From: Bacteriovoracaceae bacterium
GTDB lineage: Bacteria; Bdellovibrionota; Bacteriovoracia; Bacteriovoracales; Bacteriovoracaceae
Direction of reading: 5' to 3'
Length of the DNA: 39,336 nt
Assembly (NCBI GenBank): GCA_021732585.1
Contig: JAKFUR010000030.1
Span: 1 to 39,336 of the forward strand
Shown: positions 1-39,336 of the stretch, in pieces
Position numbering within the stretch: the stretch's first letter is position 1
Layout: the number at the start of each line of letters is the position of its first letter
The notes under the pieces: model-generated
Database searches by the model: none
The model's input: only the letters and a program-made list of their open reading frames with translations
Told to the model about the DNA's origin: nothing
Translations under genes and position numbers: made by a program

Positions 1-2267
1 CGCTCACGCTTGTTGATCGGGAAACCGAACTCAAAACGCAGTACGCCAATGGGTGAGAACCAGCGGAAGCCGAAGCCATAGTTAGCGCGCAAACTGTAGT
101 CGCCATCGACGCCGATGTGCTTTTCGTAAACGTTACCCAAGTCGCTAAAAACCACCCATTTTAATCCGGCTTCTTTAATCAAGGGGTGCTCGAGTTCGAA
201 AGTTCCGAGCACTTGCATCAGACCACCGGCGTTGAACGTGTCGAGAGAGTCCGTGTTTGTATTCACAGCACGAATCAAAGGACCAATGTCTTCCAATCGG
301 TAGCCGCGCATGTTGCGTGCTCCACCCATGGAGAAACGCTCGATACGTGGAATACCGCGGTCTTCGGTTTTATAAAGTTGGGCAGCAGATACGCGAGTAC
401 GGAAAGTCAGATCGTCCCAGATCGGCTTGTAGTAACGGCCTTCTACTTCAGACTTTATCCAGCGCTGGATACCGCCGACACCGGTGTACTCCAAAGACGT
501 TGAGCCGTAGTAGCCCGCAGTAGGTTCGAACACGTTGTTACGACGATCATGAACCAGCGATGTGGTCACCGAACCGGCCGAACCGTTTTCGAGCTTAGGA
601 TCAATCGTCGGGTTGGCCACGTTGGTAATCTTGTTGTCTTCATAGCGGTAAGTGACGAACAAGCGCGTGTAATCAAAAATCGGATAACCGACACGGACGT
701 CAAAACCATGTTTCTCATAGCTGAACGAGCGGATGAAATTTGAAACCGTGCGAAAGTAGTCAGCGCCGGCCGTCCACTTCGTATCGAACAAGTAAGGCTC
801 AGTGAAACCGACGTTGTAGATCTGCTGGTTCGAAGCCAAAGACATGTTGAAGTTAATGTTCTGGCCTAGACCGCGGAAGTTGTTCTGCGCGATGCTCGCT
901 TGCACGAAACCTTGGGTGGCGGTTGAGTAACCGGCACCCACGCTGATCTGGCCAGTGGCACGCTCTTTCACGGAAATTTCAACGTCGAGGACGTCGTCTT
1001 TTCCTTTCTGAGCAACCGTGTTGAAGATTACACTTTCCGGCTGGAAGAAACCGAGGCGGTTCACGTTGTCTTTTGAATTTCGCAACCCCGACCCCGTGTA
1101 CATCTGGCCTTCGTGAATTTTTAATTCACGACGAATGACCTTGTCGCGGGTTTTATCGTTACCCTTCACAAGGATTTTACCGAAGTAACAAATCTTGCCT
1201 TTCTCGAATGAGAAGACGATGTCGACTTTGTTTTCGCCGGGGACGATTTCCAAAGTTCTGAGAACGTTGGCGAAGGCGTAGCCTTTGTCTTGGTACATCT
1301 CAGTTAAGGTCTGGATGTCCTGGCGCAGGTTTTCTTCGTTGTAGATGTCGCCGGCCTTAAGCTTGATCTTCTCCGTCATTTCCGACTCAGTGAAAAGCAA
1401 CTCGCCGTTGAAGTAAATGCTGTTGACCGAAAACTGCGGCCCCTCGGTCACCTGAACGGTGATGAAGATCCAACGCTTGTCTTCGGACACCGTCACCACA
1501 GGGTTGTTGATGTTGACCTGGAGATGACCGCGCGTTTTGTAGAGATATTTTAAGCGCTCGACGTCGGTCTGGAAGTTCAGTTCCTTGAAGTTACCTGAAC
1601 CCGACAAGCCAGAGAAGAGAGTCTCTTCTTGGGTCTGCATGAAACCTTTCAGCTCTTGATCACCGATAGCTTTGTTACCTAGGAAGGTGATCTTTTTGAC
1701 CATCACCTTGTCCCATTCTTTGATCTTGAAAATAACGTTCACCGCACCGTTCTCTTGCGGCTTCACTTGGTAAGAGGCCTGCGCGATGAAGTAGCCTTTG
1801 TCTTCGTAGTGCTTCTGCAAAGCGAGCACGTCGGCTTTGAGGGTGGCTACGTCGAGAATCTGGAACTCTTTAGTCTTGATTTGCTCTTTGAGGTCTTCAT
1901 CGTTGATTTCATCATTCCCATTGAATTCAACTTTGCCGATGATCGGTTTCTCTTTGAGGCGGAACAAGAGAATGTCCTTGCCGTCTTTCTTTTTGTGCCA
2001 AGCTTCGACTTCATCAAAATACTTCATCTCGTAGATGCGCTGGATATCTTTTCGGAGAAGGTAGTTATCTAGAACTTGTTCTGTTTTGGTAGAGAGCTTA
2101 TCGATCACAGCTTCAGATTCAACTTTGCGATTGCCTTCGATCTCGATCGAATCAACTTTAAAGAGCTCTTGAATGGGTCCGATGATTTCTTGAGCGAAAG
2201 CACGTGAGTGAAAACTCACATGAGCTGCGATGCAAAACAATGCCAAAATAAGGCCAGAAAATCTCAT
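1..2267 (-). CDS. bamA: BamA, outer membrane protein assembly factor (partial, C-terminus off the left edge)
   Basis: An open frame runs from an ATG at 2267 to the window edge with no stop, giving about 755 residues. The first 22 or so residues form a signal peptide ending in a FAQ-type cleavage site. POTRA-like repeats follow (for example VDSIEIEGNRKV near residue 33), then a C-terminal 16-stranded barrel region. MRGY at residues 653-656 matches the conserved (V/I)RG(F/Y) motif of the Omp85 lid loop, and a GFRWFSPIGVLRFEFGFP-like segment near the left edge is typical of BamA. BamA inserts beta-barrel proteins into the outer membrane. It lies 45 bases after the LolD-like ATPase gene on the same strand, so an envelope-biogenesis cluster is likely. 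The C-terminal beta signal lies outside the window. Confidence 0.93.
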   Translation of the reverse strand, partial: MRFSGLILALFCIAAHVSFHSRAFAQEIIGPIQELFKVDSIEIEGNRKVESEAVIDKLSTKTEQVLDNYLLRKDIQRIYEMKYFDEVEAWHKKKDGKDILLFRLKEKPIIGKVEFNGNDEINDEDLKEQIKTKEFQILDVATLKADVLALQKHYEDKGYFIAQASYQVKPQENGAVNVIFKIKEWDKVMVKKITFLGNKAIGDQELKGFMQTQEETLFSGLSGSGNFKELNFQTDVERLKYLYKTRGHLQVNINNPVVTVSEDKRWIFITVQVTEGPQFSVNSIYFNGELLFTESEMTEKIKLKAGDIYNEENLRQDIQTLTEMYQDKGYAFANVLRTLEIVPGENKVDIVFSFEKGKICYFGKILVKGNDKTRDKVIRRELKIHEGQMYTGSGLRNSKDNVNRLGFFQPESVIFNTVAQKGKDDVLDVEISVKERATGQISVGAGYSTATQGFVQASIAQNNFRGLGQNINFNMSLASNQQIYNVGFTEPYLFDTKWTAGADYFRTVSNFIRSFSYEKHGFDVRVGYPIFDYTRLFVTYRYEDNKITNVANPTIDPKLENGSAGSVTTSLVHDRRNNVFEPTAGYYGSTSLEYTGVGGIQRWIKSEVEGRYYKPIWDDLTFRTRVSAAQLYKTEDRGIPRIERFSMGGARNMRGYRLEDIGPLIRAVNTNTDSLDTFNAGGLMQVLGTFELEHPLIKEAGLKWVVFSDLGNVYEKHIGVDGDYSLRANYGFGFRWFSPIGVLRFEFGFPINKRE

Positions 2268-2312
2268 CCAACTCGCTCTTAAATTACTGAAATCGTTAAA
2301 AGTGGCGCTATT

Positions 2313-2975
2313 CTATCGGAGAATATGACCATCTTCAATCACGATCTTACGCTCAAAGGCAGAAGCGACTTTGTCGTCGTGAGTGACAACGATGAGCGTT
2401 GTTTTATTCTCAAGTGCCAATTCGCCTAACAGTTCTGTGACTTTACCCGAGTTCAAAGAATCTAAGTTCCCTGTAGGCTCATCGCACAATAAAAGTGGTG
2501 GTCGTAAAGACAACGCACGGACAATATTAATTCGCTGCTGCTCACCACCCGAGAGCTGATGAGGCCATTTTTCTAAACAGGCACTTACGCCTAAACGTTG
2601 CGCCAGATTTTTTGCGCGGGCCTCAATGACTTTGGCATCATGACCACCGATCCGTGCCGGCAGCAAAATATTTCCTAACGCAGACAGTGAAGGCAAAAGA
2701 AAATGAAATTGAAAGACAAATCCCACGGCCGAGTTTCGGAAAGCTGCTAGATCCTCGTCATTCATCTGAGCAAGATTTTTTCCTGCAACCTCGACACTTC
2801 CCTTCCCGGGACGCTCAAGGCCTCCAAGCAAATACAAGAGAGTCGATTTACCTGAACCAGAAGCACCACGAATCGCTACTCGCTCGCCGGCACTGATTTC
2901 AAGATCGACACCACGTAACACTTTAGTTGGGCCGTAGTCTTTTTCGACTTTTTGCACGCGAATGAAAGTACTCAT
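2313..2975 (-). CDS. lolD: LolD-like ABC transporter ATPase (lipoprotein release)
   Basis: A 220-residue ABC ATPase of the MacB/LolD/FtsE type. Walker A GASGSGKST is at residues 37-45, the Q-loop FVFQ near 87-89, the signature LSGGEQQR at 141-148, Walker B LLLCDEPTGNLD at 161-172, and the H-loop in VVTHDD. All catalytic residues look intact. Its ATG overlaps the stop of the upstream permease gene by four bases (ATGA), so the two are translationally coupled and very probably form one transporter. In the family, LolD powers extraction of lipoproteins from the inner membrane for transfer to LolA. A related MacB-type export role cannot be excluded from sequence alone, but bamA downstream supports outer-membrane lipoprotein sorting. 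Confidence 0.85.
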   Translation of the reverse strand: MSTFIRVQKVEKDYGPTKVLRGVDLEISAGERVAIRGASGSGKSTLLYLLGGLERPGKGSVEVAGKNLAQMNDEDLAAFRNSAVGFVFQFHFLLPSLSALGNILLPARIGGHDAKVIEARAKNLAQRLGVSACLEKWPHQLSGGEQQRINIVRALSLRPPLLLCDEPTGNLDSLNSGKVTELLGELALENKTTLIVVTHDDKVASAFERKIVIEDGHILR

Positions 2976-4159
2976 TGGAACTCCTGCCGTAAGCCGGCCA
3001 ACAGGGACTGACTGCGAATCTTACGAGCAGCAAAGCCGCCCAGGATCGCCATCCACACTAACGCTAAACCAAAGACCCAGACGTAATCTTTGAGACTCAG
3101 CAGCACTTGGAGCTGTGACAAGACATAGATATCACCGGGAACCTGCAACCAAGAAGCATTGGCCAAGAGCCAATTAAACACGCGCACGAGAATCATCGCT
3201 CCGACACATGAAGTGGCCCACAAACCTAACAGCAATACGGAAGCAAAGGCGAAGAAGCGAGCACGCGGAAGTCCAAAGGCCCTGAGTAAAAAGAACTCGC
3301 GGATTTTTCGTGCTTGGAGTGTCACGAGGAAAGCAGCCACATTGAAAACAGCGACCAACACGATCAATTGTAAAACAATGGCGATGGAGGTTTTTTCAAC
3401 TTCAACCGCTTCGAGTAATCCGGAAAATTCTTGCCAGGCCGGTTTCAAAATCCATGGATTCCCCATGGCATCACTCAGCTCAGAAATTTTTTCCTCGAGT
3501 GCGTGGACGTCTGCATAGGCAGGGCCAAAACTTAAAAGAGCGACATTAATTTTCTCACCTAACCCCAAGGCCTCTTGCAAACGAGATCTTGCGACATATA
3601 CCAAGCGGGCGTCTTTTTCGTGAATTCCGTGACGGACAATAGAGCTCACCTGCAACGGAAGGAATTGAGGCAACTCGCCCTCAATCCCGCGGGCCAGCAC
3701 TAAAGTCACAGTGTCGCCGGTTTCTAGCTGCCATTCTTGAGCAAGGGTCTGGCCCACCACGATGCCCTCGTGAGGAAGATCAAACGCCATACCCGTTACG
3801 GCCTTAAATTCGGCTGCGTCCACACCACGAGCTAAAACACCTTGAGATTTTCCATCGCCCAGAGCAAATGCTTCTGATTGCACAACTCCCGCGAGTGAGC
3901 GCACACCTTGCGTCTGCATCTCATCGAGTGTTTCGCCGCTAGGGTTAAAGAACCCTTGGCGGTGAGTAAGAATCGCGTCGCCAGCGGCAAGACGTAATCC
4001 TTGCTTGAGTGTCGATTCGAAACCATCCATCAGTCCCAGCGTGCTGAGGATAACGGCGAGAGAAAAGGCGTAGCCTGCAATACTGAACGCCAGAAGGCGC
4101 CAAGTGGCCGCTTGGTCAAAAAAGATTCGGCCAAGGGCGATCAGCAGACTCCCTTTCAT
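2972..4159 (-). CDS. LolC/LolE-family (FtsX-like) ABC transporter permease
   Basis: A 395-residue inner-membrane protein with the FtsX/MacB permease plan: one N-terminal membrane segment (about residues 18-43), a large periplasmic domain of about 210 residues, and three C-terminal segments (about 258-280, 300-328 and 355-378). The length fits LolC/LolE (about 400). Only one permease gene accompanies the ATPase here, so the transporter may be a homodimer of this permease, as in LolDF-type systems, unless a partner is encoded elsewhere. It sits five bases after lysS and overlaps the ATPase gene by four. The call as a lipoprotein-release permease rests on fold, partner and neighbourhood. LolC, LolE or LolF cannot be told apart here. 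Confidence 0.78.
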   Translation of the reverse strand: MKGSLLIALGRIFFDQAATWRLLAFSIAGYAFSLAVILSTLGLMDGFESTLKQGLRLAAGDAILTHRQGFFNPSGETLDEMQTQGVRSLAGVVQSEAFALGDGKSQGVLARGVDAAEFKAVTGMAFDLPHEGIVVGQTLAQEWQLETGDTVTLVLARGIEGELPQFLPLQVSSIVRHGIHEKDARLVYVARSRLQEALGLGEKINVALLSFGPAYADVHALEEKISELSDAMGNPWILKPAWQEFSGLLEAVEVEKTSIAIVLQLIVLVAVFNVAAFLVTLQARKIREFFLLRAFGLPRARFFAFASVLLLGLWATSCVGAMILVRVFNWLLANASWLQVPGDIYVLSQLQVLLSLKDYVWVFGLALVWMAILGGFAARKIRSQSLLAGLRQEFQ

Positions 4160-4163
4160 TCGA

Positions 4164-5732
4164 CTAGGCTTCCGACTCTTGACCGAAGTCTTCTTTCTTC
4201 AAGAGTGGGAAGAGAATGACGTCGCGGATGGTGGCGCTATCCGTGAGCACCATCACCAAACGATCGATCCCAATCCCTTGGCCTGCTGTGGGCGGCATGC
4301 CGTACTCGAGCGCACGAACATAGTCGTAATCGACGTCACTAGCTTCTTCATCGCCAGCTTCTTTCGCCATCGCTTGCTCAGCGAAACGGTCGAGCTGGTC
4401 AGTAGGATTGTTCAACTCTGAGAAGGCGTTCCCGATTTCCCAGCCGTTCATGAAGAACTCGAAGCGATCCACGAAATCTGGATTGCTGTCGTTACGACGA
4501 GAAAGTGGTGACACTTCCGTTGGGTATTCCGTGATGAAAGTGGGTTGAATGAGATGTTTCTCAGCGAACTCTTCAAAGCACAAGGTGAGCAACTTGCCCC
4601 AGCCTGCGTTCTTAATCGTCTTCGGATCGATCTCAGATTCTTTCAAAAGGTTACGTAAATGAGACGCGTCCATCACTTGAGTAGCCGTTGAGCTCGTATG
4701 TTTCGCGACCGCTTCACGCATCGTCATACGCGCGTAAGGGCCTTTGAGATTAATCTCTTTGTCGCCGAACATGATGGTTTCTTTCTTCAACACATCACGG
4801 CCGAGACCCGAGATCAAATCTTCTGTGAGTTGGATCAAGTCTTCAAAGTTAGCGTAGGCCCAGTAAAACTCAATCGAAGTGAATTCTGGGTTGTGCTTGA
4901 GCGAGAGGCCTTCGTTGCGGAAACAGCGGTTCATCTCGAACACTTTATTAAAGCCACCCACTATCAAGCGCTTCAAGTGAAGCTCAGGAGCGATCCGCAT
5001 ACTCAACGCCATATCGAGAGCGTTGTGATGCGTCTTGAAAGGCTTTGCAGCGGCACCGCCGGCAACAGAGTGCATCATCGGCGTTTCCACTTCTAAGAAG
5101 TCGAGCTTGTAGAAATACTCGCGGATGTAGCGCACGATCTCTGAGCGTTTGCGAAGAGTCTCGCGCACTTCAGGATTCATGGCGAGATCAACGTAGCGCA
5201 TACGATAACGTAACTCCGGATCAGTCAGACCGTGGAATTTTTCTGGCAACGGACGCGTACTCTTCGAGATGATCGAAAAATCTTTCACGTTGAGTGAAAG
5301 CTCACCTTTCATCGTCTTGAATACGTCACCAGAAGCCCACACGATATCGCCGTAATCGAGCAACTTATATTGAGCGAAACCTACTTCTGAAGTGATGTCT
5401 TTTTTTACGTAGAGTTGGAAGCGCTGAGTACCGTCATCACAAGTGAGGAAGGCGGCCTTGCCAAAGTCACGCACCATGAGCACGCGGCCCGCGACTTTGA
5501 AGTCCGGAGTTTGCCCAATCGCATCTTTTTCCAAAGCACCATAACGGTCGAAAATGTTTTTAAAGGTCGTGTCAGGTTTCAAGTGATTCTTGTAAGCACC
5601 GCCCGGCTGGCCCATCTCTTCGAGCTTCGTGCGCTTGTCGAGGCGAACAGTCATCTGCTCTGAGAATTGAGAGGTCCAGCGTTCCACGTGCTTCTGCTTC
5701 ATAATACTCCCTGACTCCGTTAAGTTACTCAT
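4164..5732 (-). CDS. lysS: Lysyl-tRNA synthetase, class II
   Basis: A 522-residue class II lysyl-tRNA synthetase that charges tRNA-Lys. An OB-fold anticodon-binding domain occupies about residues 60-170. The catalytic core carries motif 1 around VETPMMHSVAGGAAAKPF, motif 2 in FRNEGLSLKHNPEFTSIEFY, and motif 3 in GQGIGIDRLVMVLTDSATIRD near the C-terminus. The ATG at 5732 overlaps the prfB stop (ATGA), and a GGGAG lies about ten bases upstream inside prfB. The N-terminus is slightly longer than usual; an internal ATG at codon 11 is an alternative start. Coupling of lysS to prfB is common in bacteria (E. coli has prfB-lysS). Confidence 0.96.
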   Translation of the reverse strand: MSNLTESGSIMKQKHVERWTSQFSEQMTVRLDKRTKLEEMGQPGGAYKNHLKPDTTFKNIFDRYGALEKDAIGQTPDFKVAGRVLMVRDFGKAAFLTCDDGTQRFQLYVKKDITSEVGFAQYKLLDYGDIVWASGDVFKTMKGELSLNVKDFSIISKSTRPLPEKFHGLTDPELRYRMRYVDLAMNPEVRETLRKRSEIVRYIREYFYKLDFLEVETPMMHSVAGGAAAKPFKTHHNALDMALSMRIAPELHLKRLIVGGFNKVFEMNRCFRNEGLSLKHNPEFTSIEFYWAYANFEDLIQLTEDLISGLGRDVLKKETIMFGDKEINLKGPYARMTMREAVAKHTSSTATQVMDASHLRNLLKESEIDPKTIKNAGWGKLLTLCFEEFAEKHLIQPTFITEYPTEVSPLSRRNDSNPDFVDRFEFFMNGWEIGNAFSELNNPTDQLDRFAEQAMAKEAGDEEASDVDYDYVRALEYGMPPTAGQGIGIDRLVMVLTDSATIRDVILFPLLKKEDFGQESEA

Positions 5733-6881
5733 AGATCATCATCTCCCGCATCAACCGGTTTTCCGCCAAGGCTTTGCCATTGGAGATACTCTTTCATGAA
5801 ATCATCAACATCACCGTCCAACACAGTTTGAGCCTGTGACGTACTGTAACCTGTCCGGTGGTCTTTAACTAATTGATAAGGATGCAAAACATACGAACGA
5901 ATCTGTGAGCCCCAGGCATTGTCTTTTTTACCGGCCTCAACTTGCGTTTGCGCCTCGAGGCGTCTCTGCAATTCGCGTTCATACAAGCGACTCTTCAGAA
6001 TCTTCATCGCTTTAACTTTGTTTTGCAGCTGGGAGCGTTCTTGTTGGCAGGCGACCACGATCCCCGACGGAAAGTGCGTGAGGCGAACTGCGGAGTCCGT
6101 AGTGTTCACCGATTGACCACCCGAACCGCTGGAACGGTACACATCCACGCGCAAGTCCTTATCGAGAACTTCGATCTCGATGGTGTCGTCGATTTCTGCT
6201 GACACGTAGATCGATGAGAACGAGGTGTGACGGCGAGCATTTGAATCAAAAGGAGAAATGCGCACCAGACGATGAACGCCAGTCTCGCTTTTCAAAAGAC
6301 CGTAAGCAAACGGGCCACTCACTTGCAGGGTAGCACTGCGAATGCCCGCTGAATCTCCATACTGAAAATCCATCACGTCGACCTTAAAGCCGTGCTGCTC
6401 TGACCAGCGCTGAACCATGCGCATGAGCATGCCCGCCCAGTCGCAAGACTCCGTGCCGCCCGCACCAGCGTTGATCGTGACAATGGCGTTGTTGATATCA
6501 GTTTCGCCCGAGAGCAAGGCCTTCTTCTCAGCTTCAGTGACGGCTTGCTGGCACTTGGGAAAGGCGGTGATGGCTTCTTGTAGCGAAGCCTCGTCGCCCA
6601 TGTCGGCCATCTCAAGCAGCACTTCAAAATCATCCAAAGATGTTTTTAGACGCTTATAGGTTTTGACGGAATCTTCGAGCCCAGCTTTTTCTTTTTGGAT
6701 TTTGGCGGCGTTGGCCGAGTCATTCCAGAAGCCTTCGAGGGCTTCCATCTCCGTGATCTCTCTTAGGCGGTGAGTTTTCTTCTCAACGTCAAAGTGACCT
6801 CCGAATCGTGACTAGAGTATTTTTGAATTCAGGCAGACGTTGCTTGAAATCTTCAATTTTGAATTGGGCCGTGTCAGCCAT
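5729..6881 (-). CDS. prfB: Peptide chain release factor 2, expressed through a programmed +1 frameshift
   Basis: RF2 terminates translation at UGA and UAA. Translation should start at the ATG at 6881 (Shine-Dalgarno AGGAG, about eight bases upstream) and run 30 codons to CTT at 6794-6792, followed by in-frame TGA at 6791-6789. Skipping one base lets reading continue as Leu-Asp into the 353-codon main frame, giving about 383 residues. The main frame has the RF2 anticodon-mimic tripeptide SPF (in RISPFDSNARRHTSF) and the catalytic GGQ (in SSGSGGQSVN), so both functional sites are intact. An annotation that begins at the ATG at 6748 would lose the N-terminal region. It is coupled to lysS by a four-base overlap. 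Confidence 0.96.
6786..6803 (-). promoter_or_regulatory. prfB programmed +1 frameshift site
   Basis: Read on the minus strand, the site is CGGAGG-TCA-CTT-TGA-C. An SD-like GGAGG lies exactly three bases before the slippery CTT, followed by an in-frame TGA and then C. These are the element order and spacing of the classical RF2 autoregulatory site (SD-like, three bases, CUU UGA C). Low RF2 slows decoding of UGA, favours the shift and restores RF2. The frame before the site (from 6881) and the frame after it (RF2 body) both make protein sense, which supports a real shift and not a sequencing error. Confidence 0.95.
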
Positions 6882-6884
6882 TGA

Positions 6885-6903
6885 GAGTCTCCTACAGAGA
6901 CTC
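6885..6903 (-). promoter_or_regulatory. Hairpin covering the prfB ribosome binding site
   Basis: A perfect 7-base inverted repeat, GAGTCTC and GAGACTC with a five-base loop, lies just before the prfB ATG. On the transcript the Shine-Dalgarno AGGAG spans the loop end and the 3' arm. No T-run follows, so it does not look like a terminator. Restricting ribosome access is inferred, not shown. Confidence 0.5.
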
Positions 6904-6916
6904 CCAAGTTACCTGC

Positions 6917-9205
6917 TTAGCGGAGCGTTTCGCAATCGAAAGTGGAAGGTTCACCTTGTTCAGCCACAATCTTGAGCACTGCAGCAAAAGTATCACGGTG
7001 AGCAGTCGTCGCACCAATCGTCAGAAGTTTTAGGTACTCGCCGACCTTCTCTGGAATCGCTTTATGCTTGATGAGGTAATAGTAAATCTTCTTCGAGATT
7101 GCGCCGCCGAGGTTAAACGGCAGTTTAGCAATCACGCTCGCCTGCTCTTCTACCAACGCTTCAATGGCAATTTTAAGCGTCTGGTCGTAGGCCTTGCGCA
7201 CTTCTGACGGATCAAGCTTATTGTTGCGGTTAGTGTCATAACGCAGGATCGCGCCTTCAATCGTCTGCAACATCACCATGATTGGCATGTAGTCGTCTGA
7301 AGTAATGGGAACGTCCGTTCCGTCATTAAAGACCGTACAGGTACGACCTACGAACTCGATCGTCTTGAGATATTCCTTGATGTAGGTCTGATCGCCTTTG
7401 TCCGCGCAGTCCTTCATCCCCAAAGATTCGAAGAGAGACGGATAGCTATCTTGAAATTTGCTACAGAGAACGTTGAAGTAGTTTGAGCGGTGGCAGTCGA
7501 TATCGGTGATGCGACCGCGAGTGTCCGTCGGACATACCTTCGCGATTTCCTCTTGGAAGTAATCCGCATGCGCCATGGAAGCGAAGACCTGTGTGAAGAA
7601 CGCCGAGCCTTCATCAATGTTGATGATGCCATCACCGTTCGACATCGACTGGAACAGAGTCATTAGGAGCGTGATGTTCTCCATCAACTTGAGTTCGCGA
7701 CCAGCGGTGATCAGACCTTCGTCGACCAACGGAGTTTTAATCAGAGTGATAAACGCCTGGAGCTGCTCGAGGCTCAAACCAAATCCGCCCACTCCTGGGC
7801 TTGGTGAGCCGTAGCGACGAGCGACAAGCTTAAGCGCAGCCTCCATCAAGCCCTGCTCAACCATACCTTCCGAGTTTCTACGGTAGGCCGGCGAGTAGTA
7901 CGGCATAGGGAACTGGCCGTAGAAGAAGCGGTAGGAATTGGCTATGCGAGCGAATTCTTCAACATACTTTCCCTCAGACGGAAAGTTCAATACATAGTTA
8001 CTGTAGTTGATATTTACGGCGCCAGGACTGTTTAGGTAGGGTTCAAAAAATTCGTAGACCTTGTGGTACACCTGGCCGCGTCTCGCCATGTCTCTCGCTG
8101 TACCGAGGAGCACTAACAGATCGTCCGGCAAGATATACTCTTTACCACGCAAATCTTCGTTCGCATTGTACGCGGACTCCGACATCAGGAGTATCTTGGC
8201 TTGTAAAATTTCTTTACGGTATTTTTTTAGATCCGGGAAGCCCGAATCCTCATCCATAAAGAAAGGAATCGCATCGATCAAGTCATCAACTGAGAACAAG
8301 CGCTCGCCGGAACCTGCCGGGTAATGCAAAAGCGTCTTTAGGGGCTCGTCCGGCTTATAAATAATATCCAAGTCACTCATAATGAAATCGAGCAGACTCT
8401 TTTGATTCAGGTCGATGTAACCAACGCGCATAATATCAAAAACGACCTTCCCCAAGCTCGGAAGCTTCTCAAGCAATTTGCTGAGCTCCAGGTGAGTGAG
8501 CTCTTCCTTCACACCGCCTAGGATCACTCGCTTCACAAAGATGAGCGCCTTGGTCTGCGCCAAGACGTCTTCCGTCTCAGTGTTGGTAAAGCTTTCGAGG
8601 ATTTCTAGAATGTTGATTTTGTGAATCTGATCGCCGCGGTCACGCTTGTAGATCGTGCTCAAGGCTTCTGCAATCGCATCCCCCGCCTTGTAGACGCGGT
8701 TCTTTTGCAGGTCATGGACGTAGTAAGGTGTATTTTCTTCTTGGCTATCGAAGAATGGATACACCACTGGAAATTCGCGGTTAAAAAGGAAAACGAAGTC
8801 GAAAATCTTCTTCACCGAAGCGGGCGACAAATAGTTGCGATCATCACCGAAGATCAAGTGAGCGATGTCGAAAACACTCTTGATCGCGCGCACGTTCTCA
8901 GGTTTAAACTCAGGCAAGTTGCGAATGACGAATTGCTCGAATGCCGTGCGTGAGAGATAGCCCGGCTTGTCCGACTCCACTACACGCATGAAGAGATCAA
9001 TGTTCTTTTGGAAGCAGCTAATCTGTACAGAGACATCACGCTCAAGGATGAGCTTAAATTCTTCAATATTGAGATCACAGCCAGCGTTGAAACGACTACT
9101 TTCGATCGGCTTTTTAACGACGTCGTTCATGCCCAAATCAGAGCAGCCAGCAAGAGTCAGAAGACTCATCAGAATTAGAACGGCGAGGTTTTTTAATCGA
9201 ACCAT
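6917..9205 (-). CDS. Large secreted lipoprotein with EF-hand-like segments, function unknown
   Basis: About 762 residues. A signal peptide ends in the lipobox LTLAGC (lipidated Cys near residue 21), so the protein should be membrane-anchored, probably in the outer membrane. One near-canonical EF-hand loop, DTNRNNKLDPSE, lies about 105 residues from the C-terminus. A second, GDGIINIDE, lies near residue 525. Several degenerate EF-like helix-loop-helix stretches occur upstream (around residues 80-95, 120-140 and 315-330), suggesting an array of EF-hand-derived units of which few could still bind calcium. Scattered cysteines in the last third may form disulfides. ATG 9205 is preferred over GTG 9211 because AGGA lies seven bases before it. 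It begins just after the barrel protein's stop, so the pair is coupled. No named family was recognised. Confidence 0.85.
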   Translation of the reverse strand: MVRLKNLAVLILMSLLTLAGCSDLGMNDVVKKPIESSRFNAGCDLNIEEFKLILERDVSVQISCFQKNIDLFMRVVESDKPGYLSRTAFEQFVIRNLPEFKPENVRAIKSVFDIAHLIFGDDRNYLSPASVKKIFDFVFLFNREFPVVYPFFDSQEENTPYYVHDLQKNRVYKAGDAIAEALSTIYKRDRGDQIHKINILEILESFTNTETEDVLAQTKALIFVKRVILGGVKEELTHLELSKLLEKLPSLGKVVFDIMRVGYIDLNQKSLLDFIMSDLDIIYKPDEPLKTLLHYPAGSGERLFSVDDLIDAIPFFMDEDSGFPDLKKYRKEILQAKILLMSESAYNANEDLRGKEYILPDDLLVLLGTARDMARRGQVYHKVYEFFEPYLNSPGAVNINYSNYVLNFPSEGKYVEEFARIANSYRFFYGQFPMPYYSPAYRRNSEGMVEQGLMEAALKLVARRYGSPSPGVGGFGLSLEQLQAFITLIKTPLVDEGLITAGRELKLMENITLLMTLFQSMSNGDGIINIDEGSAFFTQVFASMAHADYFQEEIAKVCPTDTRGRITDIDCHRSNYFNVLCSKFQDSYPSLFESLGMKDCADKGDQTYIKEYLKTIEFVGRTCTVFNDGTDVPITSDDYMPIMVMLQTIEGAILRYDTNRNNKLDPSEVRKAYDQTLKIAIEALVEEQASVIAKLPFNLGGAISKKIYYYLIKHKAIPEKVGEYLKLLTIGATTAHRDTFAAVLKIVAEQGEPSTFDCETLR

Positions 9206-9214
9206 AAACACGTC

Positions 9215-10522
9215 CTAGAACAAATACCGCAGTCCTGCGTAGACTGCGTCGTTGTTAGTGTACGGGCTCCAATACGATTTGCCATCACTAGGAGTGCCAA
9301 TCATATTTACCCCTGCATTCAAAACCATGTTCCGAACGGGGAAATAGCTTACGCGAACCATGGTCAGACGATCTCTCGTCAACATATCAACTTTACCGTC
9401 AGCAGATACTTGGAAGAAACGGCTCACGCGGTATCGGAACCAACCATGGATGGCCTGGTTCCAGCGTGGGTCCTCCGCCAAAATATCTTCTTCTTTATTA
9501 AACGGGCTCAGGCGAGCCACGTAATCGAAGCCCATGCCCATGCGATCATTTTCTTTTGCGATACCGCCGCCGACGTAGTCCTCGCGACGTTTTTCAACTT
9601 CGATCTGGGTGTACTGAGTCGTGAGTTCGTTGCCCACGGGATAATCATTCGGGCGAACAGCAATGGCAGATACGTAGACGGTGTAGTCTTTGTTTTTCCA
9701 ACGAAGGTTACTGCCGTAAATATCATGGTAGTAGAACTGGGGCTTAACGCGAGCATTGATAAGGTCATCGCCCGGGTTATAAGAAATATCAACCGTCGTA
9801 GAGAGCTGGTTTTCTGGTTTACGCAAGTAGTAGACACCGGCATCCCAGTGTTTGTTCGCCCAACCGAGGTTAAGACCTCCGGCCGGTTTAAAAACCACGT
9901 CAGTGATCTCAGGGTAATCAACGCGATAAAAAATCGGGATATCACGATCTTCAATCCGCGCCGTTGCCGCTGGTGGCTTTGACCAAGGATTTTTTGACGT
10001 GATTGTCCCGTCAGCTTTATTGACTTCGAGAGATGGGTTCAATTCAGGCACGAAGAGTGGAGTGACGAATGAATGAAAACGAAAGCCGTTGGCGTAGTTA
10101 CGCTTGAACACCACACCGACGAGACCTTCTTGACCGGGATCAAAGCCGGTAAAATTCTGACGATTGTTGACCTTACCAAAACCCCAGTGACTGTCGACGT
10201 CTGACCAGTCCAACTGAAAGCGACCTACTTGCAACTCAGAGCGGCCCCAACGATTGGTGACGTACGCTTCGTTGACCGAGTACATCGCGCTACTCTGATC
10301 GTTGACCAAAGCGTTGAAGGTGAAACGACGCTCAACTTCATTTGGACGCTGGCGGTGATAATCAAAACTGAGATCCATGTTGTAGCGATTGCCGTTTACA
10401 TCACCCACTCCATCAGCAACCTGATTTGAGATTGCGCCCACTGAGCCCGTGAAATCTTGCTTCGCCCACAGAGTGGTCGAAGTAAGCATAAGAGCAATGA
10501 GTAAAGTACGTTGCATCAACAC
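9215..10522 (-). CDS. Predicted outer-membrane beta-barrel protein, function unknown
   Basis: 435 residues with a signal peptide (MQRTLLIALMLTSTTLWA, cut before KQ) and no other hydrophobic helix. The mature part is rich in alternating polar/aromatic strands (for example NRWGRSELQVGRFQLDW). It ends in VYAGLRYLF, with the terminal Phe and alternating hydrophobics of a BamA-recognised beta signal. This resembles porin-like or alginate-export-like barrels, but no specific family is claimed. The frame opens at GTG 10522, with AAGG nine bases upstream; ATG 10516 is an alternative start. It is first in the likely transcription unit leading into the lipoprotein gene, whose start lies ten bases beyond its stop. 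A functional barrel-lipoprotein pair is inferred. Confidence 0.82.
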   Translation of the reverse strand: MLMQRTLLIALMLTSTTLWAKQDFTGSVGAISNQVADGVGDVNGNRYNMDLSFDYHRQRPNEVERRFTFNALVNDQSSAMYSVNEAYVTNRWGRSELQVGRFQLDWSDVDSHWGFGKVNNRQNFTGFDPGQEGLVGVVFKRNYANGFRFHSFVTPLFVPELNPSLEVNKADGTITSKNPWSKPPAATARIEDRDIPIFYRVDYPEITDVVFKPAGGLNLGWANKHWDAGVYYLRKPENQLSTTVDISYNPGDDLINARVKPQFYYHDIYGSNLRWKNKDYTVYVSAIAVRPNDYPVGNELTTQYTQIEVEKRREDYVGGGIAKENDRMGMGFDYVARLSPFNKEEDILAEDPRWNQAIHGWFRYRVSRFFQVSADGKVDMLTRDRLTMVRVSYFPVRNMVLNAGVNMIGTPSDGKSYWSPYTNNDAVYAGLRYLF

Positions 10523-10696
10523 AGTGTAAAACCTTGTTATTCCATCATTCTACCAACCAAGTCTAAAAAATCAGACAGGTTGCAAAAGTTGCCTCATTCA
10601 TTACGCATTGTACCAATCCAGGGCTTAGAGGTTGTTCCTGAATGCGAAACCGTGAAAAAAGGTAAGGGTTTAGGGCAGGAATTAAGAACTTAGAAG

Positions 10697-10711
10697 CAAT
10701 GTAAGACATTG
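10697..10711. promoter_or_regulatory. 15-base dyad upstream of the protease promoter
   Basis: CAATGT-AAG-ACATTG is a perfect inverted repeat with a three-base spacer, ending five bases before the putative -35 at 10716. The shape suits a dimeric DNA-binding protein. Operator function is inferred only from position and symmetry. Confidence 0.35.
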
Positions 10712-10715
10712 TAAG

Positions 10716-10745
10716 TTGTTGATTTTACGAATATCCGCGTAATCT
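10716..10745 (+). promoter_or_regulatory. Possible sigma70-like promoter of the subtilisin-like protease gene
   Basis: TTGTTG at 10716-10721 and TAATCT at 10740-10745 are 18 bases apart, leaving a leader of about 35 bases before the ATG at 10787. The match to consensus is moderate. The ribosome binding site AAAGGA lies seven bases before the ATG. Confidence 0.35.
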
Positions 10746-10786
10746 AGTCGCGCTTCGTACCCCATTAACTTCGCAAAGGATTTCCC

Positions 10787-12148
10787 ATGCGCAAATTTGG
10801 CCTCGCTTTAATCGCCTTCCTCACGGTCGGCGCCGCTTTCGCACAAGCTGTGCGATTCGAGCAAAACACTCTTTTCGTAAAACTCAACAAAGGCGCAAAA
10901 CTTCCGGCGCACGGCTTGATTGAAAACAGCAAACACCTCTTCGGTGATTTGTACGAGCTCACCACTTCGGACGCAGTTTTGTTGGAAAACGATTTGCGCA
11001 CTGACAGCGCAGTCGCTTGGACTGAGAAATCTTTCTACGCCGGTCCTCGTGACCTCGCTCTTCCTTCAGACAGCAAGTCAAAGCCAGCACTTGTTGAAGA
11101 CGTAAACTTCAATGATCCCCAAGCAGCAAGCGTCTGGGCATTCAACGATGCAAGCCGCAATGGGGTCTCAGTCCTTAAAGCTTACGGCGAACTTCCTAAC
11201 CGTGCTTCCAAGAGCATCATCGTAGCTGTTGTCGACACAGGTGTTGACTACAAGCACGAAGACCTCGCGGCTGTCATGTGGGTGAACAAAGGTGAAGTCG
11301 CTGGCAACGGTATCGACGACGACAACAACGGCTACATTGATGACGTTCACGGAATCAACACCATCGACCGCAACGCAGACGGATCAGCTTCGGCGAACCC
11401 AATGGACACTCACTCACACGGAACTCACGTGTCAGGCACCATCGGCGCAAAACAAAACAACGGCAAAGGCATCGCGGGTATCGCGGCAAACGTTCAGATC
11501 ATGGCGATCCGTACCGTTCCAAACAGCGGTGACGAGACTGACAAAAACGTTGTTGAATCATACCTCTACGCTGCGAAAAACGGCGCGAAGTTGATCAACT
11601 GCTCTTTCGGCAAAAAACTCAATGAAGGCGGCATGGTTGTTTCTGAAGCCATCAAACATGTTGGCGAAACTTACGGCACACTTGTTATCGCAGCTGCTGG
11701 TAACGATTCTTGGGGCCCGTTCCGTTGGTTCGATATCGATACTAACCTCCGCTACCCAGCTTCTTTCGAAAACGAACACCTCTTGGTGATCGCGGCGACG
11801 GCTTCTTCAGGCGGCCTCGCTTCTTTCTCGAACGTAGGTGTAAAGAACGTAGATGTGGCAGCTCCGGGCCAAGACGTTTTCTCTACCACTCCAAACAACG
11901 GCTACCAGAGCATGTCAGGCACTTCAATGGCAGCTCCAACAACTGCTGGTGTGGCGGCTCAAGTTCTCACGTACTTCCCGAAGCTCACCGCTCTTGAGAT
12001 CAAAGATGTTCTCATGAAGTCTGTCACTCCTGTGTCAGCTTTTGCTGGCAAAATGGTCACTGGCGGTCGCATCGATCTTTCAGCTGCCTTGAAGTACGCT
12101 GAAGCGACTTACCCGAACCGTGGCTCACGTCGTCGCATTGCTCGCTAA
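10787..12148 (+). CDS. Secreted subtilisin-like serine protease (S8 family)
   Basis: 453 residues. A signal peptide (residues 1-19, cut after AFA) is followed by a prodomain-like stretch (about 22-110) and an S8 catalytic domain (about 142-440). The triad is visible: Asp150 in VVDTG, His211 in SHGTHVSGT, Ser380 in GTSMAAP. The oxyanion Asn306 is in AAAGND. An Asp/Asn-rich insert at residues 173-186 (NGIDDDNNGYIDD) looks like the calcium-binding insert of many extracellular subtilases. The C-terminus is short and very basic (RGSRRRIAR), with no extra domain or membrane anchor, so export to the periplasm or medium is likely. It is monocistronic with its own terminator. A digestive role would suit a predator, but that is inference. 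Confidence 0.93.
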   Translation: MRKFGLALIAFLTVGAAFAQAVRFEQNTLFVKLNKGAKLPAHGLIENSKHLFGDLYELTTSDAVLLENDLRTDSAVAWTEKSFYAGPRDLALPSDSKSKPALVEDVNFNDPQAASVWAFNDASRNGVSVLKAYGELPNRASKSIIVAVVDTGVDYKHEDLAAVMWVNKGEVAGNGIDDDNNGYIDDVHGINTIDRNADGSASANPMDTHSHGTHVSGTIGAKQNNGKGIAGIAANVQIMAIRTVPNSGDETDKNVVESYLYAAKNGAKLINCSFGKKLNEGGMVVSEAIKHVGETYGTLVIAAAGNDSWGPFRWFDIDTNLRYPASFENEHLLVIAATASSGGLASFSNVGVKNVDVAAPGQDVFSTTPNNGYQSMSGTSMAAPTTAGVAAQVLTYFPKLTALEIKDVLMKSVTPVSAFAGKMVTGGRIDLSAALKYAEATYPNRGSRRRIAR

Positions 12149-12170
12149 TTTCTAGATTTTTAATAAGCGA

Positions 12171-12196
12171 GGGCCCCGAAAAAAGGGGCCCTTTTT
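12171..12196 (+). terminator. Intrinsic terminator after the protease gene
   Basis: A seven-base perfect stem, GGGCCCC / GGGGCCC, with a GAAAAAA loop and a T5 tract. It lies 22 bases after the protease stop, and its end touches the ybeY stop from the other strand, so it may also hinder transcription from ybeY, although that side lacks a good T-run. Confidence 0.9.
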
Positions 12197-12692
12197 ATTT
12201 GAGCTTTCTTTTCTTTCGCAGCTTCGCAAAACTCTCCAACAATCTCGCCTCATGTCCCTGCATCAACTTCTCTTCCTTCGCACTGATTTCGTGATCGAAA
12301 CCCCACAAATGCAAATAACCATGAAAGAATAAATGCACGAGTTCTTCCTCGAGTCGCACGCTAAACTGTTTCGCCTGTCGTCGTGCCTGAGGAAGAGAAA
12401 TCACCAAATCACCCAGCGGCAAGACTCCGGGAGCAATCCAGTCCCAATTTTTTGGATTTCGCAAATTCACCTGCGCAGGAAATGAAAGTACATCGGTGGT
12501 TTTGTCTTTAGCGCGATGCTCACGATTCATGGAACGCATTCGTCCATCACCGCAGACCATGACGTTTAACATGCCCTGACGTACGCTCGTAGGAAGATCC
12601 GATGCAGCGACTTCCGCTGCCAGGGCCAACCAACGTTTGGCCGTTGCTGAAAGGGTCACGCTTGAGTGGGTCTCAACGATGAGTTTGGTCAT
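12195..12692 (-). CDS. ybeY: YbeY, endoribonuclease / rRNA maturation factor
   Basis: 165 residues. The YbeY zinc-site signature HGYLHLWGFDH (His124, His128, His134) is complete, and an upstream VLSFP segment is typical of the family. YbeY takes part in 16S rRNA 3' end maturation and ribosome quality control. It is slightly longer than the E. coli protein (155) because of a basic tail (LRKKRKLK). No convincing Shine-Dalgarno precedes the ATG at 12692. It diverges from mazG with only 33 bases between start codons. Confidence 0.93.
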   Translation of the reverse strand: MTKLIVETHSSVTLSATAKRWLALAAEVAASDLPTSVRQGMLNVMVCGDGRMRSMNREHRAKDKTTDVLSFPAQVNLRNPKNWDWIAPGVLPLGDLVISLPQARRQAKQFSVRLEEELVHLFFHGYLHLWGFDHEISAKEEKLMQGHEARLLESFAKLRKKRKLK

Positions 12693-12695
12693 GCT

Positions 12696-12709
12696 TCATG
12701 CTAGCATGA
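12696..12709. promoter_or_regulatory. Perfect 14-base palindrome between ybeY and mazG
   Basis: TCATGCTAGCATGA is fully self-complementary. A second, overlapping pair (GTCATGCT at 12689-12696 and AGCATGAC at 12703-12710) nests around it and includes the ybeY start codon. It fills most of the divergent gap, so a bound protein could affect both genes. Operator status is inferred. Confidence 0.4.
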
Positions 12710-12725
12710 CTCTTGAGGAGAAAAA

Positions 12726-13520
12726 ATGGCCTATCCTGAATTAGAAAATGCCATCCGGGTCATTAATCAACTACGTGACCCTAAAGGCGGCTGTCCCTGG
12801 GACCTCGAACAGACACATGAAACTCTGCTGCGCTATCTCATCGAAGAATCTTACGAGTATGTTGAAGCCGTCGAAATGAACGACTCGGCCATGATGTGCG
12901 AAGAAATCGGGGATGTGCTTTTGCAGGTCCTCCTCCATTCTCGAATCGCCGAACAAGGCGGACGCTTTAATCTGGAAGATGTCGCGCGACGTCTCGCCTC
13001 TAAAATCGTGCATCGCCATCCCCATGTTTTTGGCGAGCAGACTGAGAAAGGTCTCACACCTGAGCAAGTGAAAGAGCGCTGGGAAGTAATTAAGCACGAA
13101 GAGAAAAAAGCCAAACGTTCCACCATCCCCTCCAAGCTGATGCACAACCCAGCCCTGCGCACTTCTCACCTCATTGGTGTCGCCTCCGGAAGAGTCGCCT
13201 TTGACTGGGAAGATCATCGCCAGGTCATGCACAAAGTGGAAGAGGAGTGGCAGGAGCTCAAAGATGAACTACCGCCGGGCGGTCACTTCGATAAGGCCCG
13301 TGTCGCCGATGAGATCGGTGATCTTCTTTTTAGTATGGCCCAGCTCGCACGCCATCTTGATGTCGATCCGGAAGAAGCGTTGAGAAACGGCAATAAAAAA
13401 TTCCTCAAGCGCTTTCATATGGTGGAAAAACTTGCGGAAGAAAAAGGTCAAGTCATGGGGCAAATGACAGCACCAGAGATGGAAGCACTGTGGGTGAAAG
13501 CGAAGGAAAAAACCAAGTGA
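12726..13520 (+). CDS. mazG: MazG, nucleoside triphosphate pyrophosphohydrolase
   Basis: 264 residues, almost exactly the length of E. coli MazG (263), with two all-alpha MazG repeats. The first has GGCPWDLEQTHETL and the metal-binding EESYE...EEIGD pattern (residues about 20-62). The second has EEEWQELKDE...DEIGDLLF (about 170-207). The enzyme hydrolyses NTPs to NMPs and pyrophosphate, cleaning damaged nucleotides or modulating (p)ppGpp. A strong GAGGAG lies seven bases before the ATG. It overlaps coaE by GTGA. Confidence 0.95.
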   Translation: MAYPELENAIRVINQLRDPKGGCPWDLEQTHETLLRYLIEESYEYVEAVEMNDSAMMCEEIGDVLLQVLLHSRIAEQGGRFNLEDVARRLASKIVHRHPHVFGEQTEKGLTPEQVKERWEVIKHEEKKAKRSTIPSKLMHNPALRTSHLIGVASGRVAFDWEDHRQVMHKVEEEWQELKDELPPGGHFDKARVADEIGDLLFSMAQLARHLDVDPEEALRNGNKKFLKRFHMVEKLAEEKGQVMGQMTAPEMEALWVKAKEKTK

Positions 13521-14152
13521 AGATTTTGGCTGCGAAATGGAAACGCCTCACTCCTAAAGAACGTCTACATCAATGTTCCTACCCTATCGTCGCTCTCACT
13601 GGAGGCGTGGCTTCCGGTAAATCGACTGTGGCTGCTTATTTGAAAGAACAAGGCGTGCCGATGATCTCGGCAGACCAACTTGTGAAAGACATTTATTCTT
13701 GGAAAGAAACACAAGAGTGGCTCAAGGTACTTTGCCCGGAGGTCATCAATGATTCAGGAATCGATTTCCCGCAGTTAAGGAAAATTGTCTTCACTGATCC
13801 CGCCCTCAAGACCCAAGTTGAAACTTATCTTTACGAGAGACTTCCTCAGGCATTTGCACAGGCTGAAAATAAATTTCCGCGCATTCCGTGGCTTGTGTAT
13901 GAAATTCCGTTGCTGTTTGAGCGTAACATGCAGGCGATGTTCGATGTGGTGGTGGTGTCATGGGTTAGACGAGATGTTCAAAAGAACCGACTTCTCACCA
14001 GGGATCCGCATACCACAGTGGAAACCGCTGAAGCGATTTTGAATCAACAGATGTCGTTGGATGAAAAGAAACTTAAAGCCGATATTGTTTTTGATAACTC
14101 AGGGCCGCCGGATAAAACGGCCCTGAAGAAAATTTGGTCTGAGCTTACTTAA
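13517..14152 (+). CDS. coaE: Dephospho-CoA kinase
   Basis: About 211 residues. Catalyses the last step of coenzyme A synthesis, the ATP-dependent phosphorylation of dephospho-CoA. The P-loop GGVASGKST is at residues 29-37, followed by SADQLVKD and the lid/LIPLLFE-type motif as YEIPLLFE, then RDVQKNRLLTRD. The GTG at 13517 overlaps the mazG TGA (GTGA), with AAGGA upstream, and is preferred to the in-frame ATG 27 bases earlier inside mazG. About 20 residues precede the usual N-terminus of the family, a small extension. The stop (14150-14152) abuts the stop of the convergent gene with no gap. Confidence 0.92.
   Translation: MKILAAKWKRLTPKERLHQCSYPIVALTGGVASGKSTVAAYLKEQGVPMISADQLVKDIYSWKETQEWLKVLCPEVINDSGIDFPQLRKIVFTDPALKTQVETYLYERLPQAFAQAENKFPRIPWLVYEIPLLFERNMQAMFDVVVVSWVRRDVQKNRLLTRDPHTTVETAEAILNQQMSLDEKKLKADIVFDNSGPPDKTALKKIWSELT
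14099..14126. other. Strong hairpin inside the 3' end of coaE
   Basis: TCAGGGCCG and CGGCCCTGA form a perfect nine-base stem around a ten-base loop, about 25 bases before the coaE stop. coaE and the convergent gene share no spacer, so a terminator or RNA-stability element would have to lie inside coding sequence. No T-run follows on either strand, so simple intrinsic termination is unlikely. Confidence 0.4.
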
Positions 14153-15649
14153 CTAGCGGCACTGGCCTTGCCATGGAATCCACTGAGTATTAAGGAATCC
14201 ACCCCAACCGCCCTGCTTCGTGACCGCACAACGTTTGCCGGTGTCACAGGTGTACTCGAACCAACCGTTTGAAACACGCTTACCATCACGAACGACAGCG
14301 CAGTTGGCACCAAGTCCGCCACGCAACTGGCATGTCATGACCGATGGGTTGCCACGCTCTTGGATGCAGCGAGGAACTGTTCTGTACTTATGGATGCCCA
14401 ACACTTCTTTGTTGAACCAGTTGTTACAGTGTGAGTTGACCATACATTTCATCGCTGGGTTTATGTAGGTCAAGCTTGAAACCAAGTTGCGAATCATCGT
14501 ATCAAGGTTTTGCTTGATGGTACGGCCATTTGAAGTTTGAGCGCGAAGGAAGTCACGCTGACAGATCGTAGCGAGGGTTTGAACCGTTGTAAGACGACCA
14601 TCGAGAGTGTCCGGAACGAGCAAGTCGCTCGATGAAAGCTCAACATCATTTTTGTAGGTCTTGACGATTCTGGCGTCACCACCGATGCCAGCCACGCTAA
14701 AGCCGCCAGCGATGGCCGCTTCACTTTCCACTTCGGCCGAGACTTCGCAGGCGAATGCGACACGACGTGGGATAGTACGACCACCGGCGAGCACAGGTTG
14801 GCCATTTGTTCCACGCTTAACAAGATCAAAGCGTCCTTGAGCATCGAAGATAGGAGCGAAACCTTCGCCACCGAATTGAACGAGCGAAGTGATTTTCTTT
14901 TTAAATGAGAAAGTTGGGCCCGCCGAAATCTTCACGCCAAGGAAACTTGCTGAGACTTGAGCAGAGAAATTTTCTTCAGAAGCTAAACTCACTCCCGAAC
15001 GAGCTTTGGTATTATAGCGGGCTTCGAAATCATCTGGACTTGAGCCACCGGCCAGAGCAACCACAAGGGCCGACTTAGTTGTGATACGGCTGCCTGAACT
15101 CTTATTATCGCCAGCAAGATTCGTGAACTCAGACGGCTGAGCTGTTGGCTTTGAAAGCAATTCAAGACGGTTCAAACTGCGTTCTTTCATATTCTCAAGA
15201 AGCTTATCAGAAAGCGGCAGCTCGTTTGATTCCCAAACCGGATTGGCCAAAACGTCTTCTACGATCGCTTTCATGTCGGCCTGTAATTCAGGTGCAAGCA
15301 AATGGAGATCTTTTTCCATATTGGCACGGATTAAATCACGAGCGATCGCCGGAGCATCTTCCGACTCTTGAGCATCACCAATGGCCATGAGGTAACTTTT
15401 TAGTACGCCTTCACGAAGACCTTGAATAAGGAGTTGGCCTTCCATCCAAGCACGTTGATCGAGAGGTACATCATTGGCTTCATAAACGGCTTCACGCTCA
15501 ATCGCTTCGAGATCTAAACCGTTATTGCGGTAAATATTGAGCTCTTTAATGCGATTCTCCATTTGCTCCAAAGGCAACCCTGCGAGGGCCCCGAAAGAGG
15601 TCATACTGGCGAAGCATAGAGTAATCAAACGGCGTGATAATAAACCCAT
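14153..15649 (-). CDS. Secreted protein of unknown function with Cys-containing C-terminus
   Basis: 498 residues. A signal peptide (residues 1-23, cut near ALA) is followed by an alpha-helical, acidic region (about 25-165), then a Ser/Gly-rich region with beta-type segments (about 190-340), then a C-terminal part of about 150 residues with most of the cysteines (CQRDF, CMVNSHCNNW, RCIQ, TCQLRGGLGANC, YTCDTGKRC, QGQC). The cysteine spacing and the SNGWFEYTCDTGKRC segment suggest a disulfide-stabilised extracytoplasmic module. AGGAG lies six bases before the ATG. It may be cotranscribed with the upstream pseudouridine synthase gene (77-base gap). No family was recognised. Confidence 0.8.
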   Translation of the reverse strand: MGLLSRRLITLCFASMTSFGALAGLPLEQMENRIKELNIYRNNGLDLEAIEREAVYEANDVPLDQRAWMEGQLLIQGLREGVLKSYLMAIGDAQESEDAPAIARDLIRANMEKDLHLLAPELQADMKAIVEDVLANPVWESNELPLSDKLLENMKERSLNRLELLSKPTAQPSEFTNLAGDNKSSGSRITTKSALVVALAGGSSPDDFEARYNTKARSGVSLASEENFSAQVSASFLGVKISAGPTFSFKKKITSLVQFGGEGFAPIFDAQGRFDLVKRGTNGQPVLAGGRTIPRRVAFACEVSAEVESEAAIAGGFSVAGIGGDARIVKTYKNDVELSSSDLLVPDTLDGRLTTVQTLATICQRDFLRAQTSNGRTIKQNLDTMIRNLVSSLTYINPAMKCMVNSHCNNWFNKEVLGIHKYRTVPRCIQERGNPSVMTCQLRGGLGANCAVVRDGKRVSNGWFEYTCDTGKRCAVTKQGGWGGFLNTQWIPWQGQCR

Positions 15650-15726
15650 GGTGAACTCCTAATGTGGAGGCATCATAAGCAATCTTAAGAAACTATGTGT
15701 TTTATCAGGGCTAACAGGTAAAAAAT

Positions 15727-16560
15727 TTAGACTTTAGGTACGAAACTGGCCTGATAACGGAAAGTTACTTCTTCTTCAATCCAAGGATCTACGAAGCTGA
15801 GAACTGTAGCCGCGAGCTTCATGCCTTCGCGGTTTTTGTTTCTTTTACCGTACTTAGGGTCGCCCCATACCCCACAATCGATGAACTCGAGGTGGCGTCG
15901 GATCTGGTGAAGACGGCCGGTCAACGGCTTGAGTTCAACCAGTAAACGGTCACCAGGTAACAGCTCAAGGACACGATAACGAGTTTCGGCTTTTTTGCCG
16001 TCTAGCGGATCAGTGAAGGCGCCCTCGGTTCCAACGCCGAGGTAAGAAATCTCACCGGCGACAATGGCCATATAGGTTTTGCGAACCGCTTGGTCTTGGA
16101 AGAGGCGCGAAAGTTCAGCGGCGGCGCTTGAGGAGTAGGCCACCACCATGAGGCCTTCCGTCTCGCGATCAAGGCGATGAACCGGAAACACTTTTTTACC
16201 AGTCTTCTCCACCGCATAGATCAGTGTGCAATGATCACCGGCATCCGTTCCTTGCGCCATCACACCGGCCGGCTTGACCCACACACCGTATTCTTTGTTT
16301 TGGGCAATACACTGAGCTTCAGTAAATGCAGGAATAGATAAGATACGCGGGTCATACATCGCTTTCACTTCGTCAGTGACATCGAGCTTTATGCGAGGAT
16401 CACGCACACGTTCCCAAGCGCCTTTGCCACGGAAGCGTGCCTGTACTGCGCCATATTCGAGAAGTTTTGCGAGTTCATCTCCAGGAAGTTTTGTTACCCG
16501 GGTGAGAGACTCGCCGAGCCGCTCACCGGTAACTTTCGCTTGGAGATTGTAGATTTTCAT
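15727..16560 (-). CDS. RluA-family RNA pseudouridine synthase
   Basis: 277 residues. The catalytic motif HRLDRETEG (with the nucleophilic Asp) and the downstream RKTYMAIVAGE and LTGRLHQIRRHL segments are diagnostic for RluA/RluC/RluD-type synthases, which isomerise uridine in rRNA or tRNA. The N-terminus is shorter and lacks a clear S4 domain, closer to RluA/TruC in size. The target cannot be assigned from sequence. The ATG at 16560 overlaps the stop of the upstream coiled-coil gene (ATGA). Confidence 0.9.
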   Translation of the reverse strand: MKIYNLQAKVTGERLGESLTRVTKLPGDELAKLLEYGAVQARFRGKGAWERVRDPRIKLDVTDEVKAMYDPRILSIPAFTEAQCIAQNKEYGVWVKPAGVMAQGTDAGDHCTLIYAVEKTGKKVFPVHRLDRETEGLMVVAYSSSAAAELSRLFQDQAVRKTYMAIVAGEISYLGVGTEGAFTDPLDGKKAETRYRVLELLPGDRLLVELKPLTGRLHQIRRHLEFIDCGVWGDPKYGKRNKNREGMKLAATVLSFVDPWIEEEVTFRYQASFVPKV

Positions 16561-18836
16561 GGATGGTGTTGTTCAATGGGAGCAATACTTTCACGCAAAG
16601 CTGTGAAGGCCTGGGCATCCTGGCGTAGGTCTTCTACCAGCTTACGCAAGCGATCTACAATCATTTCCTGGTCTTCTTGAAGAGCATCACGAATTTCGCG
16701 TGCGACTCGTTCGTGCGCAGCCAGATCAAGTCCAGCTCCACGTTCAAATTCAGGAGTCGGGCCCACGAAGGTCATAGCAAGCTTCGTAATCTGAATATCC
16801 ATACCTGCCAAACGAGTTTCGAGCTGGCCCGTGGCACGATCCAAGCGGATCAATGCGTCTTTCATAGAAACCGCGAGGCCCTCTGTGCGCTCACTCATTT
16901 CCGGCAAAGTTCCGAGGAAGCGATTGTGTAGATTCACGAGTTCTTGTTTGGATTCTTGAATTTCTTGTTTGCCAATGCGGTAGTCGAGCTTGAACTTCTC
17001 CAGAGAGCTGATGGCTTCCTTGGCCTGATTCAAGCGCTCACTCAAGCCACGGGCGGTCTCAATGATGGCGTCTTGGCGTTTCAGTTGACCGCGAGTGCCA
17101 TTCAACAAAGCCGCATGCTCAAGAGAAAGGTCGGCGCCTAATTGATCTATGGATACCAGATTGTCGCGCATGTCTTTGAGGCCCTGCATTTGTGATTTCA
17201 AAGCACGTGCACGTACTTCTAAACCTTCTGTCAGATCAGCGATGGTTTTAAGATGGTCGTGGTTCTCGTCTTCTAACTGGCGCACTTGCTGGAAGAGCGT
17301 ATCGCGAGTTTGATCCATGCGGTGAAGGGCCTTGCTGAGTTTTTCCCAGTCTTCACTCAGACCTGCCTGTTTCCATAGTGGGGCCAAGCGAGCTTCCGTC
17401 TCCACGCCCCAGACTTCACCTTCCAGCGCTTCGAGGGCCAGACGAACCGGCTCCATCACCAAACGTGCTTGTGACTGAATCGTCTCGCGCATCATCGCGA
17501 GTGGATAGAACACCACGAGAGCTTTGTGACCGGTCTTGCATTGAATGGGAGAGATATGCATTTCCAAAGGAACTGATACGCCGTCTTCCATATGCAGCTG
17601 AACCTGCCACGTGCCAGGCTCCATTTCATTCAAAGCATAGTGAAGCGGATCGTAGTCAGGACCCGACAGACGAGCCGAGAGCTCTTTCCAGTGTAGGAAT
17701 TCGTTTTCTAAATCTTCTGAATCCAGACCGAACTGTTCAGCAAAAAGTGCGTTGCCCCAAAGCAGCTTTCCTTCTCCATCTAACAATACTGAGCCAAAAG
17801 GCATAGCGGTCTGAAAATCTTCTCCCAACCGCAGACGTTTCTTAATTACGCGGATCATATTGTGGAATTCATCCACGCGCGCACCACTCACAAGAGTTTG
17901 CCACACGGCCTTATCACCGAGGACACCTTCTTGCAGCATCTCCATCATTTCTTGGTCTTGTTGACGGCGCTGACCGCGGCTCGCCCATGACCAGCTCAAG
18001 CCGATCAACATCCAGCCTCCGAGCAAGAGAGCTCCCAGAGTCCAAAGATGCGTGAGGCAATCTTGCATGGCCTGATTGGCGCGATGTTTAAGAGTTCCGA
18101 TGGCGAGGTCGGCACGGGCCGCCCAACGGCCAACCGCTGCGTCTGAGCGAGACATTTCTTCTTGGAGTCCGCGACGACTTTGATGAAGATCGAGCAGCAT
18201 GGCAATCTCTTGGCGGATGCCTTCGAGCTGGCGCAAGACTTCAGTCTTATCGTTTTCTTCGAGGCTTGAGCCGCGAATCAAAGACGTCATCGCCGTGAGA
18301 TCACTCTCCATGAAACGCACCAGAGGAGATTCGACTTTACCGCTGCTCTTCAGTTGAGTGAGGCGAGCGTCCATGCGTTGAGCGCCCTTCGCAAGATTAC
18401 TCCAGCGACGGCTCAAGGCGAGGCCCTCAAGACGAGCTGTCTTGTCACTTAACGTTTTTAGCAACTCATCTGGACGAGAATAGGCTGTAGCGTCTTGGAT
18501 TTTGTTTTTATGCTCAACGAAGATTCTTTCGAGCTCTTCGCCGCGCTTGATGCTCAGTGAGTTTTCTAGCTCACGCATGGTTTTATCCAAACGTGAAAGT
18601 TTGCTACTGGCTTCTGTCGTTTGAACTTTTTCAAGAGCACGATGGATCGGCTTAAAGGGATTACGGGCACGGATTTCTTCTAGGCGAGAGCGCGCTCGAA
18701 ATTGCGTCTCTTCCAGATTGGCTCGAGCCTCAATGGTCTGTTTGAGCTCCCAGGCGACACCCAGAATTCCCCCGGCGCTGATCGCTAGTAAGAGATGAGT
18801 GATCCAACGAGTTGTCTTGAGTGAATTCGCTTCCAT
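16557..18836 (-). CDS. Two-pass membrane protein with PAS-like domain and long coiled coils
   Basis: About 759 residues. TM1 (about residues 11-29) and TM2 (about 263-284) bracket a helical periplasmic region of about 230 residues, giving chemoreceptor-like topology. The cytoplasmic part has a PAS-like domain (about 340-446, including PFGSVLLDGEGKLLWGN) and then extended heptad-rich coiled coil to the end. The conserved chemoreceptor hairpin tip, a histidine-kinase core, GGDEF and EAL motifs were all looked for and not seen. ATG 18836 is preferred over GTG 18845 because AAAGG lies eight bases upstream. It follows the terminator after fliA, so it is probably a separate unit; a link to motility is possible from position only. 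Function unknown. Confidence 0.85.
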   Translation of the reverse strand: MEANSLKTTRWITHLLLAISAGGILGVAWELKQTIEARANLEETQFRARSRLEEIRARNPFKPIHRALEKVQTTEASSKLSRLDKTMRELENSLSIKRGEELERIFVEHKNKIQDATAYSRPDELLKTLSDKTARLEGLALSRRWSNLAKGAQRMDARLTQLKSSGKVESPLVRFMESDLTAMTSLIRGSSLEENDKTEVLRQLEGIRQEIAMLLDLHQSRRGLQEEMSRSDAAVGRWAARADLAIGTLKHRANQAMQDCLTHLWTLGALLLGGWMLIGLSWSWASRGQRRQQDQEMMEMLQEGVLGDKAVWQTLVSGARVDEFHNMIRVIKKRLRLGEDFQTAMPFGSVLLDGEGKLLWGNALFAEQFGLDSEDLENEFLHWKELSARLSGPDYDPLHYALNEMEPGTWQVQLHMEDGVSVPLEMHISPIQCKTGHKALVVFYPLAMMRETIQSQARLVMEPVRLALEALEGEVWGVETEARLAPLWKQAGLSEDWEKLSKALHRMDQTRDTLFQQVRQLEDENHDHLKTIADLTEGLEVRARALKSQMQGLKDMRDNLVSIDQLGADLSLEHAALLNGTRGQLKRQDAIIETARGLSERLNQAKEAISSLEKFKLDYRIGKQEIQESKQELVNLHNRFLGTLPEMSERTEGLAVSMKDALIRLDRATGQLETRLAGMDIQITKLAMTFVGPTPEFERGAGLDLAAHERVAREIRDALQEDQEMIVDRLRKLVEDLRQDAQAFTALRESIAPIEQHHP

Positions 18837-18883
18837 AATCATCACCTTTGAAGTCTTTGATTCATTATGAAGAAGCGAACACG

Positions 18884-18916
18884 AAAAAGAAACCCAAGCC
18901 TTGGCCTGGGTTTCTT
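18884..18916 (-). terminator. Intrinsic terminator of the flagellar operon, after fliA
   Basis: On the minus strand the ten-base arms AAGAAACCCA and TGGGTTTCTT enclose a GGCCAAGGCT loop that can pair further. The second arm runs into a T5 tract. It lies 26 bases beyond the fliA stop and separates the flagellar operon from the next minus-strand gene. Confidence 0.85.
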
Positions 18917-18942
18917 ATTAGTTGAATGGAGCTGGGAGCTGA

Positions 18943-19728
18943 TTAGCTGGCGAGATCTTCGTGGCTATCGAACTGAGTGCGAAGCTTCGCCTTCAATTTC
19001 AAAATCGCCTGGGTGTGAAGCTGAGACACACGAGACTCAGTCACGTCGAGAACCTGACCAATTTCCTTTAGGTTCAAATCCTCGAAGTAGTAAAGTGAGA
19101 GAACCAAGCGCTGCTTTTCTGGAAGCGTCTTAATGCCGTCTTTGATGACGTCTTGTGAGCGCTTGTAGTTTACAGCTGAGAACGGGTTGGCCGAACGGCT
19201 GTTTTCCATCAAATTGACCATCAGCTTCTTGTCGCCACGGCCCATAGAAGCGGTGTCATCGATATTGAGCAATGAAACCGATTTTGATTTGTTGATGAGG
19301 TCGTGGAACTCTTCCATGTTGCATTGAAGTTCAACGCACATTTCGTCGTCAGTCGCTGGGCGGCCAAGCTCTTTATCGAGCTTCGCGTACGCGCGCTCAA
19401 CCTGCTTCGCTTTTTCACGAACTGAACGTGGAACCCAGTCCTGTGAGCGCAATTCATCAAGAATGGCACCGCGGATACGGAATTCAGCGTAAGTCTTAAA
19501 TTTGTTATCACGAGTAGGATCGAACTTCTCGATGGCGTCCATCAGGCCGATCACACCACAAGACATCAAATCATCAAGCTCGATGTTTGAAGGCAAACGT
19601 GACGCAATTTTTTGCGCGATGTACTTAACCAGTGGGGCGTATTCGAGAATGATTTCATCTTTGACCTTCGGGTCAACCGTGCTGCGGTAGTCTTTCAGGT
19701 TCTTCAGTTTGGTTGTCAGAGATGACAT
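18943..19728 (-). CDS. fliA: Flagellar sigma factor (sigma28, FliA)
   Basis: 261 residues with the sigma70-family FliA/WhiG arrangement: region 2 (PLVKYIAQKIASRLPSNIELDDLMSCGVIGLMDAIEKFD, then FKTYAEFRIRGAILDELR), region 3 (PRSVREKAKQVERAYAKLD), and region 4 with a helix-turn-helix (LNLKEIGQVLDVTESRVSQLHTQAI). It directs transcription of late flagellar and often chemotaxis genes. It is last in the flagellar operon, 21 bases after flhG, followed by a terminator. No FlgM anti-sigma gene is in the window. Confidence 0.96.
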   Translation of the reverse strand: MSSLTTKLKNLKDYRSTVDPKVKDEIILEYAPLVKYIAQKIASRLPSNIELDDLMSCGVIGLMDAIEKFDPTRDNKFKTYAEFRIRGAILDELRSQDWVPRSVREKAKQVERAYAKLDKELGRPATDDEMCVELQCNMEEFHDLINKSKSVSLLNIDDTASMGRGDKKLMVNLMENSRSANPFSAVNYKRSQDVIKDGIKTLPEKQRLVLSLYYFEDLNLKEIGQVLDVTESRVSQLHTQAILKLKAKLRTQFDSHEDLAS

Positions 19729-19749
19729 GGGCGCTCCTTGCGACGGGTC

Positions 19750-20613
19750 TTAATGGACTTCTTGTTCCACTGCCGGACGTACAGAAATATTTCCGGCACC
19801 CCATTTTTCGGCGAACTGCTGCACGATCTTGAAGAAATTTTTATGCCACTCAGAACCTTCCTCAGAGAGGAAAAAAGTATCAAATGCCTCGGCAGAAACA
19901 TCCACTTTGCGCAAACCACCGAGTACATGAGTCCGGCATCCGAGGAAATTCTCGATGGTCTCGCTCAAGGTCATGACGACTTTTTGGAACTGGCGATCGT
20001 TCTGGATCATATTCACCAGCAAGTGGTTCTCTTTGATACCAAAACGAGTCTGAAGGATTTTTACGAGTGAGTACGAGTCTGTGATTGAGCTCTTATCAGG
20101 GGTCACCACGATCACACGATGATCACACCAAGCGTTCAGTGTGATGCTGGCGCGGTCGAGACCGGCCGGGCAATCAAGCAAAACCCAGTCGTACTCATGT
20201 TCGTGAGCACTGACGATATCGATGATGATTTCATCAAGCGCGAGTTGGCTCTCAAAAAGATCGACGCTGCCATTGCAGGCCGGCAAAAGATCAAAGCCTT
20301 CACGACGAATGATGCAATCACGGAAATCCTTCTCAGCAGAGAGTAATTTCCAGAATGTGTCGTCCAATGGAAGACCGAGTTTGATCGCTGTGTTTGAAAG
20401 ATTGGTGTCGCAATCAAGAAGAAGAACGCGGTGGCCTTGGCCCGCGAGTTCTTTCGCCATACGAAGGGCCACAGAAGTTTTTCCTACGCCGCCTTTACCG
20501 CCGGTAATAGAAACTTTCACACAAGTTGTGGGCTTTGAGAGACCGATAGCGGGGCGGGCGTTGGGGCGTGGTTGAGTCGTAAACGACATCAGCCAATCAC
20601 TGGTCTTCTGCAT
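19750..20613 (-). CDS. flhG: FlhG/FleN, MinD-like ATPase controlling flagellar number
   Basis: About 287 residues from ATG 20613. A deviant Walker A motif, GGKGGVGKTS, is intact near the N-terminus, followed by LLLDCDTNLSN and DWVLLDCPAGLD, as in ParA/MinD-type flagellar number regulators. The short N-terminal tail (MQKTSDWLMSF) resembles the activator helix that FlhG uses on FlhF. A longer frame to 20649 exists, but AGGAGG stands just before 20613 (spacing three bases, rather short). It lies between flhF and fliA. Its ATPase motifs look functional, in contrast to the partner FlhF. Confidence 0.93.
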   Translation of the reverse strand: MQKTSDWLMSFTTQPRPNARPAIGLSKPTTCVKVSITGGKGGVGKTSVALRMAKELAGQGHRVLLLDCDTNLSNTAIKLGLPLDDTFWKLLSAEKDFRDCIIRREGFDLLPACNGSVDLFESQLALDEIIIDIVSAHEHEYDWVLLDCPAGLDRASITLNAWCDHRVIVVTPDKSSITDSYSLVKILQTRFGIKENHLLVNMIQNDRQFQKVVMTLSETIENFLGCRTHVLGGLRKVDVSAEAFDTFFLSEEGSEWHKNFFKIVQQFAEKWGAGNISVRPAVEQEVH

Positions 20614-20683
20614 ATACCTCCTGTATATCCTCTGTCGCAGCTCCCCCATCCTAGGGAAACGGCTCTAGCTTCAATTCATTCTA

Positions 20684-22180
20684 TCAGTGCAACTGAAATA
20701 ATCCTGCCATGATCCTTTCTGCCGTAGCGGACTCAACATCATCCGGAACAACGGGACCTGTGCCAAAGAACTTCAACGGAACCTTCGAATGCGCTCTATG
20801 GACGTTATAAAGGGCCCCAAAATTGAGACACAAGTCCACATGAGAGATTATAAGTCCGTCGGCCAGATCCTTGTAACGGGAAAGAATTTTACGGTTATAA
20901 AGTTCAGCATGAATCGCCGAGATAGTGATAAGCACTTCCACGTGGTGGAAGCTACGGCGGAGAGACTCAATAAATTTCTTAGTCTCATCATGCTGTTTAT
21001 TCGCCAGGCGTAGGTCGATCAGGGCACTTTTCCCTGCTTCCGTCGCCTTTCTGCAAAGTTGGATAATCTCGGCTTGGTTCTGTGCACGGTGGACTTTTAG
21101 ACCGAATACCTGAGCGGCAAAGTCTGCCCCGCCTTGATGACCCCCATCCGTTGAGTACTGGATCACTTCAACATCTTTCTTGAGGACGGCGATCTTGGTG
21201 CTCATGCTGCTCTGGCCAGCGGCCGCTTCAGATAGGAGCACAGTGATCACCGGCTCACTGCCGTCAACAGTCGAGAACATTGGCAACGCCACGTTCACCG
21301 ACTGAGTCATTTCACGGAGAGCAAATTCAAACACCACATCTGGGTTTTCGAGATCATCTTTAGAAAGCTCGTATGCAGCTTTGCGAAGTAGGTCGAGCAC
21401 AACTGACTCATCAACCTCAAGGGCCTTGAGGCTCGTGCGAAGCTGGTGCACACCGCGAGCATCACCATGAGCAGCAGCGATAGCAGCCGGGCCCATTTCG
21501 TGGAGTTTCTGCTCGAGGATTTCGATTTTGTGTTGTTGCGTACGGAGTTCTTGGCGCAGCTCATTCATCATCTCGCGCGCCTCACGAGAGATCGCAGGAG
21601 CGGGAGCAGCTTGCTGAACCGGTGCTTCCATCTCGCGCTCACGAGGAGCTGCTGTTTGGCGCGGCTGTGGAGCGGGCTTGGGCGCTGGTGCCTGACGGGC
21701 CGGACGTGGAGCTGGAATGTGGTCACGGGCGTCGTCGTCCATGTCCATATCATCATCGTCACCCAAGAAATCATCGAGGCCTTGCTTCAAGACTTGTGAG
21801 GTATTTTTAGCGGCGCCGGCGATATTGGCGGTGCCACGGGTGATTTGATTCACCACTCTATTCAGGCCCATGCCGCCGTAACCGGCTGCTGTCTGACCTG
21901 GAGTTTGTGCGTAGTCATCGATAGCTTCTTTGACTGAGTTGGCACCACGAGAGTAAAAATCACGTTTTTGATCTTCATTAAGCACTTTGTCCACCTTGGC
22001 TTTTTTCTCGATGTTTCTCTCGGAAACGGCCGCCGTGATCTCGATGCGCTTTTTTTTGAAAGCGCCCTTAAGGCCTTTGTTGGTGATGGTTTTGAGGATG
22101 ATGGCATCGGGACCCAGCTCAGCCTTGACGGCTTTCAGCGCCTCGTCGATGGTGTCTGCCTCAAACTTCTTCACAAACAT
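20684..22180 (-). CDS. flhF: FlhF-like SRP-family protein with degenerate GTPase motifs
   Basis: 498 residues. The N-terminus (residues 1-52, VKKFEADTIDEALKAVKAELGPDAIIL) is a clear FlhF B-domain start. A long linker (about 60-200) contains an acidic patch (DDDDMDMDDD at 141-150) and Pro/Ala-rich repeats. An N-domain-like helical part and a G-domain-like part (about 310-490) follow. The G1, G3 and G4 motifs expected in FlhF (GPTGxGKT, DTAGR, TKxD) are replaced by SEAAAGQSSM (317-326), DLRLA (389-393) and SHVD (446-449). The late segment TGPVVPDDVE still aligns with FlhF. Thus the protein keeps the FlhF outline but probably does not bind or hydrolyse GTP normally. It lies between flhA and flhG, as FlhF genes do. 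Placement of the polar flagellum is the family role. Confidence 0.9.
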   Translation of the reverse strand: MFVKKFEADTIDEALKAVKAELGPDAIILKTITNKGLKGAFKKKRIEITAAVSERNIEKKAKVDKVLNEDQKRDFYSRGANSVKEAIDDYAQTPGQTAAGYGGMGLNRVVNQITRGTANIAGAAKNTSQVLKQGLDDFLGDDDDMDMDDDARDHIPAPRPARQAPAPKPAPQPRQTAAPREREMEAPVQQAAPAPAISREAREMMNELRQELRTQQHKIEILEQKLHEMGPAAIAAAHGDARGVHQLRTSLKALEVDESVVLDLLRKAAYELSKDDLENPDVVFEFALREMTQSVNVALPMFSTVDGSEPVITVLLSEAAAGQSSMSTKIAVLKKDVEVIQYSTDGGHQGGADFAAQVFGLKVHRAQNQAEIIQLCRKATEAGKSALIDLRLANKQHDETKKFIESLRRSFHHVEVLITISAIHAELYNRKILSRYKDLADGLIISHVDLCLNFGALYNVHRAHSKVPLKFFGTGPVVPDDVESATAERIMAGLFQLH

Positions 22181-22184
22181 TCAG

Positions 22185-24260
22185 TTACAACCTTACGGTT
22201 CCAAGCGATCGAATATTAGTTTCCGGACTTAATTCATTATGGCTGACCACAACCAGGTTGGGAATGAACTTTTCAGTCAGGCGTTTGAAGTGGCGACGGA
22301 TGACCGGTGAACAGAGCACGACCATCTTCTCGCCAGCACTGGTAGCCTCTTCGATTTTCTCATTCAAGCTCGCAAGAATGGTTTGGGTCACTTTCGGATC
22401 AAGTGAAAGTTGGTCCCCACCCTCGCTACGAACAATCGAGCGAGCGATGCTTTCTTCTACTGAACGATCGAGGGTGAAGAGAGGAATGTCCCCTTGAGCT
22501 CCCTTGATTCGCTCGGTGATCTGACGGTATAACGCCTGACGAACGTACTCGGTCAATGCATCAGCATCTTTGCTGGTTGGCCCATACTCGCCCAAACACT
22601 CCAAGATTGAACGAAGGTCACGAACCGAGACACCTTCACGCAGCAAGTTCTGCATAACTTTGAGAACCGCACCCAAAGGCAAAATATCCGGGATAAGGTC
22701 GGCGACAATTTTTGGGTTCTCTTCTTTGAAGTTGTCGAGCAAGCGCACCAACTCTTGGCGACCGAGCAACTCTTGCAAGTTAGCCTTCAAAACTTCCGTC
22801 AAATGAGTCGCCACAACTGTAGAAAGATCGACCACTGTGTAACCGTTGTACTGAGCTTCGTCGCGCAGATCCTCTGTCACCCACAAAGCTGGCAAGCCAA
22901 ACACTGGCTCTTTGGTTTCGATGCCATCAACATTGCCAATGACAGTTCCTGGATCCATCGCCAAGAAGTGATCGGGCATCAATTCGCCTTTGGCGATCTC
23001 CACACCTTTCAACTTCACAGAATAGCCACCTGGCTTGAGTTCCAAATTGTCTTTGATTCGCACCGAAGGAATGATCAAACCCCAATCAGTAGCGAACTGT
23101 TTGCGCAAATGAGAAATACGCTCGAGGAGGTCGCCGTTCTGATCGGCGTCCACCAAACTCACGAGACCGTAACCCACTTCGAGCTGCACCAATTCCACCG
23201 GAAGAAGACTCTCGAGAGTTTCGCCCGTAGCTTTTTGTTCTTTAACCGCATCGTTCTTCGCCATAAGAATGTCGCGTTTTTTGTTTTCTTCAATTCTAAA
23301 ACCAACGAACCCGCTTGCTGCGGCGATCGCGAAGAATGGCAAACCAGGCAAACCTGGAATTAAGGCGAACATACCAATAACACCGCCGGTGATATAGAAA
23401 GCCTTAGGATTAACGCCGAATTCTTTGCCGATCTGACTGCCAAGAGCGCTGTCGTTACTTGAACGAGTGGCGATGATACCAGCAGCAGTTGAGATGATAA
23501 GAGCTGGGATCTGAGTGATAAGACCATCACCGACTGTCAGAAGGGTGAAGGTTTCAGCAGCCTGGCCAAATGGCATATCGTACTGAGCGACACCGATGAT
23601 GATACCGCCGATGATATTCACCGCCGTAATCATAATACCCGCAATGGCTTCGCCTCGAACGAACTTTGAAGCACCGTCCATAGAACCGTGGAAGTCCGCT
23701 TCTTGCGCGACTTCGGCACGACGGCGTTTCGCTTCTGTATTGTCGATCAGGCCAGCGTTCAAATCGGCGTCGATCGCCATTTGTTTACCTGGCATGGCAT
23801 CCAAGGTGAATCGTGCACTGACTTCAGCCACGCGACCAGCACCTTTGGTGATTACGATAAAGTTGATGATGACCAAGATGATGAAGATGATGATACCCAC
23901 GGCGTAGTTACCGCCGACAACGAACTCACCAAAGGCCTTGATGATCTCGCCCGCGGCGCCCGTGCCATCGTCTTTTGCGTGCAACAAAATGTTACGAGTT
24001 GAAGCGACGTTAAGTGAGAGACGCAACAACGTTGTTACGAGAAGTACTGATGGAAAAGTAGAAAAGTCCAAGGGCTTCTTGGCGTATACGCTCATCAACA
24101 TGATGACGACTGACAGGGCCAACGAAAGTGCCAAGAACACGTCGAGAGCAAGAGGTGGAATTGGCACCACCATCACAACCATGATCAGCAATAGACCCAT
24201 CGCTACCGCGAGGTCTGAATTTTGTGAGAAGATTTTTAGACGCGAAAACAATCCATCCAT
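22185..24260 (-). CDS. flhA: FlhA, flagellar export gate protein
   Basis: 691 residues, normal for FlhA (about 690-700). The N-terminal half has about eight membrane segments. The FHIPEP-family signature RVAEVSARFTLDAMPGKQMA and IDADLNAGLI lies in the cytoplasmic loop near residues 140-170. The C-terminal half is the cytosolic domain that forms the nonameric ring and docks substrates and chaperones. GAAGGA lies six bases before the ATG. It belongs to the type III export gate with FlhB, FliP, FliQ and FliR, encoded just upstream. Confidence 0.97.
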   Translation of the reverse strand: MDGLFSRLKIFSQNSDLAVAMGLLLIMVVMVVPIPPLALDVFLALSLALSVVIMLMSVYAKKPLDFSTFPSVLLVTTLLRLSLNVASTRNILLHAKDDGTGAAGEIIKAFGEFVVGGNYAVGIIIFIILVIINFIVITKGAGRVAEVSARFTLDAMPGKQMAIDADLNAGLIDNTEAKRRRAEVAQEADFHGSMDGASKFVRGEAIAGIMITAVNIIGGIIIGVAQYDMPFGQAAETFTLLTVGDGLITQIPALIISTAAGIIATRSSNDSALGSQIGKEFGVNPKAFYITGGVIGMFALIPGLPGLPFFAIAAASGFVGFRIEENKKRDILMAKNDAVKEQKATGETLESLLPVELVQLEVGYGLVSLVDADQNGDLLERISHLRKQFATDWGLIIPSVRIKDNLELKPGGYSVKLKGVEIAKGELMPDHFLAMDPGTVIGNVDGIETKEPVFGLPALWVTEDLRDEAQYNGYTVVDLSTVVATHLTEVLKANLQELLGRQELVRLLDNFKEENPKIVADLIPDILPLGAVLKVMQNLLREGVSVRDLRSILECLGEYGPTSKDADALTEYVRQALYRQITERIKGAQGDIPLFTLDRSVEESIARSIVRSEGGDQLSLDPKVTQTILASLNEKIEEATSAGEKMVVLCSPVIRRHFKRLTEKFIPNLVVVSHNELSPETNIRSLGTVRL

Positions 24261-24272
24261 GGATCATCCTTC

Positions 24273-25352
24273 TTACTTTAGGGCCTTCTGCTTTCGTTTC
24301 AGTTTGTAAACGAAAGCCAGGACTTCAGCGACTGCGCGGTAAAGGTTGCGAGGCACTCCGTGTCCCACTTTCACCGTGTTGTATAACGTTCTCGCCAAGA
24401 GCACATTTTCCACGATGGGAATGTTGTTTTCTTGTGCGATCTCTCTAATCCGTAGGGCCAAGAGGTCAGCCCCTTTAGCCATCAATTCAGGGGCCACCAT
24501 ATTGGTCCCGTCATACTTCAATGCTACACTAATATGGGTCGGGTTTGTGACAATTACGTCCGCTTTTTTCACTCCATCCATCATACGTTTTTGCGCCATT
24601 TGACGTTGGATCGCACGGATCTTTTGTTTGATCTCCGGGTTACCATCTTTCTCTTTGTGTTCTTCCTTGGCCTGTTGTTTGGTCATCATCATTTTTTGAC
24701 GGTAAGACCACTTTTCCCAACCGAAGTCGGCCAATGCAACAACCGCGAGACCCAACAGAATCGAGTAACCGAGTTTAAAAATCAGGTGCTTGCTGAACAC
24801 CAAACCTTCCGCAATTTCTGAATGCATAAAGCCCGAAAAAACTCCCAAGTTATCTCTCATCACCATGTAAGTGATCCAGATCACCACAGTACACTTGAAG
24901 ATACCTTTGAGAGCCTCAACAAGGGATCGCTTTGAGAAGATACGGCCAAAACCGCTGATCGGATTGATGCGTTCGAGTTTTGCCGTGAGAACTTCTGGCG
25001 AGTAGAGGAATCCAATCTGCGAAAACTGCCCAAGGAACCCCAAGCATATTGAGGCACCGAAAACTGGGCCGACGCACTTAAGAGAAAGCCAGGCGGTCTT
25101 CTCGATGATTTCGACGAACTCTTTTTCTTCGTAAGCGCGCTGGAAGTCGAGGCGCAAGATCCAAGCGAGGTACTCGCTAAATTCTTCGTAAACGAACGCC
25201 GAACACAGAACGACGGTCATGAGTGTTCCGGCCAACAGAATGACTGTATTCAGTTCTTTTGAAGAAGCGACTTCACCTTTTTTACGGGATTCATCTATCC
25301 GATATTGACTCGGTTCTTCGGTTTTTTCGCTATCGTCTTGTTCGTCTGCCAC
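24273..25352 (-). CDS. flhB: FlhB, export-gate protein and substrate-specificity switch
   Basis: 359 residues from a GTG start (AGGG upstream). Four membrane segments lie at about residues 35-55, 90-112, 150-168 and 190-210. The autocleavage motif NPTH is at 270-273, followed by the cytosolic domain (VALKYD, PIVENVLLARTLY). All features of a functional FlhB that self-cleaves to switch export from rod/hook to filament substrates are present. It lies seven bases after fliR. Confidence 0.97.
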   Translation of the reverse strand: MADEQDDSEKTEEPSQYRIDESRKKGEVASSKELNTVILLAGTLMTVVLCSAFVYEEFSEYLAWILRLDFQRAYEEKEFVEIIEKTAWLSLKCVGPVFGASICLGFLGQFSQIGFLYSPEVLTAKLERINPISGFGRIFSKRSLVEALKGIFKCTVVIWITYMVMRDNLGVFSGFMHSEIAEGLVFSKHLIFKLGYSILLGLAVVALADFGWEKWSYRQKMMMTKQQAKEEHKEKDGNPEIKQKIRAIQRQMAQKRMMDGVKKADVIVTNPTHISVALKYDGTNMVAPELMAKGADLLALRIREIAQENNIPIVENVLLARTLYNTVKVGHGVPRNLYRAVAEVLAFVYKLKRKQKALK

Positions 25353-25359
25353 TTAGCCC

Positions 25360-26142
25360 TCAGCGAGCAAAGAATTGGAACCACTGCCCCAGCTTCTCCA
25401 CGTACATGTCAAAACTGACCTGAAAGAATTCGTCAGAAACAGCAATGAACAAGAGGAGTCCGATTCCAATGTTCACTACGAAAGAAACCATAAGGATGTT
25501 CATCTGAGGAATGGCACGAGAGACAATCCCGAAAACCAAGTTCATCAAGATGTTGGCGAAGAGCAAAGGGGCCGCCAGCATGATTGCCGAAGTGAAGATG
25601 CCTTTAAACACTTCACCAAAGAACGCATACGATTGTCCCATCTTATCCAGATTCAGAGTGTTGACCGTGTAAAAACTCTCTGTCACACCTCTGAACATTG
25701 GTACCAAAGCACCTGAAGTGAGAATCAGAACGATCATGACCCATTGGATGATTTTCTCGAATGGGCCCGATTGTTGTTGCTGAGTCGGATCGAAGTAGCT
25801 GACTGAGGCAAAGCCAATTTGTTGAGTCAGGATCGTACCTGCCGAAGCAAATAGCGCCATAAAGCTTTTTACAAAGAAGCCAATGACCAAACCGCACATC
25901 ACGTGCACTGCGGTCAGGAGCCAGATGTACTCGACACCCACAGCGTTCACTTCAGCGATAATGGCCGGGGCCACCAACGGGTGAAAAGCCCAGGCGATCA
26001 CGAAGCTAGAAAGAATTTTTACGACGTTAGGGATAGCGATGTTGTCGAGGAGCGGGAGCTGCATGAGGATAGTAATCCAGCGGCTGAATCCCAACCAGAA
26101 CGCAACGAACGCAGCGTGGTCGGTGATCGCAACAGACATCAT
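25360..26142 (-). CDS. fliR: FliR, flagellar export apparatus protein
   Basis: 260 residues, strongly hydrophobic, with about six membrane segments, matching FliR in size and in the conserved IGFASVSYFDPTQQQQSGPF-like segment. FliR joins FliP and FliQ in the helical export gate at the centre of the basal body. The ATG at 26142 overlaps the fliQ stop (ATGA). Confidence 0.95.
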   Translation of the reverse strand: MMSVAITDHAAFVAFWLGFSRWITILMQLPLLDNIAIPNVVKILSSFVIAWAFHPLVAPAIIAEVNAVGVEYIWLLTAVHVMCGLVIGFFVKSFMALFASAGTILTQQIGFASVSYFDPTQQQQSGPFEKIIQWVMIVLILTSGALVPMFRGVTESFYTVNTLNLDKMGQSYAFFGEVFKGIFTSAIMLAAPLLFANILMNLVFGIVSRAIPQMNILMVSFVVNIGIGLLLFIAVSDEFFQVSFDMYVEKLGQWFQFFAR

Positions 26143-26414
26143 GGGCTATTCACCATCTCCGGGATACGCAGGAATGTTTCGCGGGTAAATTCAGTCATGG
26201 TTTCAAGCATCCATGGACTGAAGAACACCATCGCCGCGACGATGATCAAGATCTTAGGAATGAATGAGAGAGTCTGCTCGTTGATCTGGGTGACCGCTTG
26301 GAACAGGGACACCAAAATACCGATAATGAGTGCACCGGCCAGCATGGGAGCCGACAACATGAGTGCAACTTTCATCGCTTGATTGGTGATCTCTAAAACG
26401 GCTTCATTACCCAC
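26139..26414 (-). CDS. fliQ: FliQ, flagellar export apparatus protein
   Basis: 91 residues with two membrane segments (about 17-40 and 50-72). The segment LFQAVTQINEQTLSFIPKI is characteristic of FliQ. Translation starts at GTG 26414, with AAGGAT five bases upstream. It overlaps fliR by four bases and lies nine bases after fliP. Confidence 0.96.
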   Translation of the reverse strand: MGNEAVLEITNQAMKVALMLSAPMLAGALIIGILVSLFQAVTQINEQTLSFIPKILIIVAAMVFFSPWMLETMTEFTRETFLRIPEMVNSP

Positions 26415-26423
26415 AATTTATCC

Positions 26424-27179
26424 TTAGGTATTAAACGATCGCAAGATCGAGCCAGTCACCAACTGCCAGCCGTCCACCAGGACGAAGAGCAAGAGCTTAA
26501 ACGGTAAGGACACCAACATCGGCGGGAGCATCATCATACCCATCGCCATCAAAACACTGGCGACCACCATGTCGAGTACAAGGAACGGAATGTAGAGTAA
26601 GAAGCCGATCTGGAACGCGGTCTTCAATTCAGAAATAATGAAAGCAGGAATCAAATAGTGAATCGGCACATCTTTAATCGTGGCCGGAGCTGTCTCATTG
26701 GAAACTTCGTAGAACAAACCAATGTCTGTCTTGCGAACGTGCTTTTCCATAAAAGCGCGAAGGTGAGTTTCGAGCACTCCCAAGGCCTGGGTCGTGTCGA
26801 TGGTTTTCGCCATGTAGGGTTTGATGCCTTCTTCGAAAATCGCTTTACCTGTTGGCATCATCACGAAAATTGAAAGGAACATGGCAAAGCCAATGAGCAA
26901 TTGGTTCGGTGGTAAGTTCTGTGTTCCCAGAGCTTGGCGCATGAATGACAAAACGATGATGATGCGAGTAAAAGCCGTACAAAGAATGATGATCGCCGGA
27001 GCCATGGTCAACACGGTGAAGAGAATCAAGACTTCGATGGTATCGACAAGGTCTGTGCCTTGGCCGAAGTTGATATTCACACCTGGAAGATTGGCATTTT
27101 GCTGAGCAAAAGCGAATCCCGGCGCGAATGCCAAGCAGAGTAGAGGAACGAGGCGGAGCATCCATCCTGGAAGCTTCAT
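26424..27179 (-). CDS. fliP: FliP, flagellar export apparatus protein
   Basis: 251 residues. A cleavable signal-like N-terminus (ending near AFA) is followed by FliP membrane segments. Family motifs are visible: TRIIIVLSFMRQALGTQNLPPNQ, FEEGIKPYM, VPIHYLIPAFIISELKTAFQIGF, and the C-terminal MGMMMLPP...LPFKLLLFVLVDGW. FliP forms the pentameric core of the export gate. AAGG lies a few bases before the ATG. Confidence 0.97.
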   Translation of the reverse strand: MKLPGWMLRLVPLLCLAFAPGFAFAQQNANLPGVNINFGQGTDLVDTIEVLILFTVLTMAPAIIILCTAFTRIIIVLSFMRQALGTQNLPPNQLLIGFAMFLSIFVMMPTGKAIFEEGIKPYMAKTIDTTQALGVLETHLRAFMEKHVRKTDIGLFYEVSNETAPATIKDVPIHYLIPAFIISELKTAFQIGFLLYIPFLVLDMVVASVLMAMGMMMLPPMLVSLPFKLLLFVLVDGWQLVTGSILRSFNT

Positions 27180-27192
27180 AGTGACCTTTTAC

Positions 27193-28278
27193 TTACTGCA
27201 GAGACTTGAGGTTCTTTACTTTCTTTTTCAATTCATCAGAGAAGCGCACGATATCTTTTTGAACGCTGCCCTTCTCTTCTGTCGCAATCGATTGGTAGAT
27301 ATCTTCTTTCACACGCATCTCAGTGCTGGGAGCAGCGTCTTTCGCTGTCTCCGCATTGTCATCAAAATTTGTTCCCGTGATGGCGCGCTCGCCTTCTTTC
27401 ACGAGGCCCGGCACGTCTTTAACTTCAGCGATAAAGCTCATGCCTGACTCAGACGAGCTCACCAAGAAAACTTGGTTATGCGCCTTCACCATCAAGATGG
27501 CACGCTTAGGAGCAACGTAAGTCGTCGAGAGAACAGAAACCAACTGCGTGTTGTTCAGGAAGCCGAGCTTACCTTTTGAGAGCACGCCTTTTTTCATGAG
27601 CTGGGTGATGCCGTAGAAGAACAACAAGACCACACCCAAGAACGCGATAAACTTGCCCGCGTAACCGGCAAATGAAAAATTGTCTTTGCGAGCGGGAGCG
27701 GCCTGAGCTGAACGGACTTCGTCTTTCGCCGTCGGCGCCATAACATCTCTCACGATGGCCGCTGCTGCTGGAACCGTCTTCGTTTCAGAAGCTGCATTCT
27801 CTGCTTCCAGCTTCTTCAAGAAGTCTTCGCCCAAGGCCTCTTTCTTAACGATTGATTTTGGAGCATCCATCTTCACAGGTGATTTCACTGTGAATGGAGT
27901 TGGCTTGAAGTCTGAAGGAATAGTCGTCGTGATTTCAATTTTTCCATCACGCAAAGTGAGCGCGATGTTTTCAGCGTTGATCTGGCCTTGAGGGAAAGTC
28001 AGCGTCGCCAAAACACCACGAGAGGTGTTCGCAGCTGCCAAACGGACTCCCGCCACTTTTTTAACGGTATTCTTTTCAATATCCGCGCTTGGCAAAGTCA
28101 TTGCGAAACGTCCGCCCTTCACATCCCATTCTGGAGTGATGGTGGCCGGCTCGGAGAGAGTGACGACAAAACGACCCCGGTTACCTTGCGCCTGCCAATC
28201 CAGATCGGTCACTTTGACCCCGGCGTGGGCAATCGCGGTAGCGAAGAGGGCGATGATACTAGCAAACATGATTCTCAC
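27193..28278 (-). CDS. fliO: FliO-like flagellar protein with N-terminal periplasmic AMIN-like extension
   Basis: 361 residues from GTG 28278 (AAGGGG five bases upstream). A signal peptide (about 1-19, cut near AHA) is followed by a beta-rich region (about 20-122) resembling an AMIN domain: VTDLDWQAQGNRGRFVVTLSEP, then VRLAAANTSRGVLATLTFP and IALTLRDGKIEITTTI. A Lys/Ala linker follows. A single membrane segment (about 208-226) then leads into the FliO core: GKLGFLNNTQLVSVLSTTYVAPKRAILMVKAHNQVFLV. FliO assists assembly of the FliP ring. Usual FliO proteins are about 100-150 residues, so the extension is large. The call as FliO rests on the core and its position between fliN and fliP. Confidence 0.85.
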   Translation of the reverse strand: MRIMFASIIALFATAIAHAGVKVTDLDWQAQGNRGRFVVTLSEPATITPEWDVKGGRFAMTLPSADIEKNTVKKVAGVRLAAANTSRGVLATLTFPQGQINAENIALTLRDGKIEITTTIPSDFKPTPFTVKSPVKMDAPKSIVKKEALGEDFLKKLEAENAASETKTVPAAAAIVRDVMAPTAKDEVRSAQAAPARKDNFSFAGYAGKFIAFLGVVLLFFYGITQLMKKGVLSKGKLGFLNNTQLVSVLSTTYVAPKRAILMVKAHNQVFLVSSSESGMSFIAEVKDVPGLVKEGERAITGTNFDDNAETAKDAAPSTEMRVKEDIYQSIATEEKGSVQKDIVRFSDELKKKVKNLKSLQ

Positions 28279-28302
28279 GGTTTCCCCTTAGTCCAAACTC
28301 GA

Positions 28303-28644
28303 TCACTTCAAAGATTCAATACGTTCCAGCGGGCTAATGATGTCGGTCAGACGGATGCCGAACTTTTCGTTCACCACCACTACCTCACCTCTTGCAACGA
28401 GCTTGCCATTAACCAGCACTTCTAATGGCTCACCAGCGAGCTTATCAAGCTCCAAAACCGAACCCTGCCCGAGCTGGAGCAGGTCCTTAATAATCACTTT
28501 AGCGCGGCCGAGTTCCACACTGACTTTCAGTGGGATATCGAGAATGAAGTCGAGGTTCTGAACCTTCAACTTATTGAGGGCATCATCACCGGCCTTAATC
28601 TGGTCGGCTAATTGGCCAATGGCTTCGCGGCTTAAATCACTCAT
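28303..28644 (-). CDS. fliN: FliN, flagellar motor switch protein
   Basis: 113 residues with the SpoA (surface presentation) fold: [69 protein letters not shown] matches FliN throughout. Together with FliM it forms the C-ring that sets rotation direction. GGGAG lies six bases before the ATG. Confidence 0.97.
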
Positions 28645-28656
28645 TTCATTCTCCCG

Positions 28657-29649
28657 TTATAGGTTCCGGCGAGTGACTTGCACTGCGCGGTTACCTTTAT
28701 AAGTTCCGATAAGGCATTTCAATTTGTTGGCACCTTCGATCTCGAGATCCAACTCTCCACTGACTTCTTGCGAGAGTGGTATTACGTCGCCAATCTGCAA
28801 ACTGACCAAGTCACCGATGGTCATGTCTGTCTCGCCAAGCTTCACAATGGCTGTGGCTTCTGCGTTCTGAACGTGATCTTGCAATGAACGAGTCCAAAGA
28901 GTGTCGACGACATCGTTCTCTGATTGGAAGCTCGAAGAAAGTTTCTGCTTAATAGGTTCGATGGTTGAGTAAGGAATCACCACCATAATGGTGCCTGAAG
29001 CACTCTCGAACTCGACTTCGAAGGTCGTGGTGATAATGACGTCTGAAGGAGGAACAACACCTACGAACTGAGGGTTAATTTCGGTGCGTGAGTATTGCGC
29101 GTCGATGCGATGAACCGGGGCCCACGCTTCTTCAAGATCGTTGATCGCCATGTCCATCACTCGGCGCATGAACGACAATTCGATAGAGGTAAATTCTTTG
29201 CCTTCGATCTTGGTGAACGGACGATCCGTTCCGCCGAAGTATGAATCGATAATGGCGTAAGCAAGTTTTGATTCGAAGACGATCAGAGCGGGGCCACGCA
29301 ATTCGTTGAATCGCATGATGCACATACAGCTTGGAATCGGGAGCGTGTTCACGAATTCACCGAACTTCAAAAGATCGGTCGAAATCATGGAGATCGTTGA
29401 AATCTTACGAAGTGAGTTTGAGAGCGATACCCGGAATTGGCGGATGAAACGCTCGTAGATGATCTCGAGAATCGGCATGCGACCGCGGATAACCCGGTCT
29501 TGGTTAGTCAGATCATAGGGCTGAATGTTCTCTTGCGTCTCTTCCTCAGCGGCAAAGGCGCTATCGCCTCCAGAGCTTTCTGACTCCCCGTCTTCGTTGA
29601 CGGCACTTAACAAGGCGTCGACTTCGTCTTGGCTAAGAACTTGGGCCAT
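28657..29649 (-). CDS. fliM: FliM, flagellar motor switch protein
   Basis: 330 residues, the usual FliM length. The N-terminal LSQDEVDALL motif is the CheY-P binding segment. The CheC-like middle domain contains SLSNSLRKISTISM and FESKLAYAIIDSYFGGTDRPF. The C-terminal SpoA domain contains VSLQIGDVIPLSQ. It should receive chemotaxis input directly. A strong AGGAGGGG lies five bases before the ATG. Confidence 0.97.
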   Translation of the reverse strand: MAQVLSQDEVDALLSAVNEDGESESSGGDSAFAAEEETQENIQPYDLTNQDRVIRGRMPILEIIYERFIRQFRVSLSNSLRKISTISMISTDLLKFGEFVNTLPIPSCMCIMRFNELRGPALIVFESKLAYAIIDSYFGGTDRPFTKIEGKEFTSIELSFMRRVMDMAINDLEEAWAPVHRIDAQYSRTEINPQFVGVVPPSDVIITTTFEVEFESASGTIMVVIPYSTIEPIKQKLSSSFQSENDVVDTLWTRSLQDHVQNAEATAIVKLGETDMTIGDLVSLQIGDVIPLSQEVSGELDLEIEGANKLKCLIGTYKGNRAVQVTRRNL

Positions 29650-29719
29650 GGGATCCCCTCCTGGGATTGCACTTCGCTGCTACTAACATCACTGCACATC
29701 CTGTGCCGTGAATGAAACT

Positions 29720-30250
29720 CTAGTTAATCTGGAAACCGATGTAGTACACGTCCTCAACTTTGCCATCAACCAAAAATGCGTTGATCGCGGCCTTGAGCTC
29801 TTCTTTCAAAAACTGCTTTCCTTCTTTTTTGAGAAGGTCTTCAGGTCTCTTCGTATTAAGGATACTGATAATGGTGTCGCGAATCTGTGGCTTGCGCGCT
29901 TCAAATTCAGCGGCCTTCGCATCGTCGCTCATCTTAAGAACTGCTTCCATACGAGCGTAACGACGAGGGCCATCACCTTGTGCAAGATTCACTGTGAACA
30001 TTTCAAGCGGAAGAAGATTTTCTTTCTTCACCACTTCGCCCGTCTTCTGCTCACCGGCCGCTTCTGCGTCTGTCGGTGGCGCATCTTTTTCTTTCAATAA
30101 CATTGTGAGATCAGGACGCTGTGATTCCAACTGCATGAAACGGTATTGAAAGAACGCAATCGTTCCCATCGACAACATATTGAGGACGAGAAGAAGCGCA
30201 ACGAGCGGATTCTTTTGTGATGATGAAGATGCTTCGGTAGTTTCGGCCAT
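29720..30250 (-). CDS. fliL: FliL, flagellar basal body-associated protein
   Basis: About 176 residues. A short cytoplasmic N-terminus and one membrane segment (about 16-36) precede a periplasmic FliL domain, with LPLEMFTVNLAQGDGPRRYARMEAVLKM and IRDTIISILNTKRPEDLLKKEGKQFLKEELKAAIN as family hallmarks. FliL supports stator function. First gene of the operon, 70 bases before fliM. ATG 30250 (AAGGG ten bases upstream) is chosen; an upstream in-frame ATG at 30277 is also possible. Confidence 0.93.
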   Translation of the reverse strand: MAETTEASSSSQKNPLVALLLVLNMLSMGTIAFFQYRFMQLESQRPDLTMLLKEKDAPPTDAEAAGEQKTGEVVKKENLLPLEMFTVNLAQGDGPRRYARMEAVLKMSDDAKAAEFEARKPQIRDTIISILNTKRPEDLLKKEGKQFLKEELKAAINAFLVDGKVEDVYYIGFQIN

Positions 30251-30308
30251 GGAGATAGTGCCCTTCCTGGGGATCATACGGAACCTGTCCTAGGTCCCTC
30301 ATGTCAAA

Positions 30309-30337
30309 AGTATACCGCTCTGTGGGAATCGGGGCAA
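30309..30337 (-). promoter_or_regulatory. Sigma70-like promoter of the fliL-fliA flagellar operon
   Basis: On the minus strand TTGCCC (30337-30332) and TATACT (30314-30309) are exactly 17 bases apart. The -10 matches five of six consensus bases. The expected start point near 30302 gives a leader of about 25-50 bases before fliL. It is the only convincing promoter seen for the roughly 11.3 kb operon. A sigma54 -24/-12 element was not recognised here. Confidence 0.6.
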
Positions 30338-30423
30338 GAATGGCAGGGGTTGATCGGAAAACTTTGCCGATTTAGGCCGAAAAAACTTCAAATGCCGTCA
30401 ACCCGCTGACAGTTCGATCGGCA

Positions 30424-30750
30424 TTAAGAGACTGAGCGTTCTTCTCCAACCATCGAAACCCAACCCTTTCCAGGGCGAAACTTAGGGAAAGTGCGACCGC
30501 TGATCAGCATTTCTTCCCCGGTTACAGGGTTGAAACCACGACGTTCGCGGTGATGAACGAGGGTGAATGTTCCAAAGTCTTTAAGGGTCACCTCGTCACC
30601 GCCAGCTACACACTCTTTAATCACGTCGATCAAAGTGTTGAGCAAAGCCTCGGCGTCTTTTTTGGCAAGGCCTGAGTGGCCAGCGCGTAGGAGGGTGGCT
30701 TCGATGAGTTCTTTTTTGTTCATAGAGTTAGAGTCGGCCAGTGGAGACAT
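30424..30750 (-). CDS. HU/IHF-family DNA-binding protein
   Basis: 108 residues, or 99 from the second ATG at 30723. The family fold is clear: MNKKELIEATLLRAG helix, KDAEALLNTLIDVIKECV, VTLKDFGTFTLVHHRERRGFNPVTGEEM with the intercalating Pro of the arm, and ISGRTFPKFRPGKG. Such dimers bend DNA. The longer start has AAGG ten bases upstream; the shorter matches the usual N-terminus but has no good Shine-Dalgarno. IHF and HU subtypes cannot be separated here. The gene begins only 31 bases after the preceding terminator. Confidence 0.9.
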   Translation of the reverse strand: MSPLADSNSMNKKELIEATLLRAGHSGLAKKDAEALLNTLIDVIKECVAGGDEVTLKDFGTFTLVHHRERRGFNPVTGEEMLISGRTFPKFRPGKGWVSMVGEERSVS

Positions 30751-30781
30751 TCTGGCAAGGCCTTGGGCCTAGCGTTATCGC

Positions 30782-30807
30782 AAAAAAAAGGGCCCCAGAA
30801 GGGGCCC
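30782..30807 (-). terminator. Intrinsic terminator after the DsbA-like lipoprotein gene
   Basis: A seven-base stem GGGCCCC / GGGGCCC with a four-base loop and, on the minus strand, a run of eight Ts. It lies 25 bases after the lipoprotein stop. Little room (31 bases) remains for a promoter of the HU/IHF gene, so either partial readthrough or an overlapping promoter feeds it. Confidence 0.9.
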
Positions 30808-30832
30808 TTAAATAAATTTCGTTGGCCGTGAA

Positions 30833-31612
30833 TTAGAGATTCACTTTCCCTTTCTCTTTCAACTTCGAGATCAAGTCGTCGAAGTGAGAAGTTGGGTACG
30901 CGCCTTTCACAGGTACGCCGTTCAACAAGAAGCCTGGAGTTCCTTGGAAGCCGAACTTGCCTGCTTCTTCGATATCTTGCTGAATGCGCTTCATGACGGC
31001 TTCAGACTTCACGTCTTTCGCCAAGCGTGCCATGTCTGCGCCCGTCTTCTTAGCTTCTGCCTGCAAGAACTTCTCGCCGTTCTGAAGGCTGCGCTGATTC
31101 AAGTAGATCGCATCATGCAACTTAAAAGCTTTTTCTGGGTCCTGCAAACGAAGAGCTTCGTAGTACTGGGACGCGATCATCGCTTGTGGGTGGAACGACA
31201 AAGGAAGGTGCTTGTAGACGAAGCGGATCTTGCCTTCGTACTTCTTCATCAATTCCATAACAGTGTTGAATCCGCGTGAGCAGAATGGGCACTCGAAGTC
31301 CGAGTACTCGATCAACGTCAAAGGAGCGTCTTTCGGGCCGCGGAAAGTTTCGTCACTGCGGATCTCAGCGACCATTGGCTTATTGAAGCTATCTTCAAGC
31401 GCTTTTGATTCTTCTTCTTCACGGCGCTTCGCCATGACTTCTTGGCTCTTCTTAACAGCATTGTTAAGCGCATCAATGAACTTATCTGGGTTCGCTTCGA
31501 TAGCTTCAGTCATGACGTCAGGATTTTCTTTGAGAATCTTCTTCAACTGGTCTTTGTTGGTACATGCGCCGAGAACCAGCATCAGGGCGAGGATGAGTAG
31601 CTTGTGTGACAT
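30833..31612 (-). CDS. DsbA-family thiol-disulfide oxidoreductase lipoprotein
   Basis: 259 residues. The lipobox LVLGAC places the lipidated Cys at residue 17. A charged helical spacer (about 20-80, NPDVMTEAIEANPDKF repeats) leads to a thioredoxin-fold DsbA domain. The active site CPFC is at 108-111 in SDFECPFCSRGF, and the cis-Pro loop is GTPGF. This is typical of DsbA/DsbG/BdbD-type proteins that oxidise or rearrange disulfides in envelope proteins. AAGGAAG lies before the ATG. It could serve the Cys-rich secreted proteins in the window, but nothing shows that directly. Confidence 0.93.
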   Translation of the reverse strand: MSHKLLILALMLVLGACTNKDQLKKILKENPDVMTEAIEANPDKFIDALNNAVKKSQEVMAKRREEEESKALEDSFNKPMVAEIRSDETFRGPKDAPLTLIEYSDFECPFCSRGFNTVMELMKKYEGKIRFVYKHLPLSFHPQAMIASQYYEALRLQDPEKAFKLHDAIYLNQRSLQNGEKFLQAEAKKTGADMARLAKDVKSEAVMKRIQQDIEEAGKFGFQGTPGFLLNGVPVKGAYPTSHFDDLISKLKEKGKVNL

Positions 31613-31646
31613 GGGCTTCCTTTTTTGACTGCGTTAACTTTTATCT

Positions 31647-31675
31647 ATGTTAATGGCTGAGGCGATTCGATTCAA
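31647..31675 (-). promoter_or_regulatory. Possible promoter of the DsbA-like lipoprotein gene
   Basis: On the minus strand TTGAAT (31675-31670) and TAACAT (31652-31647) are 17 bases apart, each matching four of six consensus bases. It ends just before the stop of the upstream membrane-protein gene and would give a leader of about 28 bases. Confidence 0.4.
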
Positions 31676-31676
31676 C

Positions 31677-32612
31677 TCAATGTGGGAGGTTTTTCTGAAC
31701 CCAGTCTAGATACTTGTTGATCGACCGTGTCGAATCACGCAAATAAGAATACCCGACTAAATGCACTCGGCTTTGCCAGCTGCCTTTCATGAATGAGCGC
31801 ATAGTGGCAAAGATACCAAATGCGGCACCGGATACTTGAGCATAAAGATGGAATCCCATGAGGACGTGTAACCCCACCACTAAAATGCCGGTGAGCCACC
31901 ACATCTCATCCACCAAGAAGGCCTGGTCTTGGAAATAGGCCGACATGACTTTGGGATCAGCTTTAATCATCCGCAACGCAATCTGCGTAGTGTTCTCGTG
32001 AATGTCCGTCGCGAATCCCATGATCGCAATAATTGAAACGATCATCACGATGATAAGAAAGAAACTAAAATGAAAAACAAAGGGTCCATCGAACACGGGT
32101 TTGTGGATGCCCATGTACTGGGGAGGAATCTCGCGTGAGACAAGTTTGTTTTTTCCGCGACAGTCGCGCAGGTGCTCAAAGAATATTTCTGAGAAACGTG
32201 TGAGCAAACGATACGCGGAAAATTCTTCGTTTCTATAGACAGTGTTGGGTTCTTCAACCACGGCCACACAGTACTCACCGATGCGCTTAAACGGACGCAG
32301 CATCAAGTGCCCGATATAGAGACCCATAAAAAATATTGCGATGTGAAATCCGAGAATCCAAGGGAGCGCATCGATACTATCCGCTAACACGTGCTGGAAG
32401 TAGGCTTCAGAAAGATTTTCGATGCCGGCGTAGCCGTGAGCACGATAGAAATAAAAATTCAAACGAATGTTCGTGTACATGATGTACGCGACGATCAACT
32501 CCACCAACATCGAAATGCCCCAGACCTTGGCGGCAGTTCCTAATAGGAAGCGACTCTCTTCTGATTGAAAAAGTTTCTTGAAGATGGAGGCATGGGGCAA
32601 TGTTGGTTTCAT
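31677..32612 (-). CDS. Multi-pass inner-membrane protein, function unknown
   Basis: 311 residues with about four membrane segments (about 24-46, 84-106, 179-200, 238-260). A short amphipathic stretch after the second segment (LMLRPFKRIGEYC) resembles a HAMP-like connector, but no histidine kinase or chemoreceptor domain follows. The cytoplasmic loop (about 110-170) is rich in charged and aromatic residues. No Shine-Dalgarno is evident before the ATG. No family was recognised. Confidence 0.8.
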   Translation of the reverse strand: MKPTLPHASIFKKLFQSEESRFLLGTAAKVWGISMLVELIVAYIMYTNIRLNFYFYRAHGYAGIENLSEAYFQHVLADSIDALPWILGFHIAIFFMGLYIGHLMLRPFKRIGEYCVAVVEEPNTVYRNEEFSAYRLLTRFSEIFFEHLRDCRGKNKLVSREIPPQYMGIHKPVFDGPFVFHFSFFLIIVMIVSIIAIMGFATDIHENTTQIALRMIKADPKVMSAYFQDQAFLVDEMWWLTGILVVGLHVLMGFHLYAQVSGAAFGIFATMRSFMKGSWQSRVHLVGYSYLRDSTRSINKYLDWVQKNLPH

Positions 32613-32769
32613 AGCTCTATTGTAGTAAGCCTTCGAATTCTTTCAGAGAGGGGGAGTTTTGCCGGGCCTAACCCCAGCAAAATGCTCAGTTTCACCTTTT
32701 CTTCTCAAGTTCATTTGGGATTGTCCGACAAGTTACCCAAGATATGCCGTCTATTAGGGAGAGGCTGAT

Positions 32770-33321
32770 ATGAAGATCACAAAAACTTGGTTCACACCTG
32801 CACTACTGACACTGGCGCTTTTCGCTGGGGCCTGTGGCAAGAAGAATGAATCAGGGAAATCCAGTAGCAATCAATTCGGAAGTAGCTACTCCGGTGTGGC
32901 ACCGCTCAACTCGAGCAACCCTTACGTGAGCCAACTCTTCCAACAGTTTCCTTGCCAAACTGGTTATGGCAGCAACAGTAACCAAAGAACAGGCGTGGGA
33001 GTATCGGTGAACATTCCTCTTCCAAATAGACCTGCTCCAAACTCAACACATGTGGGCGTAACAACCTTGGGTGATATCGCAGTACTGACAACAGACAATT
33101 CGGGAAGACAAGTTGTAAGTTTGTATATCTGCCCACGCTATAATGGCGGAGCTCAAGGACCATCAAGTCTTTCTCAACCTATTCCAGGACGCACTCTGGC
33201 AGGTTGTCGCTTTGATGAACTCGTTCTTTCAGCATCTATTGCTGGTTATCCAACTCCACTCAATTTTGCTCCGGTGGACTTCATCCCACAGCTGAGACAA
33301 AACTTTTGTAACATCTACTAG
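32770..33321 (+). CDS. Small lipoprotein of unknown function
   Basis: 183 residues. The signal peptide ends in LFAGAC (lipidated Cys near 22), followed by a Ser/Asn/Gly-rich low-complexity linker of about 40 residues and a compact domain with four cysteines. The frame is supported by GGGAGAGG five bases before the ATG and by its own terminator. It is monocistronic on the plus strand between minus-strand genes. No homologous family was recognised. Confidence 0.8.
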   Translation: MKITKTWFTPALLTLALFAGACGKKNESGKSSSNQFGSSYSGVAPLNSSNPYVSQLFQQFPCQTGYGSNSNQRTGVGVSVNIPLPNRPAPNSTHVGVTTLGDIAVLTTDNSGRQVVSLYICPRYNGGAQGPSSLSQPIPGRTLAGCRFDELVLSASIAGYPTPLNFAPVDFIPQLRQNFCNIY

Positions 33322-33326
33322 AAACG

Positions 33327-33357
33327 AAAGGGCCCTCACGGGCCCTTTTTCTTTTTC
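33327..33357 (+). terminator. Intrinsic terminator after the small lipoprotein gene, overlapping the amidase stop
   Basis: A nine-base stem AAAGGGCCC / GGGCCCTTT with a TCAC loop, then T5-C-T5. On the opposite strand the stop codon of the amidase gene (33338-33336) falls in the loop, and the stem encodes its last residues. Minus-strand termination would be weaker (TTTCGTTT). Confidence 0.9.
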
Positions 33358-34055
33358 AAATAGTCTCGAATCCCATTCGCCACACCTAAAGCATAGCGCT
33401 CCATGAACTCTTCTTGCTGAATCGTTTTCAGTTCTTTCATGTTCGACACAAATCCTGCCTCAAGTAGAAGCCCCGGGCGTTTTGATAAGGCCAAGACGTA
33501 GAACAATCCCTTCTTAACACCACGGTTGGTAATGCCCACCGGCTTCATGTGGCCTTTCAACTGACCGTGAACGGCCAGTGCAAGAGCACGCGAAGCCTGC
33601 ACCGTTTGCTGAATGGTGAGATCGATGAGGATTTGATTCACGACCAGATCCTCCCCCTTCAAGCTGATGTTCTCCTGCTTTTCAACTTTGCGAACAGCAG
33701 CGTCGTGGTTGTTATCAAGGTAGTACGTTTCAAAACCATGGGCCTTTAAATCAGTAGATGAATTGAAATGCACAGATATAAAGAGATCGGCTTTCACCTT
33801 ATCTGCAATATCCGCGCGCTCCTGCAAACTCACAGCACGATCAAAGCTACGCGTGAGAAAGACAGTGTGCGTTTTTTCGAGATGATGTTTGATTTTTCCT
33901 GCGAGACGGAGACAAAGATCTTTTTCAAACACGCGGCGGGATTTATCAAGCTTGCCGACCGCGCCTGTCTCCTCGCCTCCATGGCCTGGATCGAGCAAGA
34001 TCACATTCGCGTGAGCTGAAAGTGTTAAGAATATGAGGAGAAACCAAGGCCTCAC
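33336..34055 (-). CDS. N-acetylmuramoyl-L-alanine amidase (Amidase_3 family)
   Basis: About 239 residues from GTG 34055 (GTGA overlap with the SpoIID-like gene's stop, AAGGTGAG upstream). A TTG three bases earlier is possible. A signal peptide (cut after AHA) is followed directly by the zinc amidase domain: DPGHGGEETGA (first His ligand and Glu), SVHFNSS (His ligand), and LLEAGFVSN (catalytic Glu). It cleaves stem peptides from peptidoglycan glycan strands. No AMIN or SPOR localisation domain is present, so it is a minimal periplasmic amidase. The tail is very basic (LKKKKGP). Confidence 0.93.
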   Translation of the reverse strand: MRPWFLLIFLTLSAHANVILLDPGHGGEETGAVGKLDKSRRVFEKDLCLRLAGKIKHHLEKTHTVFLTRSFDRAVSLQERADIADKVKADLFISVHFNSSTDLKAHGFETYYLDNNHDAAVRKVEKQENISLKGEDLVVNQILIDLTIQQTVQASRALALAVHGQLKGHMKPVGITNRGVKKGLFYVLALSKRPGLLLEAGFVSNMKELKTIQQEEFMERYALGVANGIRDYLKKKKGP

Positions 34056-35188
34056 CAAATGCGACTCACCTTGAGATCAGGGAAGTAGTGTTGCAAGATC
34101 GCCTGGTAACTATAGCCACGTTTCGCCAGTTCAAGCGCACCTAGCTGGCACATGCCGACGCCGTGACCAAAGCCGTCACCGATGATTCGCAAATTGCGAC
34201 CAGTGTCCGATACCCGAAAGTGGTGCGATGGAAAAACTTCGCGACCAGCGAGATTTCGCAACCAACTTTTACGAATCACATGCAGATCGTTGCCGTGATA
34301 AAAGCGCAATTCACTTTGCGAAGGTGTGTCACCGACAAAAGTGAGCGCATCCGGCTTGAGGGTCACAGACTTATCTTGGTAGCGCTTGAGTGTACGACTG
34401 AGGAGCGCCGAAAATTTTTCGCGCGAAACGGAATCATTCCATTTCTTTTTGCCATGCTTGTGGCAAAACGGACACTCCACACCGCGATAGCCATCGACAC
34501 TCCCGCTCCACACTTGATCTGGTCTCAGTGTGTGTCCACCGCATTTGGAATGAAAAAAACCTTCCACCGGACGTTTCGCACTGTCTGTGAGAACCATACC
34601 TTCGGTTTCACGAGCGGCTTGATCAGTACGAGCAGTAGTGTCGTGAAAGTGACCCGAGACTTGGTTTTTCTCTGAGCTCTCAAGATGCCAAGGTCCGCCG
34701 CCCGGAGTGGGATGCATTTTTGAAAGCGCGTAAGAGCGGGCAACAACGGCTTGAGCTTTCAGTGCTTCCAGTGGCAAGTCCGCGCGCATTTCTTTGGCGA
34801 GTAATGAACTAATGTACGCATCCATGGGAATGAGATTTACGAGATCACAACCCTCTTGGGCCGCTTGCGGGCCGGCGACAAGCTGCAACTCTCCACGGAA
34901 ACGTTTTTCTTCCCACCCAACTAAGCCGGTGGGTGATGTCACCGAAGCAATGAGCAGTGGCTTATTCGGCAACGTTACGCGGGCGCCTACACGACAATTA
35001 AAATTCACCGTCTGGCGACCATGGAATTCGCGATAGAGTTTTTTAGCAGGAATAGTTTGGCGAAGATCGGTACCGTGGACGACGACATCTTTGAGCGAGC
35101 GGCCTATAAGTACTTTGACCTGCGGCACTGCCGCAGTAACTGGCCCAGAAATGAGGGCAACTAAAAATAGACTTCCTGTCCAACGCAC
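34052..35188 (-). CDS. SpoIID/LytB-domain protein, probable septal or remodelling glycan hydrolase
   Basis: 378 residues from a GTG start (AGG upstream) with a signal peptide cut near VTA. SpoIID hallmarks: DAYISSLLAKEMRADLPLEALKAQAVVARSYAL (about residues 127-160), the Cys/Gly segment HSKCGGHT with a second CPFC pair, and the C-terminal GDGFGHGVGMCQLGALELAKRGYSYQAILQHYFPD. In spore formers SpoIID is a lytic transglycosylase acting on glycan stripped of peptides by an amidase. The same pairing occurs here with the overlapping amidase gene downstream, in what looks like a non-sporulating bacterium. The cluster suggests two-step peptidoglycan turnover. Confidence 0.9.
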   Translation of the reverse strand: MRWTGSLFLVALISGPVTAAVPQVKVLIGRSLKDVVVHGTDLRQTIPAKKLYREFHGRQTVNFNCRVGARVTLPNKPLLIASVTSPTGLVGWEEKRFRGELQLVAGPQAAQEGCDLVNLIPMDAYISSLLAKEMRADLPLEALKAQAVVARSYALSKMHPTPGGGPWHLESSEKNQVSGHFHDTTARTDQAARETEGMVLTDSAKRPVEGFFHSKCGGHTLRPDQVWSGSVDGYRGVECPFCHKHGKKKWNDSVSREKFSALLSRTLKRYQDKSVTLKPDALTFVGDTPSQSELRFYHGNDLHVIRKSWLRNLAGREVFPSHHFRVSDTGRNLRIIGDGFGHGVGMCQLGALELAKRGYSYQAILQHYFPDLKVSRIW

Positions 35189-35247
35189 AAACCTGTCCTT
35201 AGGTTCTAAGCAGCTGGGTCTATTCTACCCATAAAGCTTAGGGACAC

Positions 35248-36057
35248 TCAAGCTTTGCCGAGGGCCTGCATGATCTTTTGCATATCGGCCCAAGTGGACT
35301 TTTTCATGTTGGTATTGCTCGCAATCACGCTGGGATGGAAGAGCGGAGCCACTTGGGTGCTAAGACTGGTGAGACGAGGAACTGGATAGAACTTTCCATG
35401 CACAGAGGCCAAGCGCTCACGCTGGCCCAGAATGGCCTGACAGGCCTGTGCCCCGAGTGGGACCACAAACTGCGGTGACCACCAGCTGATATCTTCGAGG
35501 AGCTCTTCCGGCGTCTTCTCGCCACTCTGATCTTTCAGCGCCATCAACACGTACTCACTCTGCGAGAGCTTCATGGCCTGAACCATTTTTTGGAATAGAT
35601 CAGCGACGGGAGGAATAAATGAGAGGAGAAACTCAGGACGGATAGCTTCGATAGGTTGATCGAGCACGCTGTCTTCACGAAGGGCTTCCCCCACAAACAA
35701 GACGAGAGGAGTTGATTTTCCCGATGTGAGTGCGTCCCACGCCCGTGATCCCATCCGCAAGCGCTGCTGTTGCTCCCAAGCCGTGCGATCAGCAAAGCGA
35801 CGCTCCAATGGAACGGCTGCCGGATCTTCACGTTTAACAATTTCACCACCGGGGAACTTCACCACGCCTTCCGGGCTCTCGGCGATTTTCTCTTGAGCAA
35901 AGCGAGCGAATGACTCCAGTACTAAGGCACGCTCCGTGAGCACGGGCACAGGTGTAGACTCCACATCCTCCGTAAGTCCCACAGTTTCCAGTGTGAGATC
36001 CCCTAAAAGGGCCTCAGCAAAGGTGATAGGAGCGGGCTTTTTATCGAAGACAGACAT
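35248..36057 (-). CDS. Uracil-DNA-glycosylase-like protein with degenerate active-site motif
   Basis: About 269 residues from ATG 36057 (GGAGG 13 bases upstream). The C-terminal half aligns by eye with family 4/5 UDGs: FVGEALREDSV at 122-131, LLSF...LFQKMVQAMKLSQSEYV at 144-170, FVVPLGAQACQAILG at 197-211, and LFHPSVIASN at 239-248 with the HPS motif. The usual GEAPGxxED...PFVG is changed, the KCRPP segment is absent, and no iron-sulfur cysteine set is seen. The N-terminal about 110 residues are low-similarity. Enzyme activity is uncertain; a repair-related or structural role is possible. Confidence 0.7.
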   Translation of the reverse strand: MSVFDKKPAPITFAEALLGDLTLETVGLTEDVESTPVPVLTERALVLESFARFAQEKIAESPEGVVKFPGGEIVKREDPAAVPLERRFADRTAWEQQQRLRMGSRAWDALTSGKSTPLVLFVGEALREDSVLDQPIEAIRPEFLLSFIPPVADLFQKMVQAMKLSQSEYVLMALKDQSGEKTPEELLEDISWWSPQFVVPLGAQACQAILGQRERLASVHGKFYPVPRLTSLSTQVAPLFHPSVIASNTNMKKSTWADMQKIMQALGKA

Positions 36058-36058
36058 G

Positions 36059-36077
36059 GGGGAAGTTTTACCTCCCC
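36059..36077 (-). promoter_or_regulatory. Hairpin covering the ribosome binding site of the UDG-like gene
   Basis: On the minus strand GGGGAGG-TAAAA-CTTCCCC forms a seven-pair stem (one G-U) whose 5' arm contains the GGAGG Shine-Dalgarno, ending two bases before the ATG. It may limit initiation. Function is inferred. Confidence 0.4.
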
Positions 36078-36173
36078 GGACACATTTTTCCCAGCTCCGT
36101 CTGGCCTTGAATGAAGTTTTAGGCCTGAGAGCAGTGCTCCGAAAAGCTATCAAATGCCTTAAGGAGGCCCTGC

Positions 36174-36383
36174 ATGTCTGATATCGATTTTAAATTTGAA
36201 CACTTTGAAGAGTACTACGGTACCAGCGAAGACGTGAAACGCACCATTGATGAGTGCAAAGTTTGCGGCGCTAAGCTTCTTCTTTCTCATATGCCCGATT
36301 ACAAAAATCTTCTGGTGCAAGAAACGGCTCGCTGCATGGACTGCGGCTGCGGCAATCGTAAAGTGATCCACGTTCTCAACTAG
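36174..36383 (+). CDS. Small zinc-ribbon protein
   Basis: 69 residues. AAGGAGG lies six bases before the ATG, a near-ideal ribosome binding site, which makes this short frame credible. Cysteines at 28, 31, 54 and 57 (CKVCG and CMDCGCG, with another at 59) form a likely four-Cys zinc ribbon. The N-terminus is acidic. The stop TAG shares CTAG with the uvrC stop on the other strand. No named family was recognised; transcription- or translation-related roles are common for such small ribbons. Confidence 0.8.
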   Translation: MSDIDFKFEHFEEYYGTSEDVKRTIDECKVCGAKLLLSHMPDYKNLLVQETARCMDCGCGNRKVIHVLN

Positions 36384-38263
36384 TCTTCGTTTTCCGTCGC
36401 CTGACTTAGATGTCGGGCGATAGCTTTTCCTTGCGTAGTCGTTAATCCCAGCAGCTTTGAAATCTCATTCACATTCATCAGCCGCAATTCATCTTTCGTG
36501 ACAGTGAGATGTTGTAGCGCAAGTTGTTTTCCTTTCTCGCCAAGGCCTTCCACTTCATCGAGCCACGTCCCCATCACCCGTTTACTTTCTGCTTTGTGAT
36601 GAAGCTTACGAGAAAATCGATGGGCTTCATCACGTAGACTCACGATCACACGCAAGAGCGCAGGGCTCTTGGTGAGGATGTAGGGATCTTTGCGGCCCGG
36701 AATAACCAGCCGCTCTTCTGATTTGCTCGTTTCAGTTTTCGTGAAATCACCACTGAGATCTTTAGATTTGGCGATCCCCACGACAGGAAGTTCTAGTCCC
36801 ATTTCCCGAACCACGGCACAGACAACGTTGACTTGTCCGGTTCCACCATCAATCACCAACACATCCGGCAACTCTCCATGCTGCAGACGACGAGAAATCA
36901 CTTCTCTCATCATGGCAAAGTCGTTGTTCCCTTCCGGCAGTTCTTGCAGATGGTAGTAGCGATAAGATTTTTTATCCAACTTACCGTCATGAGACACCAC
37001 TTGCGATGCCGTCGGTGATTTCCCCTGCCAGATCGCCACATCAAAACATTCAAGGTGACGTGGCAGATCTTTTAGATTTAAAAGTTCTTTGAGTTTTTTC
37101 AAACCGCTAAACGGAGACGCAGCATTGGCGATACGCACACGTTGAGATTCTTCCGCATGACGACGGCACATCTCCAGGATCGGCAGATATTTCTTCTTGC
37201 GACCATAAACCTTAGGAGGTTTGGCCGTTCCTGCTAATTCCGCGAGGGCCTTCGCAAAATCTTCTGTATCTTCTTCTGCCGAATCCAAAATCACCAGCGG
37301 TGGCGCGATCTGTTCCGGATCCGCGTAGTACTGCAGCAAGAACACACGCATTTCCTCGCCCAAATCTTCCGCGAGATCACTCACCAGGAAATTGAAATTC
37401 TTCTGACCAATCAACATCCCACCGCGGATCATGTAGAGACTGAAATCAAATTCTTCGGCGCCTTGATAAGCGGCCCACACATCGACGTCGTTCTCATCTT
37501 TAAGTGATTCCACGTTTTGGTCGTAGGACTGCTGCAAAAACGCATTCAACACATCGAGGTGATCGCGCACAATCGCCGCGCGTTCGAATTGTTCGTTCTC
37601 CGCGTACTCTTCCATGCGACGCTCGAGCTCTTTAATCGCTTTGCGGGCCTTAAATTCACTTTGAAAAAAACCGCTGGCGAGCTTCAGGTCTTTTTCATAA
37701 TCCTCAGCACTGATGAGCGCCACACAGGGAGCGGTACATTGCTGCATTTGATGAAGGAGGCACGGTGTTTTGCGCCCTTTGAATTCATTGAGTGAACAAT
37801 CTCGCAGCATGAAAGATTTGGTGAGAACGCGCATCACCATGGAGATGTTAGAACCTACCGGAAATGGTCCATAAAGCTCTTTGCCGCGCCCCTTCTTGGG
37901 TCGACGCACATACTCCAAGCGAGGAAAAGGCTCCTCACGATCGATCATCACCCAAGGATAGCTTTTATCGTCCTTAAGTCGGATGTTGTACTTAGGGTTG
38001 TGCTTCTTAATGAGGTTGTTTTCTAAAACGTAGGATTCAGCGTCAGAGCGAGTCAGGATAAAATCAAAGTCCTGGGCGTGTGAGACGAGAAATTGAGTTT
38101 TTACACTTTTAACGCTGCTATCAAAGTATGACGTGACGCGAGAGCGAAGACGTTTAGCCTTCCCGACGTAAATAACTCGGCTATTTTTGTCCTTCATCAA
38201 ATAGCAACCAGACTCCTGGGGCAGAGTTTTTGCCTTATCGAGAAGCTGTGATTGCTGATTCAA
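36380..38263 (-). CDS. uvrC: UvrC, excinuclease ABC subunit C
   Basis: 627 residues, normal for UvrC (about 610). The N-terminal GIY-YIG nuclease contains SGCYLMKDKNSRVIYVGKAKRLRSRVTSYF. The UVR (UvrB-binding) motif lies around ELERRMEEYAENEQFERAA. The RNase H-like 5' nuclease has CFDVAIWQGKSPTASQV, VLVIDGGTGQVN and SLRDEAHRFSRKLHH. The C-terminal helix-hairpin-helix pair includes EVEGLGEKGKQLAL and LLGLTTTQGKAIARHLS. Both cuts of nucleotide excision repair should therefore be possible. Confidence 0.97.
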   Translation of the reverse strand: MNQQSQLLDKAKTLPQESGCYLMKDKNSRVIYVGKAKRLRSRVTSYFDSSVKSVKTQFLVSHAQDFDFILTRSDAESYVLENNLIKKHNPKYNIRLKDDKSYPWVMIDREEPFPRLEYVRRPKKGRGKELYGPFPVGSNISMVMRVLTKSFMLRDCSLNEFKGRKTPCLLHQMQQCTAPCVALISAEDYEKDLKLASGFFQSEFKARKAIKELERRMEEYAENEQFERAAIVRDHLDVLNAFLQQSYDQNVESLKDENDVDVWAAYQGAEEFDFSLYMIRGGMLIGQKNFNFLVSDLAEDLGEEMRVFLLQYYADPEQIAPPLVILDSAEEDTEDFAKALAELAGTAKPPKVYGRKKKYLPILEMCRRHAEESQRVRIANAASPFSGLKKLKELLNLKDLPRHLECFDVAIWQGKSPTASQVVSHDGKLDKKSYRYYHLQELPEGNNDFAMMREVISRRLQHGELPDVLVIDGGTGQVNVVCAVVREMGLELPVVGIAKSKDLSGDFTKTETSKSEERLVIPGRKDPYILTKSPALLRVIVSLRDEAHRFSRKLHHKAESKRVMGTWLDEVEGLGEKGKQLALQHLTVTKDELRLMNVNEISKLLGLTTTQGKAIARHLSQATENED

Positions 38264-38301
38264 AGGGCGCGCCTTCCTTTACGACAGGGGGTGCGATGGG
38301 G

Positions 38302-38307
38302 TATGAT
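38302..38307 (+). promoter_or_regulatory. Possible -10 element flanked by a G/C-run inverted repeat
   Basis: TATGAT (five of six consensus) lies 43 bases before the ATG of the zinc-ribbon gene, but the -35 region is weak. AGGGGG at 38286-38291 and CCCCCT at 38310-38315 form an inverted repeat around it. Confidence 0.3.
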
Positions 38308-38349
38308 AGCCCCCTATTCTCGCTTGAAAAGTGCCAAAAAGGAAACATC

Positions 38350-38787
38350 ATGGCCTCAGAACAAATCACCACAGGGAAGGACGTCCTGTCGTTTTGCACA
38401 AAATGCAAACTGAATCTCGCCCACACTATCGTCGCCATGAAAGATGCCAAGAGTATCGCCAAGGTCAAATGCAACACGTGCACGACAATTCAGTCTTTCA
38501 AAGATCCCTCAACCTCTAGTGCCAACAAGACACGCACTAAGAAAAAACCAACCCTGACTTCTAAGGGTAGCACCAAGATCATCTCGATCTCTGATCTTTG
38601 GATGGAACAACTCAATAAGACCACGGCGAAGAGCCAGCCTTACGGCATCGACCAGAAATACAAAGCTGGTGACGTGATTGATCACACGAAGTTCGGCCCG
38701 GGCATCGTGCAAAACGTAAAAGCCAGCACGATCGAAGTGGTGTTCCGCCACGAGATTAAGACCCTCGTTCACAACAAAGAAATGTAA
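38350..38787 (+). CDS. Zinc-ribbon protein with UvrD-tail-like (tudor-like) C-terminal domain
   Basis: 145 residues from ATG 38350 (AAGGA seven bases upstream); a longer frame to 38230 has no ribosome binding site and overlaps the uvrC start. Cys16, Cys19, Cys41 and Cys44 form an N-terminal zinc ribbon (FCTKCKLN...VKCNTC). A basic Ser/Thr/Lys linker (about 50-78) follows. The C-terminal part (about 104-145), YKAGDVIDHTKFGPGIVQNVKASTIEVVFRHEIKTLVH, resembles the small tudor-like fold at the end of UvrD/PcrA helicases. It diverges from uvrC, suggesting a link to repair or transcription. The domain match is by eye. Confidence 0.82.
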   Translation: MASEQITTGKDVLSFCTKCKLNLAHTIVAMKDAKSIAKVKCNTCTTIQSFKDPSTSSANKTRTKKKPTLTSKGSTKIISISDLWMEQLNKTTAKSQPYGIDQKYKAGDVIDHTKFGPGIVQNVKASTIEVVFRHEIKTLVHNKEM

Positions 38788-38797
38788 TTAAAAATTA

Positions 38798-38828
38798 AAA
38801 GGGCCCTAAAAAGGGCCCTTTCTTTTTA
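38798..38828. terminator. Bidirectional intrinsic terminator between convergent genes
   Basis: A ten-base perfect stem AAAGGGCCCT / AGGGCCCTTT with an AAAA loop. T-rich tracts follow on both strands (TTTCTTTTT on plus; TTTTAATTTTT on minus), so it can end both the zinc-ribbon gene and the glycine-rich gene. Confidence 0.9.
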
Positions 38829-38847
38829 TATTCTGTCTTAAATTTTC

Positions 38848-39336
38848 TTAGAACTGAATACCGACACCAGCGTTGATGCTTGCACCAAGGTTACCCGGGG
38901 CAAAGCCTGCAGCACCGTAGCCGCCGTAACCGTATCCGTAGCCATTACCGCCATACCCACCAGCACCTGATAAGTTGTTGCCTGCGACTCCGAACTGACG
39001 AGCGAGAGCTTGTTGTTGGAAGTTAGCACCCAAGGCTGAGGATTGCTGATCGATGTAAGCTTGTTGCTGACCGCCGTAACCACCCGTGGCTCCCCAGTAA
39101 CCGCCGTTGCCGCCGTAGCCAGGAATAGTTCCTGAACCCCAACCGCCTTGACCTGGATAACCGCCGTAACCACCGCCGCCTGCTCCTGCTACGATGTAGG
39201 CTCCACCGACAATGCCGCCGCCTTGGTATCCACCCCCGACGTAACCGCCGCCTTGAAAGCCACCGCCTCCACCAGGACTATAACTAAAGCTAGAAACTCC
39301 TGAGCCAGCGCCGCCACCAGAAGCTGCACCAGCGCC
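38848..39336 (-). CDS. Glycine-rich protein (partial, N-terminus off the right edge)
   Basis: An open frame from the window edge to a stop at 38848 gives 162 residues without a start. It is dominated by GGYGG, GGGY and related Gly/Tyr repeats, then a Gln-rich stretch (GGQQQAYIDQQSSALG) and a Gly/Tyr block, and ends in SINAGVGIQF. This last segment has the alternating hydrophobics and terminal Phe of an outer-membrane beta signal. The frame is chosen because its composition is coherent end to end and it stops just before the terminator. Possibly a surface or envelope protein; no family was recognised. Confidence 0.75.
   Translation of the reverse strand, partial: GAGAASGGGAGSGVSSFSYSPGGGGGFQGGGYVGGGYQGGGIVGGAYIVAGAGGGGYGGYPGQGGWGSGTIPGYGGNGGYWGATGGYGGQQQAYIDQQSSALGANFQQQALARQFGVAGNNLSGAGGYGGNGYGYGYGGYGAAGFAPGNLGASINAGVGIQF

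Follow-up and report, generated by a model that had tools for sequence, protein, structure and literature searches.

Does a FlhF whose GTPase motifs have been replaced still belong to the FlhF family, and how might a flagellum be placed with it? The question is raised by the window, by which we mean the whole stretch of 39,336 nt that was analysed (contig JAKFUR010000030.1 of assembly GCA_021732585.1), from a member of the Bacteriovoracaceae, a family that includes known predators. The FlhF-FlhG switch is described as driven by GTP in those bacteria that have been studied; species differ in whether GTP is needed for binding, for dimerisation or for hydrolysis, and the matter is still disputed.

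The flhF locus and its family assignment

The flhF gene is a single uninterrupted frame of 498 aa flanked by flhA and flhG, and the gene order flhA-flhF-flhG-fliA is intact in the window. The features of the locus are:

22185..24260, minus strand: flhA, upstream neighbour of flhF (TIGR01398, E 1.9e-269)
20684..22180, minus strand: flhF (pseudo-GTPase FlhF), ORF of 498 aa (TIGR03499, E 1.7e-14; family profile with top PDB match 2PX0 FlhF, E 2e-11)
22016..22180, minus strand: FliG-interacting domain (FID), residues 1-55 (profile vs 9EN1, S. putrefaciens FlhF FID, E 8.9e-4; 78% mean identity in Bacteriovoracaceae)
21566..21970, minus strand: FlhF linker, acidic and Pro/Ala-rich, residues 71-205 (lowest conservation, 33% mean identity, highest pN)
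20687..21463, minus strand: FlhF NG domain, residues 240-498 (N 240-305, G 306-498; AF2 pLDDT 93.1, Foldseek best match 8R9R)
21203..21232, minus strand: P-loop (G1), residues 317-326, replaced by SEAAAGQSSM (Gln in place of Lys at residue 323, nt 21212-21214)
21002..21016, minus strand: G3, residues 389-393, replaced by DLRLA (retains the Asp; residue 391 is newly basic)
20834..20845, minus strand: altered G4 SHVD, residues 446-449 (Lys gone, Asp449 kept)
20732..20770, minus strand: retained G5 closing loop FFGTGPVVPDDVE, residues 471-483 (Gly475, Pro479 and Asp481 invariant, 56/56)
19750..20613, minus strand: flhG, ATPase, start probably 20613 (intact Walker A GGKGGVGKT, 20476-20502)
20581..20613, minus strand: FlhG N-terminal MQKTSDWLMSF, where DQAxxLR is expected (xWL in 56/58 Bacteriovoracaceae FlhGs)
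18943..19728, minus strand: fliA/whiG-type sigma factor, downstream neighbour (TIGR02479, E 1.6e-80)

The first-pass annotation, concerned with positions 20711-21253 (FlhF residues 310-490), had described a FlhF without recognisable GTPase motifs. For the single sequence the G domain is indeed unrecognisable and the observation was correct, since the protein scores just 54.5 bits against TIGR03499, under the curated cut-off of 174.15 that was reached by none of the sampled Bacteriovoracaceae genomes, a Pfam search with it gave no SRP54 match, and a PDB search gave no FlhF structure. The G domain was detected by family profiles only, where the single-protein Pfam and PDB searches missed it: a profile of the NG domain built from Bacteriovoracaceae alone had B. 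subtilis FlhF (2PX0) as its first PDB match, and hhalign against motif-intact FlhFs of the same phylum gave an E value of 3.5e-31 over 249 columns. These two independent routes placed the motifs in an identical register. When searched individually, 27 of the 41 Bacteriovoracaceae FlhFs matched SRP54. The AlphaFold2 model of the NG domain was closest by Foldseek to S. putrefaciens FlhF-GDP (8R9R, E 2.3e-14, TM 0.80 normalised by target length), and the N-terminal B domain/FID is present, as indicated by the match of residues 1-55 to 9EN1 and by TIGR03499. An SRP-type NG fold, statistical homology, the B domain/FID and the flhA and flhG neighbourhood thus all place the protein in the FlhF family, but it falls below the TIGR03499 cut-off and the G1, G2, G3 and G4 motifs fail, with G5 and single residues kept. 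As it is a FlhF by fold, FID and gene order but its GTPase motifs fail the definition (for that of a pseudo-GTPase, see PMC5593906), the accurate label is 'FlhF-family pseudo-GTPase', and the proposal of such a protein within an intact flagellar gene order is supported.

No second FlhF was found in the window's own genome or in 59 Bacteriovoracaceae genomes. They have the two full SRP54 domains that Ffh and FtsY should supply, apart from a few incomplete assemblies where these are absent or in fragments, and their FlhFs give only weak matches. Five relatives without FlhF are also without FlhA (the assemblies of three of them are incomplete), and this joint absence ties flhF to the flagellum. 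FliG_C was found in all 31 of the Bacteriovoracaceae genomes searched for it. Besides full FliG there are stand-alone FliG C-terminal ORFs of about 140-160 aa (G000:C156:2204-2518, G000:C35:9755-10063, and in relatives), and one 99% complete Bacteriovoracaceae genome (G029) has a full-length FliG-like ORF and neither FlhA nor FlhF.

Replaced and retained motifs across the family

FlhF homologues were drawn from whole genomes and GTDB contigs, giving 56 distinct Bacteriovoracaceae sequences (family f1) from at least 32 genera, including Bacteriovorax and Halobacteriovorax, and an outgroup of 69 from other Bdellovibrionota families. At the positions aligned with G1, G3 and G4 the window protein reads SEAAAGQSSM, DLRLA and SHVD, as had been noted from the open frame, and both alignment routes bear this out. 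Position 323, that of the P-loop lysine, is Gln in 56/56 Bacteriovoracaceae FlhFs and Lys in 69/69 of the others, far too regular a substitution for chance, so that the loss is clade-wide, and it lies within a substitute motif, S[ED]xx[SC]GQ[ST][ST]M, that is itself conserved across the family. Two further P-loop residues are exchanged, Gly317 for Ser (55/56) and Gly320 for Ala or Ser (52/56). G2 (D-x-Y-[RK]) is absent, a loss missing from the first-pass list, and G3 is replaced apart from Asp389, which is kept in 55/56. Residue 391, two positions after that Asp, is R/K in 53/56, and in the 69 outgroup sequences it is mainly Pro, Thr or Ala, with R/K not among the residues listed. The Lys of G4 and the Glu following it are lost. 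No canonical GTPase motif lies elsewhere in the window protein according to the two profile alignments.

Not all of the pocket has gone, however, and the earlier statement that every GTPase motif had been lost goes too far. Gly322 (the last P-loop Gly), the Mg-ligand Ser/Thr324, Asp389 and the G5 sequence TGxxVPDD (FFGTGPVVPDD in the window) are retained and near-invariant, the guanine-specificity residue Asp449 is present in all 125 FlhFs (56 Bacteriovoracaceae and 69 others), and loop length is unchanged. The depth of the loss was therefore overstated, as a subset of residues is kept, while its breadth, extending to all 56 Bacteriovoracaceae sequences, was understated. These retained residues, the unchanged loops and the family's R/K391 would suit a class-ii pseudo-GTPase, the pocket of which does not hydrolyse but still binds GTP or GDP, whether permanently or weakly, R/K391 taking the place of the P-loop Lys. 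WNK kinases are a precedent for such a relocated lysine. Against this, two of the three P-loop glycines are replaced, G2 is missing, and G4 lacks both its Lys and the Glu after it, and we regard continued nucleotide binding as rather unlikely, if still the most serious of the competing explanations given in this section.

Selection on the FlhF G domain is strongly purifying. Between close relatives its dN/dS is about 0.01-0.10 and its pN 0.004-0.10, against a pN of 0.03-0.30 for the linker, which is the fastest-evolving part of the protein, and mean identity within the Bacteriovoracaceae is 51% for the G domain. Among 41 aligned sequences Gln323, Lys329, Asp449, Pro468, Gly475, Pro479 and Asp481 are invariant, and a conserved block, SAIHSELYNRK, is specific to the family. 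The old motif windows are modestly enriched in highly conserved columns (9/35, Fisher p 0.04). As the replacement motif is itself conserved and dN/dS is this low, the gene is neither a pseudogene nor an assembly error. A FlhF in decay, with a dispensable, drifting G domain and a FliG-interacting N-terminus that suffices for function, might be imagined from the loss of several G motifs and from the erosion of G3 and of the FlhG DQAxxLR helix in many related families too, but the low dN/dS, the pN below that of the linker, the G-domain identity and the invariance of the replacement residues make it very improbable. A frame error in flhF is likewise ruled out by conservation and dN/dS.

Even less credit can be given to an artefact of sequencing, assembly or alignment, or to a paralogue beside a normal FlhF. 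The window genome is only 77% complete and in 176 contigs, which would allow for such an error, but the same residues recur in independent genomes, over 56 distinct sequences, among them those of a two-contig, 100% complete Bacteriovoracaceae genome (G006) with the same Gln323-type P-loop, the two alignment routes agree, and the search for a second FlhF was negative in all 59 genomes.

In a tree of FlhG, a gene free of the trait, the Bacteriovoracaceae all fall to one side of a branch with full support and the P-loop state needs a single change, of which the tree by itself fixes neither direction nor order. A degenerate G3 (DTAGR), together with a FlhG that lacks DQAxxLR, is seen in many other Bdellovibrionota families (loci L062-L071 and L084-L141), so that the hydrolysis apparatus has been lost much more widely than the P-loop. 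This suggests an order of loss in which the hydrolysis apparatus (FlhG helix and G3) eroded in much of the phylum, and the P-loop went last, in the Bacteriovoracaceae alone. The FlhFs of family f3 (L062-L071) are short (about 350-370 aa); their P-loop is intact, and an S-S-SSSFK-like sequence stands in place of the G5 loop. A further locus, L056, from a MAG, contains a stop.

FlhG and the proposed role of FlhF

The motifs of FlhG had been called intact, and this holds across the family: it has the motifs of a MinD-like ATPase, with GKGGVGK invariant in 40 Bacteriovoracaceae FlhGs. The DQAxxLR helix by which FlhG normally stimulates FlhF (PMC12826062) was found in 0/58 Bacteriovoracaceae FlhGs. 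It is present in families f7, f8, f9 and f20, whose FlhF motifs are well preserved, and was not found in the remaining families with a readable FlhG. Pseudomonas FleN is also without DQAxxLR, so that loss alone is not unusual (PMC12713375). In its place 56 of the 58 Bacteriovoracaceae proteins have an N-terminal xWL motif (the AF2 model gives a helix at residues 2-9, with low confidence), and this new conserved N-terminus indicates that the pairing of FlhF with FlhG apparently continues.

The FID of FlhF is known to bind FliG. Our preferred reading, to which we give a probability of roughly 0.6, is that the only FlhF of the Bacteriovoracaceae is a fixed, non-cycling SRP-type pseudo-GTPase that tethers FliG, the FlhG ATPase likely being the remaining switch. 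Judged from its motifs, FlhF would be unable to run the cycle of GTP binding and hydrolysis and would be held in one fixed conformation; it would reach the pole through its NG fold, and its N-terminal domain would tether FliG and, via FliG, also FliF. Release or number control would be handed over to the FlhG ATPase, whose conserved xWL segment, replacing the stimulatory helix, may continue to dock onto the NG domain, while the old pocket would be kept, empty or permanently occupied, as a structural or partner-binding site. Flagellum placement in the family would then probably no longer use a GTP on/off switch, and the earlier suggestion of FlhG as the sole nucleotide switch is a plausible one. 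Its companion, that the flagellum is sited by the linker alone, is disfavoured: because the linker is the least conserved region, linker-only function was rejected as the best reading, and most relatives have a linker that is less markedly acidic and less rich in Pro/Ala.

Experiments on other species bear on both the proposed fixed role of FlhF and its difficulties. Hydrolysis is dispensable in V. alginolyticus, as found with FlhF R334A (PMC6092412), and in Shewanella the binding of NG to HubP is apparently independent of nucleotide (PMC11236974). GTP binding, unlike hydrolysis, is thought to be essential in Vibrio (PMC6092412, PMC7226244), and the flagella of V. alginolyticus are abolished by T306A and D439A but only reduced by G299A, K305A and K437A (PMC6092412). 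Matched by motif order, not by direct alignment, the counterparts of T306 and D439 appear to be kept in the Bacteriovoracaceae (Ser/Thr324 and Asp449) and those of G299, K305 and K437 to be replaced. Against a fixed, non-cycling FlhF, then, it counts that the kept Ser/Thr324, Asp389, Asp449 and G5 are the residues a nucleotide pocket needs, and that two of them have presumed Vibrio counterparts (T306 and D439) whose mutation abolishes flagella; the enrichment of conserved columns in the old motifs, being modest, weighs against it as well.

More tentatively, it is possible that a GTP-free FlhF-FlhG pair places the polar flagellum throughout the family, with the pocket rebuilt (Gln323, R/K391, Asp449) as a fixed docking or ligand site that is read by the xWL of FlhG, and with no nucleotide signal besides the ATP of FlhG. 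The NG domain could also have acquired a new role that has nothing to do with switch control by FlhG, for instance in binding some other ligand or a pole protein peculiar to the family. The family-specific block SAIHSELYNRK would fit with this, as would the result that no FimV/HubP C-terminal domain scored above the cut-off in 31 Bacteriovoracaceae genomes, a search in which hardly any control genome matched either. We consider it improbable, however, as the flhG neighbourhood is kept and the conserved new N-terminus of FlhG points to continued pairing. A search for FipA (DUF2802) matched no control genome, and a plasmid search gave no result.

Comparison with known systems

Canonical FlhF (B. 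subtilis 2PX0/2PX3 and S. putrefaciens 8R9R) shares with the Bacteriovoracaceae protein the FID-linker-NG order, the SRP-type fold, the flhA/flhG neighbourhood, the G5 loop and the Asp residues of G3 and G4, but has none of its changes, namely the P-loop Lys to Gln, two replaced Gly, the missing G2 and the replacement of the rest of G3 and G4. The FlhFs of Bdellovibrionaceae and other Bdellovibrionota (f3, f6, f11 and others) are closer in that many have a degenerate G3 and a FlhG without DQAxxLR, but their P-loop GxxxxGK[ST] is intact in all those examined. Inactive FlhF variants (V. alginolyticus R334A, P. aeruginosa R251G) have likewise lost hydrolysis, R334A retaining normal polar flagella, but these are single laboratory substitutions with intact GTP-binding motifs.

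The Ras-like proteins and septins of eukaryotes are known to include pseudo-GTPases (PMC5593906, PMC10731463), and no report of a pseudo-GTPase FlhF was found in the literature searched (subscription literature and preprints excluded). Those of class i (p190RhoGAP pG1/pG2, CENP-M, fungal dynein LIC and, as proposed, septin Spn7) resemble the present protein in having a GTPase fold, replaced G motifs and a scaffold role, but they have eukaryotic Ras-like or septin folds, and here it is a bacterial SRP-type GTPase that keeps several pocket residues. In the literature searched, it would be the first SRP-family GTPase to have become a pseudo-GTPase across a whole clade. For Bacteriovorax one polar, sheathed flagellum is on record (PMC7175336), and a family stripped of the GTPase motifs, with members recorded as polarly flagellated, amounts to a natural experiment in which the scaffold job of FlhF is separated from its GTPase job.
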